From Methyloterricola oryzae (GTDB lineage: Bacteria > Pseudomonadota > Gammaproteobacteria > Methylococcales > Methylococcaceae), in assembly GCF_000934725.1 (NCBI RefSeq), contig NZ_JYNS01000002.1, forward strand, positions 124,001 to 188,000: 64,000 bases of DNA, written 5' to 3'. Positions 1-64,000 of this stretch are shown here, in pieces. Under the pieces are notes generated by a model. The model worked only from the letters and a program-made list of their open reading frames with translations. It was not told the origin of the DNA and ran no database searches. Position 1 is the stretch's first letter; each line of letters opens with the position of its first letter. Made by a program: the position numbers and the translations under genes.

Positions 1-306
1 GGAATGCAGGCCGAACAGGAACACGTAGCCCATGCCCAGCATGACCCCCAACTGCGCCAGGATGCCGGTGAGCTTGGGCCCGAAGTGGTCGGCCAACATG
101 CCCAGGGGGATGCGCAACAGGGCGCCGCAGAGGATCGGAATGGCGACGACGGTGAACTTTTCTTCAACCGGCATCCCCAGTTCCTGGGTGATGTACAGGG
201 ACAGGGGGCCCAGCATGACCCACACCATGAAGGAGACGTCGAAATAGAGAAACGCGGAGAGCAGGGTGGGCCAGTGGCCGGCTTGTTTGAATTCGCGGAA
301 GTTCAT
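1..306 (-). CDS. narK: NarK-family nitrate/nitrite MFS transporter, 5' part only
   Basis: N-terminal 102 codons of an inner-membrane major facilitator protein; the rest lies beyond the left edge of the window. The start MNFREFKQAGHWPTLLSAF and the following segment ending in WVMLGPLSLYI match the opening of NarK/NasA nitrate transporters, which begin with 'hWpTll.aFlyFd.sFm.WvmlGpl'. The first two membrane helices and the loop motif LRIPLGMLADHFGPK (the MFS G-x-LaDr-G signature between TM2 and TM3) are visible. It lies 75 bases downstream of the NrtA/NasS-like gene with no terminator between them, so the two are probably co-transcribed from the sigma54/ANTAR-controlled promoter upstream. Its likely role is nitrate uptake for assimilation. 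Antiport and symport subtypes cannot be told apart from this fragment. Confidence 0.9.
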   Translation of the reverse strand, partial: MNFREFKQAGHWPTLLSAFLYFDVSFMVWVMLGPLSLYITQELGMPVEEKFTVVAIPILCGALLRIPLGMLADHFGPKLTGILAQLGVMLGMGYVFLFGLHS

Positions 307-381
307 GTTCGGTCCTGTTGGTGGGTTGAAGTGCTCAATGCCACGGGTCGAGGTGTTAAGTATCCCGTTCCGCGGGGCTGC

Positions 382-1674
382 CTAGTGTTCGTGACAACCC
401 GGTCTGGAGGTGGGCGGGTTGTCTGGCCTGGCGCCGGAGGGGTCGAAGACCGCGCCGTCCAGAAAACGGTCCGGCCCCAGGTCGAAGCTGTCGTTGTGGG
501 TGGCGAGCAGCCAGCTTTGCTCGTGTATGCCTTCCGGCTTGCCGTTTTCGGGCGGGCAAGGGAGCCCGAGGACGGCCGCGGCACGGCGGTAGATGTCCGG
601 CCGATAGATTTCCGCCGCCAGGGCTGGAACGTCCAAGGGCGGCTGGATCTGCCCCCAGCGCAGCATCTGCGTGATGAGCCATTGGGCGTGCGAGACCCAG
701 GGAAAGTTGGCCGCATAGCGATGGAAGACATGGAAGTCCGGCATTGGCCTGATTTCGGTATCCCGGCGATGGCGGAACTGCCCGCACAAGCCGGCCTGCA
801 AGAGCTGCTCGGGCAGGTTGAGATATTCCGGCCGCGCCAGCAGCGTGGCCGCCTCCGCCCGATGTGCCGGGTCGTCCAGCCAGCGCGCGGCCTGTATGAG
901 GGCGACTACCAGGGCCAGGTGGGTGTCGGGGTAGCGCTCGGCAAAATCCCGGGTCACCCCCAGCACTTTCTCGGGGTGGTTGTTCCAGATGTCGTAGCTG
1001 CAGATCAGGACGCTGCCGACGCCTTCCTCCACGGCCACGGAATTCCATGGCTCTCCTACGCAGAATCCATCTATCCATCCTTCCCGTAACTGGGAGACCA
1101 TCTGTGGCGGCGGGATGACGCAGAGCTCCACGTCGTGGTCGGGGTCTATGCCGGCCGCGGCAAGCCAGTAGCGCAGCAGGTAGTTGTGGCTCGAGCAGGG
1201 AAACACCATGGCGAAGCGCATGGGTGGCTTGCCCCTTGCCTTGTCCTGTTCGATCAGGGTCTTCAGGGGGCTGGCGTCCTGGGGGCCGCGCCGGCACAAG
1301 GCGGGCTCAATCTCCTTGAGCCGTTGGTACAAGGGCTCTGCGACGGTGATGGCATTTCCGTTCAGGCTCATGGAGAACGCGGTAACCATGGGCATCTGGA
1401 AAGCATCTGCGCCCAGACTGGCCGCGATGGGCATTCCCGCCAGCATTTGACCACCGTCCAGGGAGCCGAAGCAGACCTTGTCCCGGATGTTGGCCCAGGA
1501 GGGCTCGCGCGTCAGCGTGACCTCGAGGCCGCAGGCGCCAAAGAAGCCCATTTGCTGCGCAACCACGAGCGGTGCGCAGTCGCTCAAAGGAATGAAGCCA
1601 AGGTTCAGGTGCGGGTGCTCCGGCGCAGCCCGCCAGGCCAGTGGCTTGGGCACAGTATCTGTTGAGCTGTTCAA
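382..1674 (-). CDS. NrtA/CmpA-family nitrate-binding protein, probably a cytoplasmic NasS-like sensor
   Basis: 430-aa member of the NrtA/CmpA/NasF substrate-binding family. LGFIPLSDCAPLVVAQQMGFF near residue 26 and the later CVGEPWNSVAVEEGVG segment are family hallmarks. The N terminus (MNSSTDTVPKP) has no hydrophobic signal, Tat motif or lipobox, so the protein should stay in the cytoplasm. In that respect it resembles NasS, the nitrate sensor that holds the ANTAR antiterminator NasT, rather than periplasmic NasF/NrtA. The start is a TTG at 1672-1674, preceded by AGGAG eight bases upstream; no in-frame ATG is nearby. It is the first gene after the two-hairpin leader and is followed by narK. 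No nasT is in the window. A periplasmic role would need an unrecognised export signal. Confidence 0.82.
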   Translation of the reverse strand: MNSSTDTVPKPLAWRAAPEHPHLNLGFIPLSDCAPLVVAQQMGFFGACGLEVTLTREPSWANIRDKVCFGSLDGGQMLAGMPIAASLGADAFQMPMVTAFSMSLNGNAITVAEPLYQRLKEIEPALCRRGPQDASPLKTLIEQDKARGKPPMRFAMVFPCSSHNYLLRYWLAAAGIDPDHDVELCVIPPPQMVSQLREGWIDGFCVGEPWNSVAVEEGVGSVLICSYDIWNNHPEKVLGVTRDFAERYPDTHLALVVALIQAARWLDDPAHRAEAATLLARPEYLNLPEQLLQAGLCGQFRHRRDTEIRPMPDFHVFHRYAANFPWVSHAQWLITQMLRWGQIQPPLDVPALAAEIYRPDIYRRAAAVLGLPCPPENGKPEGIHEQSWLLATHNDSFDLGPDRFLDGAVFDPSGARPDNPPTSRPGCHEH

Positions 1675-1697
1675 GAGTCTGCTCCTGGAGAGTGGGC

Positions 1698-1759
1698 AAA
1701 AAAAAAGACGCCTGCGAGCCGACTGTCAAAAAAACTGACAATGCCTCGCGGACGCCTTT
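1698..1759 (-). terminator. Intrinsic terminator of the nitrate leader (attenuator)
   Basis: On the minus strand, GGCGTCCGCGAG (1756-1745) pairs with CTCGCAGGCGTC (1718-1707). That gives 12 positions with one mismatch and two G-U pairs, and AAA (1759-1757) can extend the stem against the first Ts. A nine-T run follows at 1706-1698. A smaller inner hairpin (TGTCA/TGACA) fills the loop. The 5' arm overlaps antiterminator hairpin P2. The start codon is 24 bases past the T run. Confidence 0.8.
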
Positions 1760-1790
1760 GTCCGTGACAGCTTCGCCGCCGTTGGCGAAA
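1698..1790 (-). promoter_or_regulatory. ANTAR-type antitermination leader RNA (two A-G hexaloop hairpins plus terminator)
   Basis: Read on the minus strand, two small hairpins follow each other. P1 is TTTCGCC/GGCGAAG (1790-1784 with 1777-1771) with the hexaloop AACGGC. P2 is CGGAC/GTCCG (1764-1760 with 1753-1749) with the hexaloop AAAGGC. A six-base linker separates them. Both loops have A at position 1 and G at position 4, the defining feature of RNA bound by ANTAR proteins (NasR, NasT, EutV, AmiR). The loop and 3' arm of P2 are also the 5' arm of the terminator stem, so P2 and the terminator exclude each other, as in the known nasF and eut leaders. The predicted sigma54 start at about 1800 leaves P1 some ten bases into the transcript. 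Binding by a NasT-like protein would allow read-through into the nitrate genes. Confidence 0.85.
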
Positions 1791-1810
1791 CTGCCTTTCA
1801 AATTGAATAA

Positions 1811-1827
1811 AGCAGTAGTTGTGCCAG
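1811..1827 (-). promoter_or_regulatory. Sigma54 (RpoN) promoter of the nitrate operon
   Basis: Minus-strand CTGGCACAACTACTGCT matches the RpoN consensus YTGGCACG-N4-TTGCW with few mismatches. The invariant GG (1825-1824) and GC (1813-1812) are exactly ten bases apart. Transcription would start near 1800, just before antiterminator hairpin P1. Nitrogen assimilation genes are classic RpoN/NtrC targets, so the context agrees. Confidence 0.75.
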
Positions 1828-1900
1828 CCTCAATGGCATTTATGGGTATCTATAAATCAATGGCTTACTTATATCTTGGACGGGATACGCCGATGAATCC

Positions 1901-1937
1901 GCACCATTGCAGGGCCGGATTGCCCAATATGTGCGCA
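1901..1937 (-). promoter_or_regulatory. Possible NtrC enhancer sites
   Basis: At 1921-1937 the minus strand reads TGCGC-N7-GGGCA, close to the NtrC dyad TGCAC-N7-GTGCA, centred about 129 bases upstream of the predicted start. A second, weaker GGTGC-containing box (TGCAATGGTGC) lies at 1901-1911, about 106 bases upstream. The spacing resembles glnA enhancers. Neither box is perfect. Confidence 0.45.
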
Positions 1938-2439
1938 GCTGGCAGCGTTCGGGAGAAAACGGGAGGTCGTGTCGGAAAATTTTCCAGTGACGGCCCAAGA
2001 TCAGTGGCCCTGTCGGAAAGCTCATAAAATTCAACAGACTAATGGTTGGCTTTGAAATTGCTTGATAGGAGTTGTGGTTCTTTAACGAAGCCCGAGAGCT
2101 CCACCCGGCGACTCTTTCAAGGTGTTCCCACCTCGCTCATCGAGCGTTACGAGTCGCCCAGGCAGTAAACTAGGAGAGCTGAGGCGGTGCGGAAGCCGCC
2201 AAAAACCCAATCGAGCGCGAACGTGCAGGGACAGTACGCAGGGACCTCATGAAGGCGGCCAAGTGCCGCCTTCCCAGCGTCCGGCGCGATCCGTGCGCTT
2301 CCCATTCCTCAAGATGATGCGTCAGTTCCCTAACTGCGCGGAATTCTTCACCCCTTCAGCGGTAATTTTTCGCATAGACACACCTGCTGGTGCCCTTACG
2401 ATGACAGTCCTCGGGCTGTTGTGGGCTAGGGGGCAACCA
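1938..2439. other. Intergenic stretch without a recognisable gene
   Basis: Between the NtrC-like boxes and the dioxygenase-like gene. The reading frame of the downstream gene is open from 2122, but residues before 2440 resemble nothing and have no ribosome binding site, so this is treated as untranslated. A GC-rich dyad (GGCGG...CCGCC) lies near 2182-2200. No promoter could be assigned with confidence. Confidence 0.4.
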
Positions 2440-3504
2440 ATGAAGGTTTCGGCATGGAATTATTTGAGCAGTTTCGCCAGGTTAGGTTTCAGTGGCGGGT
2501 CCTGGGGCTGGGCCGATCCCTGGGCGGGGGGAACTGAGAAGAGGGTCCGGTACGGCCAGTCCCCGCTGGGTGAGCCCGTCAGCCTGGGCAGGGTTTGGGA
2601 GGTGGCACTGGCTGCTAGACACAGGGCCGTCCTGTATAAACAGGCGGTGGGTGCTCCATCGCCGGTTGCGGAGCCTCAGGCCTTCTTGGGCTATTGCCGG
2701 CATCTAGCCGGCTATCTGCCCGACAGTATTGCCATGGCCTTGACCCTGTTCCGCAGCGATCCCGGTGCACCCGGGACGCTCCTGCTGCGCGGGCTGCCAC
2801 TGGACACCAATCCGTCAAATCCAGGTCCGAAATCTCTAAAGCCGCTTGCCGAAAGGGTCGTCGCGGAGGCGGTGCTCGGTGCGTTGGCGTGCGTACTGGG
2901 TGTTCCGGATGCAGCGGATGGGCGCCAAAACAGCGCAGCGGCGGAGAATTTGATCCTTAACGGTGATATCTATCCGGATACGAGTGGGCCGAAAGGTTTG
3001 AGGACCGCGGCTGCGCATCGCGCGATTCCGCCCTCCTTTCTGCTTTACCTGCGCGCCGCTCAGGACCAACGCCGGACCCTGAGCATTGACGTGGCCACTG
3101 CGAAGGAAGCCGTGGACACGCTGGCCGAGGAGGAAGCGGTGCTATTGCGTCAGCCGCTTTTTCGCATGGCCGAAAACTGCGGGGCCGATGCGGCGGGCAT
3201 GCGGCGGATCTGGTCCTGCCCCCATCCCTTGCTCTGGGACGAGGCCGGGAGCCTGCATACGCGCCTCGGCGGCTCCGGCATCATGGCCGTCAGTCCGGAA
3301 GCGGAAGCAGCCCTGCGAGCCTACCAGGCTGCCTTGGTCTCAGCGACCCGGCAGGTGAAAATGCTTCCAGGGGACGTGTTGGTGATCAACAATCGCAAGG
3401 CCGTCCATGGCCCTATCGCGCCGGTTGGCGGCAGCAGCGAAGTGCCAATTGGCCCAGTGTTGAGGAGGTGGGTGATGGCAGCCCGTGGCGCCCGAGGCGG
3501 CTGA
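2440..3504 (+). CDS. TauD/clavaminate-synthase-like protein with a degenerate iron site
   Basis: 354 aa from ATG 2440, which has GGGGG seven bases upstream; the open frame runs further 5' but without family similarity. GTLLLRGLPLD in the middle and GDVLVINNRKAVHG near the C terminus are typical of the TauD/TfdA subgroup that includes L-asparagine oxygenase (AsnO) and clavaminate synthase. Those enzymes use Fe(II) and 2-oxoglutarate to hydroxylate amino acids or peptides. The distal iron His (AVHG) and a candidate 2-oxoglutarate-binding arginine near the end are present. At the expected HxE/D motif before the PxxFLLYLRA strand, however, the sequence reads LRTAAAHRA, so the first two iron ligands seem lost and the lid segment looks shortened. 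It may be a pseudoenzyme, a decaying gene, or use other ligands. It converges with a small gene 18 bases away. Confidence 0.6.
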   Translation: MKVSAWNYLSSFARLGFSGGSWGWADPWAGGTEKRVRYGQSPLGEPVSLGRVWEVALAARHRAVLYKQAVGAPSPVAEPQAFLGYCRHLAGYLPDSIAMALTLFRSDPGAPGTLLLRGLPLDTNPSNPGPKSLKPLAERVVAEAVLGALACVLGVPDAADGRQNSAAAENLILNGDIYPDTSGPKGLRTAAAHRAIPPSFLLYLRAAQDQRRTLSIDVATAKEAVDTLAEEEAVLLRQPLFRMAENCGADAAGMRRIWSCPHPLLWDEAGSLHTRLGGSGIMAVSPEAEAALRAYQAALVSATRQVKMLPGDVLVINNRKAVHGPIAPVGGSSEVPIGPVLRRWVMAARGARGG

Positions 3505-3522
3505 GGTCAGATCGGATGGCAA

Positions 3523-3741
3523 TCAGCCGAGGGGGCTGCCGGCCGCGGGCGAAGGCTTGGGGGCTGCGGTCTCACCGTGCCGGCATGTCCCGGCATCCGG
3601 TGTCTGCAGGATGAGGGTCCAGCCCTCGGTTGCGGCTTTCAGCGCAGCGCTGCCAAGAGGCGTCGCATTGAAGCCGGTTCGCTTGCGCAGCGTGGCCTGC
3701 GCGGCGCTTTCGGTGTTCGCGTTCATTGCAAGCTGTGTCAT
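3523..3741 (-). CDS. Small hypothetical protein, 72 aa
   Basis: Starts at ATG 3741 with a good GGAG five to six bases upstream. The product MTQLAMNANTESAAQATLRK... has a charged/Ala-rich first half, a short apolar patch (GWTLILQ) around residue 44 and a Pro/Ala-rich tail, with a single Cys. There is no signal peptide and no recognised domain. It converges on the TauD-like gene. It could be a small peptide substrate or simply an orphan ORF; the ribosome binding site is the main support. Confidence 0.35.
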   Translation of the reverse strand: MTQLAMNANTESAAQATLRKRTGFNATPLGSAALKAATEGWTLILQTPDAGTCRHGETAAPKPSPAAGSPLG

Positions 3742-3894
3742 GAAATCTCCGTGGGCATCCGGTGCGTCCCGCATCTATGCTGGTGGGCGCTCCCTCGTGA
3801 CTCGGAAATCAAATTCCCGATCAAGCTTAACTATAGGACATGCTTGAATTTTTGCCCGATGCGCCGTCAACCGGCCGCTCAGGGGACACTTAGC

Positions 3895-5493
3895 TCAGGC
3901 CCGGTCCGTGCGCGGCGCCTTCTGCAGCTTGCGCATTTCCACCGGCGCAACGCGAGCCTGCGCCGATACCTTGTCGTATATCTCGCCGAAGGCCTCACGG
4001 CAGTGGGGCAGACTTGCCCTCAGGCGATCGTAGGCGGAATGGTCGAACATGCGCCGAAAGCCCTCCCGGTCCAGACAGGTCTTGGCGTACAAGGCCTGGT
4101 AGCCGCCGTGATCCAGCACGAACTGCTCCAGCCTGGGCAGGGCGTCGACGCTGTCGAATTCGGGCTTGCGCACCATGCCGTAGGCGCCGACATCCACGAA
4201 CAGTTCGTCAAGGCTGCCATCCTCGCGGCGGTGGGGATGCACCAGGCCCAGATGCTCCGGGTTGTCCGGTATGGCCATGGGGGACAGCCACAGCGGGTAT
4301 ACCCCGAAATGCCGGTCAAAGTACTCAATGGAAGCCTTGAGATGCCGCATGGGCATCAGCATGTCTTGCAAGACCTGGTATTTCTCGCTCAGCCGCCGGG
4401 TTGTCTCGGTTTCCGTGTACTTGAGCAGGCCGATCTTGGGCGGCAGCGCCCAGCCGAGGAGATAGCGGAACAGCGGATGATTGCCGAAGGGGATGATCTC
4501 TTCCATCATCCAGAAATAGCTGCGGGTGTGGCGATGAAAGTAATGGCGTAAGGGCAGGTACTCGACACCAACACGGTCTTGCTCCAGATAGTTTCGGACC
4601 TGCCGGTAGAACCAGGGCTGGTACCAGCGACCTATGGGATTCACCGGGCCATCCCCATCCGGCGCGGCGGCCAGTCGGCCGCGCATGATGACCGCGCTGT
4701 CCCGGCTGTAGACCAGGCCTTCGACGAAATCGTTGCTTTCGGTGTCGCGGCTGGCCTGTTCGAAGGCTGCGACCATGGGCTCCAGGCCCCGTACGGGTTG
4801 GTATTCGATACGCACATAGGCTTGCGCGCGGACGAGCTTCAACTCGGCGGCTACCAAAAAGCCCAGGGTGCCGTGGCTCCAGGGCAGCAGGTAGAACAGC
4901 TCGGAGTTCTCCTGCGGACTGCAATGCAGCAACTCGCCGTCGGCGGTGACTACGTCCAAGGATAGGCAGATGTGCTGGAACAGGCCGTGCTTGTGGCTGC
5001 TGCTTTCCACCCCGAAGCCCATGATCAGGCCGCCTACGGTGAGATCGTCCAGTTCCGGCACCACCGCCAGGGTCCAGCCGCGGCGCAGCAAATACCGTGA
5101 CAATTCGCCCATGGTCACCAGTGGCTCCACCGCCACGCAGCCGCGTGTTTCGTCCAGGTGCAGGATCTGGTGCAGGTCGACGCGTATATTGCGGTGGGTC
5201 AGCTTATAGCGCGGCACCATCTCGCTCATGGTCTGCCAGCCGGAACGGGCGGTGCAGAGCTTCTCCTGCGCGCCCTGGGCTTTCCATTCCCGGATTTGAG
5301 CGATCACTGTGGCGACCCGCTCTTCGTGACGTTGCGGCGCATCGCTCAAGACGCGCTCCAGCCGGCGTCTGGCCCAGGTCCAGCCGTTGTAGGCCAGGGA
5401 CAGGGGAAGCAGGAACAAGGTGGCGAAGATGCCGCGGTAGTGGGTGAGCAGGTGCTCGAACAGGCGCGAGCCAGTCGAAGGTTCAGATCTCAA
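3895..5493 (-). CDS. Sterol C-24(25) reductase, DHCR24 (seladin-1) family
   Basis: 532-aa FAD-dependent oxidoreductase strikingly like animal DHCR24, which reduces the C-24 double bond of the sterol side chain using NADPH. Recognisable shared blocks include VEPLVTMG (residues 123-129), PELDDLTVGGLIMG (146-159), ESSSHKHGLFQHIC (163-176), the PWSHGTLGFLVAAE FAD-domain block (about 204-217) and PLRHYFHRHTRS further on. A single membrane anchor (about residues 20-36) precedes the FAD domain, as in the human enzyme, and length fits (human 516 aa). It is the last gene of an operon with a TolC-MacA-MacB exporter, 33 bases after the permease gene. Sterol synthesis is known in some Methylococcales. 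No cyclase or squalene epoxidase gene is in the window. Confidence 0.88.
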   Translation of the reverse strand: MRSEPSTGSRLFEHLLTHYRGIFATLFLLPLSLAYNGWTWARRRLERVLSDAPQRHEERVATVIAQIREWKAQGAQEKLCTARSGWQTMSEMVPRYKLTHRNIRVDLHQILHLDETRGCVAVEPLVTMGELSRYLLRRGWTLAVVPELDDLTVGGLIMGFGVESSSHKHGLFQHICLSLDVVTADGELLHCSPQENSELFYLLPWSHGTLGFLVAAELKLVRAQAYVRIEYQPVRGLEPMVAAFEQASRDTESNDFVEGLVYSRDSAVIMRGRLAAAPDGDGPVNPIGRWYQPWFYRQVRNYLEQDRVGVEYLPLRHYFHRHTRSYFWMMEEIIPFGNHPLFRYLLGWALPPKIGLLKYTETETTRRLSEKYQVLQDMLMPMRHLKASIEYFDRHFGVYPLWLSPMAIPDNPEHLGLVHPHRREDGSLDELFVDVGAYGMVRKPEFDSVDALPRLEQFVLDHGGYQALYAKTCLDREGFRRMFDHSAYDRLRASLPHCREAFGEIYDKVSAQARVAPVEMRKLQKAPRTDRA

Positions 5494-5526
5494 GGAAGGT
5501 CTCCGGATGCGGGATGGTGCTGCGAA

Positions 5527-6750
5527 TCACTGATAGCGCAAGGCTTCGATAGGTTTGAGGTCGGCGGCGCGGCGGGCGGGATAAAACCCGAAAAACACGC
5601 CAACGGCGGCGGCGACGCCGAAGGCCAGCAGTACCGAGCCCATGGTCACCACCACAACCATCTCGGCGAAATGGCTCACGGCCCAGGCGCAGCCGATGCC
5701 GAGTAGCACGCCGATGAGGCTGCCCGAGACGGAAATCAGGACCGCCTCGAACAGGAATTGCAAGAGGATGTCGCGGCGGCGCGCGCCGATGGCCACGCGG
5801 ATGCCGATTTCGCGCGTGCGCTCGGTGACCGAGACCAGCATGATGTTCATGATGCCGATCCCGCCCACCAGCAGCGAGACCGAGGCGATGGCGCCCAGCA
5901 TGCCCGACATGACTTTGGTAGTGGCGGCGGCGGCCTGTGCCATGGCGGTGAGGTTGCGCACGCTGAAATCGTCGTCCTGTTCCTCGCGGATGCGATGGCG
6001 CGTGCGCAGCAAGTCCGTGAGGCTGCGTTCCAGGCGGTTCATCGCCTCGGCCGACTTGGCCTTCACCATGATGAAGCGCACCATGCCCGGAAACTGGTTG
6101 CCGAACAACTGGCGCTGCGCCGTGGTGACCGGCACCAGCACGGTATCGTCCTGGTCCCGTCCGTCCAGGCTCTGGCCCTTGGGGTCCAGGACGCCCACCA
6201 CCAGGAAGGGGCTGTTCTTTATGCGGACCGTCTTGCCGACCGGGTCTTCGTCGCCGAACAGGTTGCTCACCACGGTCTGGCCGAGGAGGGCGACCCGGGT
6301 AACCGAGCGCACGTCGCTGTCGCTGAAAGGCTGGCCGTTGCTCACGGGCCAGTCGCGTACCTTGAGGTAGGCGGGGGTGGCGCCGGCCACGGTGGTGTTC
6401 CAGTTGCCGGAGCCGTAGACCACCTGCGCGGTGTTGGGCAGGATCGGGGTGACCGCTTCCACGTCCGGCAGATCGGCAATGGCCTGGGCGTCGGCCAGGC
6501 GCAGGGTGGGCACGGAGCCCGAACCCAGGCGCGCGCCGCCGGAGGTGGAGGAGCCGGACAGTACAATGAACAGATTGCTGCCCATGGAGGCGATGGATTC
6601 ATTGACGGTCAACTGGGCGCCCTGGCCAATGGCCAGCATCAATATGACGGCTCCGACGCCAATCACCATGCCGAGCATGGTCAAAAGGGTGCGCAGGCGG
6701 TTGGCGCGCATGGCGCCCCAGCCTTCACCCAGAAGGGCTCCCAGCATCAT
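5527..6750 (-). CDS. MacB-type ABC transporter permease (FtsX family)
   Basis: 407 aa. An N-terminal transmembrane helix (about 20-42, LLTMLGMVIGVGAVILMLAI) is followed by a MacB periplasmic core domain (about 45-250). Three C-terminal helices form the FtsX domain, including the conserved SVTERTREIGIRVAIGARRRDIL block just after the second helix. This is the membrane half of a type VII ABC (mechanotransmission) exporter, which drives periplasmic substrates out through TolC. In E. coli MacB permease and ATPase are one chain; here they are two genes overlapping by four bases (ATGA). Substrate unknown; macrolides, lipopeptides or lipids are exported by relatives. Confidence 0.9.
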   Translation of the reverse strand: MMLGALLGEGWGAMRANRLRTLLTMLGMVIGVGAVILMLAIGQGAQLTVNESIASMGSNLFIVLSGSSTSGGARLGSGSVPTLRLADAQAIADLPDVEAVTPILPNTAQVVYGSGNWNTTVAGATPAYLKVRDWPVSNGQPFSDSDVRSVTRVALLGQTVVSNLFGDEDPVGKTVRIKNSPFLVVGVLDPKGQSLDGRDQDDTVLVPVTTAQRQLFGNQFPGMVRFIMVKAKSAEAMNRLERSLTDLLRTRHRIREEQDDDFSVRNLTAMAQAAAATTKVMSGMLGAIASVSLLVGGIGIMNIMLVSVTERTREIGIRVAIGARRRDILLQFLFEAVLISVSGSLIGVLLGIGCAWAVSHFAEMVVVVTMGSVLLAFGVAAAVGVFFGFYPARRAADLKPIEALRYQ

Positions 6751-7463
6751 GCGGTGACTGCCCCGAGTATCTGAGCGACAGGGCCGTCGGCGGCCATGCG
6801 GCCATCGACGATGCGGATCAGACGCCGCGCATAATGGGCGATGTCGGACTCGTGTGTAACCAGTACGATGGTGATGCCGTTGTTCGCATTCAGCCTGTGG
6901 AAAATGCCCATGATCTCTTCACTGGTATGGGTATCCAGGTTGCCCGTAGGCTCGTCGGCCAGGATCAGTCGTGGCCCTGTCACCAGGGCGCGGGCAATGG
7001 CCACGCGCTGCTGCTGCCCGCCGGAAAGCTGGCTGGGGCGCCGTTCCGCCAGTCCGGCCAGGCCTACCGGTCCCAACATGTCCAGGGCGCGCTGGCGGCG
7101 CTGTTTGGCGCCCACTCCGGCGTAGATCAGGGGAAGGGCCACATTGTCCAGCACGCTGATGCGCGGCAGCAGGTTGAAGCCCTGGAATACGAAGCCGATG
7201 AGCCGGTTGCGCAACTCGGCCAGTTCATTGCCATCCAGCTCAGCGGTGTCGCGGCCGGCCAGGAAATAATGACCGGAACTGGGGGTGTCCAGGCAGCCCA
7301 GTATATTCATCAGGGTGGACTTGCCAGAACCGGAGTGTCCCATGATGGCCACGAACTCCCCCGGCTCGATGCGGAAGCTGACCTGATCCAGCACCGGCAC
7401 GGCGATGCCGCCGGGCGTTTCATAGGACTTCGCCAGGTTCTCGACGCGGACCAGGGTCATCAA
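6747..7463 (-). CDS. MacB/LolD-type ABC transporter ATPase
   Basis: 238 aa. Walker [10 protein letters not shown] at residues 42-50, signature LSGGQQQR at about 146-153, Walker B LILADEP at about 166-172 and the H-loop VTHE at about 202-205 are all intact, so the subunit should be active. The [10 protein letters not shown] segment after Walker A is typical of the MacB/LolD class. It overlaps both the adaptor gene upstream and the permease gene downstream by four bases, which implies translational coupling and a fixed stoichiometry. Confidence 0.93.
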
Positions 7464-8614
7464 AAGGCCCGCAGGCGGAAGCTGGACGGCGGTTGGGCGC
7501 GTGAGTCGGTCTTGGCCTGGCTGAGGTCTTCCAGGATCACCGGGTCGCCCTCCCGGGGCGTGCCACCCAGGATCTCCGCGAAGCGCCCATCCGCCAGGCC
7601 CAGTTGCACGGGCGTCGGCACCGCCTGGCCGTCGCGGTCCAGGTAGACGGTCTTGCCGCCTGGCGCTTTCTCGCTGCCCTCGGGCTTGAAGCGCAGGGCA
7701 GCCAAGGGCAGGCGCGGCACGTCGTGGCGCTCTGCCACGGCGATGTTGACGAAGGCTGTCATGCCGGGGAGCAAGGCTTCGTCAGGGTTGGCCACGTCGA
7801 TCACCACGTTGTAGGTGACCACGTTCTGCAGCACCTGGGCATTGAGGCGGATTTGCCTGACGCTGCCCTGGAAACCGCGGTCAGGGAAGGCATCCACGGT
7901 GAATCGCACGGCCTGCCCGACCCGGATGGAACCCACGTCCGCTTCCGCCACCGTGGTGTCGATCTGCATCTTCTTGAGGTCCTGGGCGATGCTGAACAGA
8001 GTCGGGGTCTGAAAGCTCGCCGCTACGGTCTGGCCTACATCCACGTTGCGGGACACGACGACGCCCGAGACGGGCGAGGTGATCACCGAATAGCCCAGGT
8101 TGGTCCGGTCGCGGCTGACCTGGGCCTGGGATTGGGCCAGTTGCGCGCGGGCCGATTCCACCGCCTGCACGGCCTGGTCCAGATCGGCCTTGGGCACGTA
8201 GTCCTGCTTGTAGAGGGCCCGGCTGCGCTGCTCGTTGGCTTCAGCCAGTTTGAGGGAGGCCATGGCATTGGCCACTGCCGCCTGGCTCTGCGCCAGCTGG
8301 GCCTTGATCAGGGCCGGGTCCAGTTCGGCGAGAACCTGGCCCTGGCGGACGCGATCATTGTAGTCGGCATTGATCCTGGCGATGGTGCCGGATACCTGGG
8401 TGCCCACGTTGACCAGCACCACGGGAACCAGGGTGCCGTTGGCGGACACGGTCTTGACGATGTCGCCGCGCTCGATCCTGGCCACGCGGAACTGCTCCGG
8501 TGGTACCGGCGGATTGAAGTGACGGTAGGCCAGGTAACACCCGGCCAGGACCAGCAGCAAGGCTGCGGCGACGAGGGTTTTGCGGGTGGCGGATTGCTTT
8601 GCCATGTCGGTCAC
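7460..8614 (-). CDS. MacA-like periplasmic adaptor (HlyD/RND-MFP family)
   Basis: 384 aa. An inner-membrane anchor at about residues 11-28 (TLVAAALLLVLAGCYLAYRHF) precedes the barrel-sandwich/lipoyl half motif (GTLVPVVLVNVGTQVSGTI), an alpha-helical hairpin rich in Ala/Gln (about 95-180), and the beta-barrel domain with SPVSGVVVSRNVDVGQTV. It would bridge the MacB-like ABC complex to the TolC-like channel. The likely start is GTG 8614, whose GTGA overlaps the stop of the outer-membrane gene; ATG 8605, three codons later, is an alternative. Confidence 0.9.
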   Translation of the reverse strand: MTDMAKQSATRKTLVAAALLLVLAGCYLAYRHFNPPVPPEQFRVARIERGDIVKTVSANGTLVPVVLVNVGTQVSGTIARINADYNDRVRQGQVLAELDPALIKAQLAQSQAAVANAMASLKLAEANEQRSRALYKQDYVPKADLDQAVQAVESARAQLAQSQAQVSRDRTNLGYSVITSPVSGVVVSRNVDVGQTVAASFQTPTLFSIAQDLKKMQIDTTVAEADVGSIRVGQAVRFTVDAFPDRGFQGSVRQIRLNAQVLQNVVTYNVVIDVANPDEALLPGMTAFVNIAVAERHDVPRLPLAALRFKPEGSEKAPGGKTVYLDRDGQAVPTPVQLGLADGRFAEILGGTPREGDPVILEDLSQAKTDSRAQPPSSFRLRAF

Positions 8615-10107
8615 TTGCCCGTTTTGCGGTGGGAGTCCAGGGCGTCCGGCAGGGTGCTGGCCAGGCCCCCGAGGTCCAGCGCGCCTATGGCCTGGGCCAG
8701 CTTGGCGCGGGAAATGGCCCAGGTGAACTGGGCCTGGATTTTCTGCACGCGGGCACTGGCCAGGCTGGCCTGGGTGGTAAGCAAGTCCAGTATGTTGCCC
8801 ACCCCGGCCTTGTAGCGCCCCAGGGCCACCTGTTCGGACTGCAGCGCGCTCGTCAGCAGATCCGAGGTGGTGCCCAAGGCTTCCTTGGCGGTGTTCAGGG
8901 TGTAATAGGACTGCCAGACATCCAGCGCCACGGTCTGGGCCAACTGGTCGCGGCTGGCCTGCTGGGCCGCCACCTGTTCTTCCGCCGCCTTGACCTGATA
9001 GGTGTTGGAGAATCCGGTGAACAGGGGAACATTCAACTGCAGGCCGACCTGCCAGTTTTCCACATCCCGCAGGACGCTGGCGTAGTTGTAGGTATAGCTG
9101 CCCACAAAGGACAGGGTCGGCCGCCCCGTCGAACGAGCGACCGCCACATTGGCCTCGGCGGCGCGGACCTGGGCTTCGGCTGCGGCCAGATCCGGTCGCA
9201 GCCCGCGGGCCTCCTGGATCAGAGCCTCCACCGCGGCCTCGCCCTGCGCGTCCGGCTCGGAGAAGGTCGGACCGACCACCTTGAACCCGGGCTTGGGGTC
9301 CAGTCCCGCGGCGTTGGCCATGGTGCCCAGGGCCACGGCGGCTTCACCCTCCGACTTCACCACATTCAGATGGGCCTGGGAAAAGGCGGTCTGGGCCTGT
9401 AGCACGTCGGCGATGGTACCGGCGCCCACGTCATGACGCACCTGCGCCGCCTTCAGGGCCTCGGCGCTGGCGCGTTCCGAGGCCCGGTTGGCGTCTACCG
9501 CGGACTGGGCGGCAAAATACTGGAAATAGCCCTGCACGGCGGAGAAGATGACGCCCTGCAAGACCGCATCGTGGTTCCAGTTGGCGGCGTCCAGGGCATT
9601 GCGGGCATTCTCCAGCCGGCCCCGGCGACCGCCGAAATCGAATAGCAGGTAATTCAGGCTAACGCTGGGGTTGATGCGGGTCTGCTCTGGGAACTGGAAA
9701 TTGCCCCCGTTGACTGCGGACGATGCTCCCGAACTGTTGACGAAGGAACTCTGGGTTCGAATCATGGTGCCGCTGGCGTTCAGCGTGGGCAGATAGGCCG
9801 CCTGGTTCACACCGACTTGTGCCGCCTGTACCCGGGCTGCTGCCCAGGCCTGCCGCGTTTTGGGATTGTGGCACAAGGCGTGATCGATGAGTTGCAGCAG
9901 GGTCCATCCGGTGGCCGGCGGGGCACCGGCACAATCCGCCGCCGGTGCGCTTCCCGGGTGTGGCGAGTCCGCTGGCCCGGCGCTGGTCAGGTCGTGGACG
10001 CCAAACGGATCTTCCAGCGCCTGCGGCAGGCCGGCATGGGCGGACGTTGCCGGCATTTGGGCAGTCAAAATCAGCAGGCAGACAGCCGGTCCGGTTGTCG
10101 ATGACAT
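8611..10107 (-). CDS. TolC-family outer membrane efflux protein
   Basis: About 498 aa from ATG 10107, chosen because a signal peptide (MSSTTGPAVCLLILTAQMP, cleavage near SAHA) follows directly; the frame is open a little further upstream. Two OEP repeats are visible, each with long Ala/Gln-rich helices; the first starts around WTLLQLIDHALCHNPKTRQAWAA and the second around LRPDLAAAEAQVRAAEANVAVARS. It forms the outer-membrane tunnel for the MacA/MacB-like exporter encoded by the next three genes, and it is the first gene of the five-gene operon ending in DHCR24. Confidence 0.9.
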   Translation of the reverse strand: MSSTTGPAVCLLILTAQMPATSAHAGLPQALEDPFGVHDLTSAGPADSPHPGSAPAADCAGAPPATGWTLLQLIDHALCHNPKTRQAWAAARVQAAQVGVNQAAYLPTLNASGTMIRTQSSFVNSSGASSAVNGGNFQFPEQTRINPSVSLNYLLFDFGGRRGRLENARNALDAANWNHDAVLQGVIFSAVQGYFQYFAAQSAVDANRASERASAEALKAAQVRHDVGAGTIADVLQAQTAFSQAHLNVVKSEGEAAVALGTMANAAGLDPKPGFKVVGPTFSEPDAQGEAAVEALIQEARGLRPDLAAAEAQVRAAEANVAVARSTGRPTLSFVGSYTYNYASVLRDVENWQVGLQLNVPLFTGFSNTYQVKAAEEQVAAQQASRDQLAQTVALDVWQSYYTLNTAKEALGTTSDLLTSALQSEQVALGRYKAGVGNILDLLTTQASLASARVQKIQAQFTWAISRAKLAQAIGALDLGGLASTLPDALDSHRKTGK

Positions 10108-10337
10108 CAGGTCGGGAAGTTTGAGGATAAGCGGGTCACGAATTATCGCGGAAACGGCGCCCGGCACCCATAGAGACCACGGGCGGCAGGCCAAGGAACA
10201 ATGGTATGATAAAGCCAGTACTCGCTACAAATAGACCGCATGGTTGGCTTCAGGTTCATCGCCGCTTTATGTCTGTCCGAACGGGGCACTGGGCTCATGT
10301 TACGCGACCGAACTTCCTCCAACTGCGCAACTTGCGT

Positions 10338-12089
10338 ATGTCTCCGGCTTTTCCGTTCGTGATGGATTCCAAGAGCCACGTAGATCGACTCAAGGCCCTT
10401 GGGGGGAACAGCCTGCCCTGGCTGGTGGCCGCGATCAGCCTGTTCCTGTATCTGGGCGATTTTGCGCTGATTGCACCTGACGAAGGGAGGAACGCCGAAG
10501 TCGCGCGGGAAATGTTCGAAGACGGCGCCTGGCTGGTGCCGACCTATGACGGTCTGGTTTACCTGGACAAGCCGGCGTTCTTTTTCAAGAGCGTGGCCCT
10601 TGTCTTTACCGTCCTGGGAGTCAACGAGCTGGCCGCGCGGCTTCCATCCGCGTTGTGCGCGCTGGCGCTGTTGGCGGCTACCCATGGCTTCGCGCGTCGC
10701 GAGTTCGACAGGCGGACTGCGGATCTGGCGGTTGTGATTCTGGCTACGACGCCGTTGTACATGGCCTTTGCGCGCCTGGTCATTTTCGACATGATGCTGG
10801 CCCTGTTCGTATGTGCCGCCATTTTTGCAGGCTATCGAGCCGAAACGGGACCGGGATTGGAATCGGCGCGCGCCCGCTGGCATTTGCTGGCGGCGGTCAT
10901 GGGCTCGCTGGCGACCCTGGTGAAGGGGCCAGTGGGGTTTGTCATTCCACTGCTGGTCCTTTCGATCTTTTTTGCCCTGGAGCGTCGACGGGCGGCCCTA
11001 TGGCGATTATTCGCTCCGTCGCACTGGCTGGTCTTCCTCGGAGTGGTTGGCCCTTGGTTCTTTAGCCTGGTGTGGCAGCATCCCGACTTCGCCTATTACG
11101 GACTCATCAAGGAATCCCTCGCGCGCTTTGGCACCGCCGAATTCAAGCGCACCCAGCCTTTTTACTTTTACGGCGTGGTTATCGCGGTGGGAGTCTTCCC
11201 TTGGAGTCTGCTGCTGCCGGAGGGTGTCTGGAGGGTTTTGAAACGTCGGACGGAATCGACTTCCGCGGAACGCCTGCTGATGGTCTGGGTGGCCGTGGTG
11301 GTATTGTTCTTTTCACTTTCTCAGTCCAAGTTGCCTGGTTACATCCTGTCGGCCGTGGTCGCCTTGGGGCTTTTGCTCGCTCGCTTTATTGCGATGGTCG
11401 CCAACGATACCGGCGCGACACTGCGGCGGGCGGCCTTCGCCCTGATTCTGGTGATCGGCGTCGGGGCGATTTTCCTGCTGAGTCAGTTCGGTGGCGGGCA
11501 GTGGCTGGCCAAGTGGACTCCAGCACAGTGGGCGCCTTACGCGCCTTCGCTGCGGCATCTGGGAATCTCCCTCGCCTTGCTGGCCCTTCTGGCGATCGGC
11601 GCTGCCCTATCTGCCCGGGGGCGATGGGTAGTTGCCGCCTTTGCCGCCCTGCCTCTGTTGCCGGTGACCGTCAATGCGGACTTGTTGCGCCTGATCACGG
11701 AGGGACGTTCATTTCGTGCCATGGCCCAGGCCATGTTGCCCCTGTCAGCCGACGTGGAAGTGGCCTGCCTGCACTGTTTGCCGCCGGGTCTGCCCTTCTA
11801 TCTGCAGCGGGAGATAATTGTCGTCACGGACGATGCCCGGGAGTTCACCAGCAACTATGTGCTTTACCGGCTGGGATCAGGGCCATTGGACCCCGCCCGG
11901 GTGGTGCCTCTCGGCCAACTGCGTCCTTGGCTGAAGCGCAGCGGCCATCCCATCTACCTGTTGGCGAATGCGTCGGGACGCGTGGAACTGGAGGCTATCG
12001 CCAAGCAGCGTGGCATCGGCGTGGTCCAACTCGGCGACCGGTACTGGGGCGCCTTGTTCAGGCCGCCCCCGGCGCCGGTTGGGCACTGA
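10338..12089 (+). CDS. ArnT-like glycosyltransferase (PMT/GT83 family)
   Basis: Polytopic membrane protein of roughly 583 aa. Near the N terminus it carries APDEGRNAEVAREM, the counterpart of the catalytic Asp region (xPDExRYAEixREM) in ArnT, followed by DKPAFFFK and LVIFDMML, also typical of the family. About ten further hydrophobic segments follow, then a soluble periplasmic C-terminal domain. Family members transfer a sugar from a polyprenyl-phosphate carrier to lipid A or another acceptor on the periplasmic face. The real acceptor is unknown, and no other arn genes are near. The start is uncertain (ATG 10338 or 10362; the frame is open from 10206). One base separates its stop from the next gene. 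Confidence 0.8.
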   Translation: MSPAFPFVMDSKSHVDRLKALGGNSLPWLVAAISLFLYLGDFALIAPDEGRNAEVAREMFEDGAWLVPTYDGLVYLDKPAFFFKSVALVFTVLGVNELAARLPSALCALALLAATHGFARREFDRRTADLAVVILATTPLYMAFARLVIFDMMLALFVCAAIFAGYRAETGPGLESARARWHLLAAVMGSLATLVKGPVGFVIPLLVLSIFFALERRRAALWRLFAPSHWLVFLGVVGPWFFSLVWQHPDFAYYGLIKESLARFGTAEFKRTQPFYFYGVVIAVGVFPWSLLLPEGVWRVLKRRTESTSAERLLMVWVAVVVLFFSLSQSKLPGYILSAVVALGLLLARFIAMVANDTGATLRRAAFALILVIGVGAIFLLSQFGGGQWLAKWTPAQWAPYAPSLRHLGISLALLALLAIGAALSARGRWVVAAFAALPLLPVTVNADLLRLITEGRSFRAMAQAMLPLSADVEVACLHCLPPGLPFYLQREIIVVTDDAREFTSNYVLYRLGSGPLDPARVVPLGQLRPWLKRSGHPIYLLANASGRVELEAIAKQRGIGVVQLGDRYWGALFRPPPAPVGH

Positions 12090-12090
12090 C

Positions 12091-12423
12091 ATGAGCGGCG
12101 CCTGGTTCAATTGGTCGTGTCTCGTGCTGGCAGGGCTTCTGGAAATCGGCTGGCCTCTGGGCTTCAAGCTGTCGCAGATGCCTGGCTGGCGACTACCGGG
12201 AATCGTCGCCGCCGTCGTGGCCATGGCCCTAAGCGGATTTTTCCTGTGGCTCGCGCAACGCGAGATCCCCATGGGCACCGCGTACGCGGTGTGGACCGGC
12301 ATCGGCGCCGCCGGGACGTTTCTTGTAGGCATCTGGTTTTTTGGCGATGCGGCCAGTCTTGGGCGTTATCTTGGCGCCGGCTTGATCATCGCCGGCGTCA
12401 TCACACTGAAGCTGGCGCAGTGA
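12091..12423 (+). CDS. Small multidrug resistance (SMR) transporter, Gdx/SugE-like
   Basis: 110 aa with four transmembrane helices. The essential proton/substrate Glu is present in LAGLLEIGWPLGFKLS (residue 18). Together with YAVWTGIGAAGTFLVGI this places it with Gdx/SugE (guanidinium or quaternary ammonium exporters) rather than the ArnE/ArnF flippases, which lack that Glu. It is translationally linked to the ArnT-like gene one base upstream, so a flippase-like role in glycolipid assembly cannot be excluded. No guanidine riboswitch was recognised ahead of it. Confidence 0.82.
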   Translation: MSGAWFNWSCLVLAGLLEIGWPLGFKLSQMPGWRLPGIVAAVVAMALSGFFLWLAQREIPMGTAYAVWTGIGAAGTFLVGIWFFGDAASLGRYLGAGLIIAGVITLKLAQ

Positions 12424-12535
12424 TGGCCAGTTTTCGGCCAGTTATGCCAACACCCTGACTCTTATCAACTTTTGTCTCTTTGCACAGCCTTTTCCACAGG
12501 GCTTTCCACGGCATTTGTGGATGGATGCCGCCGTC

Positions 12536-13930
12536 TCAGCCCTGGATGCCCCCCGCCGTAAGCTGCGCCGGGTCCAGCAGGCGCTCCAATTCCACCCGCG
12601 CCATGCCGGTCATCTCCTCCGCCACCTCAAGGATGGGACGCTGGGTCTTGTAGGCCGTCTTGGCGATGTCGGCCGCCTTGGCATAGCCGATGATGGGGTT
12701 GAGGGCCGTAACCAGGATGGGATTCAGGGCCAGGGCCCGGTTGAGGTTGTCCTTGCGCACGGTGAAATCGGCGATGGCCTTGTCGGCCAGCAGGCGGCTG
12801 ACATTGGCCAGCAACTGGATGCTTTGCAGCAGATTGTGGGCGACCAGGGGCAGCATCACGTTGAGCTGAAAGGAGCCGGACTGTCCGGCAATGGTGATGG
12901 CGGCATCATTGCCGATCACCTGGGCGCAAACCATGCAGACGGCCTCGGGAATCACCGGGTTGACCTTGCCCGGCATGATGCTGGAACCGGGCTGCAGGGC
13001 CGGCAGTTCGATTTCGCCCAGGCCCGCGAGGGGACCTGAATTCATCCAGCGCAGGTCGTTGGCGATCTTCATCAGGCTGCAGGCCAGGGTCTTCAACTGA
13101 CCCGACAACTCCACCGCCGCATCCTGGCTGCTCAGGCTCTCGAAGAAGGACGCGTTGGGGGCGAAGGGCAGGCCGGTGGCATCGGCCAGCGCCTCGGCGA
13201 TCCTGCCGGCGAACTCGGGATGGGCGTTGATGCCGGTGCCCACCGCAGTGCCACCTTGCGCCAATCGGTAGATTCGGTGCAGGGCGGAGCGCACCCGCTC
13301 CACGCCGTTGCCCACTTGCAGGGCCCAGCCGTCCAGTTCCTGGCTCAGGCGGATGGGCATGGCATCCATGAGATGGGTGCGGCCGGTCTTCACCACGGAA
13401 TCCAGGGAGCGGGCCTTGGCCCCAATGGTCGCCTGGAGGTGCTCCAGCGCCGGGATCAGGGCGCTATTGCAGGCCAGGGCGGCGCTGACGTGGATGGCGC
13501 TGGGGATGGTGTCATTGCTGCTCTGCCCCATGTTGACATGGTCGTTGGCGCTGACCGCTTGGCCCAGCGCCTGGCTGGCGAGGGTGGCGATCACCTCGTT
13601 CACGTTCATGTTGGTGCTGGTGCCGGATCCGGTCTGGAAGATGTCCAGGGGGAACTGTTCCGCGTGCTTGCCCGCCAGGATCTGTTCCGCCGCCTGTCCG
13701 ATGGCGGCTCCAATGGCTTTGTCCAGCAGCCCCAGTTCCACATTGACCTTCGCCGCGCCCTGCTTGATCAGCGCCACCGCCTGGATGAAGGCGAAGGGCA
13801 GGGGAATGCCGCTGACCGGGAAGTTTTCCACGGCGCGCTGAGTTTGGGCGGCGTAGAGGGCGGTGGCCGGGACCTTGAGTTCGCCCATGCTGTCTTTTTC
13901 GATGCGGAACGCGGAATCTGTCATGGTCAT
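12536..13930 (-). CDS. fumC: Class II fumarate hydratase
   Basis: 464 aa from ATG 13930 (E. coli FumC is 467). Converts fumarate to L-malate in the TCA cycle, without an iron-sulfur cluster. Visible signatures: GSGTSTNMNVNEV (101-113), TGRTHLMDA with the catalytic His (about 186), and the superfamily signature GSSIMPGKVNP (315-325). GSGTSTN is slightly aspartase-like, since many FumC have GSGTQSN, so aspartate ammonia-lyase is the main alternative; the remaining blocks fit fumarase better. It follows metH and the glutaredoxin-like gene on the same strand after an 79-base gap. Cytoplasmic homotetramer. Confidence 0.85.
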   Translation of the reverse strand: MTMTDSAFRIEKDSMGELKVPATALYAAQTQRAVENFPVSGIPLPFAFIQAVALIKQGAAKVNVELGLLDKAIGAAIGQAAEQILAGKHAEQFPLDIFQTGSGTSTNMNVNEVIATLASQALGQAVSANDHVNMGQSSNDTIPSAIHVSAALACNSALIPALEHLQATIGAKARSLDSVVKTGRTHLMDAMPIRLSQELDGWALQVGNGVERVRSALHRIYRLAQGGTAVGTGINAHPEFAGRIAEALADATGLPFAPNASFFESLSSQDAAVELSGQLKTLACSLMKIANDLRWMNSGPLAGLGEIELPALQPGSSIMPGKVNPVIPEAVCMVCAQVIGNDAAITIAGQSGSFQLNVMLPLVAHNLLQSIQLLANVSRLLADKAIADFTVRKDNLNRALALNPILVTALNPIIGYAKAADIAKTAYKTQRPILEVAEEMTGMARVELERLLDPAQLTAGGIQG

Positions 13931-14009
13931 GTTTCGAATGGGTTTTGAGAGGGTAAAAGAGGACGCCTCGGGGCACGATGGCCGACGCGTTCGCGGCGAG
14001 CCGCCGCTC

Positions 14010-14248
14010 CTACAGGAAAGCCTGGAGCTCGTCCGCGCCGAAGGGCCAGTCGAGTTCGCGGCCGGATTCCCTTTCGCGCAGGACGGGTATCCGGCTGCCG
14101 TAGCGTTCAAGCAGGCTGTCGTCTTCGGCGATTTCTATGATCTGCGGAGGGTCATCGCCGCACAACGGAATCAGCAACGCCAGCGCTTCTTCGCAGAGGT
14201 GGCAGCCTTCCGTGGAAAACAGGACCAGGCGCGACACCGGGCTTTGAC

Positions 14249-14252
<4 letters not shown>
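14010..14252 (-). CDS. Glutaredoxin-like DUF836 family protein
   Basis: 80 aa with the redox motif CHLC (residues 17-20) after LVLFSTEG, and the thioredoxin-fold cis-proline in SRIPVL. DUF836 proteins are small glutaredoxin-like disulfide oxidoreductases of unclear substrate. Its ATG overlaps the metH stop (ATGA), so it is probably translated from the metH message. Confidence 0.85.
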
Positions 14253-17950
<3,698 letters not shown>

Positions 17951-18108
17951 GGGCGGCTTTATTTGGTAAGACGATCCTTGGTGATAGGCGTATTTTAGAG
18001 GTTTACGCTGCCGCTTGAAACCGCGCAGGTTGCGTGGGGTTGGCCGCAGCGATGCTTGAATGAGCCTGGCGCGCGCAGGGCGTGGACTATCAATTTTGCG
18101 TCGCTTAA

Positions 18109-18137
18109 TTGCGACACTCTCGCATTTTCAGTATTCA
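18109..18137 (+). promoter_or_regulatory. Possible sigma70 promoter for the TorF-like porin
   Basis: TTGCGA (18109-18114) and TATTCA (18132-18137) are 17 bases apart, about 115 bases before the GTG start. A short hairpin (CCCGT/ACGGG, near 18148-18160) lies in between. The rest of the 17951-18252 gap between metH and this gene shows nothing else recognisable. Confidence 0.35.
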
Positions 18138-18252
18138 CGCTATTATTCCCGTTAAACGGGGTGGATAGGACGGCGAATGCGACTTGTGCTTACGACCTGG
18201 CACGGGTAAATTGCGTACCATTCGACCGGAACATATAAAGATAAGGACACAA

Positions 18253-18984
18253 GTGACCGGTAAGTCTTTGCGAAGTTTAGTCGTGGCGTCGGCGATGCTT
18301 TGTCTTTGCTTGCAGGCACGGGCGGGTGAGTACGACAAGTTCAGCGCGTTGCTGACCTTTGCCACCAACTATTATTACCGCGCTTACTCAAAAAGTGATA
18401 ATAATCCGGTGTTCCGTGCCAATGTGGATTATGAGCATGGATCAGGGCTGTATGTGGGCACCTGGGTGTCCTGGGTGGATATGGATGACAAGCGTTATTC
18501 CGACCGCTCGGACGTGGAGTTTTACCCGTACGTGGGCTATCTATACAAGCTGAACGAAGATTGGCGTTTCGATACAGCGGTTTCGCGCTATATCTTCAAC
18601 GACAAAGTGCAGGGGCGCTATTCGGATTACAACGAATACAGCTTCTCCGTCAAGTTCAGGGACCTGGTTTCCGGCACGTTTTCCTATGCGGACGATGCTT
18701 ATAACCGCAACGAGCAGAGCCTGAACTATGAACTGACCGGGCGCTATCCCTTGACAGCCACTTTGAGCGCTTCAGCGGGCGTGGGATACAACCAGGCCTA
18801 TCACTTGCTGGAATACGACACGCTTTACTGGAATGCGGGGTTTACCTGGTATTTCTATAAGTTCGCGGGCATGGACTTTCGCTACGTCGATTATCACTCG
18901 ACCCGCACCAAACCCGACCCGGGAGCCATTGAGCTTCCGTATATCAATTCACAGTTTCTGTTCTCCATAACCGCTGGCTTCTGA
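18253..18984 (+). CDS. TorF-family putative outer-membrane porin
   Basis: 243 aa from GTG 18253, with AAGGA upstream. A signal peptide (VTGKSLRSLVVASAMLCLCLQ, cleaved after ARA) leads into a run of alternating aromatic beta-strands and a C-terminal Phe (SITAGF), the usual outer-membrane barrel signal. The early motif ATNYYYRAYSKSDNNPVFRA matches the TIGR02001-like family ('sdYvfRGvSqsd..pa.q'). Function of the family is not established. It is a single gene, divergent from metH. Confidence 0.75.
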   Translation: MTGKSLRSLVVASAMLCLCLQARAGEYDKFSALLTFATNYYYRAYSKSDNNPVFRANVDYEHGSGLYVGTWVSWVDMDDKRYSDRSDVEFYPYVGYLYKLNEDWRFDTAVSRYIFNDKVQGRYSDYNEYSFSVKFRDLVSGTFSYADDAYNRNEQSLNYELTGRYPLTATLSASAGVGYNQAYHLLEYDTLYWNAGFTWYFYKFAGMDFRYVDYHSTRTKPDPGAIELPYINSQFLFSITAGF

Positions 18985-19360
18985 ATTTCCCAGCAGCGTT
19001 TCGCCCACTTCAACTCTGAACAATACTAGGCTGTCTCCACTGGATCAGGAAGGCATTCCTGGCCCAGTCCAAACCGCCGGCGTGCGTCTGGCGCGGGCGC
19101 GGCAGGGAACTCGTGGCCATGGAGCAGGATGGCCAGGATGCCTACGCCTTCGACTTCGCCGCCGATTCCTGGTATGCCTGTCCCACACGCCAGCATGAGA
19201 TCGCGCTCGTGGCGCCCTTGATGCGCCTGGTGTCGGCCGAGCCGCAAGCGGACGTCTTTAACGATGCTGCACAGATCGACATCGAGTCCACCGGCTCCAT
19301 CTAAGCGATTCGATTGACGGTACCCGGAATCGGGTTTGTCGCCGGCAAGGCAATGGGGCG
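18985..19360. other. Intergenic region, no supported gene
   Basis: Between the TorF-like gene and epmA. Short open frames exist on both strands (about 63 codons at 19113-19304 plus; a minus frame running into epmA), but neither resembles a known protein nor has a ribosome binding site. Base composition is coding-like, so a decayed gene is possible. Confidence 0.3.
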
Positions 19361-20368
19361 TCAAGCCCTCTCCAGAGGAAACGCGAGCACGGCGTCGAGG
19401 CTCTCGGCACCCGTGATCAGCATGAGGATGCGGTCCAGGCCCAGGGCGATGCCGCAACAATCGGGCAGGCCGGCACGCAGGGCGCCGAGCAGGCGCTCGT
19501 CCTTTTCCGGCTCGTTTGGGCCTTGAGCGCGGCGGATGGCCAGATCGGCATCGAAGCGGCGTTCCTGTTCCAGTGGGTCGGACAGTTCGTGGAAGCCGTT
19601 GCCCAGTTCCACGCCCGCCAAGAAGACCTCAACCCGCTCCACCACATCCGGTTCACCGGGCTTGTGTCGCGCCAGCGACGGCAACAGCGCGGGGTAGTCG
19701 TAGACGAAACTGATCCGCTCCTCTCCCAGCCGAGGCTGCACCAGCAGGCTGAACAATAGATCAAGCCAGCAGCTCCGCTCGCTCCCGCACAGGCGCCGCG
19801 CATCCTCGATCCCATGGGTTTCGGCACAGACGGCGAGTTCCTCGAGGCTGGCGCTCAAGGGATCGGCGCCGACGTGCTCGGCGAAGATAGCCCGGTAGGG
19901 CAGTCGTTCACTGGCGCCCAGTTTCAATGTGGGCCTGGCCAAGTCTGTCAGCAGGTCTTCCACCTCATCCATCAATTCCGTCAGGCCAAAGCCGACCCGG
20001 TACCATTCCAGAATCGTGAACTCGGGGTTGTGCTGACGCCCGCACTCCTCGTTGCGGTAGGCTTTGCAGATCTGGTAGATGGATCCTGAGCCCGCCGCGA
20101 GCAGGCGCTTCATGGCAAATTCTGGTGAAGTCTGCAGGTACAGCGGCTGTCCTTCAGCGCTTGCCTCGCCGGGCCTATGGAAATGGGTCAGAAAGGGCTG
20201 GAGATTGGGATCGGTGCCGGTGCGCCTGGATAGCTGTGGTGTTTCCACTTCCAGCACGCCACGCTCGGCGAAGAAGCGTCGGATTCGCGCGTTCAGTTCG
20301 GCCCTGGCGATGAGGGCCGAACGCGCGCAGGCAGGTTGCCAGTCCGCGGTTGTCTCACTCCTTGACAC
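19361..20368 (-). CDS. epmA: EF-P lysine-34 lysyltransferase EpmA (GenX/PoxA)
   Basis: 335 aa, a lysyl-tRNA synthetase catalytic core without the anticodon-binding domain (E. coli 325 aa). Class II motif 2 ([20 protein letters not shown], about residues 108-127) and motif 3 ([13 protein letters not shown], near the end) are intact. It attaches (R)-beta-lysine to Lys34 of EF-P. The start overlaps the end of efp by 14 bases on the same strand, and the mutase epmB sits divergently just beyond efp, so the whole modification pathway is local. Confidence 0.95.
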
Positions 20369-20924
20369 GCGAGAGGTATTCGCCGGTCCGGGTGTCCACC
20401 TTGATCACTTCGTCGGTCTGCACGAACAAGGGCACGCGCACCACCGCGCCGGTTTCCAGGGTGGCCGGTTTGCCGCCGCCGCCGGAGGTGTCGCCGCGCA
20501 CGCCCGGGTCGGTCTCCACGATTTTGAGGATGACGAAGTTGGGCGGCTGTACCGACAGAGGCTGGCCGTTGTACAGGGTCACGATGCAGACATCCTGCTC
20601 CTTCAGCCACTTCTTGGCGTCGGCCACCGCGTTGGCGTCGGCCACATACTGCTCGAAGCTCTCGGGCTGCATGAAGTGCCATTCGGTGCCGTCGTTGTAG
20701 AGATACTGCATCTCCATGTCCACCACATCGGCGCCCTCGATGGTGTCGCCGGACTTGAACGTGCGTTCGATGACGCGGCCGGTCTTGAGGTTGCGCAGCT
20801 TGACGCGGTTGAAGGCCTGGCCCTTGCCCGGCTTGACGAACTCGTTCTCGATGATGGAGCAGGGGTCGCCGTCCAGCATGACCTTGAGCCCGCCCTTGAA
20901 TTCATTGGTACTGAAAACTGCCAT
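20355..20924 (-). CDS. efp: Elongation factor P
   Basis: 189 aa. Rescues ribosomes stalled on polyproline stretches. The modification site lies in [11 protein letters not shown], with the second Lys at residue 34 exactly as in E. coli, consistent with beta-lysylation by the neighbouring EpmA/EpmB. KOW-like N-terminal domain and two OB domains are present, ending in [11 protein letters not shown]. Several proteins in this window are proline-rich (both TonB proteins, the 22022-23716 product), so they are plausible EF-P clients. Confidence 0.97.
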
Positions 20925-21011
20925 TCTGTCCTCGGTTGTAACTGGATTAACTCAAAAAATGCGCGCCATTATAATGGGAAGCTTGGTCATTAGAAACTTT
21001 GCCCTCCCATC

Positions 21012-21995
21012 ATGCTGCAACTCACCTGGCAGGCCGAACTGGCGGCCGCCTTTACCCGACCGGACGAACTCCTGGAATTTCTCGATCTGCAGGATCTAAA
21101 GCAGGCGCATCATCCGCCGGCGGCCACGGCATTTCCGCTGCGGGTTACGCGCAGTTTTGCGGAACGCATGGTCAAGGGCGACCCCGCGGATCCCCTGCTG
21201 CGCCAGGTATTGCCCTTGCCGGACGAGGACCTGGATGCTCCGGGATTCTGCGGCGACCCGGTGGGCGACCTAGCGGCCGTGGCGGCCCCGGGATTGCTGC
21301 ACAAATACCAGGGACGGGCGCTGCTCGTGGTGACAGGCGCCTGCGCCATCCACTGCCGCTATTGCTTCCGCCGCGAGTTCCCCTATGGTGCCGAACAGTT
21401 GAGCCGGCAGCGGGAGGCCGCGGCGCTGGATTACTTAAATGGCGATGCGAGCATCCGGGAGGTGATCCTGAGTGGGGGCGATCCGCTGGCCCTCTCGGAC
21501 GATCGCCTGGCGGAGTTGGTGCATAAGCTGGAGACCATAAGCCATCTCCGCCGGCTGCGCCTGCATAGCCGCTTGCCGGTTGTCTTGCCGGCGCGAATCA
21601 CGGAGGCATTGGCGGCGCTGCTGGCAGATACGCGCTTCCAGACGGTCATGGTGATCCACGCCAATCATGGGCGCGAAATCGACCGCTCCGTGGGCCGTGC
21701 GCTTGCACAACTAAAGGAGGCTGGCGTGACCCTGCTCAACCAGTCCGTTCTGCTGCGGGGTGTGAACGATGACGCGGAGACCTTGGCGGAACTGAGCGAA
21801 ATCCTGTTCGAGCGCGGCGTGATGCCCTATTACCTGCACCTGCTGGACAAGGCTCGCGGTACGGCCCATTTTGAGGTGAGTGATGCGGCCGCCCAAGACC
21901 TGCATGAACAGCTTAGGCGAGTGCTGCCCGGTTATCTTGTGCCCAAGCTGGTGCGGGAGGCCGCGGGGGCCCCGTTCAAGCTTCCCGTGATCTAA
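21012..21995 (+). CDS. epmB: EF-P lysine 2,3-aminomutase EpmB (YjeK), radical SAM
   Basis: 327 aa. The radical SAM cysteine motif C-x3-C-x2-C is at 111, 115 and 118 (GACAIHCRYCFRR). Motifs of the KamA family follow, e.g. EVILSGGDPL and LRLHSRLPVVLP. It converts (S)-alpha-lysine to (R)-beta-lysine, which EpmA loads on EF-P. It is transcribed divergently from efp with 87 bases between starts. Length and position among modification genes favour EpmB over a catabolic lysine aminomutase. Confidence 0.93.
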   Translation: MLQLTWQAELAAAFTRPDELLEFLDLQDLKQAHHPPAATAFPLRVTRSFAERMVKGDPADPLLRQVLPLPDEDLDAPGFCGDPVGDLAAVAAPGLLHKYQGRALLVVTGACAIHCRYCFRREFPYGAEQLSRQREAAALDYLNGDASIREVILSGGDPLALSDDRLAELVHKLETISHLRRLRLHSRLPVVLPARITEALAALLADTRFQTVMVIHANHGREIDRSVGRALAQLKEAGVTLLNQSVLLRGVNDDAETLAELSEILFERGVMPYYLHLLDKARGTAHFEVSDAAAQDLHEQLRRVLPGYLVPKLVREAAGAPFKLPVI

Positions 21996-22021
21996 GCAGC
22001 CGGACGGGGCGGGCAGGGCCC

Positions 22022-23716
22022 TCAGCGTATTTCGACATTTTCGACGGCGCAGCTGATGCGCGCGGTTTTCTTGTGCAAACGGCCCAGGTTGATGTGGCGC
22101 ACGGTGCCTGTGGCGCCGGGTTCGATGCTGGCAGTAACGGACTTTCCGACCGACTGCAGGCGGGCCAGGCTGTCGGAATAGGCGGTGCACGTCAACTTGA
22201 TTCGTTGAATAGGCGACGAACTGCCGTTGAACAGGCTGAGCTTCATGAAGGTCGAACCATCATCGCGGCCTCGCACCCAGTCGTACCCGCGGAGCTTGAG
22301 CTTGCGCATGACGGCAGCGCTGGCGGCGCGCGGGAGGGGCGTAGCGCTGGGCGAAGGTGAGGGTTTGCTGCGCGCGGCCTCATCGGCCTTTTTCGGCCGC
22401 TGCGGTTTCGGCTCGGGGGTGGTCACCACCCCCTTTGGAGATGTGGTCGGTTTGGCGGTCGGTTTGGGCGCAGGCGTTGCTTCTGGTTCGGCGCTGGGTG
22501 TGCTGGCAGGCTTGGGGGCGGGGGTAGCGGGATCGTCCAGGTCCGTGCTGTCCAGGGCCACCGTGACCGGTGGCGCAGTGGACACCGGGGCAGAAACTGA
22601 TGGCTCTATGTCAGCGCCCGCAGGAGAGGCGGCCTTCAGATCCATGGTGGCCGCGTCAGGCGCCGCATCTGCCGGGGGCGAAGCCGTCGCGGCTGGCTGG
22701 GCCGAAAGGACCTGCCCGCGGGCTGGCGAGTCTTTGTGCGGCGTACCGTAGTGACGGCCTAGGAGCAGTGCGACTACCAACAGGCAGGCGGCCGCGGCGA
22801 AGGCGAGACCTTTATTTAGGGGAACAGCCTCGGCTTGCGTCACGGGCGCTGCCTCCGCCACGGCCGGTTCGTTCGGCTCGCTCGCTGGCGCGGGTTCGGC
22901 GGGCAGGGTGCCGGTTTCGCGCGCCACCAAGGCTTCCAGGGGACCCATGCGGGGCGGCCCGCTGATTTTAGGCGTGTAGCTGATCGGTCCGGGGGCTTCC
23001 GCTTCAGGCTCCGGCGACGTACCGGCGACGTGACCGGAATCGCGCAGCGGCGCGCTGGCTTCCGAGGCGGACGTGGCACGCTCCAGGAGCGGTTCGTCGT
23101 CCTCGACCCATTCCACGTGGTCGCCGGATTCCAGGTAGTCGGCGAACCGGGAGTACACGTCCCCCAAGGATCCGTCCAGACGCTTTGCCAGCAGTTCCGC
23201 CAGGCAGGCCTTGATCTGAGTGTGAACGGGCAGGCGAATCGAATCCAGCGCCCTGAAATAGGCGGAGGCGACGTCCATCGGGGTGAGGGGGAGTCGCAGG
23301 CCTGCGCCAGCGACGCTTCCAGTCAGTCGCTGCAAGGCCAAGACACCCAGTTTCTCGGCCTCCGGTAGCCAGCGATCCTGGCAGGACTGCATGCTCCCGC
23401 AGGCGACCAGTTCCGGCGGCAAGGCGTCCGCACCGCTATCCGAGGCCGGTCCGGCGGGTTCGCCGCTCAGGGCGGACTGGAAGCGCCGGCGCAAATCGGT
23501 GGCAAACGATAGCTGAATGGCCAGCGTTTCCTGGCGCAATTCGTTCAGGACGTCGCAGACGTGGGTGCGGAAGAACAGGTCCTCGCTGGTTTCGGCCAGC
23601 GCAAACATGTCTTCTTCGCCATGCTGGGCCGTGTCCTTCAGCATCTCCCGAAACTGCTTCAATACGATTTGCGAAAATGCCGCCAGCAGTTCCGCTTCGT
23701 CCGATCCCCGATTCAC
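22022..23716 (-). CDS. Unrecognised single-pass membrane protein with Pro/Ala-rich linkers
   Basis: 564 aa, not recognised as a whole. An N-terminal alpha-helical region (about 1-210) has faint resemblance to DUF1631-type regulators (MFALAETSEDLFF...; DYLESGDHVEWVEDDEP). An acidic, Pro-rich stretch leads to one transmembrane helix (LAFAAAACLLVVALLLG, around 311-327). A long periplasmic linker of Pro/Ala/Thr/Lys follows (to about 460), ending in a C-terminal beta-sandwich-like domain (about 470-564). That domain resembles FxLYD/DUF3426 modules (FMKLSLFNGSSSPIQRIKLTC). Topology would be cytoplasmic N, periplasmic C. It converges with epmB; tilS lies upstream on the same strand. Confidence 0.7.
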   Translation of the reverse strand: MNRGSDEAELLAAFSQIVLKQFREMLKDTAQHGEEDMFALAETSEDLFFRTHVCDVLNELRQETLAIQLSFATDLRRRFQSALSGEPAGPASDSGADALPPELVACGSMQSCQDRWLPEAEKLGVLALQRLTGSVAGAGLRLPLTPMDVASAYFRALDSIRLPVHTQIKACLAELLAKRLDGSLGDVYSRFADYLESGDHVEWVEDDEPLLERATSASEASAPLRDSGHVAGTSPEPEAEAPGPISYTPKISGPPRMGPLEALVARETGTLPAEPAPASEPNEPAVAEAAPVTQAEAVPLNKGLAFAAAACLLVVALLLGRHYGTPHKDSPARGQVLSAQPAATASPPADAAPDAATMDLKAASPAGADIEPSVSAPVSTAPPVTVALDSTDLDDPATPAPKPASTPSAEPEATPAPKPTAKPTTSPKGVVTTPEPKPQRPKKADEAARSKPSPSPSATPLPRAASAAVMRKLKLRGYDWVRGRDDGSTFMKLSLFNGSSSPIQRIKLTCTAYSDSLARLQSVGKSVTASIEPGATGTVRHINLGRLHKKTARISCAVENVEIR

Positions 23717-23837
23717 CCGCCAATACCTTTTGTCTTAAAGTGTTGCGCTCTTTGATGGAAGTGCACCAGATCGCCAGCGGGCTGTCAACTTGAGATAAGG
23801 AAAAACGGTAAGTGGCAGATGGATGTGGCAGCGACGG

Positions 23838-25175
23838 CTAGGGGTTGTTGCCGCGCCGCCATGTCAACGAAAAATCGGTGCCTTCAGCCTCTGTGGTGAC
23901 CCACCAGTCGGCTACCGCCGCCAGTTCACCCGCGACGTAAACCAGGGGAGCCCGGTCACGCAACCAGGGTGGCACCGCCGTCTCCTGAAACAGCTTTTTC
24001 AGTGCATGGCTGGCTGTTCCGCGTCCTGACAGCCGGCAACGTTCGCCGCCGCGGCGGAAGCGCACCTCCACAGGACCCAATGCCCAGCGTCGCGCGTCCA
24101 GTCCCAGGCCCGGCCGCGCCGGGGTGATCCGTAATTCGCCGGCGCCCCCGGGCAGTTTCAGGCTATCGCCGGCCGTCCAGGGAAGCACGGCTGTGGAATC
24201 GAAAAAGCCCTGCGGGGGCAGCAGGTGGAGATGATTGCGGTAGCGCCGCACTTCACCTTCGCGCCAGGCCACGACCGGCATCTTGTCGGCGCCGGCTGGC
24301 AGCACTTCCTCGAGGATGCGCTCCAGCACGGCGGCTGAGGGCATGCGGAATCCTGAGGCGCGCAGCCAGCGCCTGAGCACCAGGCGTTGGTCGGCCCTGG
24401 TGAGCACGGCAAGGTTCGGCACCTTCAGGCTAAGGCCGTCCGATCCCAGTGTCGCGTGGAAGAGGTCATCCGAGAGTGCGTTCAATTGCTGCAAGGCCTC
24501 GGCGCAATGCCCGGCGCTGCGGGCGAGGGCGCGGCTGGCGCCGGGCCAGCGCTTCTGCAGCAAGGGCAGGATCTGACCGCGGATGAAGTTGCGATCGAAG
24601 CTCAGGTCGGCATTGCTTGGATCTTCGATCCAGTTCAATCCCTGCGCGCGGGCGTAGTCCAGAAGTTCCGGGCGAGAGTGATGGAGCAGGGGGCGCAACA
24701 AGGCACCGGGCGGAAACGGTGAGCGGACCGGCATGCCGGCCAGCCCTGCGAGACCAGCGCCACGCAGCAGTTGCAGGAGCAGGGTCTCGGCCTGATCGTC
24801 GCCGTGCTGGGCTGTCAGCAGGATATCACCCGCCGCCATGTGCTGGCCTATGGCCTGGTAACGGGCGTTTCTCGCCGCCTCCTCCGGGCTCTCCCCAGGC
24901 GCGGCCCGCGCATCGACATGCAGGATCAGCAAGGGGATCGAGAGTTCGCGGCAGACGCGATCGCAATGGACCGCCCAGTCATCAGCCTGGCGCTGCAAGC
25001 CGTGGTGCACATGCACGGCGTGGACGGGGGGAAAGCCCAGCGCGTCCGCACGCAGGCGCGCGCAGAGGTGCAGCAGAACATGGGAATCTAGACCGCCGCT
25101 GTAGGCGACCCAGTAGCGCGGCGGGGGCGGGCAGGCCCCGAGCGCCGCGTGCAGGCTTTGCACGTTCGGCTGCAT
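23838..25175 (-). CDS. tilS: tRNA(Ile)-lysidine synthetase
   Basis: 445 aa. The N-type ATP pyrophosphatase loop SGGLDS is at residues 26-31 (WVAYSGGLDSHVLL). NARYQAI and TAQHGDDQAETLLLQLLRG are TilS-specific. The C-terminal substrate-binding domain is present. The enzyme changes C34 of the CAU-anticodon tRNA-Ile to lysidine. It lies 32 bases after accA on the same strand, an arrangement common in proteobacteria. Confidence 0.95.
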   Translation of the reverse strand: MQPNVQSLHAALGACPPPPRYWVAYSGGLDSHVLLHLCARLRADALGFPPVHAVHVHHGLQRQADDWAVHCDRVCRELSIPLLILHVDARAAPGESPEEAARNARYQAIGQHMAAGDILLTAQHGDDQAETLLLQLLRGAGLAGLAGMPVRSPFPPGALLRPLLHHSRPELLDYARAQGLNWIEDPSNADLSFDRNFIRGQILPLLQKRWPGASRALARSAGHCAEALQQLNALSDDLFHATLGSDGLSLKVPNLAVLTRADQRLVLRRWLRASGFRMPSAAVLERILEEVLPAGADKMPVVAWREGEVRRYRNHLHLLPPQGFFDSTAVLPWTAGDSLKLPGGAGELRITPARPGLGLDARRWALGPVEVRFRRGGERCRLSGRGTASHALKKLFQETAVPPWLRDRAPLVYVAGELAAVADWWVTTEAEGTDFSLTWRRGNNP

Positions 25176-25207
25176 CAGGGCCTCAGCGGCCAGTCGGCGG
25201 GTTCAGA

Positions 25208-26173
25208 TCAGACTTCAGCTTCCTCGAACACGCCATAGCTCATGAGGCGTTCGTAGCGTTCACGCAGCAGCGTTTCGACGGTTTGCGGCTGCAGTTCATG
25301 CAGGTGCTTCTTCAGCGCCGCTTTCAGGTTGTGGGCTGTCACCGCGCGGTCACGGTGAGCGCCCCCCAAGGGCTCATCGACGATCTCGTCGATAAGCTTC
25401 AACTCCAGCAAGCGGTCCGAGGTGATGCCCATGGCCTCTGCGGCAAGCTCGGCCTTGTCGGCGCTCTTCCACAGGATGGAGGCGCAGCCTTCCGGGGAGA
25501 TGACGGAATAAGTGCTGTATTCCAGCATTAACAGGCGGTCACCCACACCGATGGCCAGCGCGCCGCCGGAGCCGCCTTCGCCAATAACCGCGCACACGAT
25601 GGGGATGCGCAACTTGGACATCTCGAACAGATTGCGGGCGATTGCCTCGCTCTGGCCACGCTCCTCCGCGCCGATGCCCGGATAGGCGCCCGGGGTATCG
25701 ATCAGGCAGATCAGCGGCAGGCGGAAGCGCTCAGCCAGGCGCATCAGGCGCAAGGCCTTGCGGTAGCCCTCCGGGCGCGGCATACCGAAATTGCGGTAGA
25801 TCTTTTCCTTGGTATCCCTGCCTTTCTGATGGCCGATCACCATCACCGGAAATTCATCCAGGCGCGCCACGCCGCCGACGATGGCGGGATCGTCGGCGAA
25901 GCCGCGGTCGCCATGCAGTTCATGGAAGTCATCGAAGATCATGTCCAGGTAGTCCAGCGTGTAGGGGCGCTGCGGATGCCTGGACAATTGCGATATCTGC
26001 CACGCGCTCAGCTTCGAGAAGATCGATTCGGTGAGCTTTCGGCTCTTCTCCTCCAGCCGGGCGATTTCCTCGGAGATGTTGATCTCGTTGTCGAAACCGA
26101 CGTGCTTCAGCTCTTCGATCTTGGCTTCCAGTTCGGCGATGGACTGTTCGAAGTCAAGGAATTTGAGGTCCAT
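25208..26173 (-). CDS. accA: Acetyl-CoA carboxylase carboxyltransferase subunit alpha
   Basis: 321 aa (E. coli 319). Begins [22 protein letters not shown]; contains [16 protein letters not shown] and the oxyanion-hole region [16 protein letters not shown], then [14 protein letters not shown]. Forms the carboxyltransferase with AccD (not in the window) and makes malonyl-CoA for fatty acid synthesis. An upstream AGAAT/GGTGT spacer of 31 bases separates it from the preceding hydrolase gene. Confidence 0.97.
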
Positions 26174-26204
26174 TTATCGTTATTCTATGTGGGGTTGGGG
26201 TGGT

Positions 26205-26930
26205 TTATTTTAACACCTCCGAGAGGAAATTCTGCATGCTTTGCCAGGACCGTCGGTCGGCGATTTCCTTGTAAACTGTGCCGAAGCCGGGATCGTTGGC
26301 GCGCGGATTGGTAAAGGCGTGCAGGGTGTGGCCGTATACCTGCACCTGCCAATCGGCGCCGGCGGTGGTGAGTTCGCGTTGCAGCGCCAGCACCTGCTCC
26401 GGTGGTGCCATGGGATCATCGTGGCCATGCAGGGCCAGAACCTTAGCGAGGATGGGGCGTCCCGCGATATTCTCCGGAGGGTTGAGCAAGCCGTGAAAGC
26501 TCACCACCCCGCGGATATCGGCGCCGGTCCTGGCCAGGTCGAGTACGCACAGGCCGCCGAAGCAGAAGCCGATGGCGGCGACACGCGTGCCGTCCACTTC
26601 GGACAGAGCCCGGACGGCTTGAAGGGCCGCAAGCTGGCGGGCCTGTAGCAGGGCCCGGTCCTTCATGAAGGGTGCCATAAGCCGGCTGTTTTCCTCCGGT
26701 CCGCTGCCGACGCGGGCATCCCCGTACATGTCCAGGGCAAAACCGGCATAACCCAGCCTGGCCAAAGCTTGCGCCTTGCCGCAGGCGAACTCGTCGCGAC
26801 CGCCCCAGGCATGGGAGACGAGCACGGCGGGCAAGGGCTTCGGGAGGCTGTCGTCCCAGGCCAGAAAGCCCAGCAGGCGCGTGCTGCCGTGCGCATATTC
26901 GACGCTGCGGGTTTGGATATCGGCGCTCAT
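26205..26930 (-). CDS. Dienelactone hydrolase family protein
   Basis: 241 aa from ATG 26930, chosen for the strong GAGGAG six bases upstream. Alpha/beta hydrolase: nucleophile elbow GFCFGG with Cys, Asp in HGHDDP and His in HTLHAF form the Cys-Asp-His triad of dienelactone hydrolases. Cytoplasmic; the true substrate is unknown, as most family members are not in chlorocatechol pathways. Same strand as accA and possibly co-transcribed; divergent from trpS. Confidence 0.85.
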   Translation of the reverse strand: MSADIQTRSVEYAHGSTRLLGFLAWDDSLPKPLPAVLVSHAWGGRDEFACGKAQALARLGYAGFALDMYGDARVGSGPEENSRLMAPFMKDRALLQARQLAALQAVRALSEVDGTRVAAIGFCFGGLCVLDLARTGADIRGVVSFHGLLNPPENIAGRPILAKVLALHGHDDPMAPPEQVLALQRELTTAGADWQVQVYGHTLHAFTNPRANDPGFGTVYKEIADRRSWQSMQNFLSEVLK

Positions 26931-27126
26931 TTTTCTCCTCGGTAGTATGGCTAGGGCTTGAGTCGGCACCTATTCTCGGCAAGTTGCCTTGCACGCTCAA
27001 GGCTGGAAACTGCGTAGCAGGTGACGGGGCCGCGAAGCTTGTGCCATATTTAGCACTTTTTGGCGGCGCTGGCGGCGCCTTTGTCCGCGGCAATTGAACC
27101 CTTTCGCATATTCACAGGCTCCCCGC

Positions 27127-28140
27127 ATGACCCAGACCACAGTCCTCACCGGTATCACCACCACCGGTACGCCCCACCTTGGCAATTACGTCGGCGCCAT
27201 TCGTCCGGCCATCGCGGCCAGCCACGACCGCAATGTGCGGCCTTTTTATTTTCTGGCCGACTACCACGCGCTGATCAAATGTCAGGACCCCGAGCGGGTG
27301 CGTCAGTCGACCCTGGAAATCGCCGCCACCTGGCTGGCGCTGGGCCTGGACATCCGCAACGCCGTTTTCTACCGCCAGTCCGACGTTCCGGAGATCACCG
27401 AGCTGGCCTGGATGCTCAGTTGCGCCACCGCCAAGGGGCTCATGAACCGGGCCCATGCCTACAAGGCGGCGGTGCAGGCCAACGAGGACAGTGGCGAACA
27501 GGACCCGGACAAGGGCGTCACCATGGGGCTTTTCAACTATCCCATCCTGATGGCGGCGGACATTCTGTTGTTCAATGCCCATCGCGTGCCCGTCGGCAAG
27601 GACCAGGTGCAGCACATCGAGATGGCCCGGGACATCGGCGGGCGCTTCAATCACATCTACGGCGAGCACTTTGTCATCCCGGAGGCGGAGGTCAGCGAGG
27701 AAGCCGCGATTCTCTGCGGGCTGGACGGCCGCAAGATGAGCAAGAGCTACGACAATACGATTCCCTTGTTCGTGCCGGAAAAGCAACTGCGTAAGCTGGT
27801 CATGAAGATCAAGACCAACTCCCTGGAGCCCGGCCAGCCCAAGGATCCGGATAGCTGCACGCTCTACAGTATTTACAAGGCCTTCGCCACTAAGGAGGAA
27901 GTCGCGGCGGTGCGCCGCCGTTACGAGGAAGGCATCGGCTGGGGCGAAATGAAGCAATTCCTGTTCGAGTACCTGAACAACCATCTGATGGCGGCTCGCG
28001 AGCGTTACGAGGCGCTGCTGGAGGCGCCGGAAAAGATCGAGGAAGCCTTGCAGGAGGGCGCGCAGCGGGCTCGGGAATACAGTGTGCCGTTCATGCAAAA
28101 GATTCGTGCGAGCGTCGGCATCCGCAGCTTGGCGCGTTGA
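27127..28140 (+). CDS. trpS: Tryptophanyl-tRNA synthetase
   Basis: 337 aa from ATG 27127. Class I synthetase: the HIGH-type motif is TPHLGNY (about residues 13-19) and KMSKS is intact in LDGRKMSKSYDN. Charges tRNA-Trp. An in-frame TTG 33 bases upstream exists but has no ribosome binding site. A nine-base gap leads into the DUF1992 gene. Confidence 0.95.
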   Translation: MTQTTVLTGITTTGTPHLGNYVGAIRPAIAASHDRNVRPFYFLADYHALIKCQDPERVRQSTLEIAATWLALGLDIRNAVFYRQSDVPEITELAWMLSCATAKGLMNRAHAYKAAVQANEDSGEQDPDKGVTMGLFNYPILMAADILLFNAHRVPVGKDQVQHIEMARDIGGRFNHIYGEHFVIPEAEVSEEAAILCGLDGRKMSKSYDNTIPLFVPEKQLRKLVMKIKTNSLEPGQPKDPDSCTLYSIYKAFATKEEVAAVRRRYEEGIGWGEMKQFLFEYLNNHLMAARERYEALLEAPEKIEEALQEGAQRAREYSVPFMQKIRASVGIRSLAR

Positions 28141-28149
28141 TCTGAAGCT

Positions 28150-28521
28150 TTGCCCGTGCTGTTTTTGGAGCGACTTGCCGAGCAGAAGATTGCCGAGGCG
28201 TTGGAACGCGGCGAACTGGACGATCTTCCGGGCAAGGGTAAACCGATACCGCCGGAGGAGGATCTGCATTTCGTCCCGGCCGACATGCGCCTGGCTTTTC
28301 GCATCCTCAAGAATTCAGGCTACATTCCCGAAGAAGTCCAGCTCCTGCGCGATATCGATGATCTCCTGAGTCTGATCGATACCCAGGGTATCCATGGCGA
28401 ACCTGAACGCAAGCGCCTGCGCTTGCTGATGGAACGGCTGGGCGCGCAGCGCGGCGGCAACCTGGCGCTGGCTGACCATTATTTCCAACGCATCTCCGAA
28501 AAACTCAAGAGCCTGGGCTGA
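28150..28521 (+). CDS. DUF1992 (DnaJC28-like, YhdN type) protein
   Basis: 123 aa, starting at TTG 28150 or GTG 28156. The signature LERLAEQKIAEALERGELDDLPGKGKP near the N terminus is diagnostic of DUF1992; the same domain occurs in eukaryotic DnaJC28. Helical, soluble; the molecular role is unknown. Probably transcribed with trpS. Confidence 0.85.
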   Translation: MPVLFLERLAEQKIAEALERGELDDLPGKGKPIPPEEDLHFVPADMRLAFRILKNSGYIPEEVQLLRDIDDLLSLIDTQGIHGEPERKRLRLLMERLGAQRGGNLALADHYFQRISEKLKSLG

Positions 28522-28560
28522 TGCATCGCCCTGGCCCCGGCGTCCCGATCGACGCCCACT

Positions 28561-29196
28561 TCACCTGACGGTTTCGCCGCGGGCTGCGGTCAAGCTTTTG
28601 CGCTGGGACGCGCGCGGTTGCAAGCGCAGGATGATCAGCAGCGCCAGCAGGAGCGCGTAGAGGGCCGGGTCACGTATGTCCTGCTTGACCAGCCAGAGAT
28701 AGTGGAATACGGCCAGGCCCGCCGCGAGGTAAGCCAAGCGGTGCAGTTTACGCCAGCGCTGCAGCCCCAGGAGCCTGACCGTACCCCGGAAGGAAGTGGC
28801 GGCCAGAGGTGTCAGCACTAGCAGGGTGCCCAGTCCGGCGGTCAGGGCTGGTCGCCGCAGCAGGTCCTCTGTCACCGCACCCCAAGCAAAAAACTGATCG
28901 AACACCAGATACGCCAGCCCATGCAGACAGCCGTAAAGGAAGGCGCAAAGGCCGAGGCTGCGGCGGTAGCGGCCCAGCTCGTGCCATCCGCAATAATGGG
29001 CCAGGGGTGTCAAAGCGAGGGTGAAAAGCAGGAGCCGCAGGGACCAGATACCGGTGCTATGTTGAATGTCCGCGACAGGGTCCGCACCCAGAGATCGCGT
29101 GCACGCACCGGCGATGAGCCCGATCAGCGGTGTGAGACAGGCTGCCAGGAGGGCCGCATGGGCAATCCGGTCGCTGGTACGGGGGGGCTGTGACAT
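28561..29196 (-). CDS. msrQ: MsrQ-like heme-binding membrane subunit of methionine sulfoxide reductase
   Basis: 211 aa from ATG 29196. Six hydrophobic segments of a ferric-reductase-like (YedZ) fold. His residues expected to bind heme are seen in HSTGIWSLRLLLFTL, FLYGCLHGLAYLVFDQ and WRKLHRLAYLAAGLAVFHYLW. MsrQ passes electrons from the quinone pool or flavins to periplasmic MsrP. The usual partner msrP is not adjacent and not in the window. Confidence 0.85.
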   Translation of the reverse strand: MSQPPRTSDRIAHAALLAACLTPLIGLIAGACTRSLGADPVADIQHSTGIWSLRLLLFTLALTPLAHYCGWHELGRYRRSLGLCAFLYGCLHGLAYLVFDQFFAWGAVTEDLLRRPALTAGLGTLLVLTPLAATSFRGTVRLLGLQRWRKLHRLAYLAAGLAVFHYLWLVKQDIRDPALYALLLALLIILRLQPRASQRKSLTAARGETVR

Positions 29197-29340
29197 GGAT
29201 CCAGGATAGGGCCGTTGGGTGTCCCAGGCAATGACGCTCCGAATGTATCGCGCGGCAACTGCAAAGCTTACCATGCCCGCGTTCCCCGAGCCTCCGGACG
29301 ACCGATTTCCACCGCGATGGCAGCCATCTGGCCTGCCGGT

Positions 29341-29373
29341 TCTTAAGTTTCCTTTAAGGAAACAGTCTTAAGA
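29341..29373. repeat. Nested inverted repeat upstream of the sterol desaturase gene
   Basis: An inner perfect palindrome GTTTCCTT-T-AAGGAAAC (29347-29363) is flanked by an outer TCTTAA (29341-29346) and TTAAGA (29368-29373). It sits about 85 bases before the ATG of the sterol desaturase gene in an AT-rich stretch, so it is placed as an operator or an mRNA 5' hairpin. No T run follows, so it is not a typical terminator. Confidence 0.6.
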
Positions 29374-29458
29374 TTGTTGGCGTCATTGTGCGTTAATGTA
29401 AGCATTGTACACTCAGACTCAATTAGACCCTTGATCTCGAGCGGAGTAGGAGTTGCCC

Positions 29459-30409
29459 ATGTTCAACAAGATACACGCTTTGTTCGCGTTTCCTGCGTTC
29501 GATCTGGAGTTGCCCGCTTGGTCGACCGATGAGGTCAGGCTCACGTCACTCCTTCTGGCCTTCGCCTGCCTGTTTGCCATCGAAGCCAAATTTGGCCTGC
29601 GGCAGGAAGGAAACCGGGTGATCCGTCGTTCCTACCTCACCAACACCGGCCTGTTTCTGCTCAATGACACCTTGCTGTCCCTGGTGTCGGTATCGTCCCT
29701 CTTTCTGATCGCCGACCGCTTCGCCGCCTGGGGCTTGTTGGGAACGCTGGACGATTCGCCACTGAAGTGCGTGCTAGCCTTCGTGTTGCTGGACCTGGCA
29801 CTGTATCTCTGGCATCGGGCATGCCATCACTTCGAGGTGCTGTGGATGCTGCACAAGGTCCACCACAGCGACCGCTGCATGAACGTGTCCACGGGCTTGC
29901 GTCTGCACCTCGGCGAGTTACTTCTGACCACGCTGCTCAAAGCACTCTTCATTGTCGTGCTCGGCGTCGATTCGGCTGTCGTGCTCGCCAACGAGGCGAT
30001 CATGACCTTGTTCGTGCTCTTTCACCACAGCAATACCCGGTTTGCCGGTGAAAGCTGGCTCGGCCGGTTCATCGTGACACCCTCGATGCACCGAATCCAT
30101 CATTCGACACGGCGGGACGAGCACGATCGCAACTTCGGCGCGGTGTTCTCCGGGTGGGACCGTTGGTTCGGTACCTTTGCGCATCAGGAACCGGAAAAGC
30201 TCGGCCTGAAGTTCGTGAAAGAGCAAGGTATCGTCGAACTCATGAAGTTCGGCTTCACCTGGCACTACACACCCAGTCAGCAAACGGTGCGAGCCATGAT
30301 TGCCGAGGCGGCGTATTACCGGGCCGAAAAGCGTGGATTTGCCCCGGGCAGCGATTACCTGGATTGGCTGGAGGCGGAGCGGGAGATAGCGCAGGCGGGA
30401 GGCGGGTGA
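29459..30409 (+). CDS. Sterol desaturase / fatty acid hydroxylase family protein
   Basis: 316 aa from ATG 29459, with AGGAG six bases upstream. Integral membrane di-iron enzyme: the His clusters HRACHH (about 119-124), HKVHH (132-136), a middle FHHSN and HRIHH (211-215) are intact. Four or so helices precede or flank them. Family members hydroxylate or desaturate sterols, fatty acids or ether lipids; the bacterial sterol C-4 demethylase SdmB is not of this family, so the substrate is open. DHCR24 at 3895-5493 makes a sterol substrate worth considering. Single gene, with an inverted repeat upstream. Confidence 0.85.
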   Translation: MFNKIHALFAFPAFDLELPAWSTDEVRLTSLLLAFACLFAIEAKFGLRQEGNRVIRRSYLTNTGLFLLNDTLLSLVSVSSLFLIADRFAAWGLLGTLDDSPLKCVLAFVLLDLALYLWHRACHHFEVLWMLHKVHHSDRCMNVSTGLRLHLGELLLTTLLKALFIVVLGVDSAVVLANEAIMTLFVLFHHSNTRFAGESWLGRFIVTPSMHRIHHSTRRDEHDRNFGAVFSGWDRWFGTFAHQEPEKLGLKFVKEQGIVELMKFGFTWHYTPSQQTVRAMIAEAAYYRAEKRGFAPGSDYLDWLEAEREIAQAGGG

Positions 30410-30464
30410 AGGCATACGGCCCCCAGGCCAACGCTTCGGTCGCCGATCCTTGACTCTGGGGGAT

Positions 30465-31211
30465 TCACGGGCTTAGGCGGAAACTGATGGGAATGGTGAC
30501 CCAACTGGCCACGGTCATGTCGCCCCGTTTCGCCGGCACGAAATGCCAGCCGCGTACGGCCTCGGCGGCGGCCTCGTCCAGCGCGTCGTGACCACTGGAG
30601 CGCTCCACTTCGACCGCGCCGCTGGCACCGTCCTCGCGGACCAGAACCTTCAGCAACACTTCACCTTCCCAGTGGCGTGACCTGGCGATGCGGGGATAGT
30701 CCGGATTCGGATGGTTGAGATAATCCGCGTTGACGGCGGCCGGGACGAACGGCTCGGGTGGGGGCGGGGCGACGCGTTCCTGGACGGGTTCCGGCGCTGC
30801 TATAGGGGCGCTAATCGGCGCATCCTGGAGCTTTGGCGGAGCCGTTGCGCTTTCCCGAAATCGTTTCGGCTTTGGTTTCGGTTTGACTCTGGGCTTTTTC
30901 ACCAGCACTGCATCGGGTTTTGGCTGCGGGTTCCGGGAAGCCGGGACCGGCGTTTCCACCGTCGGCCTGGTTGTCTGAATGACGGGTGCCGCCAGCACGA
31001 TATCGATGCTAGGCAGCGGAATCCCGTGCTTAAGCGGTTGCTCTGTGGGTCCGGACCAATACCATTGCAGGAGCAATCCGTGTCCTGCCGCGACCAGGGC
31101 GAAGGCCGCAAGCGCGCGGGCCGCACGCTGCCAGTGCTGTTCACGGGGGGCAATTCCTGACTCAAGAACGCGCAAGGATTGCACGCGGCTGGCGAGGAGA
31201 TAGGGCATCAT
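30465..31211 (-). CDS. tonB: TonB energy-transducing protein (first copy)
   Basis: 248 aa from ATG 31211 (a second ATG follows directly). Inner-membrane anchor at about 33-53 (ALAAFALVAAGHGLLLQWYW), Pro/Lys-rich periplasmic spacer (KPRVKPKPKPKRF), and a C-terminal TonB domain with YPRIARSRHWEGEVLLKVLV and SSGHDALDEAAAEAVRGWHFVPA. Couples the proton motive force to outer-membrane receptors. It lacks its own ExbB/ExbD and so probably shares those at 46934-47996. It lies just downstream of a decayed receptor. Confidence 0.92.
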   Translation of the reverse strand: MMPYLLASRVQSLRVLESGIAPREQHWQRAARALAAFALVAAGHGLLLQWYWSGPTEQPLKHGIPLPSIDIVLAAPVIQTTRPTVETPVPASRNPQPKPDAVLVKKPRVKPKPKPKRFRESATAPPKLQDAPISAPIAAPEPVQERVAPPPPEPFVPAAVNADYLNHPNPDYPRIARSRHWEGEVLLKVLVREDGASGAVEVERSSGHDALDEAAAEAVRGWHFVPAKRGDMTVASWVTIPISFRLSP

Positions 31212-31339
31212 GATGCGGGGATTCCGCAAGTGTCGGCGGCATGGCGAGTAAGAGGCAGGGGAAAGGCGTTGTCAGGGAGGCCTGACTCCGCAATACGAGC
31301 GTGCACCCAAGGTCCGCATTCCGCCATCGTCAATCCGGG

Positions 31340-31397
31340 AAAAAATGGCTGGCGGCCGCGCGCGATCGGATTTTGCACCCCCGCGCGGCCGCCAGCC
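31340..31397 (-). terminator. Strong intrinsic terminator after the decayed receptor
   Basis: Perfect 16-bp inverted repeat GGCTGGCGGCCGCGCG (31347-31362) with its complement at 31382-31397, 19-base loop. On the minus strand it is followed by CCA and six Ts (31345-31340). It would end a minus-strand transcript coming from the receptor remnant and insulate tonB. Confidence 0.8.
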
Positions 31398-31443
31398 CAA
31401 TTGAGGTCATGCGAGTCAAAAGCAAGCAGACCGCATGCCATTC

Positions 31444-31767
31444 TCATGCACTCCAGCCGTGGCGCGGCCGCGCCAATTTCCGGGCTTTGCGGCGGCCGGC
31501 TTGGGAGTGTGAAATCACACAGTGCTTCAGATGGCGGACTGAGATTGTCTCAACAGTCAATCCGCCCGGTCCTGAGGAAACGGCGCCGTAGGGTTCAAGT
31601 CTCTGGCTCCGTGCACCTAGGGTATAGGCAGCATGAGCGTCCCAGCGCACGTAGCCCGGGAGGGTAACGGTATTGGCCGCATCGCCTTGCTGGAGGATGA
31701 GAGGAAGACCTAGGTCCCCATGCTCAAGCCCTTCAGTTCGGCCTGTTGGCATGCGTGCTTGACCCAA
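31444..31767 (-). pseudogene. Remnant of a TonB-dependent receptor (C-terminal barrel piece)
   Basis: A 107-codon frame in which only about 20 codons (31612-31671) are recognisable: VTLPGYVRWDAHAAYTLG. This is the same block as FQLPGYVRWDASIGYSF near the C terminus of the receptor at 42068-44494 and FQLPGYVTFNLMAAYSM in that at 34004-36478. The flanks do not continue as a barrel, and no plug or STN domain is found nearby. A terminator 50 bases downstream in the same orientation supports a former full gene upstream of tonB. Confidence 0.65.
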
Positions 31768-32296
31768 CAGATCTCGATGTGTTTCGCCGCTTTGGGCCGG
31801 CGATTACCTTCTTTGCCGTTATTGTTTAGGGTAATCCTGGCATCCGCGCTCGTCAGGTGATGCCCTCGCAGACTTTTGGCTGCGCAGGCAGTTCGTGCGC
31901 CACGCGAGCGAGCGTGGCGGTCGAATCCAGTACGTGTGTGGTCTCCTAGGGCACAGAAAAATCGCCGGCGTGCCCGGATGGCCGGGCGCACGGTTTCGAG
32001 GTGAGCGAAATGACGCATACGAGTCAGGCATATGCCTCACTGCGCTTTCCCGCGGGTCCCTTATGGGGGTTCGCAAGCTTCGTTTGGGCTCGCAAAGACT
32101 GGATCTGCGGAGTGATGCCTCTTATGGCACGACTTCTGCCTAATGGAATGTGCACCGATGGAATTGGCTGGATGCCAGTCTTCAGGGAAGGAAGGGGTGC
32201 GGCATGGCGGGGGCAAGAGGTTTGCCTCTTTCCCCCGGACAGGATCGTTGCAGGTCAGGGACAGACCAGGCGACTTCCCTCTCATCCGTCGAATTC
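31768..32296. other. Intergenic region upstream of the first ECF sigma gene
   Basis: Frames here on either strand show no family resemblance. The stretch probably contains debris of the lost receptor and the promoter of the sigma gene. The sigma frame is open from 32150, but the part before 32297 is unlike any sigma factor. Confidence 0.3.
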
Positions 32297-32806
32297 ATGT
32301 CATCAGTGCAGCAAGATGTTCTCTGGCAGCTGTTCCTCCAATGTCGCGGGGAACTGGAGTCCATGCTGACGACGCGCCTGCGCTGCCGCGACACCGCATC
32401 GGACTTGTCCCAGGAAGCCTTTCTGCGCCTCTGCCGCGCCGAGGATCTGGGGCGGGTGGGCAATCTGAGAGCCTACCTGTTCCGAACGGCTCTTAACCTG
32501 CTCAATGATCACTACCGGGCAGCCGCCGTGCGCGAGATTATCGTGCCCGAGTCTCCCGAAACGCCGCTGGAGGCCGAGGATTTCCGGACAGCGGAAATCG
32601 TCGCCTTGGCGGACGAGCAGTTGGACCGCGTGATCGCGGCCCTGGAAGAGCTTTCGCCCCAGTGCCAGCGCATTTTCTACCTCAACCGCTTCGAGGGCCG
32701 CAGGCAGAAGGACATTGCCGAAACCCTGGGCATTTCGGTTCGCACCGTGGAAGAAAACCTGCGCCGGGCCATGCTGCATTGCCTGCGCCGTCTCGACGAT
32801 GCCTGA
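32297..32806 (+). CDS. FecI-like ECF sigma factor 1
   Basis: 169 aa from ATG 32297 (MSSVQQDVLWQLFLQC). Region 2 with DTASDLSQEAFLRL and a following LRAYLFRTALNLLNDHYR; region 4 with FEGRRQKDIAETLGISVRTVEENLRRAM. Iron-starvation type ECF sigma that would direct transcription of receptor 1 when the FecR-like protein, encoded 71 bases downstream, releases it. Confidence 0.9.
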   Translation: MSSVQQDVLWQLFLQCRGELESMLTTRLRCRDTASDLSQEAFLRLCRAEDLGRVGNLRAYLFRTALNLLNDHYRAAAVREIIVPESPETPLEAEDFRTAEIVALADEQLDRVIAALEELSPQCQRIFYLNRFEGRRQKDIAETLGISVRTVEENLRRAMLHCLRRLDDA

Positions 32807-32877
32807 GGACGCATGTGGTTTTCGCGTTCTGCCGCGTCTTCATTGACATAGGTTGAATTCCTGCGACGATCTGGCCC

Positions 32878-33834
32878 ATGTCCGAGGATTCCAAACATTT
32901 ACTGGAGGCGGCCTGTGCCGCCGTGGTTCGCTTGCATTCAGGCGATTCCGATGCGGCGGAGCGCTTGCGCCTGCTGGCATGGCGAGAGCAAAGCGCTGCC
33001 CACGCGGAAGCTTGGCGACGGGCAGAATCCCTCTGGCGAGGCATCGAGCCGCTGCGGGGCCGCAGCATCCCCGGTTCCGCGCCGCTGCCGCAGGAGCTAA
33101 CCGCTGTTCGAGGATTTCCGCGTCGGAAGTTCTTTCCGGCGCGCGGCTTAATGGCTACCTGCTGCATGATGCTCATCTTGCTGAGCGTCTGGTTCTTCCC
33201 CCCAAGCTACTGGCGCGCGGATTTTGTCACCGGCAAAGGCGAGCAACAAACCATCAGCCTGGCCGACGGTTCCCGGGTCATCCTCAACACCGACAGTGCG
33301 TTCGCCCTGCATTTTGACAGCCGTACACGCGGGGTCGAACTTCTCCAGGGCGAGGCCTTTTTCATCGTCGCCAAGGACAGCGCGCGACCCTTCGTGGTGA
33401 GTGCGGGGCAAGGGAGCGTGACGGCCGTGGGCACGGAGTTCGGCGTGCGCCGCGACGACGAATACACGCATGTGGAACTGGTGGAAGGACTGGTTCGGGT
33501 GCGGGATGGCCGCCGCGAGGAACTGCTGAAGCCCGGGCAGGCGCTGGTCTACGGGAACGGCGGACTACGTATGCTGCCTGCTTCCAGGCCCGACCTGCTT
33601 TCCACCTGGAGGGATGGGTATCTGGTCTTCGATGGTACGCCGCTGGAGGACGCGGTGGCCCAGATCAACCGCTACCGGCCTGGGCGCATCCTGCTCATGA
33701 ACGAACAATTGCGCAAGCGTCAGGTCAGCGGCCTGTTCCGTCTCGACGCGCTGAATGGTGCGGTTGATACCATCGCCGCCGCATTGCCCGCGCAGCAGTC
33801 GCGTCTTACCTCGTACTGGGTGGTTTTGCGCTAA
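32878..33834 (+). CDS. FecR-like anti-sigma/signal transducer 1
   Basis: 318 aa. Cytoplasmic N-terminal DUF4880-like domain (about 1-75, LLAWREQSAAHAEAWRRAESLW), one transmembrane helix (about 90-107), then the periplasmic FecR domain (GKGEQQTISLADGSRVILNTDS... to LLKPGQALVYG) and a C-terminal STN-like DUF4974 module (LEDAVAQINRY). Transmits ligand occupancy of receptor 1 to sigma 1. The periplasmic part binds the receptor's STN domain. Confidence 0.9.
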   Translation: MSEDSKHLLEAACAAVVRLHSGDSDAAERLRLLAWREQSAAHAEAWRRAESLWRGIEPLRGRSIPGSAPLPQELTAVRGFPRRKFFPARGLMATCCMMLILLSVWFFPPSYWRADFVTGKGEQQTISLADGSRVILNTDSAFALHFDSRTRGVELLQGEAFFIVAKDSARPFVVSAGQGSVTAVGTEFGVRRDDEYTHVELVEGLVRVRDGRREELLKPGQALVYGNGGLRMLPASRPDLLSTWRDGYLVFDGTPLEDAVAQINRYRPGRILLMNEQLRKRQVSGLFRLDALNGAVDTIAAALPAQQSRLTSYWVVLR

Positions 33835-34003
33835 GCATCGGCAGGCTTCCGCCTGCGTCCTGTTCCCGCTTGGGCTCGCCCGGCAACCTTCCTCAATTTG
33901 TCGTTCATTTCCAACAGATGTGGTTTTTCAGGACCTGTCCGTCTTTAAGGACAACGGCTCTCCGCGCGCCGCCCCTAGTCCCAGAACAACAAAAAGGAAC
34001 GCC

Positions 34004-36478
34004 ATGTCTCGCCATTCCCAGAATTCTCGTTCGACATTTCGGCGCGGCGCCGTGGCCGCCGCGGTTTGCGCCCAGGTTTTGGGCCCCCTCTATTGCGAGC
34101 AGGCGCTCGCCGAAAGCAAGATCGCCTTCGACATTCCGGTCCAGCCGCTGAACCAGGCGCTGGTCGCCTTCGGCAAGCAGAGCGGGCGCCAGGTGCTCTA
34201 CCGCACCGAGATGTCGGCCGATCTGCGCAGCCAGCCCGTGAAGGGGCGCTACACGGTCGGTGAGGCCGCGGAACTGCTGCTGGGCGGAGCGCCCCTCAAG
34301 GCGGTTGTTACCGACAATGGCGCCATTACGCTCGAGCGTCGGCCTACTCCAGCAAAGCCCGCGCCCACCGGGGAGGTGTCCGGCGCGGCGACGCTGCAAA
34401 AGGTGACCGTGACTGCTAAGCCGGAGATACCTCTGGACAGCCCTTATAACACCTCCTATACGCGATCCGACGCCACGACCGCTACCAAGATGGATACGCC
34501 GGTGATGGAAACGCCATACTCAGTGGCGGTGCTGACCCAGCAGGTGTTGCGGGATCAGCAGGTGATCCGGGTGGAGGATGCCATCCAGAACGTTGCCGGC
34601 GTGCAGAGCAGTTGGACCAATGGCGGGAGCAGCGACGTCTTCATCATGCGCGGTTTCCAGAACACCAACCTCTACCGTGATGGGTTTCTGTTGCCGTCCG
34701 TGCTAGGAGGCGGTTCGACCAAGCAGCAAACCGCCAATATCGAACGCATTGAGGTGCTTAAAGGCCCGGGTTCGATCCTGTTCGGGCGCAACGAGCCCGG
34801 GGGTGTCATCAACATGGTGACCAAGCGGCCGCTGGCAACGCCCTATTATTCATTGCAACAGCAGTTCGGTTCCTTCGATTTATACCGAACCACAGCGGAT
34901 GCAACGGGCCCGATAACAAAGGACGACAGCTTGCTGTATAGGGTCAACCTGTCGTATGAGGGCGCCAACTCTTTCAGGGACTTTGTGAAAACCGATACGG
35001 TGTTTCTGGCTCCGAGCTTGACCTGGAATTTGTCACCGCAGACTCAGTTCAATGTGGACATCCAGTACCAGCATTTCGATGACACAAACGACTCGGGAAT
35101 TCCGCCCATCGGCAACCGCCCCGCGCCGGTACCCATCAACCGCCAGACTGGGGAGCCGCTCAACAACAAGAACAAGGGCGATCGCACCTATTTCGGATTC
35201 AATTGGTCCCACACATTCAACGACGACTGGAAGCTCACCCACCGGTTCGGAACAGAATTCCTTGATCAATATTCAGATTTCACCTTCTTTTTCACCCCGG
35301 CAACGCTGGACGGGAATTTGGTGAATTTGAATAGCGACTTCTCCAATGGCGGCAGTCGTGGCTTCAACAATGCCGTGACCCACCAGCAGCAGTACTACAC
35401 CACCCTGAACCTTACGGGCAAGTTCGACACCGGTCCCGTCAGTCATCAAATGTTCTGGGGTTTCGATTACTTCATGTTTGATAACCAGGATGCCACCGGA
35501 TGCTGTGCGGCCTATCCCATCGGGGGCACGTTCAATGTCTTCCGCCCGGTTTACCAGAGTTCACTGCCATTCATACCCCAGGTCCCCACATCAGACTACT
35601 CTCAGGAATGGTATGGTTTGTACTTCCAGGATCAAATCAAGCTGCCATTCAACATTTATGGCAATGTGGGAGTTCGTTATGACAATGCTTCCAGCCGGAA
35701 CAATGCTAACGGCGTCTATTCCGACGACGATCACGTCAGCCCCCGCGGCGGCTTGCTTTGGAGGCCGGTCCAGTGGTTGTCCCTCTATGGCAGCTACAGC
35801 GAAAACTTTGGTCCTTCCAACAGCCTGTTCAATTTTCCCGGTCAGACGTTGCTGCCGCCGCAATTGGCCAATCAGTGGGAACTGGGCACCAAGACCGAGT
35901 TCTTCGATGGCAGGCTCACCGCCAGTTTCGCTTACTTCGATCTGACCAAAACCAATGTGCCGGTGCCTGATCCGGTCATCCCGAATCTGCAGCGTACCGT
36001 TGGCGAGCAGGAGAGCCGCGGCTATGAGATCGAAGTGGCGGGGCAGATCCTGCCGGGGTGGAGCGTGATCGGCGCCTACACCAACCTGGCCTATGCCAAC
36101 ATCAACAAGGATGTGGGTTTCGATGGAGGTCCCGGCAACACGGGCAACCGCATGTTCAATGCGCCGCGCAATTTCGGCAGCCTGTGGAGCACCTACGAGT
36201 TTCAGACAGGGGATCTGCAGGGCTTGCGTTTCGGTGGCGGCATCAGGGCCGCGAGCCAGGCCCAAGGCACCAACGAAAACACCTTCCAATTGCCCGGCTA
36301 TGTCACGTTCAACCTGATGGCCGCCTATTCCATGAAGGTGGCCGGCTCCCGCCTCACCCTGCAACTGAATGCCGACAATCTGCTGGACCATACCTACTAC
36401 CGGGGCACCAACACCGGACAAATGATCGGGGTGGCGCCACCGCGCACGTTCCTTGGGTCGGTCCGCGTCGAGTTCTGA
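34004..36478 (+). CDS. TonB-dependent ferric-siderophore receptor 1 with signalling domain
   Basis: 824 aa from ATG 34004, with AAGGAA upstream. Long signal peptide ending near QALA, then an STN signalling domain (IAFDIPVQPLNQALVAFGKQ, about 44-115), a TonB-box region (LQKVTVTAKP), plug domain (VLTQQVLRDQQVIRVEDAIQ; VEVLKGPGSILFGRNEPGG) and a 22-strand barrel ending in GSVRVEF with a C-terminal Phe. FpvA/FhuE-like ferric-siderophore receptor; chelator not predictable. With sigma 1 and FecR 1 it forms a complete cell-surface signalling unit. A terminator follows directly. Confidence 0.93.
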   Translation: MSRHSQNSRSTFRRGAVAAAVCAQVLGPLYCEQALAESKIAFDIPVQPLNQALVAFGKQSGRQVLYRTEMSADLRSQPVKGRYTVGEAAELLLGGAPLKAVVTDNGAITLERRPTPAKPAPTGEVSGAATLQKVTVTAKPEIPLDSPYNTSYTRSDATTATKMDTPVMETPYSVAVLTQQVLRDQQVIRVEDAIQNVAGVQSSWTNGGSSDVFIMRGFQNTNLYRDGFLLPSVLGGGSTKQQTANIERIEVLKGPGSILFGRNEPGGVINMVTKRPLATPYYSLQQQFGSFDLYRTTADATGPITKDDSLLYRVNLSYEGANSFRDFVKTDTVFLAPSLTWNLSPQTQFNVDIQYQHFDDTNDSGIPPIGNRPAPVPINRQTGEPLNNKNKGDRTYFGFNWSHTFNDDWKLTHRFGTEFLDQYSDFTFFFTPATLDGNLVNLNSDFSNGGSRGFNNAVTHQQQYYTTLNLTGKFDTGPVSHQMFWGFDYFMFDNQDATGCCAAYPIGGTFNVFRPVYQSSLPFIPQVPTSDYSQEWYGLYFQDQIKLPFNIYGNVGVRYDNASSRNNANGVYSDDDHVSPRGGLLWRPVQWLSLYGSYSENFGPSNSLFNFPGQTLLPPQLANQWELGTKTEFFDGRLTASFAYFDLTKTNVPVPDPVIPNLQRTVGEQESRGYEIEVAGQILPGWSVIGAYTNLAYANINKDVGFDGGPGNTGNRMFNAPRNFGSLWSTYEFQTGDLQGLRFGGGIRAASQAQGTNENTFQLPGYVTFNLMAAYSMKVAGSRLTLQLNADNLLDHTYYRGTNTGQMIGVAPPRTFLGSVRVEF

Positions 36479-36489
36479 GCTTAGCTTCC

Positions 36490-36520
36490 GGCTCCCGCAC
36501 CAGTTGCGGGAGCCTCTTTC
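36490..36520 (+). terminator. Intrinsic terminator of signalling module 1
   Basis: GGCTCCCGCA (36490-36499) pairs perfectly with TGCGGGAGCC (36505-36514) around a five-base loop, followed by TCTTT. It lies 12 bases after the receptor stop codon. Confidence 0.8.
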
Positions 36521-36540
36521 CGATGAGCCACGACGTCGGC

Positions 36541-36556
36541 TGTGTCATATCACACA
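36541..36556. promoter_or_regulatory. Palindromic operator-like site upstream of sigma 2
   Basis: TGTGTCATATCACACA, a near-perfect 16-bp dyad, 147 bases before the sigma 2 start and after the module 1 terminator. A related dyad AGTGTGAAATCACACA lies at 31506-31521. It is not a CRP site, because the TGTGA/TCACA spacing is too short. The binding protein is unknown. Confidence 0.4.
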
Positions 36557-36702
36557 CCTTGGGCGTCGGGCGCACGCTAAGTTATTGATGGTTTGAACTG
36601 GTCATCCTGGCGCAAGTCTTGCTGCAAGCTTGTCTGCCTGTCAGGAGACCCATCATTGGCTTCAAACAGGTCGCCCTCCCCCAAAAACGCAGAACCGACC
36701 GC

Positions 36703-37218
36703 ATGTCCGACCGCCGCAAAAGCTTCCTGCACTCGCTGTTCCGGCAGCATGCGGGAGAGATCAGCGCATTCCTGCGCGGGCGTTGGCATAACGAAGCGGA
36801 CGTGGCCGATATCGTCCAGGAATCCTGTCTCAGTCTATCGGAGTACCAAGAGCGGGAGACGGTCAGCAATCCCCGGGCATTTCTGTTCCAGACGGCGGCG
36901 AACCTGCTGGTAGATCAGCACCGGCGGCGGGCGACGCAGGAACGTTACCTCGAACCCGACCTGGGACCGGAATCCGTGGCGGGAGAAACGGCCTCACCGG
37001 AAAACCGCTGGGAGGCCCAGGAAGCCCTCGAGCATTTCTGCGAATTGCTGGAGCAACTGCCCGAAGTGCGCCGCCATGCCTTTGTCCTGTTCCGCATCGA
37101 GGGTCTCTCGCATCGTGAAATTGCCGCGCGTCTCGGTATCTCGGTGCGCAGTTCGGAATGCCATGTGATGCAAGCCATGCAGTTCCTCGCGCGCGCCTTG
37201 GGACCGCTGGATCCCTGA
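36703..37218 (+). CDS. FecI-like ECF sigma factor 2
   Basis: 171 aa from ATG 36703 (MSDRRKSFLHSLFRQH). Region 2: NEADVADIVQESCLSLSEY and NPRAFLFQTAANLLVDQHRRR; region 4: IEGLSHREIAARLGISVRSSECHVMQAM. Intact, but its cognate receptor gene downstream of FecR 2 is reduced to a remnant, so its present regulon is unclear. Confidence 0.9.
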   Translation: MSDRRKSFLHSLFRQHAGEISAFLRGRWHNEADVADIVQESCLSLSEYQERETVSNPRAFLFQTAANLLVDQHRRRATQERYLEPDLGPESVAGETASPENRWEAQEALEHFCELLEQLPEVRRHAFVLFRIEGLSHREIAARLGISVRSSECHVMQAMQFLARALGPLDP

Positions 37219-37297
37219 ATGCTGTGTGGCCGCCCTTGGCGGCTGAGGGCTCGGCAAACGTCTCACCCGTATGCGGGTACACTATGACCCTCCCGAA

Positions 37298-38284
37298 ATG
37301 TCCGAGCTGTCCGTGAAACATCCCGAATCTTCCGACAAACTGCGCGATGCCGCCGTGAACTGGCTGGTGCGCCTGAATTCAAAGGAATGTCCTGAGTCCG
37401 AGCGAACTGCTTTCGAGCGATGGCTGAATGCCGATGAGGCCAACCGCCGCGCCTATACGGAAGTCGAAGCCCATTGGCGCTGGATGGATGCTTTCAGGTT
37501 GCGCAGTTTCAGGGCCAGGGACGAAGCCTTGAGTTACCGGCCGCCACGTCGCGCAGCAGGTCGCATCGCGGAGTTGGCCCTCGCCGCGTCAGTGCTGGCT
37601 GCCATCGGATTGACCGCCCTGACGCCGGCCGGTTGGTATGGGGTTGGAGCCACCTATCAGACGGCGAGGGGAGGGCACGAGAGCGTGATCCTGGGCGACG
37701 GTTCCACCCTGGAACTGAACACCAACACCATCGCCAAGGTCCGCATCAATCGCTGGCGGCGGTCGGTGGAACTGCTGCGGGGCGAGGCCTATTTCAAGGT
37801 CATCCACGATGAGCAGCGGCCCTTTGTGGTGAAGGCGGGCAATGGCGAAGTGCGCGATCTTGGAACCGCGTTCAATGTCTACGCGCGTCCCGAGCGCGTG
37901 GAGGTCACCGTGGACGACGGCAGCGTGCGGGTGGAAGCCCATGGCAGCCGTGTCTTGGTGGCAGGCCAACGCCTGGCCTACGGTCGGCGCGGCGAATTTC
38001 TTGCGCTGGAAAAAGAAGGCGACGAGGACCAGCCCACCGCCTGGCGGCAAGGCCAGATCGTTTTCCGTGACCGTCCCTTGAGCGAGGTTCTACAAGAGAT
38101 CAGCCGCTACCACGACACGCGTGTGCGCCTGGCGGACGAGGGGATGGGCAGCCTGCATGTCAGCGGCATTTTCCGAACCGATGATCTCAATAGCACGGTC
38201 GATACCATTGCCAAGACCTTGAATCTGCACGCGCATCGCTTATCGCAAGATAGCATCGTGCTGGAGAATGACACGAAACGCTGA
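37298..38284 (+). CDS. FecR-like anti-sigma/signal transducer 2
   Basis: 328 aa from ATG 37298, whose MSELS... start parallels the two other FecR copies; ATG 37271 is an alternative. DUF4880-like N-terminal region (WLVRLNSKECPESERTAFERWL), transmembrane helix (ELALAASVLAAIGLTALTPAG), FecR domain (GGHESVILGDGSTLELNTNT... GQRLAYG) and C-terminal DUF4974 module (LSEVLQEISRYHDTRV). Appears intact although the receptor it should sense is broken. Confidence 0.9.
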   Translation: MSELSVKHPESSDKLRDAAVNWLVRLNSKECPESERTAFERWLNADEANRRAYTEVEAHWRWMDAFRLRSFRARDEALSYRPPRRAAGRIAELALAASVLAAIGLTALTPAGWYGVGATYQTARGGHESVILGDGSTLELNTNTIAKVRINRWRRSVELLRGEAYFKVIHDEQRPFVVKAGNGEVRDLGTAFNVYARPERVEVTVDDGSVRVEAHGSRVLVAGQRLAYGRRGEFLALEKEGDEDQPTAWRQGQIVFRDRPLSEVLQEISRYHDTRVRLADEGMGSLHVSGIFRTDDLNSTVDTIAKTLNLHAHRLSQDSIVLENDTKR

Positions 38285-38361
38285 AAAGCTCAGTTCCTCT
38301 GTTGGCGGTTCTAGATAGGCCGCACGTCTACCCTCATGAACGATCAAGATGGAGCCTGTTC

Positions 38362-38550
38362 ATGAGACATCCCTTCAAACTGGTGGCTGCCGCCCTACGG
38401 AGCGCGTCCCCCCTCATTTCCAACGCCGCCGAAAGCCACCACGAATTTCACATTCCCGCGTAGTCCCTGGCCGGTGCATTGCAACAGTTGGCCAAGCAGG
38501 CCGGGAGTTCTTTTAAGCACCCGGCGGCAATACCGGTTTGTGAAAAGCCC
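38362..38550 (+). pseudogene. Truncated TonB-dependent receptor (signal peptide and part of STN domain)
   Basis: ATG 38362 has GGAG seven bases upstream and begins a signal-peptide-like MRHPFKLVAAALRSA. It then enters an STN domain, FHIPA-stop-SLAGALQQLAKQAG, where the glutamine codon expected after FHIPA is TAG (38461-38463). The same block reads FDIPVQPLNQALVAFGKQ and FDLPSQPLSASLNSVALT in the two intact receptors. After about 60 codons similarity ends; plug and barrel are absent. It occupies the receptor slot after sigma 2/FecR 2. The remaining bases up to 38890 carry short frames only. Confidence 0.8.
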
Positions 38551-38741
38551 GGGTAAGGGCGCTTAGGTCTTCGCTTCCCGGAGCTTGTGTTTTTTGGCCG
38601 CGGCATGATCCGCGCCAGCCTCTTGATGATGGCGGTTACGCGGGGGCGGACTTCTTCAGGTTCGTGCCTGTGCGGCATCTGGCGCATGGAAATCAGTCAT
38701 ATGCCGGAGCTAGATCGCTGGGGGCCGGGCCTGTGGGCGCA

Positions 38742-38770
38742 TGAGGGATTTTGCCTTCTCAAACGTCTTA
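38742..38770 (+). promoter_or_regulatory. Repeated promoter-like element, copy 1
   Basis: TGAGGGATT-N7-CTCAAACGTCTTA, 24 of 29 positions identical to 45763-45791. The CGTCTTA part resembles ECF sigma -10 elements. It lies 120 bases before the first PepSY gene. Confidence 0.45.
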
Positions 38771-38890
38771 TGGAATGAGGGCGGCTGATCTGCCGGGGAT
38801 GCCTGGTGGGCGTCGGTATCTGGCTGCCTCCGTCCTCGTTTGAAACCGGGCTGGATTATGCCGGCGCCCGCGAACCGATGGAATTTACCG

Positions 38891-40177
38891 ATGACACGTC
38901 ATTTCTGGGTACTGCTGCACCGCTACGCCGGGCTGGCCATGGCGCTCTTTCTGGTACTGGTGGGACTCACCGGCAGTCTTCTGGCTTTTCTCTCCGAACT
39001 GGAGCACATCGTCACGCCGCAGTTTTATGCCGCATCAAGTGACGCCCCGCGGCTGGCCCCGGCCAGTCTCGCGGAGCGCGCCGCTGCCCTCGCGCCCGAG
39101 GCACAGGTGACTGCGCTGTGGATGGGGCAGCATGATGTGGTGAACGTGGCCCTGGAGCCGCGGGAGGATCCGGCTACTGGTAAACCATACGATCTGGATT
39201 ACGACCAGATGATGCTGGATCCCTGGACTGGCGCGGAACTAGGCCGGCGCAGTTGGGGCGCCATTTCGCAAGGCTTGGTCAACCTCATGCCCTTCATTTA
39301 CAAGCTGCATTACTCGCTGGCGCTGGATGAGCCCGGCATCTGGATCCTGGGCATCGTGGCCCTGATCTGGACCCTGGACAGCTTTGTCGGTTTTTATCTC
39401 ACCCTGCCAGCGACCGCAAAATCAAACCAACCGACACGTCATCGCACGTTCTGGCAGCGCTGGCAGCCGAGCTGGCAAATCAAATGGCACGGATCTGCCA
39501 CCCGGATCAACTTCGATCTGCACCGGGCGGGAGGGCTTTGGCTGTGGGCCATGCTCCTGATCTTCGCCTGGTCCAGTGTCTACATGGACCTGTGGGACAC
39601 GGTCTACACCCAGGCGACCCGGTTGGTACTGGAGTACCACGAGCCCTGGACCGAGCTGACCAAGCGGGAGGATCCATTGAAGCACCCGGCTCTGGACTGG
39701 CGGCAGGCGCAAACGGTGGGCGCCCGCCTCATGGATGAAGCCGCAAGGGCAGGGGAATTCACCGTGGAGCGCGTCACCAGCCTGCGCCTGGACGCCGAGC
39801 ACGGCGTTTATGTTTACGGCGTGCGGAGCAGCCTCGAGGTCCAGGATCACGGCGGCCATACGGATGTGTATTTCGATGCCAACTCGGGCGAACAGAAATT
39901 GCTGCTGTTGCCCACCGGCCAGTATGCCGGCAACACGGTGACGAGTTGGCTGGCGGCCTTGCACATGGCCAATGTGTTCGGCTTGCCCTACCGCATTTTC
40001 GTCTGCCTCTTCGGCGTGGTGTTGACGGGTCTGTCGGTCACCGGCGTGGTTATTTGGCTGCAGAAGCGCCGTTCCCGACGCGGACGGCGCAGGGTCGAAA
40101 AATCCAGCTTGCCTGATGATTCCAAGGTACGGGCTGAGCGGCCGGCCGTCGTGGTGATGGAAGAAGGCTCTGACTGA
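38891..40177 (+). CDS. PepSY-associated TM domain protein 1 (putative inner-membrane ferric-chelate reductase)
   Basis: 428 aa from ATG 38891. PepSY-TM layout: N-terminal helix HFWVLLHRYAGLAMALFLVLVGLTGSLLAF with conserved His and E, periplasmic loop, helices 2 and 3 (LHYSLALDEPGIWILGIVALIW; NFDLHRAGGLWLWAMLLIFAWSS), a second loop, and a final helix before a basic tail (KRRSRRGRRR). Conserved intramembrane His residues suggest heme binding. Relatives such as FpvG and FoxB reduce ferric siderophores in the periplasm or inner membrane. Located where receptor 2 should be followed by its partner. Confidence 0.85.
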   Translation: MTRHFWVLLHRYAGLAMALFLVLVGLTGSLLAFLSELEHIVTPQFYAASSDAPRLAPASLAERAAALAPEAQVTALWMGQHDVVNVALEPREDPATGKPYDLDYDQMMLDPWTGAELGRRSWGAISQGLVNLMPFIYKLHYSLALDEPGIWILGIVALIWTLDSFVGFYLTLPATAKSNQPTRHRTFWQRWQPSWQIKWHGSATRINFDLHRAGGLWLWAMLLIFAWSSVYMDLWDTVYTQATRLVLEYHEPWTELTKREDPLKHPALDWRQAQTVGARLMDEAARAGEFTVERVTSLRLDAEHGVYVYGVRSSLEVQDHGGHTDVYFDANSGEQKLLLLPTGQYAGNTVTSWLAALHMANVFGLPYRIFVCLFGVVLTGLSVTGVVIWLQKRRSRRGRRRVEKSSLPDDSKVRAERPAVVVMEEGSD

Positions 40178-40401
40178 GATCGACTGGCGCGTGTGGTCGG
40201 TGGCGTTGAGTAGAACAGGTGTGTGAAATGCCGCGCTTTTGGCCTGCCTTTATTACAGAGCCACTGCCGTACCGGGCAGAAGTTTTGGGCTGTACTACTA
40301 ACGATATGAAATAAAACTAAAACTTTAGCCTCTAAAATTATCCACTCAATTCGGGCACCAATGTTGCTGCAGGGCTGAAAACGACACTAGCGGCCTAGAG
40401 C

Positions 40402-40911
40402 ATGTCCGTCATTTCCCACGATGTGATCCTTCATTTGTTCCGCGATCACCGCGAGGCGGTGGTCGGGTTCCTGTTCAATCGTGTGCGGTGCCCTGACGCC
40501 GCCCAGGACCTGAGCCAGGAAGCCTACCTTCGACTTTTGCGCAAGTCCGGCGTGGCGCACGACGACAACCTGGCGGGCTACCTGTTCCGGATCGCCGAAC
40601 GCCTGGCGATCGATTACCTGCGCAGCAGCCAGCGCGCCTTCGCGTCCGAACCGCTGAACGAGAACATCGTCAGCCCGCAGCCGGAGCCGGCCGATCTGAC
40701 TTTGTTGCGGGAACAATGCGATCTTCTGCTGGATGCCATCGCCTCGATGTCGAAGCGCGTGCGCGCCGTGTTCCTGCTGCGCAAGATCGACGAGATGAGC
40801 TATTCGGAAATTGCCCGGCGTCTTGGCATTTCCGAGAAGACGGTGCAGCGGCATCTGGTCAAGGCGATGCTGCATTGCCACCGGCGCTTGGAACTCGGGC
40901 GCCGAGCTTAG
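40402..40911 (+). CDS. FecI-like ECF sigma factor 3
   Basis: 169 aa. Region 2: CPDAAQDLSQEAYLRLLRKSG and NLAGYLFRIAERLAIDYLR; region 4: IDEMSYSEIARRLGISEKTVQRHLVKAM. Starts at ATG 40402, preceded by a notably AT-rich 70-base promoter region (40290-40360) that is unlike its surroundings. FecR 3 begins five bases after its stop. Confidence 0.92.
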   Translation: MSVISHDVILHLFRDHREAVVGFLFNRVRCPDAAQDLSQEAYLRLLRKSGVAHDDNLAGYLFRIAERLAIDYLRSSQRAFASEPLNENIVSPQPEPADLTLLREQCDLLLDAIASMSKRVRAVFLLRKIDEMSYSEIARRLGISEKTVQRHLVKAMLHCHRRLELGRRA

Positions 40912-40916
40912 GCGGC

Positions 40917-41897
40917 ATGTCTATGGAAGCAAGTAAACAGCGTCAAGAAGAAAAGCTCCTGAAAACCGCCGTTGAGTGGTTCGTGCGCTTGCAATCCGAA
41001 CATTGTTCCGCCGAGGAATACGCGGACTTTCGCCGCTGGCTGGAACGCAGCGATGCGCACCGCTCAGCCTATGCCAATACGGAGCGTATCTGGGGTTCAC
41101 TGGATGAGATCAAGCAACTGCGGGTTCCCGGATTGAACGAGGCACGGGCCGCGCGGCCGCCCTCCCGATCCGGCCGGGTCACGACCTTCCTTCTGGTGCT
41201 GGGCTTCCTGGCCAGTGGTGGCCTCTACTTTGAAGAGCAGCAGGCGCAGCCAGTCTTGTACAGCACGGGCCTTGGGGAAACGCGAACCGTGACGCTCGCC
41301 GACGGAAGCCGCATCGCCATGAATGCCATGACACGCCTCACCGTCACGCAGTCGTTGCTGCGCCGGGACGTCATGCTGGCGAGCGGTGAAGCCTTGTTCG
41401 AGGTGGTCCACCAGGCGTGGCGGCCTTTTACGGTAAAGGCGGGGGCGCTGAGCATACGCGACATCGGCACCCTCTTCGATGTGCGCCTGCGGCTCGACGC
41501 GGTATCGGTGGATGTCCTGAAGGGCGAGGTGAGTCTGGACGACGGCCGGACCGTTCGCAAGCAAACCGTTGCGGCGGGCAGTTCCAGGGCTTATCGCAAG
41601 GATGCGGGGCTGGGGCCGCGCCAGCCAGCGGACGCCGAGCGCGACCGGGCCTGGCTGGAAGGCCGGCTGGTGTTCCGGCAGACACCCTTGAGCGAAGTCG
41701 TTGCGGAAATGGAGCGCCATCATCCGGTGAAGTTTGATTTCGCCGATGGTGAGATTTCCCGCCAAACCCTCAGTGGCAATTTCGACGCCGGCGATCTGCA
41801 ACCCTTCCTTAAGGCCCTGGAGACCATCCTGCCGCTCAAGGCGATCAAATCGGGCGACAGAATTATCGTGCAACAGGCTGAGGCCCGCTCGCGATGA
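40917..41897 (+). CDS. FecR-like anti-sigma/signal transducer 3
   Basis: 326 aa from ATG 40917. DUF4880-like N-terminal region (WFVRLQSEHCSAEEYADFRRWL), transmembrane helix at about 83-100 (TTFLLVLGFLASGGLYF), FecR domain (GETRTVTLADGSRIAMNAMT... AAGSSRAYR) and DUF4974-like C terminus (LSEVVAEMERHHPVKF). Pairs with sigma 3 and receptor 2. Confidence 0.9.
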   Translation: MSMEASKQRQEEKLLKTAVEWFVRLQSEHCSAEEYADFRRWLERSDAHRSAYANTERIWGSLDEIKQLRVPGLNEARAARPPSRSGRVTTFLLVLGFLASGGLYFEEQQAQPVLYSTGLGETRTVTLADGSRIAMNAMTRLTVTQSLLRRDVMLASGEALFEVVHQAWRPFTVKAGALSIRDIGTLFDVRLRLDAVSVDVLKGEVSLDDGRTVRKQTVAAGSSRAYRKDAGLGPRQPADAERDRAWLEGRLVFRQTPLSEVVAEMERHHPVKFDFADGEISRQTLSGNFDAGDLQPFLKALETILPLKAIKSGDRIIVQQAEARSR

Positions 41898-42067
41898 TGG
41901 GCGAGGGTTTCCGCCGGACGTGCCCTTGCGCTGCCGGGGCCCGTGCCGCAAGGCCGAAATCGCTCCGATAGAAAAATGTCCACTTGCAAGTTCCCCGCTC
42001 GTTATTTGTCAGTGAGCGCGTTCGCGCCAGACGCTTTGCACTGATAACCACGAAAGGGGAACACACC

Positions 42068-44494
42068 ATGGAAGCTGGCCATCCGGAGCCAACCACGAAG
42101 CGCATGTCGGTCGGAGAACTGGGCAGGCCATTGATGCTAAGCCTGGCGGCCCTGGCCGTCGAGGCTTCGGCCGGGGAAGCGGCCCGTTACACCTTCGATC
42201 TGCCCTCACAGCCCTTGTCGGCGAGCCTCAACTCGGTCGCGCTGACTTCGGGCGCCAAGCTCGTCTACGCCGACACGACGGTCAAGGACCGGCGGGCTGC
42301 GGCACTTCAGGGCAGCTATACGGTGGACGAGGCGCTCAATCGGCTGTTGGCGGCCAACGATCTGCATGCCGAGCCGGTAGGCGGCACGGTGTTTGCAGTC
42401 AAAGAGGCGGCATCGGCGCCTTCCAACGCCCTGCCCAAGGTCACCGTGACCGGCAAGGCCGACTACGACCCCAATGATCCGTATAACGACAATTACGCGG
42501 TCCCGAATTCCAAGACGGCGACCAAGACCGATACGCCTATCATGGAGACGCCGGTTTCCATCCAGGCGGTCTCGCGCACGGTGATGGATGACCAGCAGGT
42601 GGTGACCCTCAACGATGCCCTGAAGAACATCAGCGGCGTGCAGGTCACCGATGCCTTTTACGACGGGGCGATCATCCGTGGCTTCGACTCCGAGGGCAAT
42701 ACCTATCGCAATGGACTACGCCAGGCCTATTTGAGCAACATGGAGACGGCGAACCTTTCGGCCGTCGAGGTGCTGAAAGGCCCTGCCTCCGTGTTGTACG
42801 GGCGAATCCAGCCGGGCGGCATGATCAACCTGGTGCCCAAGCGGGGGTTCAAGGACCCGTACTTCTCCGTGCAGCAGCAGTTCGGCTCCTATGACTTCTA
42901 TCGCACCACGGTGGATGCCACGGGTCCCTTGACGTCGGACAAGACCTTGCTCGGGCGGATGAACATCGCCTATCGCAGCAACAATTCCTTCCGCGACTTC
43001 GTCAGTCAGGAAAATGTTTTCGTTGCGCCGACTGTGACCTGGCGGCCCACGGACCAGTTCGAGGTGAACCTGGATGTGGAATACCAACATTACCAGTTCA
43101 CCGACGACGAGGGTGGTCTGGTGGCGGTCGGCAATCGGCCGGCGGACATTCCCATCAACCGCTTCCTGCAGGACGGAAACTACACCAGCAAACTGCACCC
43201 CAATACCCAGGACAAGGTGCTGACCGCCCTCGATTGGACCTATCGCTTCAACGAAGACTGGCGCATCACCAACCGCTTCCAGTACACCTCCACCAGCTAC
43301 CATCAGACGTCCCTGTGGTTCGGAGAACTGAACGAAGCCACCGGCGTATTGAAGCGGGGTGTCTGGGACACGGCGCTGCGTCGCAACTCCTATGCCGCCA
43401 ATCTGGATCTGGTCGGCAAGTTCTTCACCGGCGACTTCATGCGACACGAGACCCTGGTGGGCTTCGACTTCTACCGTCTGGACGAGCACGACGGCCCCGG
43501 TTACACCAACGGCATCTATGGCGGGATCAACGAGATCAATATCTACGATCCGCAATACAGCGGCACCGATCTGACCCGCCTGCTGCCGCCCGCGCTGGAC
43601 TTTGCCTACGAAAACTACGAGAACTGGTACGGGGTTTACTTCCAGGACCAGATCACCCTGTGGGAGAAGTTGCATGTGCTGCTCGGTGGGCGACAGGACT
43701 GGGCTTCGCAAAGCACGGGCGGATCGGACAACGGATCGTTTGCGGCCATCAACCTGGAGTCCCTTTCAAGCAATGCCTTCAATCCCCGCTTCGGGCTGTT
43801 GTACCAGGCGACGCCCTGGCTCTCCCTCTACGGCAACTACGTGCAGTCTTACGGCTCGGCAAACTCCGGGTTCTCCATTTCAGGCCAGCCCTTCAGCCCG
43901 CAGACCGGCAAGCAGGCGGAGATGGGCGCCAAGCTGGAATCACCGGACAAGCGTGTGACGGCGACCTTGGCCTTTTACCAGATCTACAAGGACAATCTGT
44001 TGGCAGTGGACCCGCAGAATCCTCAATATTCCAGGGCAAGCGGTCAGGCCAGGAGTCGTGGTTTCGAACTGGACGTGAGCGGCCGGATTACCGAAAACTG
44101 GGGCGTGACGGCGAGCTACGCCTATACCGACGCGGACTACGTCAAGGGCGATTTCGAGGGCAACGGACTGATGGGCGTGGCGAAAAATTCAGGCAACGTC
44201 TGGACCAAGTACGAGTTCAGCGAAGGCGACCTGAAAGGGCTGAGTTTCGGTACCGGCGTCTATGCGCGGGGGCAGCGCCAGGGCGATCCCGAGAATTCAT
44301 TCCAACTGCCTGGCTATGTGCGCTGGGACGCCAGCATTGGATACAGCTTCGTTCATGCGGGCGCCAAGATCACGACGCAGTTGAATGCCTACAACCTGCT
44401 CGATCAAACCTACTACGACCGCTCCAGCTACCGTTTGGGCATCAACGCAGGAGCGCCATTGACCTTCCTGGGTTCGGTCCGGGTGGAGTATTAG
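42068..44494 (+). CDS. TonB-dependent ferric-siderophore receptor 2 with signalling domain
   Basis: 808 aa from ATG 42068 (GGGGAA upstream). The N terminus has a weak signal peptide (about 1-38), then an STN domain (YTFDLPSQPLSASLNSVALT), TonB-box region (LPKVTVTGKADYD), plug (AVSRTVMDDQQVVTLNDALK; VEVLKGPASVLYGRIQPGG) and barrel ending GSVRVEY. The N-terminal segment before the hydrophobic stretch is unusually long and charged. Clearly paralogous to receptor 1. Followed after two bases by the PepSY gene, so translation is probably coupled. Confidence 0.92.
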   Translation: MEAGHPEPTTKRMSVGELGRPLMLSLAALAVEASAGEAARYTFDLPSQPLSASLNSVALTSGAKLVYADTTVKDRRAAALQGSYTVDEALNRLLAANDLHAEPVGGTVFAVKEAASAPSNALPKVTVTGKADYDPNDPYNDNYAVPNSKTATKTDTPIMETPVSIQAVSRTVMDDQQVVTLNDALKNISGVQVTDAFYDGAIIRGFDSEGNTYRNGLRQAYLSNMETANLSAVEVLKGPASVLYGRIQPGGMINLVPKRGFKDPYFSVQQQFGSYDFYRTTVDATGPLTSDKTLLGRMNIAYRSNNSFRDFVSQENVFVAPTVTWRPTDQFEVNLDVEYQHYQFTDDEGGLVAVGNRPADIPINRFLQDGNYTSKLHPNTQDKVLTALDWTYRFNEDWRITNRFQYTSTSYHQTSLWFGELNEATGVLKRGVWDTALRRNSYAANLDLVGKFFTGDFMRHETLVGFDFYRLDEHDGPGYTNGIYGGINEINIYDPQYSGTDLTRLLPPALDFAYENYENWYGVYFQDQITLWEKLHVLLGGRQDWASQSTGGSDNGSFAAINLESLSSNAFNPRFGLLYQATPWLSLYGNYVQSYGSANSGFSISGQPFSPQTGKQAEMGAKLESPDKRVTATLAFYQIYKDNLLAVDPQNPQYSRASGQARSRGFELDVSGRITENWGVTASYAYTDADYVKGDFEGNGLMGVAKNSGNVWTKYEFSEGDLKGLSFGTGVYARGQRQGDPENSFQLPGYVRWDASIGYSFVHAGAKITTQLNAYNLLDQTYYDRSSYRLGINAGAPLTFLGSVRVEY

Positions 44495-44496
44495 GC

Positions 44497-45744
44497 GTGG
44501 TTAGCATCGCTCATCGCCATTCCCCGGAAGACTTTGGCGCCGCAAGGCTTGCGCGCCTCAAGGCCCGCCGCCGGGTGTGGCTGCAGGTGCACTTGTGGCT
44601 CGGACTGACGGCGGGAGCGGTGCTGGCCCTGATCGGGCTGACCGGCAGCGTGCTGGTGTTCTGGCAGGAGTTGGATGCCTGGCTGAGTCCAGGGCAGTTC
44701 CGGGTGAGCGCGCCCGCCGAATCGGCATCCTATCGCCCGCTCGACGAGATCGTGGCGGCGGCCCGGACTGGCGCTCCCCCTGGCGCTGAACCTGGCTTCG
44801 TCTATTACCCGGAAGGCCCCGAGGACGTCTTCACTTTCTTCTTCGACAAGCCGGGCGCAACCGTGGGTGAGTCGGATACCCTCAATGTGTCCGTCAACCC
44901 TTATACGGCAAGGGTGACGGGCACTCGGGTCTTCTACAGTGGGACCAGCTATTTCGACAATTGCCTGATGGGCTTCATCTTCAAACTGCACTACGCCCTG
45001 TTGTGGAAGGAGGGTGGCGTCGTTCTGGTGGGCGGCATCGGCGTGCTGCTGGTGGTGTCGGTGCTGAGCGGGCTGATCCTGTGGTGGCCCTTAACCGGCC
45101 AGTGGCTGAATGCGCTGACCATCAAGCGCCGCGCCAGCGCCGAGCGCTTCAACTTCGATCTGCACAAGACCTTCGGGTTCTACTCAACCCTGGTGCTGCT
45201 GGCAGTGCTGGTTTCGGGTGTCTACATGAACTTGCCCGAGCAGGTCGTCTGGCTGGTGGAGCGCGTTTCCAAGGTGAACCCGTTAGACGAGTTCCATTCC
45301 ACGGTTCTAACAGGTTCCACACCCATCGGGCTTGGCCGCGCCGTGGAGAACGCCCGTGCGAGCTATCCCTTGGGACGGCTGCGTTTTCTCAATTTGCCTT
45401 CATCGCCGGAAGGCGTCTACCAGATCTGCGGGCAGGGGGGCGACGAACTGGCGCGCTATGTCCTGGATACCCGTTGCGTGTCCATCGACCAGTACACCGG
45501 CGCTGTGCTCCAGGTGACGGACCCCGCCCACGGCAGCGGCGGCGATGTGTTCATCCAGTGGCAGTGGCCGCTGCACTCAGGACAGGCCTTTGGCATGACG
45601 GGCCGGCTTCTGGTGTTCGCCTCCGGCCTGGCATGTCCGGTGCTGTTTGTCACGGGGATCATCCGCTGGCGGCAGAAAAAGCGGGCGGCGCGGGCTGGAA
45701 TCGAACGCCGGCAAACGCGGCAGGCCGCCGGCGCGATGCCGTGA
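44497..45744 (+). CDS. PepSY-associated TM domain protein 2 (putative ferric-chelate reductase)
   Basis: 415 aa from GTG 44497 with GGAG in the last codons of the receptor gene. Same topology as the first PepSY protein: VWLQVHLWLGLTAGAVLALIGLTGSVLVF, then FKLHYALLWK and NFDLHKTFGFYSTLVLLAVLVSG with conserved His, and a last helix before RWRQKKRAARAG. Its position directly after a signalling siderophore receptor mirrors fpv/fox-type loci, supporting a role in iron release from the chelator. Confidence 0.87.
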   Translation: MVSIAHRHSPEDFGAARLARLKARRRVWLQVHLWLGLTAGAVLALIGLTGSVLVFWQELDAWLSPGQFRVSAPAESASYRPLDEIVAAARTGAPPGAEPGFVYYPEGPEDVFTFFFDKPGATVGESDTLNVSVNPYTARVTGTRVFYSGTSYFDNCLMGFIFKLHYALLWKEGGVVLVGGIGVLLVVSVLSGLILWWPLTGQWLNALTIKRRASAERFNFDLHKTFGFYSTLVLLAVLVSGVYMNLPEQVVWLVERVSKVNPLDEFHSTVLTGSTPIGLGRAVENARASYPLGRLRFLNLPSSPEGVYQICGQGGDELARYVLDTRCVSIDQYTGAVLQVTDPAHGSGGDVFIQWQWPLHSGQAFGMTGRLLVFASGLACPVLFVTGIIRWRQKKRAARAGIERRQTRQAAGAMP

Positions 45745-45762
45745 AAAAGTTTCGCGTCGGGG

Positions 45763-45791
45763 TGAGGGATTTCACTCACTCAAACGTCTTA
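45763..45791 (+). promoter_or_regulatory. Repeated promoter-like element, copy 2
   Basis: Second copy of the 29-base element (TGAGGGATT-N7-CTCAAACGTCTTA), 35 bases before the small gene that opens the tonB2-exbBD run. See the copy at 38742-38770. Confidence 0.45.
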
Positions 45792-45825
45792 GCTATTGAA
45801 TGCCACACGAGAGAGGAAGACCGTG

Positions 45826-46134
45826 ATGAAGATGAAGCAGGCCAAGGGACGATCGGAACTGGAAAACACCCTCGTGCGCATGGGCGATCACTTCCCATCG
45901 ACGCGTTATTTTCAGGTGCATTTCGAGTATCTGGAGAGCCTGCTGATCGAAACCCGCGATTGCCTGGAGGGCTTGAAGCGCCAGGTGGCTGCGGTGAACG
46001 AGGCGAGCGACGAATTTGACGCGACGCACCGTGCCGCCAAGCGGTCACCGCGTCCCGGCTTGTCCCTGGAAGCCGAACGTCGTTTGCGCGCCCAGGGCCG
46101 CAACCTGGAAGATGAACAATGGGAGGGCTTTTGA
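45826..46134 (+). CDS. Small hypothetical protein in the TonB-ExbBD operon, 102 aa
   Basis: Starts at ATG 45826 with AGAGGAAG upstream. Soluble, highly charged, mostly helical; a central YFQVHFEYLESLLIETRDCLEG followed by a basic tail. No domain recognised. Its 3' end overlaps tonB2 by 16 bases, so it is translated in the same run as the transport genes; a regulatory or assembly role is possible but unproven. Confidence 0.7.
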   Translation: MKMKQAKGRSELENTLVRMGDHFPSTRYFQVHFEYLESLLIETRDCLEGLKRQVAAVNEASDEFDATHRAAKRSPRPGLSLEAERRLRAQGRNLEDEQWEGF

Positions 46135-46880
46135 GCTTTTGTTTCCTGCCACCTTGGCCGCAGCCGGACGGCACGCCGGGGCCGCTACCGGTGGCGCAGT
46201 TCCAGCTGACCTGGAACCGTTCCGCTGGGGTGGCGCTGGCGGCGGTGCTGGCAGTCGTGTTGCACGCTGCGCTGCTATGGTGGTTCATCAACCGGCCGGC
46301 GCCGCTCCCATTTACGCAGGCCGCGCCGCTGCCCATGATCGATATCACCTTGGCGGCGCCCCCGGCCCCGCCGGTGACCCAGCCCGATGTGCCGCCACCG
46401 CCTATTCCGCCGAAGGAGATGAAAAAGCCCGAGGTCAAGCCTGAGAGGAAGCCCAAGCTTAAACCTAAATCCGAGGTCAAGCAGAAGGTGGTCAAGCCGG
46501 CCGAGCCCAAGGAAGAGGTTCAGGAAGCAGCCCCGCCGGCCCCGCCCGCGCCGCCGCTGCCCAAGCAGGACAAACCGGCGGCGCCGCGTAACGAACCGTA
46601 CACGCCGGCCAGTTCCGACGCCAACTACTTGCACAACCCGCGTCCGGTCTACCCGGGCATCGCCCGTCAACGCCACTGGGAAGGTCTGGTGCTGCTGAAG
46701 GTCTATGTGACGCCGGAAGGGCATTGCGGGCAGTTGGCGGTGGCCCGCAGCAGCGGCCACGAGGTACTGGATGAGTCGGCCATGGACGCCGTGAGGGAGT
46801 GGCGCTTCGTATCCGCCATGCGAGGCAGCACGCCGGTCGCAAGTTGGGTGACGGTGCCCATCGAATTCAACCTGGAATGA
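46119..46880 (+). CDS. TonB energy-transducing protein (second copy)
   Basis: 253 aa. Anchor helix at about 36-56 (VALAAVLAVVLHAALLWWFI), a long Pro/Lys spacer (PEVKPERKPKLKPKSEVK and onwards), and the TonB C-terminal domain (YPGIARQRHWEGLVLLKVYV; SSGHEVLDESAMDAVREWRFV). Paralogous to the tonB at 30465-31211 and, unlike it, followed directly by exbB and exbD. Probably the main energiser for the receptors here. Confidence 0.92.
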   Translation: MGGLLSFCFLPPWPQPDGTPGPLPVAQFQLTWNRSAGVALAAVLAVVLHAALLWWFINRPAPLPFTQAAPLPMIDITLAAPPAPPVTQPDVPPPPIPPKEMKKPEVKPERKPKLKPKSEVKQKVVKPAEPKEEVQEAAPPAPPAPPLPKQDKPAAPRNEPYTPASSDANYLHNPRPVYPGIARQRHWEGLVLLKVYVTPEGHCGQLAVARSSGHEVLDESAMDAVREWRFVSAMRGSTPVASWVTVPIEFNLE

Positions 46881-46933
46881 TGCAACCCGTTCCGGATCCT
46901 GCATAACATCATCAAGATAGAAGGAGGCCCCTC

Positions 46934-47614
46934 GTGGACCTATCGGAAACCACCATCGTCAATGGCACTCTCTGGGTTCTGGGAGGCTTCTCCCTGCTCA
47001 CCTGGAGCGTGATTCTCATCAAAGCCGGGGAGCTGGTACTCAACCGGCTGCGCAATCACCTGTTCATCCGCAATGTCGCGCCGGACGGCCATCTGCAGGG
47101 CCTGCCTGAGGAGGCTGCGATCAAATCGCAGGCCGCGCGGGTTTACGAGGCAGGCCGGAGAACCCTGGCGCGGGCCCATGTGAGCCTGTTCAGCCAGGAT
47201 AAGCACGATTGCTGGCACGACCTGCTGGAGCGCACACTGCGGCAGCAGGTGCTGAAGGAGCGGGCGCACATGGAATCGGGCCTCGGCTGGCTGGCCAGCA
47301 TCGGCAGCACAGCGCCTTTCGTCGGGCTGTTCGGCACGGTCTGGGGCATCATGCACGCCCTGAAGGACATCAGCCTGAAGGGCTCTGCCAGCCTGGAGGT
47401 GGTGGCCGGTCCCATCGGCGAGGCGCTGATCGCTACGGCCTTGGGTATCGCCGTGGCCATCCCGGCGGTGATCGCCTACAACTTCTTCCTGCGCCAGAGC
47501 CGCAAGATCGCGTCCAGCCTGGACCATTTCGCCAGCGATTTCCTGCACTCGACCATCGAGGCCCATCTGACCGCCGCCACGGAGACCGAACATGGCCATG
47601 CAAACGCAGGATAA
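46934..47614 (+). CDS. exbB: ExbB/TolQ-like proton channel subunit
   Basis: 226 aa from GTG 46934 (GAAGGAGG upstream). Three helices; the conserved block SIGSTAPFVGLFGTVWGIMHAL and the final helix with IATALGIAVAIPAVIAYNFF are hallmarks. With ExbD it forms the pentamer-dimer motor that powers TonB. Overlaps exbD by 23 bases. Confidence 0.95.
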   Translation: MDLSETTIVNGTLWVLGGFSLLTWSVILIKAGELVLNRLRNHLFIRNVAPDGHLQGLPEEAAIKSQAARVYEAGRRTLARAHVSLFSQDKHDCWHDLLERTLRQQVLKERAHMESGLGWLASIGSTAPFVGLFGTVWGIMHALKDISLKGSASLEVVAGPIGEALIATALGIAVAIPAVIAYNFFLRQSRKIASSLDHFASDFLHSTIEAHLTAATETEHGHANAG

Positions 47615-47996
47615 CGACAGCGAAATGAGCGAGATCAACGTCACGCCTCTGGTGGACGTGATGCTGGTGCTGCTGGTGGTGTTCATCGTCACCGCGCCGC
47701 TGCTGACCCAGGTGGTGCGCGTCAAGCTGCCCAAGACCGAGCAGACCGAGCCCTCGCCGGATCAGCATGTGGCCATACTCAGCGTCAATGCCGACGGACA
47801 GCCGGTGCTGGACGACCATCCGGTTTCCCTGGAGTCCCTGGAGACCGAGCTCAAGGCGTTGCAGGAGAAGGACCCGGAGGTGAGCGTGCAACTCCAGGCG
47901 GACAAGGGCGCGGTGTTCGATGCCGTCGCCAAGGTCATGGCCGCCGCGCAGCGCTCCGGCATCGGCAAGCTGTCCTTCGTCACCCTGCAACGCTGA
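47592..47996 (+). CDS. exbD: ExbD/TolR-like motor subunit
   Basis: 134 aa. SEINVTPLVDVMLVLLVVFI carries the essential membrane Asp; the periplasmic domain follows. Completes the TonB2-ExbB-ExbD complex. Eight bases separate it from the outer-membrane efflux gene. Confidence 0.95.
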   Translation: MAMQTQDNDSEMSEINVTPLVDVMLVLLVVFIVTAPLLTQVVRVKLPKTEQTEPSPDQHVAILSVNADGQPVLDDHPVSLESLETELKALQEKDPEVSVQLQADKGAVFDAVAKVMAAAQRSGIGKLSFVTLQR

Positions 47997-48003
47997 TTCT
48001 GCC

Positions 48004-49386
48004 ATGGGGCGTGCGTACTGGCCGCGTGGCTCAGCCGTGTGCCTGCTCCTCCTCGTCTTCTCCGCCTGCACGCAGGCTCCCCAGCGCGATCCCCTGGACG
48101 CGGGCGATGCCGTGCCCGCTCGCTGGAGCGGAAGGGAGCAGGTATCGAAACCCGTGCCGGAGCGTTGGCTGGAGGGCTTTGGCAAGCCGGCCCTGACCCG
48201 TGCCGTTCAGGAGGCGCTGGGCCGCAACTACGATCTGCGCGCGGCGGCGGCGCGGGTGGAAGCTGCTCGGCAATTGGCACGGATCGAAGGATCCACGTTG
48301 TGGCCGCAACTGGGCTTTACCGGCGGCTACCAGCGTTCGCAGGTACGCGACTCCGGTTTCGGCTCCAGTGAATTCGGCGCCTTTCAGGCCATGTTCACCC
48401 TCGACTGGGAACTGGATGTATGGGGTCGCATCCGCGCGGCCCGCGACGCCGCCGGACAGGATGCCGAGGCCGCGGCCAGCGATTTTCGTAGCGCGCGCCT
48501 GTCCCTGGCGGCGCGCACCGCCCAGGCCTGGTTCGACCTGGCCGAGGCCCGGTTGCAAGTGCAGGTGTCGGAGCAATCGATCCACGACCGCCGCGTCATC
48601 GTCGACCTGGTGCGTGGGCGCTTCGCGCGCGGTTTGACCCGCGGCCTGGATTTGCGCCTGGCCCTGACGGACCTCGCCGATGCCGAGGCGCAGTTGGCGG
48701 ATGCGCGTAACCGGGAGCAGATTTCCGGGAGGCTCTTGGAGACTCTGCTTGGGCGCTATCCCGGCAATTCCCGATCGGCTGAGCTGGATCTGCCCGAGCC
48801 GCCGGCGCAGATTCAGGCGGGTCTGCCCTCGGAACTGCTGCTGCGCCGCCCCGACCTGGCCGCGGCCTTTCAGCGCCTCAAGGCTCAGGATCTGCGCCTG
48901 GAAAGCGCGGAAAAGGCGCTGCTGCCGCGCGTCGCCCTGACCGCCGATGGCGGCACCCGCAGCGCCGCGCTGGCGGAACTCATCGACCCGCGCGCCGCCG
49001 CCTGGAACCTGGGCATGGGGCTGCTGCAACCCATCTTTACCGGTGGACGCCTGAAAGGGGAGATCGACCTCGCCTCGGCCCGAGCGGACGAGGCCCTGAA
49101 CCTATACAGGAGCAGTGCGCTGGACGCGTTCCGGCAGGTGGAGCAGGCCCTGGGCGCGGAGGAGTGGCTCCGTCGGCAGGAGCAGGCCCTGCGCGAGGCG
49201 GTGGAACAAACCGAGGCCAGCCGCAAGCTGGCGGTGTATGCCTACCGTCATGGCGATATCGAGATTCTGACCTTGCTGGACAGCTACCGCAGCACCCTGA
49301 GCGCGCAGAGCGCCCACCTGACGGTGCGCCGGCAAATGCTCAACAACCGCGTCGGCCTCTACCTGGCCCTGGGGGGCGGCGTATGA
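48004..49386 (+). CDS. NodT/OprM-family outer-membrane lipoprotein of an RND efflux pump
   Basis: 460 aa from ATG 48004. Lipoprotein signal with lipobox FSAC (Cys at about 20). Two OEP repeats (PVPERWLEGFGKPALTRAVQEAL start; ELDVWGRIRAARDAAG) typical of OprM/NodT. Forms the outer channel for the adaptor and RND pump encoded next. Follows exbD by eight bases on the same strand. Confidence 0.9.
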   Translation: MGRAYWPRGSAVCLLLLVFSACTQAPQRDPLDAGDAVPARWSGREQVSKPVPERWLEGFGKPALTRAVQEALGRNYDLRAAAARVEAARQLARIEGSTLWPQLGFTGGYQRSQVRDSGFGSSEFGAFQAMFTLDWELDVWGRIRAARDAAGQDAEAAASDFRSARLSLAARTAQAWFDLAEARLQVQVSEQSIHDRRVIVDLVRGRFARGLTRGLDLRLALTDLADAEAQLADARNREQISGRLLETLLGRYPGNSRSAELDLPEPPAQIQAGLPSELLLRRPDLAAAFQRLKAQDLRLESAEKALLPRVALTADGGTRSAALAELIDPRAAAWNLGMGLLQPIFTGGRLKGEIDLASARADEALNLYRSSALDAFRQVEQALGAEEWLRRQEQALREAVEQTEASRKLAVYAYRHGDIEILTLLDSYRSTLSAQSAHLTVRRQMLNNRVGLYLALGGGV

Positions 49387-49435
49387 GGCTTGATCCGACC
49401 CGCTGTCTGGAACCCCTTGGCCTGAACGACCATTC

Positions 49436-50617
49436 ATGCGCCTGAACCTGAAAACCCTCCTTCCCGCGCTGCTGCTGATGGCCGGGGCCGCGGCCGCGTG
49501 GGCCATCGTCGTGAATCGGCCAATGGTCGCGCCTAAGCTCGCGGAGCCGGACGTACCCCTGGTGCGCGTGCTCCAGGTGGAACCCCAGACCCTGCGCCTG
49601 GATGTGCCATCCCAGGGTGTCGCCAGCCCGCGGGAGGAAATCGACTGGGTGGCGGAAGTCGCCGGCAAGGTGATCCGGGTCAGCCCGGATTTCGTGCCCG
49701 GCGGCTTTTTTACGGCAGGGCAGGAACTGCTCGCCATCGATCCCAGGGACTACGATCACGCCATCGCCGCCGCCCAGGCCGGCATCGCCGAGGCGCGGCG
49801 AATGGTGGCGCAAGAGGAAGCCCAGGCGGAGCAGGCACGCAGCGAATGGCAGGCATTGGGGGAAGGCAGGCCTTCGCCCCTGACCTTGCACGAGCCGCAA
49901 CTGGCCGAGGCCCGAGCGCGCTTGAAGGCGTCGGAAGCCGATCTGGCCAAGGCCCGCTTGCAGCGCAGCCGCTGCGATCTGAAAGCGCCCTTCGCCGGGC
50001 GCGTGCTGGAGCGCCTGGCGGGACTGGGCCATTACGTTCAGCCGGGCGAGAAACTGGCACGGCTGTATTCCACCGATGTGGCGGTGGTGCGCTTGCCCGT
50101 GTCGACGGAGCAACTGGCCTATCTCGACATGGATCTTGAGCGCCGCAGCCAGCCGCCGACCCCGGGTCCTGGCGTGAGGCTCACGGCCTGGGTGGGCGGC
50201 CAGGCGCAGCACTGGCAGGGGCGCATCGTGCGCAGTGAAGGCCGTATCGACCCGGACACCGGCCTGCTGCACCTGGTGGCCGAGGTCCGAGAACCCTACG
50301 CGGCCCGGAATGGAGCGCCGCTGCTGCCCGGACTGTTCGTGCAGGCGGAGATCGAGGGACTCCCGCGATCCGGCCTTTATTCCCTGCCGGTCGCCGTCAT
50401 GAATGCCGCTCAGGAAGCCTTGCTGGTGGACAAGGACGAGCGCCTGCGCATCCGCAAGCTGGAGGTGCTGCGCCAGGAGCCGGATCGCGTGCTGGTTCGC
50501 GGCGGCTTAAATCCGGGCGACCGCGTGGTGCTGGACGGCGTGAGCGTCCCGGTGGATGGCATGAGGGTCAAGGTCGAAGACGCGCGCTCATCCACGCGTA
50601 TGGCCGAGGGCCGGTGA
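49436..50617 (+). CDS. RND efflux periplasmic adaptor (MFP/HlyD family)
   Basis: 393 aa. N-terminal membrane anchor (LLPALLLMAGAAAAWAIVV), barrel-sandwich halves (VDWVAEVAGKVIRVSPDFVPGGFF-like region and LKAPFAGRVLERLAGLGHYVQPGEKL), hairpin and beta-barrel domains. Its stop overlaps the GTG start of the pump gene (GTGA). Ten or so helical heptads in the hairpin make it a short-hairpin adaptor. Confidence 0.9.
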   Translation: MRLNLKTLLPALLLMAGAAAAWAIVVNRPMVAPKLAEPDVPLVRVLQVEPQTLRLDVPSQGVASPREEIDWVAEVAGKVIRVSPDFVPGGFFTAGQELLAIDPRDYDHAIAAAQAGIAEARRMVAQEEAQAEQARSEWQALGEGRPSPLTLHEPQLAEARARLKASEADLAKARLQRSRCDLKAPFAGRVLERLAGLGHYVQPGEKLARLYSTDVAVVRLPVSTEQLAYLDMDLERRSQPPTPGPGVRLTAWVGGQAQHWQGRIVRSEGRIDPDTGLLHLVAEVREPYAARNGAPLLPGLFVQAEIEGLPRSGLYSLPVAVMNAAQEALLVDKDERLRIRKLEVLRQEPDRVLVRGGLNPGDRVVLDGVSVPVDGMRVKVEDARSSTRMAEGR

Positions 50618-53600
50618 GCGGCCCCTCGTCTCAGGTGCGCGCGGGCGGTCTCATCGCCTGGTTCGCCTCCAACCCGGTGGCGGCGAACCTTTTGATGGCG
50701 CTCATCATCTGTGCCGGCGCGGGCAGCCTGCTGTTCATGGACCGCGAGGTGTTCCCGCGCTTTCTGCCCAACCAGATCGAAATCCTGGCTCACTATCCGG
50801 GCGCCGGCGCGCTGGAGGTGGAGGATGCCGTCTGTGTACGGATCGAGGAGGCCATCCACGACCTGCCAGGTATCAAGCGCCTGCGTTCGGAGATCAGCGA
50901 TCAGGGCGACTGCAACGTCAATGTGGCCGTATTGCCGGACCACAACGTCAACGAGATGATCAACTCGCTCCGCGGCCGGGTGCAGGCAATTCCGCGGATG
51001 CCCAAGGCACTGGAGCCTATCGTCGTGCAGCGACTGGTGCGCGAGGGCGATGACGGCGTCATCTGGGTCGCCCTGCACGGCCGTACCGACCCGATGAACC
51101 TCAAGGCCCTGGCCGAGCGCGTGGAAGTGGAATTGGGGCGGGTTCCCGGCGTCACCCAGGTCTACAACTATTTTCCCACGCCCTACGAAATTGCGGTCGA
51201 GGTTTCCGCGGACAAGCTCCGTCAATTCAATCTGAGCCTGCAAGAAGTGGCGGACGCCATGCGTCGCGCATCCCTGGACCTGCCGGGCGGACTGGTCAAG
51301 GGCGAGGCCGGCGAATTGCTGCTGCGCGTACAGGGACGGGCGCGGGATGCCCTGGCGGTGGGCAATCTGATCCTGCGGACCCATCCGGACGGCAGTCGCC
51401 TGCTCCTGCGTGACGTGGCCACCGTCAATGACGGATTGCAGGAGCGTATGGCTGACTGGCGCCACAATGGCGAGCCGGCCCAGGGTTGGGAGGTGCATGG
51501 CAGCCACGACGAGGTAGAAGTGGCGCGCCGCGTGAAGGCCTATGCGGCGGATTTGCAGACCAGGTTGCCGGAGGGCATGTCGCTCACCACCTGGTGGGAT
51601 GATTCCCAGGCCTATGAGGAGCGCACCCGCACCCTGATCGAGGATGGCCTGGGCGGGTTCCTGTTGGTGTGTCTCGTGCTGACCCTGTTCCTGAGCTTGC
51701 GGGTGGCCTTATGGGCGGGCCTTGGCATCCTGACTTCCGTGTTTGGTGCCTTCGCCCTGATGCCGTTGCTCGGCCTGTCCATGAACATGCTGTCCCTGTT
51801 CGGCTTCCTGCTGGCCATGGGCATCCTGGTCGACGACGCCATCATCATCGGCGAGGCGGTGCATACGGAGCAGACCGGAGAAGGCGGCGCGGACACCCCG
51901 CCATTCGGAGCGGTTCAGTTGCGCGCCCACTGCCTGGCGGCGGCCATACGCGGTACGCAGAACGTGGCCTTGCCCGTGGTGCTGGCGGTGCTGGTGGTGC
52001 TGGTGGCGTTTCTGCCCGGCCTGTTCGTGCCGGGCTGGGCCGGCGAGATGATGCGGCCCATTTGCCTGGTGATGATCCTCACCCTGGTGTTTTCCCTGGT
52101 GGAAGCCCTGCTCATCCTGCCTGCCCATCTCGCCAGTCCGACCGAGTTGCGGCCCCGCTCAACGCGTCTGTCGCGCCTGCGCGGAGCTCTCAACCGGGCT
52201 TTGGGGCGTTTCATTCACGCCCTCTATCGGCGGCTGCTGGAGCGGGCGCTCGCCTGGCGCTGGCTCAGCCTGAGCGGGTTCGCGGTGCTGCTCATGCTGT
52301 CCCTGGCCCTGGTGCTGGGGGGGCATGTGCGCCACTCCCTGCGCGCCGATGTCACCCGTGACAGCTTCTGGGTCAATCTCAAGCTGCCCCAGGACGTGCC
52401 CTATGCTGAGACCCGCCGCTTGGCGGAGAAGGTGGAAAAGGCGCTGTTCGAACTGCGGGATGAACTGGACAGGCAAGGCGGTGGCGGGCGCTCCGTGATC
52501 GTCGGCCTGGAGAGCATCCTCTGGGAGCATGGCGGAGGGTTCTGGACCGAATTGTCGCCGGAGGGGCGTCAGCGCATCGTGGTGGACGACTTCGTTCGCG
52601 AATGGCGCCGCCGCATCGGCGACATCGGCCGCGCCAAGATCGACTTCCTGGTGAAGGAGGGCGACGTGCCTTACGACATCGAGTTCGACTTGGGCGCATC
52701 CGATCCGGCCAAGGTGCATGAGGCGGCGGAGGAACTCAAGCGCAGCCTGGCGTCCTATCCCGGGGTGTACGACGTGATCGACTCCGCCGAGCCGGGCAAG
52801 CCCGAGATTCATCTGCAGCTGAAGCCGGCCGCCGAGCGCCTGGGACTGCGCCTGGAAGGCCTCGCCGAGCAGGTGCGCCAGGCCTATTTCGGCGAGGCAG
52901 TGCACCGGCTGCAGCGTGGCCGCAGCGAGGTCAAGGTGCTGGTGCGCTTGCCGCGTGGCGAGAGGAGATCCCTGGACGACCTGAAACGGCTTCCGGTGAG
53001 TCTGCCCGGCGGCGGACTCGCCCCCCTGGAGAGCCTGGCAGGGATCGAACTGCGGCCGGGTTATTCCAAGCTGGTCCGGCAGGACCGTCAGCGGGTGCTC
53101 AAGGTGCAGGCCCGCGTCGATCCCGCGCTTGCCGATGTGAACGCAATCTACGAGCGGCTGGAAACGGCGGAACTGCCTCGCTTGAAACAGCGCTATCCCG
53201 GATTGAACGCCGACATAGGCGAGGAACGGGAGGACGAGCTGACTTCCCTGCGGGCGCTGGGGTTCAACACGCTCATCTCCCTGCTGCTGATCTATGCCCT
53301 CATCGCCATTCCTTTCCGCTCCTACAGCAAGCCGTTCATCTTCTTGCTGGCGGCGCCGGTGGCCTGGAGCGGCGCGGTGCTGGCCCACTGGCTGGCCGGC
53401 CTGCCTTTGTCCATGGAGTCCCTGGTGGGCATGATCGCCGCCAGCGGCGTGGTGGTGAATGACAGCCTGGTGCTGCTGGATTACATCAAGGAGCGGGAGA
53501 TTCAAGGAGACGACGCAGCGGGCGTGTGCGAACTGATCGTGGAAGCCTGCACCGCGCGCTTTCGCCCGATCTTGCTGGCCTTCCTCACCAACTTCGCGGG

Positions 53601-53796
53601 TTTTCTGCCCACCCTGCTGGAAACCAGCGAGCAGGCGCGCTTCCTGATCCCCATGACGCTCTCCCTTTCGGCCGGGCTGCTGGTGGGCATGGCGGCGAGC
53701 CTGATCCTTGCGCCGGTGGCCTATGCGACCCTGGCCGGGGGCGACCGCATGCGATGGGGATCCCAAGACCGGGCGCTCCTGAACAAGAGGACATGA
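50614..53796 (+). CDS. RND-family efflux pump inner-membrane subunit
   Basis: 1060 aa, twelve transmembrane helices in the usual 1+5+1+5 order with two large periplasmic loops. The proton-relay pair D407/D408 in TM4 (MGILVDDAIII) is intact, at the same numbering as AcrB. The N-terminal block WFASNPVAANLLMALIICAG resembles the less studied HAE-type permeases rather than AcrB itself. Placed in the same strand run as a siderophore receptor and TonB, it may export a chelator, as PvdRT-OpmQ does for pyoverdine, but ordinary drug or metabolite efflux is equally possible from sequence. Confidence 0.92.
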   Translation: MSGPSSQVRAGGLIAWFASNPVAANLLMALIICAGAGSLLFMDREVFPRFLPNQIEILAHYPGAGALEVEDAVCVRIEEAIHDLPGIKRLRSEISDQGDCNVNVAVLPDHNVNEMINSLRGRVQAIPRMPKALEPIVVQRLVREGDDGVIWVALHGRTDPMNLKALAERVEVELGRVPGVTQVYNYFPTPYEIAVEVSADKLRQFNLSLQEVADAMRRASLDLPGGLVKGEAGELLLRVQGRARDALAVGNLILRTHPDGSRLLLRDVATVNDGLQERMADWRHNGEPAQGWEVHGSHDEVEVARRVKAYAADLQTRLPEGMSLTTWWDDSQAYEERTRTLIEDGLGGFLLVCLVLTLFLSLRVALWAGLGILTSVFGAFALMPLLGLSMNMLSLFGFLLAMGILVDDAIIIGEAVHTEQTGEGGADTPPFGAVQLRAHCLAAAIRGTQNVALPVVLAVLVVLVAFLPGLFVPGWAGEMMRPICLVMILTLVFSLVEALLILPAHLASPTELRPRSTRLSRLRGALNRALGRFIHALYRRLLERALAWRWLSLSGFAVLLMLSLALVLGGHVRHSLRADVTRDSFWVNLKLPQDVPYAETRRLAEKVEKALFELRDELDRQGGGGRSVIVGLESILWEHGGGFWTELSPEGRQRIVVDDFVREWRRRIGDIGRAKIDFLVKEGDVPYDIEFDLGASDPAKVHEAAEELKRSLASYPGVYDVIDSAEPGKPEIHLQLKPAAERLGLRLEGLAEQVRQAYFGEAVHRLQRGRSEVKVLVRLPRGERRSLDDLKRLPVSLPGGGLAPLESLAGIELRPGYSKLVRQDRQRVLKVQARVDPALADVNAIYERLETAELPRLKQRYPGLNADIGEEREDELTSLRALGFNTLISLLLIYALIAIPFRSYSKPFIFLLAAPVAWSGAVLAHWLAGLPLSMESLVGMIAASGVVVNDSLVLLDYIKEREIQGDDAAGVCELIVEACTARFRPILLAFLTNFAGFLPTLLETSEQARFLIPMTLSLSAGLLVGMAASLILAPVAYATLAGGDRMRWGSQDRALLNKRT

Positions 53797-53879
53797 CATG
53801 GCCGGGATTTGGCGTACCACTGGATGAAATGCCGATATCGCGTTAAAACCCTCGGATAGACACTGAGGGGGAGGGCTCG

Positions 53880-54830
53880 ATGGCCGGTAGTAGTTTGTTC
53901 GCGCTGATCGACGATATCGCATCGCTGCTGGACGATATCTCGCTGATGACCAAGGTGGCAGCCAAGAAGACCGCCGGCGTGCTGGGCGACGATCTGGCAC
54001 TAAACGCGCAGCAGGTGGCGGGCGTAGGCGCCGAGCGCGAACTGCCGGTGGTCTGGGCAGTGGCCAAGGGTTCCGTTGGCAACAAGCTCATCCTGGTGCC
54101 GGCAGCGCTGGCCCTGAGCGCCTTTGCGCCCTGGGCAGTGTCGCCGCTGCTGATGCTGGGCGGGCTGTATCTGTGCTTCGAAGGCTTTGAAAAGATCGCC
54201 CACGGGTTTCTGGTCGGGCGGGGCGAAAGCTCACAGGCCGATCCCGATGGGGCGAAGATGCGGCTCGAGGTCTTGTCGGGCCTGGATCTCGTCGACCTGG
54301 AAAAGGCGAAAATCCGCGGCGCCATCCGCACCGACTTCGTGTTGTCCGCGGAGATCATCGTCATTGCCTTGGGCACCGTTCAAAGCACGGCGCTTGCGAC
54401 GCAGATCGCCGTGCTGTCTGCCATCGCCCTGCTGATGACGGTGGGTGTGTACGGCCTGGTGGCGGGCATCGTCAAGCTGGACGATGCCGGGCTTTACCTG
54501 GTGCGCAGCGGCAATGGCCTGCTGGGCGGGCTGGGCCGCTTCATCCTCGGCCTGGCTCCCTTGCTGATGAAGGCCCTGTCGGTGGCGGGAACGGCCGCTA
54601 TGTTCCTGGTGGGGGGCGGCATACTGGTGCACGGCATGCCGGTCCTGCACGCCGTGCTGCCGGAGCTGCCGGCATGGTCGGAGGCCCTGCCGGTGCCGGG
54701 CGAGTGGGTGCTGCCGATCATGCCCCTGCTGTTGAACGGGCTGGTGGGGCTCGCCGCCGGGGCGGCGGCCCTGCTGGTGGTCTCGGCGGCGAGCCGCATG
54801 CGGGGCTGGCTGGGGTTCCCGGCACACTGA
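53880..54830 (+). CDS. DUF808 family inner-membrane protein (YedI-like)
   Basis: 316 aa. Starts MAGSSLFALIDDIASLLDDISLM, the diagnostic DUF808 opening, followed by KVAAKKTAGVLGDDLALNAQQV and about seven hydrophobic helices. Function unknown in all bacteria. GGGGGAGGG lies just upstream of the ATG. Probably the last gene of the plus-strand run. Confidence 0.9.
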   Translation: MAGSSLFALIDDIASLLDDISLMTKVAAKKTAGVLGDDLALNAQQVAGVGAERELPVVWAVAKGSVGNKLILVPAALALSAFAPWAVSPLLMLGGLYLCFEGFEKIAHGFLVGRGESSQADPDGAKMRLEVLSGLDLVDLEKAKIRGAIRTDFVLSAEIIVIALGTVQSTALATQIAVLSAIALLMTVGVYGLVAGIVKLDDAGLYLVRSGNGLLGGLGRFILGLAPLLMKALSVAGTAAMFLVGGGILVHGMPVLHAVLPELPAWSEALPVPGEWVLPIMPLLLNGLVGLAAGAAALLVVSAASRMRGWLGFPAH

Positions 54831-54873
54831 GTCGCCGGGAACCACGCTCGAACGGAATCGTTGCTGGTTTTCT

Positions 54874-55115
54874 GGTTCCCACGCCGAGCATGGGAGCGAG
54901 GCGCCGGGGTGCCCTGCGGCCTCTTTCTCTGGTACCCACGCTCTGCGTGGGAACCCTGTATTGGACGCTCCGCGTCCACGCTAGGCGCGGAGCGCCAGGC
55001 TTTGACGCTCCCACGCGGAGCATGGGAGCGAGCAGAGGGGCGAGTGCTCTGCGTCCAAGCTAGGCGCGGAGCGCCGGGTTTGGCGTTCCCACCGCGGGGC
55101 ATGGGAGCGAGCAGG
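54874..55115. repeat. Cluster of REP-like palindromic repeats
   Basis: Three copies of a TCCCA...GCATGGGAGCGAG element (54874-54900, 55004-55035, 55082-55115). There is also a hairpin GGTACCCACG/CGTGGGAACC (54931-54955) and two copies of GCTAGGCGCGGAGCGCC (54980-54996 and 55059-55075), each preceded by GCGTCCA. Typical of dispersed extragenic palindromes; the cluster sits between convergent genes. No cas genes and no regular spacing, so it is not a CRISPR. Confidence 0.8.
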
Positions 55116-55126
55116 AGGCGCGAGCG

Positions 55127-56983
55127 TCAGCGTACCTTCAATTGCAGCGCGGTGGTGCCGGAAGCGCCGCTGGCCATGCTCACTACACCGCTGTTGATGG
55201 CGGCGCCGCGTTTGCGTGCCTGTGCGGTGATCTCCACCTGCAATGCCTCGCCTGCCGCCAGATCGCCCAGATCGCAGGTCAGGGTACCCCCCAGCTTGGA
55301 TTTCGGCTGGTTCGTCAGGCTGCAGCTACCCTGGCTCGGCTGGGCTTTGCGGAAGCGCAGCCTGGAGCTCAGTTCATTCTGAAAGGCGATGCTCTGAGCC
55401 GTGCCCGTGCCTTCGTTGGCTATGCGCAGTTGTAAAAGCAGCTTGGCGCCCAATCTAAGCTTTTTCGCGGCGGGTTTCAGCAGTTGGCTTTCCAGCACCA
55501 GGCGCGCCCCGGAGGCGGCGATGGGGTTGGCGCCGGAGGAATCGCCGGTATTTCCGGGCGAGGCGGGCGTGCCGGGATTGCTTGGGTTGCTCGGATTGCC
55601 TGGACTGCCGGGCGTACCCGGGTCTTTGGCTGGCGGCAGCACCGGCGTCTCCGGAGTCGGGTTTTGCGGCGTGCTTGGCGGTTGGATGGTGGGCGACCCC
55701 GGTGGCGGCGTGCCCACGGTGACGAGCTGCGTGCACTGGGCCCGGTTGCCGGCGCCGTCGGTGGCGGTCCAGGTGACTAGGGTGATGGCGTCCACCGCGA
55801 GCGGCTTGGGCGAGTTGTTGGTCACCACCGGTGCCGGGTCCAGATTGTCCGTGGCCACGGCGGTTCCAAGGCTGGCGGGCTGCGCGGCGGTGGTGATGGC
55901 CCTCGGGCAGGCGATTTGGGGCGCAGTGCGGTCGGGTGTCAGCACCACGGCGTGATATTGTGTCGGCAACCTGCCAAGTCGAGCCGCGCCCGCGATCAAC
56001 CCAGTATCACTGATTGAAAAGGCGTCTTCTACTGTCAGGCCATTTCCCGGTGCGAGCAAGGTGTTCAGATCGATCATCGCGCCTCCGTCCCACAGGAATG
56101 CGCGCTTGAGTTGATCGCCCCGGGTGGTTGCAGTGCCCACAACCTGACCGGCCGCATTGATGGCGAAGGCCTCGCTGAAGGTTCCGCCAAGCGTGCCGAG
56201 GTCCAGTGGCGCTTGGCCGTAGCGCCATAGCGCCGCGTGCTGGCCGGCGTCGCCGTTGAGCGTTGAATAACCGACTACATCGCCATTGCCGTTGATGGAG
56301 TGACCTTCGCTGAATCCGCCAGCCTGCAACGTGCCGAGGTCTGTCATGACCCCGCTTTGCCAGATGAAGGCGTGCTGTTTGCCATTCGGGAGACTGGAAT
56401 AGCCCGTCACTTGATGGGCGTCATTGATTCCGTTGGCTTGGCTGAATCGTCCGCCCGGAAGCGTTCCAAGATCCTGGAGGGAATTGCCGTTGCCGACAAA
56501 GGCATGTTCGGTCGTATCACCCTTGACGTCGGATACACCGGCTACCGTCCCGAGGCTATCAAGCGCAAGCGCTCGGCTGTCGGATCCCCCAAGGGTGAGG
56601 AGGTCGAAGACTTGGCCGCCCTGCCAAAGCACGGCGTGATGGTTTTGGGTTCCGCTGCTGAATGAAAAACCCGTTGCCATTCCATTTGCATTGATGGCGA
56701 AGGCTTCGGAGTGAGTGCCTCCGAGGTCTGGCAATTGGGTTCGTGTCAGGTCGTTCGCGGTTGTCTGGAAAGCTTTAACCGCGGCATTGAGTGGGAGCGT
56801 GTGGATGCCCGCCACATCGGAAGAATCGTTGGTTGCCCAGCCTTGGCTGAAGCGTGTCTCAGGGCTCAGGGCCCCAAGATCGGTAATGAGGTAACGAGGC
56901 CCGGCTTGTGTCGAAACGGTGACAAGTCCACCCGCGACTGCTGAGGCCAGTAAGAAAAAACGGAAGTTCGTCGGTCTGTCCAT
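55127..56983 (-). CDS. Secreted HAF-repeat protein with HYR and DUF11 domains (shorter paralogue)
   Basis: 618 aa. Signal peptide (cleavage near STQA), then about seven HAF repeats (about 28-345; e.g. DLGTLGGTFSEAFAINAAGQVVG). One HYR-like domain follows (PQIACPRAITTAAQPASLG ... DNLDPAPV, about 355-425), then a Pro/Gly/Asn-rich linker (about 428-495) and a C-terminal DUF11-like domain (LRIANEGTGTAQSIAF). HAF repeats form extracellular beta-propeller-like structures of unknown function. No PEP-CTERM or LPXTG-like tail is seen. Paralogous in domain order to the next gene. Confidence 0.8.
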   Translation of the reverse strand: MDRPTNFRFFLLASAVAGGLVTVSTQAGPRYLITDLGALSPETRFSQGWATNDSSDVAGIHTLPLNAAVKAFQTTANDLTRTQLPDLGGTHSEAFAINANGMATGFSFSSGTQNHHAVLWQGGQVFDLLTLGGSDSRALALDSLGTVAGVSDVKGDTTEHAFVGNGNSLQDLGTLPGGRFSQANGINDAHQVTGYSSLPNGKQHAFIWQSGVMTDLGTLQAGGFSEGHSINGNGDVVGYSTLNGDAGQHAALWRYGQAPLDLGTLGGTFSEAFAINAAGQVVGTATTRGDQLKRAFLWDGGAMIDLNTLLAPGNGLTVEDAFSISDTGLIAGAARLGRLPTQYHAVVLTPDRTAPQIACPRAITTAAQPASLGTAVATDNLDPAPVVTNNSPKPLAVDAITLVTWTATDGAGNRAQCTQLVTVGTPPPGSPTIQPPSTPQNPTPETPVLPPAKDPGTPGSPGNPSNPSNPGTPASPGNTGDSSGANPIAASGARLVLESQLLKPAAKKLRLGAKLLLQLRIANEGTGTAQSIAFQNELSSRLRFRKAQPSQGSCSLTNQPKSKLGGTLTCDLGDLAAGEALQVEITAQARKRGAAINSGVVSMASGASGTTALQLKVR

Positions 56984-57176
56984 GGTCTTTGGCCGGGGGC
57001 TCGAGATAGAACTGGAGCCACTTGGGCTCCAGCCGGGTAAATCACCGCATTAACTTAGCGTGCGGCGATACCTATGCAAAGTTATGACGTTCTGCTCCAT
57101 GTTATCTGGCTTATATCCTGTATGGAATGGCCGGCGGGGCCAGGTGTACTGGGCGATTCGCCGGCATTCTCTTGCC

Positions 57177-60100
57177 TTAGGTACGGGCATTCATGGTGAT
57201 GCTCGCCGAGTTGTTTGCCGCATTGGGATCGTTGGATCCGGTTGCCGCGCTGCCCGTGTTGGGGATGGTGCCGCTGCCCACGAGTGGCGTAACGGTAATC
57301 CGCACGGTGGGGGCCTGACCGCTGTTCAGATTACCCAGGTTGCAGTTCACAGTGCCGCCATTGCTGTTGATGGGCGCGGTGCAGGTGCCAACGCTCGGAG
57401 CGACCGAGACAATTCGCAGACTGCTCGGCAGCGTATCCGTGAACGTCGTGGTCTGTGAAACACCCGGTCCTGCGTTGCGCACCGTGAAGGTATAGGTGAA
57501 GTTCCTGTTCAGTCGCGCCTCGCGCTTACCAGTACTCTCGGTCACGCTCACAGCCAGATCTGCCGTGGGCAACGTGGTCACCGGGGGGTTGACCCTGACG
57601 GTGAAGGACCCCGTTGTGACGTTGCCGGACAGATCAGAAGCCGAGCAACTGACCAGCGTATCGCCGACCGGGAACAGGTTGCCGGATGCCGGCTTGCAGC
57701 TCACCGGGACTGAACCGTCTACCGCATCCGTGGCGCTCGCAACGTAGTTGACTACTGCACCGCTGGCATCTGCAGCCGTGGCCGTTACTGGACCAGCGGG
57801 GAGACTCAGGACCGGAGCAACCTGGTCGGTGACAGGCCCCGTCAGCAAGCTGACCGTGACCGGGAACGACTTGCTGGCGCTGTTGCCGTGAGCGTCGGTC
57901 GCGGTGCAGGCGACGGTCGTGGTGCCGATCGGGAACACCGAACCGGAGGCTGGCGAACAGGAAGGCGTTACCGCGCCGTCCACCAAGTCGCTGGCCGACA
58001 CCACATAGCTGACCGCCGTTCCGGCCCCGTCCGTGGTGGAGGCAGAAGCGCCCGTCGGGACCGTCAGCGTCGGTGCCGTCGTATCAGCCACAGTGACGAC
58101 GAAGCTGCCCGTTGCCGTGTTACCGGCCACGTCGGCCCCGCTGCAGTTGACTGTGGTGTTGCCGAATGGCATCACCGTGTTCGAGGCAGGCGAGCAGGTC
58201 GCAGATTGCGTCGCGGGACCGGACGTCGCGTCGGACATGGTGCGCGGGTAGATCACCATAGCCCCCGTCGAGCGGTCGGCCTCGACCACCAGGGTGGTCG
58301 CAGAGATGCCCAGGTTCGGCGGGGTGGCGTCAACTTTCACGCTCTGAGGCGAGTTGGTCGTGCCGCCGGCGCTGGTGGCTGAGCAGGACACCAGCTGATT
58401 GGCGCCATCGCCACTCAGGGTGGTCGTCGTATCGCAAGCCGGGGACTTCGTAGTGATGGTGGACTGCGCGTCGCTGACGGCGAAGCTCACCGTCGTCGGT
58501 CCCTTGAACCAGCCCGCATTCCCGGCGGGGCCGGTGATGGTGGGTGTAACCACTGGGGCAGAAGGGTCGCGCACCGTGACGGTGAAGCTGGCCGGGGCGG
58601 CGGCATTGCCTGCCAGGTCCTTGGCGTTACAGGTCACGGTGTTGGCGCCCAGCTTGAAGCTGCTGCCGGAGGTCGGCGAGCAGCTCACGCTGGCGGTATC
58701 GACTCCGGAGAGCACGTCGGTGGCGGTCGGGGTGACATAGGTGACCGTGGCCGCTTCGAAGGTCGTCGTGATATCGGCGGCCACGGGCGCCGCGGCGGCG
58801 AACGTGGGTGCGGTCGCATCCACCTTGATGGAGGTGGTAATGGCCGGGTTTACGCTGCCGCCCGCGCTGGTGGCGGTGCAGGACTGCACGGCCGTGGCGC
58901 TGCTGTCCGCGGTCACCTGGAATGGCGCGCAACCGACGCGGCTGGTGATGGCGGATTCCGCATCCGAAACACTCCAGCTCAGATCAAGCGGCAGCTTGGA
59001 GTACCAGCCCAGGGTATTGGGCAGGACCTCCGCGCCACCGTTGGACCAGACCGGCTTGATGACCGGCGGCGTGCTGTCAGCGTTGATGGTCACGAGCTGG
59101 CTGCAATTGCTGGCATTGCCAGCGCCATCGGTCGCGGTCCAGACGACGGTGGTGGTCCCGTTGGGGAAAGTCGCCGGACGGTTGCTGGTGATGACCGGCG
59201 CCGGGTCCAGATTATCGGTCGCCGTTGCCGTGCCGATCGAGGCCGGCTGGGGCCCGGTGGTCGTAACGGTGCCAGGACACGTAATGACCGGAGCGATCTT
59301 GTCGGGCTCCAGCAGCACGGCGTGCTTTTCTTTGCCGATGCTGGCGATGCCTGCGATCAGGCCGCTGTCGCTGATGCCATCCGCTTGTGTCAGCAGATAT
59401 CCGCTGTTGGGCAGGACCAGAGTGTTCAAGTCCACCGGTGCCTTGCCAGCGGTCCAAAGGGCCGCGCGGCGGTTTTGCTGGACTCCGCCCCCGGTGGCAT
59501 AGCCCACGGCATCGCCGGTGGTATTGATGCCCAGCGCGGCGGCCTGGCCGCTGGTTTGCAACAACCCGAGATCTTTCGCCAGGTTCGATCCGGCCGGCCA
59601 GATCACCGCGCGTTGGGCGCCGTTGGCATCGGTCGAATAGCCGGCGACGGTTCCGCTTTCGTTAATGCGCAAACCTTCGGCGTAGGCGCCGCCACTCAGC
59701 GGGGCCAGGTCTTGCATGCTGCCGTTTTGCCAGCGGAAGGCATGGAAGCCCGCCGCGCCGGCAAGTTCGGCGTAGCCGGTTACTTGCGAGGCCGAATTGA
59801 CGTCGTTGCCCTGGCTGCTGGTGCCACCCAGGGTGCCGAGGTCCACCAGGCTGCCGGCGCGGGTCAGAAACGCATGTTCCGCAACATCGCCGGTGGTCTG
59901 TGCGCTGCCGGTTATCTCGCCGGTCTCGTTGATGCCATAGGCGCGGCTGCTGCCGCCACCCAGGGTGCCCAAATCCTGCACCGTGCCCTGGGAAACGCGT
60001 GTCGCTCGGGTTTGGGCATCGCCGGCCAGCATGGCGAGCCCGGCTTGCTGGCCGGCGGAGTTAATGTCAAAGGCAGCGGAATGGGTGCCACCCAAGCCCC

Positions 60101-60356
60101 CGGCATCGAACAGGCTGTCTGGATTGATCTGGCCCAGCGCCGCACGAATGGCGATATTCAGTTTGCTCGGGCTGGCGGAAATTCCGGAGACCTGGCCAGC
60201 GTCGTTGACGCTGAAGCCCTGGCTGTAGGTTCCGCTCAGCGTGCCGAGGTCGTGGATGATGTATTGGGGCGCAGCCGTGGCGGAGCCGTTGAATAGCCCG
60301 AAGGCTAGGGGCGCCGTCGCAAGCAGCGCCCGTTTGGTATTTTTCATGTGTTTCAT
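57177..60356 (-). CDS. Secreted HAF-repeat protein with multiple HYR domains and DUF11 (longer paralogue)
   Basis: 1059 aa. Signal peptide (MKHMKNTKRALLATAPLAFG, cleavage near ATAA). About seven HAF repeats (about 32-350), an HYR domain (ITCPGTVTTTGPQPASIG ... DNLDPAPVITS), and a run of Ig-like/HYR modules each ending in VTC-type Cys segments (about 440-930). The C-terminal domain is DUF11 (TYTFTVRNAGPGVSQTTTF; about 945-1059). Extracellular or surface-exposed. Many 'DAxGNxA' and 'TFPxGTTxVxxTATD' HYR signatures are visible. No anchor recognised at the C terminus. Confidence 0.85.
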   Translation of the reverse strand: MKHMKNTKRALLATAPLAFGLFNGSATAAPQYIIHDLGTLSGTYSQGFSVNDAGQVSGISASPSKLNIAIRAALGQINPDSLFDAGGLGGTHSAAFDINSAGQQAGLAMLAGDAQTRATRVSQGTVQDLGTLGGGSSRAYGINETGEITGSAQTTGDVAEHAFLTRAGSLVDLGTLGGTSSQGNDVNSASQVTGYAELAGAAGFHAFRWQNGSMQDLAPLSGGAYAEGLRINESGTVAGYSTDANGAQRAVIWPAGSNLAKDLGLLQTSGQAAALGINTTGDAVGYATGGGVQQNRRAALWTAGKAPVDLNTLVLPNSGYLLTQADGISDSGLIAGIASIGKEKHAVLLEPDKIAPVITCPGTVTTTGPQPASIGTATATDNLDPAPVITSNRPATFPNGTTTVVWTATDGAGNASNCSQLVTINADSTPPVIKPVWSNGGAEVLPNTLGWYSKLPLDLSWSVSDAESAITSRVGCAPFQVTADSSATAVQSCTATSAGGSVNPAITTSIKVDATAPTFAAAAPVAADITTTFEAATVTYVTPTATDVLSGVDTASVSCSPTSGSSFKLGANTVTCNAKDLAGNAAAPASFTVTVRDPSAPVVTPTITGPAGNAGWFKGPTTVSFAVSDAQSTITTKSPACDTTTTLSGDGANQLVSCSATSAGGTTNSPQSVKVDATPPNLGISATTLVVEADRSTGAMVIYPRTMSDATSGPATQSATCSPASNTVMPFGNTTVNCSGADVAGNTATGSFVVTVADTTAPTLTVPTGASASTTDGAGTAVSYVVSASDLVDGAVTPSCSPASGSVFPIGTTTVACTATDAHGNSASKSFPVTVSLLTGPVTDQVAPVLSLPAGPVTATAADASGAVVNYVASATDAVDGSVPVSCKPASGNLFPVGDTLVSCSASDLSGNVTTGSFTVRVNPPVTTLPTADLAVSVTESTGKREARLNRNFTYTFTVRNAGPGVSQTTTFTDTLPSSLRIVSVAPSVGTCTAPINSNGGTVNCNLGNLNSGQAPTVRITVTPLVGSGTIPNTGSAATGSNDPNAANNSASITMNART

Positions 60357-60383
60357 AGCGGCAGTCTCAATCGGTGGTCTGGC

Positions 60384-61118
60384 TTAAAAGCTGGCCAGGG
60401 GAACTATGGAGTAGTAGTTGGAGATCCATGCCTGATTACTGCCGCCTGGAACGATGGTCATCTCCGTAAATCCGTGCGGGTCCTCGATTCCGATAAATAA
60501 TGCCGCCGCCGGCGTGGCGACCGGTGTCGGTATGGTGAGCGTCTGCCGGTTGACGATGATCTGGAAGCTGCCCAGGTTCGAGCTGTCCATGGCTTTCGGG
60601 TCGATCAGCATGCCGAATTGGGCAATGCGCCGGTCGAAGCGGAACTGTGTGATTTCTCCAGGCGCCGGCAGGTTGAGGCCCGGGGAGAAGAAGTTGACGC
60701 CCTCGGTGATGCCAATGGAGCGAGAAATAGTTGCCAGCTTGAATTTGGGGTCGCCAATGGCGTCGGCAACCAGATTTTCCGGGCTCGGCAGGACCGAGTC
60801 GAAATTGTGGGTATAGAGTTCGCTGCCGAAACGGATGGCGCCGTTGCCGCAGTTCATGTTGTTCACGTTCAAGTCACCGGCCACGACGCAGGCGGTAAGG
60901 CCAGCGGGTGCGATGGCTGTGCTCAGTGCGGCCGTGACGCTGGCGGTGGTTTGGCCGCCGGAGAACTTGGACGGGTCGATGGTGAATAAGGCGTAGGTGG
61001 TCTTCGTGGTGCGCAGCTCGGCGGTACTGGTTAGTACCCTGGGCTGCCCCATGGCAGGGTTGAAGCCTACACTCCCAAGCGCTAGCAGGGCGAAAATCAA
61101 GGAAGTTTTGCGGTTCAT
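60384..61118 (-). CDS. Exported protein of unknown function
   Basis: 244 aa from ATG 61118. Signal peptide MNRKTSLIFALLALGSVGF, cleavage near AMGQ. The rest is beta-rich; the C-terminal half (LGSFQIIVNRQTLTI ... AALFIGIEDPHGFTEMTIVPGG) resembles the beta-sandwich core found in many secreted PEP-CTERM-type proteins, but no PEP-CTERM tail is present. Two Cys (in ACVVAGDLNVNNMNCGN) could form a disulfide. It lies 27 bases upstream of the longer HAF gene on the same strand, so co-export or a partner role is possible. Confidence 0.65.
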   Translation of the reverse strand: MNRKTSLIFALLALGSVGFNPAMGQPRVLTSTAELRTTKTTYALFTIDPSKFSGGQTTASVTAALSTAIAPAGLTACVVAGDLNVNNMNCGNGAIRFGSELYTHNFDSVLPSPENLVADAIGDPKFKLATISRSIGITEGVNFFSPGLNLPAPGEITQFRFDRRIAQFGMLIDPKAMDSSNLGSFQIIVNRQTLTIPTPVATPAAALFIGIEDPHGFTEMTIVPGGSNQAWISNYYSIVPLASF

Positions 61119-61256
61119 TTTATATGGCCTCGTCAAGGTCACGACACGCACGTTCCGCCGCGATTCGCCGACCTTGCTATCTGGTGTGTGAAATCGTTGT
61201 TGCCTTCCAGGCCCTCGTCAATATAGCAACGCATGCGGCGTCCAGGCCTGGTCATT

Positions 61257-61282
61257 AAAACCCCGGCGCTTGCGCGCCGGGG
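61257..61282 (-). terminator. Intrinsic terminator of the large Ig-like protein gene
   Basis: CCCCGGCGC (61261-61269) pairs perfectly with GCGCCGGGG (61274-61282) around TTGC. On the minus strand TTTTAAT follows. It lies 33 bases after the stop of the gene at 61316. A TGTGTGAAAT sequence lies nearby at 61185-61194, on the promoter side of the next gene. Confidence 0.8.
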
Positions 61283-61315
61283 GTATTGCCGTGGAACCTT
61301 ACAGCAAGCTCGCGC

Positions 61316-64000
61316 TTACTTTGGAGTGCCGGTCATGGTGACGGTCGGTGCGCCCACCACGGTGTTGGTACCGCTAATGTTATTGGAGGTACCGCATCTC
61401 ACCGTGAACTGGCCATTGCCGGTTGCCGCCGGGGTCAGCAGGGTGTTGCCTTCAATGCTGGCGAAGGAGCTGCCGGCCAGGAGCTGGAGCTGCGGCGTGC
61501 CGTTGGAGGCGGAGCCGGAGCCGATCAGTCTCGGGGTTATAGCGGCGCCATTATTCTGCGTCTGCCAGCACCAGGCGGTCGGGGTCAGGGTCACCGGGTT
61601 GCCGTTGCCGGCGGTCGGGGTCTGGGTGCCGAACCAGGCCGCATTGGTGATGTTGAAGCGCACATCCCAACGCTGTGTGCCCACCGCGAACTTGGCCGAA
61701 GACGAGCTCACCGTTTCCGCCGACGGCTCCAGTACCACCGAGACGGTGATGGGTGCGCTGGCCACCGAAAGCTGGCCGTTGGTAGCCTTGGCCTTCACCG
61801 TGTAGGTGAAGCTGTCGGTACGCAGTACGTTGCTGCCGGTGGTGGCCTGATAGCTGATGCTGCCGTCGGCATTGACGCTGGCCGTGCCGCGGGTGCCGTT
61901 GGTCGCAATGGCTACCGTGGTCGGATCCAGGGTGGTTCCACCCGGCGCCGCGTCGTTCAGCAGCACCCGCGCCACATAGGTATTGCGGGTAGCCGCGCTG
62001 GACAGTACGCCGAAGTTGTCAGGACTACCGGTGGGCGCCTTCGGCGCGTAGGTGATCGCCAGCGAGGCATTGGCCTGGAAGGACGCATCGTTGGCATTGT
62101 CATAGGCGGTGAACTGGAAGCTGTCCGCCAACTCTGCTGCCGGTGCGCTGTAGGTCAGAACACCCGCGGCATAGGTCACGGTGCCGCCCAGAGAAGGCGG
62201 AACCAGGATGTCCACCGTGTCGCCCGCCACGACCGTGATGGGGAAGGTTTGAGTCGATATGCCCGCCACGTTGAAGGTGATGGTGCTGCTGCGGCCTTCG
62301 CCTGCTGCGTTGGAGATGCGGTAGGTAAAGCTGTCGTTGATCAGATCCGACGGGGTGTAGATGACCTTGCCGGTGAGAGCGCCTGCAACGATCTCCGGCG
62401 CCAGGGTGCCGGACAGGGGCTGGCGGGTGATCACCGGACGCAGGCCGGCTGCCAGGCCCAGGTCCAGGGTCTTGGGAACTGCGGTATCGGCCGTCACGTT
62501 CACATCAAGCGCCGCCGGGGTCACCAGGTTGTCCTTGGCGCCATCGAGGCTGACTAGGGACTCGGTATGCTTGCCGCCGGAGTTGCTGGCGACCGTCACC
62601 GTTTCCGCGACTTCCGTCAACGCGCCGCCAGCCTCGGGGAGGAAGCCCACGAATACCAGGTCGTTGGTGGCTTTGTTGAAGGTGGTGGGGCAGCCGTCGG
62701 TGGCGATATCGGCCTGCTTGCCCATAGAACCGCTCACCGGACCGCTGGCGGCCGTCAGGCTCGGGGAGGTCGGAGCACCCGCGCCGGGCAGCGCGAGGCT
62801 GGCATCCGAGAACTGGTCGCTGCTGTGGGCGGCGACGCAGATCATGTTGTTGGTCGGGTTGAACACCGCGCTGGTGATGGTGATGGCGTCGGTCACCGGG
62901 GCGGTGACGCTCACATTGGGATTGCTGGTGATGTTGCTCACCGTCACGGTCTTCGGAGCGGCGCCGACATTATCCACATGGGCGTGGAACGTGCCTTGCT
63001 TGACGGGCGGGGCGCCGGCAGCCAGTTCCTCGGTCATCTTCACGCCGGGGAAGTTGGCGGACGACAGGACCAGGGTGTTGCCCGCGCTGCTGTGGGCCCA
63101 TACATCCAGGGAGGTGGTGCCGTTGGGCTGGCGGGTGAGCTGGGCGTTGTCGATCGCGGTCTGGGTGGCGATGGGCGCGGTGTAGACCTGGCCCAGCAGG
63201 AAGCCGGTGGTCTGCTTGTAGATATTGGCAGGCAGACCCAGGCCGGCGCCGCCGATGTCGCAACCCGCGGGAGCGTAGACCTTGACGTAGTTCTGGTGTT
63301 CGAATAAGGACTCGTTGAGGCCGTTGAACTCTGTACCGCCGTCAGCGGCCGTGCCGTATGTGGCGGTACCTTCGACCGCGCCGTTGGGCGAACCGTCATT
63401 CAGGTAGACCGGGATATTGGTGATGCTGCCGTCCGGCGCGCGCTTGAACTCGATGCGGGTACTGCCGGTGAAGCTGTGGTCCACGTTGGGATCGCCGATG
63501 AACTGCTCGGTGCCCACCGCCAGGGCCGGGTCGGTGGTCGGTAACGCGGCCTCCGGGTTGGCGCCTGCAGGATCCTTCCAGCGCAGGAATGGTCCAACCT
63601 GGCCGTTCAGTACGCCTTCGAAATCACCGATGGCGCCCAGCGGGGTATCCAGGGTTGCGAACAGGGCGCGACGGCCCTCGGGCACGTCGGTGAAGACCTC
63701 ATCGCCATAGGGATGGACGATGCGGTATTCACCGGAGCCGGCAACGCCATCCTGCACGCTGCAAGCCGCCCCGTCAGGGCTGGTCACATGCATGGTGAAG
63801 CGGGTGCGGGCGAAGACCAGTTCCTGACCCAAGCGTGCTGCACCCACCGGATTGGGGGTGCCGTAGGCCATTTCCAGCGCAGTGATGTAGCGCAGGTCAA
63901 TGCCGCCCTGCTGCACGAAGGCATTCAGGTTCATATAGAAGGCTTCGTCACCGATGTTGCCGGCGAAGGACGGCGGAACCGGAGAGGGCGTGATGGGGAA
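61316..64000 (-). CDS. Large secreted Ig-like repeat protein, 5' end beyond the window
   Basis: At least 894 codons; the frame stays open to base 64000 with no start codon required inside the window, so the N terminus and any signal peptide are missing. An N-terminal globular region (about the first 270 visible residues; Cys pair AACSVQDG ... PAGCDIGG) is followed by beta-sandwich repeats. At least three resemble bacterial cadherin/Big-type modules (DSFTYRISNAAGEG, DSFQFTAYDNAND, DSFTYTVKAKATNGQL). The C-terminal part has a WCWQTQNNG motif. Likely extracellular and possibly adhesive; no catalytic motif was recognised. Confidence 0.8.
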   Translation of the reverse strand, partial: FPITPSPVPPSFAGNIGDEAFYMNLNAFVQQGGIDLRYITALEMAYGTPNPVGAARLGQELVFARTRFTMHVTSPDGAACSVQDGVAGSGEYRIVHPYGDEVFTDVPEGRRALFATLDTPLGAIGDFEGVLNGQVGPFLRWKDPAGANPEAALPTTDPALAVGTEQFIGDPNVDHSFTGSTRIEFKRAPDGSITNIPVYLNDGSPNGAVEGTATYGTAADGGTEFNGLNESLFEHQNYVKVYAPAGCDIGGAGLGLPANIYKQTTGFLLGQVYTAPIATQTAIDNAQLTRQPNGTTSLDVWAHSSAGNTLVLSSANFPGVKMTEELAAGAPPVKQGTFHAHVDNVGAAPKTVTVSNITSNPNVSVTAPVTDAITITSAVFNPTNNMICVAAHSSDQFSDASLALPGAGAPTSPSLTAASGPVSGSMGKQADIATDGCPTTFNKATNDLVFVGFLPEAGGALTEVAETVTVASNSGGKHTESLVSLDGAKDNLVTPAALDVNVTADTAVPKTLDLGLAAGLRPVITRQPLSGTLAPEIVAGALTGKVIYTPSDLINDSFTYRISNAAGEGRSSTITFNVAGISTQTFPITVVAGDTVDILVPPSLGGTVTYAAGVLTYSAPAAELADSFQFTAYDNANDASFQANASLAITYAPKAPTGSPDNFGVLSSAATRNTYVARVLLNDAAPGGTTLDPTTVAIATNGTRGTASVNADGSISYQATTGSNVLRTDSFTYTVKAKATNGQLSVASAPITVSVVLEPSAETVSSSSAKFAVGTQRWDVRFNITNAAWFGTQTPTAGNGNPVTLTPTAWCWQTQNNGAAITPRLIGSGSASNGTPQLQLLAGSSFASIEGNTLLTPAATGNGQFTVRCGTSNNISGTNTVVGAPTVTMTGTPK

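Follow-up and report, generated by a model that had tools for sequence, protein, structure and literature searches.

A predicted NasS-NasT antitermination leader behind a sigma54 promoter in the nitrate-assimilation gene run of Methyloterricola oryzae, and its likeness to narK RNA

The dual-hairpin ANTAR motif was defined, and found widely by covariance model, by Ramesh et al. 2012 (PMC3369931), and NasR is described as preferring two hexaloop hairpins with an A in the first and a G in the fourth position (A1 and G4); in a transcription assay, read-through of the nasF leader is given as 5% without nitrate and 52% with nitrate (PMC7496416). In the NasS-NasT pair, nitrate or nitrite is reported to bring about the dissociation of the two proteins (PMC3795266). 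NtrC, according to the Paracoccus work, acts on nasT, upstream of the leader (PMC5424462), and a review presents the Pseudomonas nirBD leader as combining sigma54, NtrC and NasT, with c-di-GMP as an additional input (PMC12830290). Furthermore, a survey predicts 66 sigma54 promoters within COG3707, an ANTAR group (PMC12316311), and the NasT of Bradyrhizobium is reported to act on nos and other genes (PMC6759348).

We compared with these systems a leader in a stretch of 64,000 nucleotides of M. oryzae (the window, C2:124001-188000 of the genome; an overlapping segment, C2:110000-127000, is numbered here as L003). As far as the published descriptions go, the leader of the window would share with the Pseudomonas nirBD leader (NalA) the sigma54 promoter, NtrC, the terminating leader hairpin, antitermination by NasT and NasS as the sensor, with the difference that the Pseudomonas leader serves nirBD, whereas that of the window precedes nasS in a run ending with nasT (PMC12830290). 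Like the Klebsiella nasF leader, it has two A1/G4 hexaloop hairpins and a terminator exclusive with the second (PMC7496416), and both appear to answer to the Ntr system plus nitrate (PMC7496416, PMC5424462); however, the Klebsiella NasR is described with its own nitrate domain, whereas the ANTAR protein of the M. oryzae gene run has a receiver, and sensing is assigned to NasS. The Paracoccus nasTS-nasABGHC system resembles it in the NasS-NasT pair and the hairpin leader before structural genes (PMC3795266, PMC5424462), but nasT and nasS are described there as lying together upstream of the leader, while in M. oryzae both follow the leader, nasS opening the gene run and nasT closing it. The mechanism is already known from Pseudomonas and Klebsiella, and by this comparison the leader of the window appears to match it. 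From the sequence anatomy, conservation, covariation, partner genes present and gene layout observed here, we hold it very likely, with a probability of roughly 0.9, that the leader exerts transcription antitermination control of a nitrate-assimilation operon via sigma54/NtrC and NasS-NasT.

All the elements of the leader lie on the minus strand. The sigma54 -24/-12 promoter TGGCACAACTACTGCT occupies positions 1826-1811, with GG at 1825/1824, ten bases and GC at 1813/1812, and matches the flanking consensus as well as the GG-N10-GC core; with a score of 19.5 of 21 against a consensus string, a level reached by 0.22% of random 60-base stretches, it agrees with the RpoN-type promoter claimed in the preliminary description. 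Across the two strands of the window, five sites score at least as high, TGGCACAACTACTGCT included. Promoter spacing (12 bases past the C of GC) puts the predicted transcription start at about 1800, before the hairpins, as had been proposed, but about 5 bases ahead of the full P1 stem and not 10. Hairpin P1 (1795-1766) has a 12-pair stem, GGCAGTTTCGCC and GGCGAAGCTGTC, around the hexaloop AACGGC; a single A (1765), the shortest P1-P2 linker among the 34 aligned leaders, separates it from hairpin P2 (1764-1749), with the 5-pair stem CGGAC/GTCCG around the hexaloop AAAGGC. Both hexaloops have A1 and G4 and the C-G closing pair of the ANTAR motif. A bulged terminator hairpin, exclusive with P2, spans 1759-1704 and is followed by a nine-T run (1706-1698); in particular, AAAGGCGTC (1759-1751), which is the P2 loop plus part of the P2 3' arm, serves as the terminator 5' arm and pairs with GGCGTCTTT (1712-1704). 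Thus, the hairpins, their loops and the terminator are as first described, and the statement that the pieces fit together to the base holds almost to the base. By eye, AGGAG at 1686-1682 is the likely ribosome binding site, ahead of a TTG start codon at 1674. The terminator loop (1721-1740) is a seven-T run within a long inner stem, different from the other leaders compared, with the exception of one (L014) that also has T runs there. A simple terminator scan did not list the terminator of this leader.

For the RNA spanning 1810-1690, the folding energy is -53.3 kcal/mol (z -5.68), a value matched by none of 200 shuffles. The free minimum, at -52.8 kcal/mol, consists of P1 plus the terminator, and the forced P1 plus P2 form reaches -44.1 kcal/mol; the latter costs 8.7 kcal/mol relative to the former, and the terminator form is therefore the preferred state without protein. 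The overlap of the second hairpin with an exclusive intrinsic terminator, characteristic of ANTAR leaders, is retained in relatives.

The claim that the leader controls nitrate-assimilation genes was borne out by the genes found behind it. The leader lies 24 bases upstream of the ribosome binding site/start region of the first of them, a nasS-like gene (382-1674, minus strand, 430 amino acids, TTG start) for a protein of the NrtA/CmpA-fold family. It is followed by a gene for a NarK-type nitrate/nitrite transporter of 426 amino acids (1-306, minus strand, for the start of the gene; L003:13027-14307 as a whole), which scores 242 bits, under the NCBIfam cut-off of 311.7. Outside the window are the genes for NirB (810 amino acids, over the NCBIfam cut-off), for a NirD-like protein of 112 amino acids, named by eye, between nirB and the reductase gene, and for a molybdopterin reductase between nirD and nasT (893 amino acids from the ATG used), whose best matches, to formate dehydrogenase alpha and to NasC, an assimilatory nitrate reductase, both fall short of the cut-off, and which we called a nitrate reductase from its gene position. 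The last gene of the run is nasT (L003:5023-5601, 192 amino acids), 3' of which lies a gene for an alginate-export-type porin. Embedded in the run, between the transporter gene and nirB, is a fusion of a PP2C phosphatase with a Ser-Thr kinase (L003:11154-13016, 620 amino acids). The gaps up to nasT are, in order, 75, 10, -4, 78, 28 or 40, and -4 bases; they are short, so that a single transcript is likely. That the transcript extends to nasT, so that the switch would regulate itself, is likely also in view of the named families. In the gene run, the leader covariance model detected no second leader under E 0.1 on the operon strand; its strongest remaining match, of 16.3 bits (E 0.0026), lies on the opposite strand. 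A further sigma54-like site, scoring 18.5, occurs on the operon strand inside the kinase gene, and the best sigma54-like score at the nirB-nirD-reductase junctions is 16.4. Upstream of the leader, a divergent open frame on the plus strand (2401-3504) matched no Pfam family at E 0.001.

The protein encoded by nasT contains a receiver and an ANTAR domain, the arrangement typical of NasT. It is one of two ANTAR proteins in the genome, and in neither is the ANTAR domain fused to the nitrate-sensing NIT domain that marks NasR; thus, of the ANTAR proteins named at the outset as binding such leaders, it is NasT, together with a NasS-like sensor, that is present here, and not NasR. The other ANTAR protein (L004:6652-7272, contig C24), also with a receiver, is encoded beside a long PAS-rich kinase-like frame. 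On its NrtA/CmpA family membership, the first-gene protein could instead be the binding protein of a transporter. In favour of NasS, it shows no signal peptide by eye, and its orthologues (54-64% identity) keep company with ANTAR genes: of the 26 family genomes with an orthologue, 17 have it beside an ANTAR gene, 6 (G000, G002, G004, G016, G020, G027) have it on the same strand 9-16 kb ahead of the ANTAR gene, and in 3 (G024, G025, G030) the ANTAR gene is upstream or on another contig. In the genome of the window itself, nasS and nasT are not adjacent, being about 9 kb apart at opposite ends of the gene run, which is a less usual layout. A leader stands directly before the nasS orthologue in 8/26 (G000, G002, G016, G020, G024, G025, G027, G030). 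In G020, a second NrtA-like paralogue occurs right behind the nasS orthologue, and it suits the transporter role better because of its twin-arginine-like start. General searches of the open-licence literature brought up no description of an operon with nasS at one end and nasT at the other.

Conservation of the leader was assessed with a covariance model built from 34 leaders, that of the window included (3 of 37 listed leaders were left out). In the 4.9 Mb genome, the leader of the window scores 45.6 bits (E 6.2e-9) and the next best match 23.1 bits. Covariation of the two hexaloop hairpins, on which the preliminary description had made its reading depend, was found in both: among the 34 leaders, 63 cells are changed on both sides of stems, compared with 16.1 after shuffling and no more than 17 after sliding the alignment. 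Since paired stems had been a condition for choosing these leaders, a less biased test of P1 was made with the P2 sequence only as the query in 274 genomes of the class. It listed 55 sites, of which we read 31 in 30 fetched loci, one of the 31 being the window itself; an A1/G4 hexaloop hairpin occurs close upstream of the P2 pattern at 14 of the 31, compared with 2.6% of random positions. P1 was thereby recovered at 13 of the 19 sites with a downstream T run and at 1 of the 12 without.

The leader also co-occurs with ANTAR genes. A match to the leader model (E <=0.001) is present in 25 of the 29 family genomes with an ANTAR gene, 4/29 having none at this threshold, and in 0/9 of those without one (Fisher p 4.4e-6); after dropping the ten genomes that had donated leaders to the model, the counts are 15/19 and 0/9, all of them to be read as counts of related leaders, in part from non-independent genomes of the same genus, and not of independent events. 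A second leader-model match in the M. oryzae genome (contig C6, E 0.0098) had no T run after it in the sequence read and was taken as a chance match. A strict hairpin finder, applied to the sequence ahead of nasS relatives at 25 named loci, one of which offered only 61 bases, retrieved leaders in 2 only, because many of the others have their leaders elsewhere in the cluster.

Two further arrangements could be noticed among the relatives. In nine loci of Thiodiazotropha and related gammaproteobacteria (L009, L011, L012, L014, L015, L017, L018, L026 and L027), where some 4 kb separates the nas leaders from the nasS-like genes downstream, a second back-to-back pair of hexaloop hairpins is flanked by complementary segments just after the sigma54-like site, with the usual P1-P2-terminator following some 50 bases later; its loops have A1 and G4 in both hairpins, except in L026, where the first is degenerate. 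There are possibly two NasT sites in one such leader. In G016, a single nas cluster (C1:1018000-1038500; L139, L153) has four leaders, which stand in front of nasS, of another NrtA-like gene, of the transporter gene and of nirB, with nasT last, and each leader has a sigma54-like site scoring 18.9-20.0.

The promoter was followed over the family in 45 leaders (53 matches minus 8 second copies of sites fetched twice), 44 of which are sites with E < 5e-4 and one a site at E 0.0018. A sigma54-like site (>=17.5, within 60 bases upstream) precedes 38 of them, compared with 2.0% at random, and each of the 14 genera represented among the 45 has one or more such sites; 7/45 have no site at the threshold, three of these scoring 17.0. 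As for NtrC, likewise scored against a consensus string (maximum 18), the leader of the window has one box of 14 at 1916-1900 (minus strand; -116 to -100 relative to the predicted start), a value that random 214-base stretches taken from the window reach in 4.6% of cases, and a weak one of 12.5 at 1937-1921 (minus strand). Of 37 family leaders, 18 have an NtrC-like box of at least 14 upstream, where 5.6% would be expected, the 37 being the 45 minus near-duplicates (L107, L109 and two L112 sites) and leaders without a sigma54 site (L116, L126, L128, L152). The partner genes presupposed at the outset are present in the genome: RpoN, one NtrC protein over the cut-off (738.7 vs 558.6 bits, among 83 NtrC-model matches in total) and NasT at the end of the gene run. 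The proposed NtrC input rests on boxes that are weak in the window itself but enriched over the family.

At Rfam gathering scores, no match was obtained in the whole window. In a permissive scan of 501 bases, narK RNA (RF03032) covers 1825-1749 with 39.2 bits (E 5.4e-6; gathering score 43.2) and P11 (RF00625) covers 1838-1707 with 30.6 bits (gathering score 70), each matching the leader over the full model; matches to isrD and rpfG, with E above 2, were taken as chance. The narK consensus starts with GGCaCAgcucUUGCU, whose GG-N10-GC core is that of a sigma54 promoter, and its last part, GACAAAGACGUC, aligns with P2 and is unpaired in the structure line, the model pairing only P1. The narK model, which is independent of the 34 leaders, has matches in 19 of the 29 family genomes with an ANTAR gene and in 0/9 without, and exceeds its gathering score in 6/38 family genomes. 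In the class, narK matches at E <=0.001 occur in 13 of 274 genomes, 12 of which have an ANTAR gene, compared with 87/274 overall (p 5.8e-6); the thirteenth (G138, no ANTAR gene) lies inside a long open frame, as does, inside an open frame, a second narK match in the M. oryzae genome (contig C8, E 0.0157). For 6 of the 13 (G058, G065, G164, G198, G205, G287), the match is within about 210 bases downstream of an ANTAR domain match. Among 14 narK matches fetched from the class, several of which had also been recovered by the P2 pattern, 10 have both A1/G4 hexaloop hairpins by script; L162 has P2 by script and P1 by eye, and so has L161, whose P1 is closed by a U-G pair; L163 has P1 only, and L164 is a chance match. 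When 20 sources with family leaders were scanned at E 0.001, narK was found in only 2. It is likely that narK RNA and the NasT leaders are one element, and we infer that P11 is the NalA leader. A literature search for the phrase "narK RNA" gave no match. On the whole, we think it fairly probable that narK RNA, and probably P11, corresponds to a sigma54 promoter plus a NasT-bound two-hairpin attenuator, in which promoter DNA has been counted as RNA and the narK P2 left unpaired, and that in this lineage nasS and nasT at the operon ends make up a built-in feedback switch, with read-through raising the antiterminator and its inhibitor alike.

For the leader of the window, the following course of events can be proposed, in which we infer the activation by NtrC, the nitrate response of NasS-NasT and the binding of NasT from the named families. 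Under nitrogen limitation, NtrC would activate the RpoN polymerase, and transcription would start at about 1800. Without nitrate, NasS, from the first gene, would hold NasT, from the last; P2 would yield to the terminator, and transcription would end at 1706-1698. If nitrate or nitrite is present, NasS would release NasT, which would bind the P1 and P2 hexaloops, keep P2 folded and block the terminator, and read-through would allow the transcription of nasS, the NarK-type transporter gene, the PP2C/kinase gene, nirB, nirD, the nitrate reductase gene and nasT.

The same RNA switch might be served by a promoter activated by a sigma54 activator other than NtrC. The weak boxes of the window would suit such an arrangement, as would the 83 NtrC-model matches with only one over the cut-off, which imply that other activators exist; we consider it unlikely, given the enrichment of boxes before the family leaders (18/37 vs 5.6%) and the role of NtrC described for Klebsiella, Paracoccus and Pseudomonas (PMC5424462, PMC12830290). 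It is far less probable that a second receiver-ANTAR protein, L004:6652-7272, regulates this leader: its ANTAR domain is over the cut-off, but its gene is on another contig, beside the PAS-rich kinase-like frame and with no two-hairpin leader within 14 kb at E 0.1, whereas NasT is encoded within the nas gene run.

Other explanations concern the RNA itself. Its main product could be the terminated transcript, about 100 bases long, which would work as a small RNA or NasT sponge with little control of read-through; the filing of the related Pseudomonas RNA, P11, as an sRNA gene in Rfam and the 8.7 kcal/mol advantage of the terminator form point that way, and the short distance of 24 bases from the leader to the ribosome binding site/start of the first nitrate-run gene and the P2/terminator overlap kept in relatives argue against it, so that we regard it as improbable. 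That an ordinary terminator stands next to chance hairpins, under no protein control, is scarcely credible in the face of the conserved order, the covariation and the co-occurrence with ANTAR genes, even though a strong terminator alone would also halt transcription. Antitermination by NasT behind an NtrC-dependent sigma54 promoter is the reading that we prefer.

Because the mechanism itself is known, what is gained is annotation and comparison and not a new kind of regulation. A two-input nitrogen switch would thereby be placed in the methane-oxidising family Methylococcaceae, and two points would be added, namely, what one Rfam family probably is, since narK RNA would receive a plain identity if the shared identity is true, and the layout with nasS at one end of the gene run and nasT at the other, which may be regarded as a testable feedback design.
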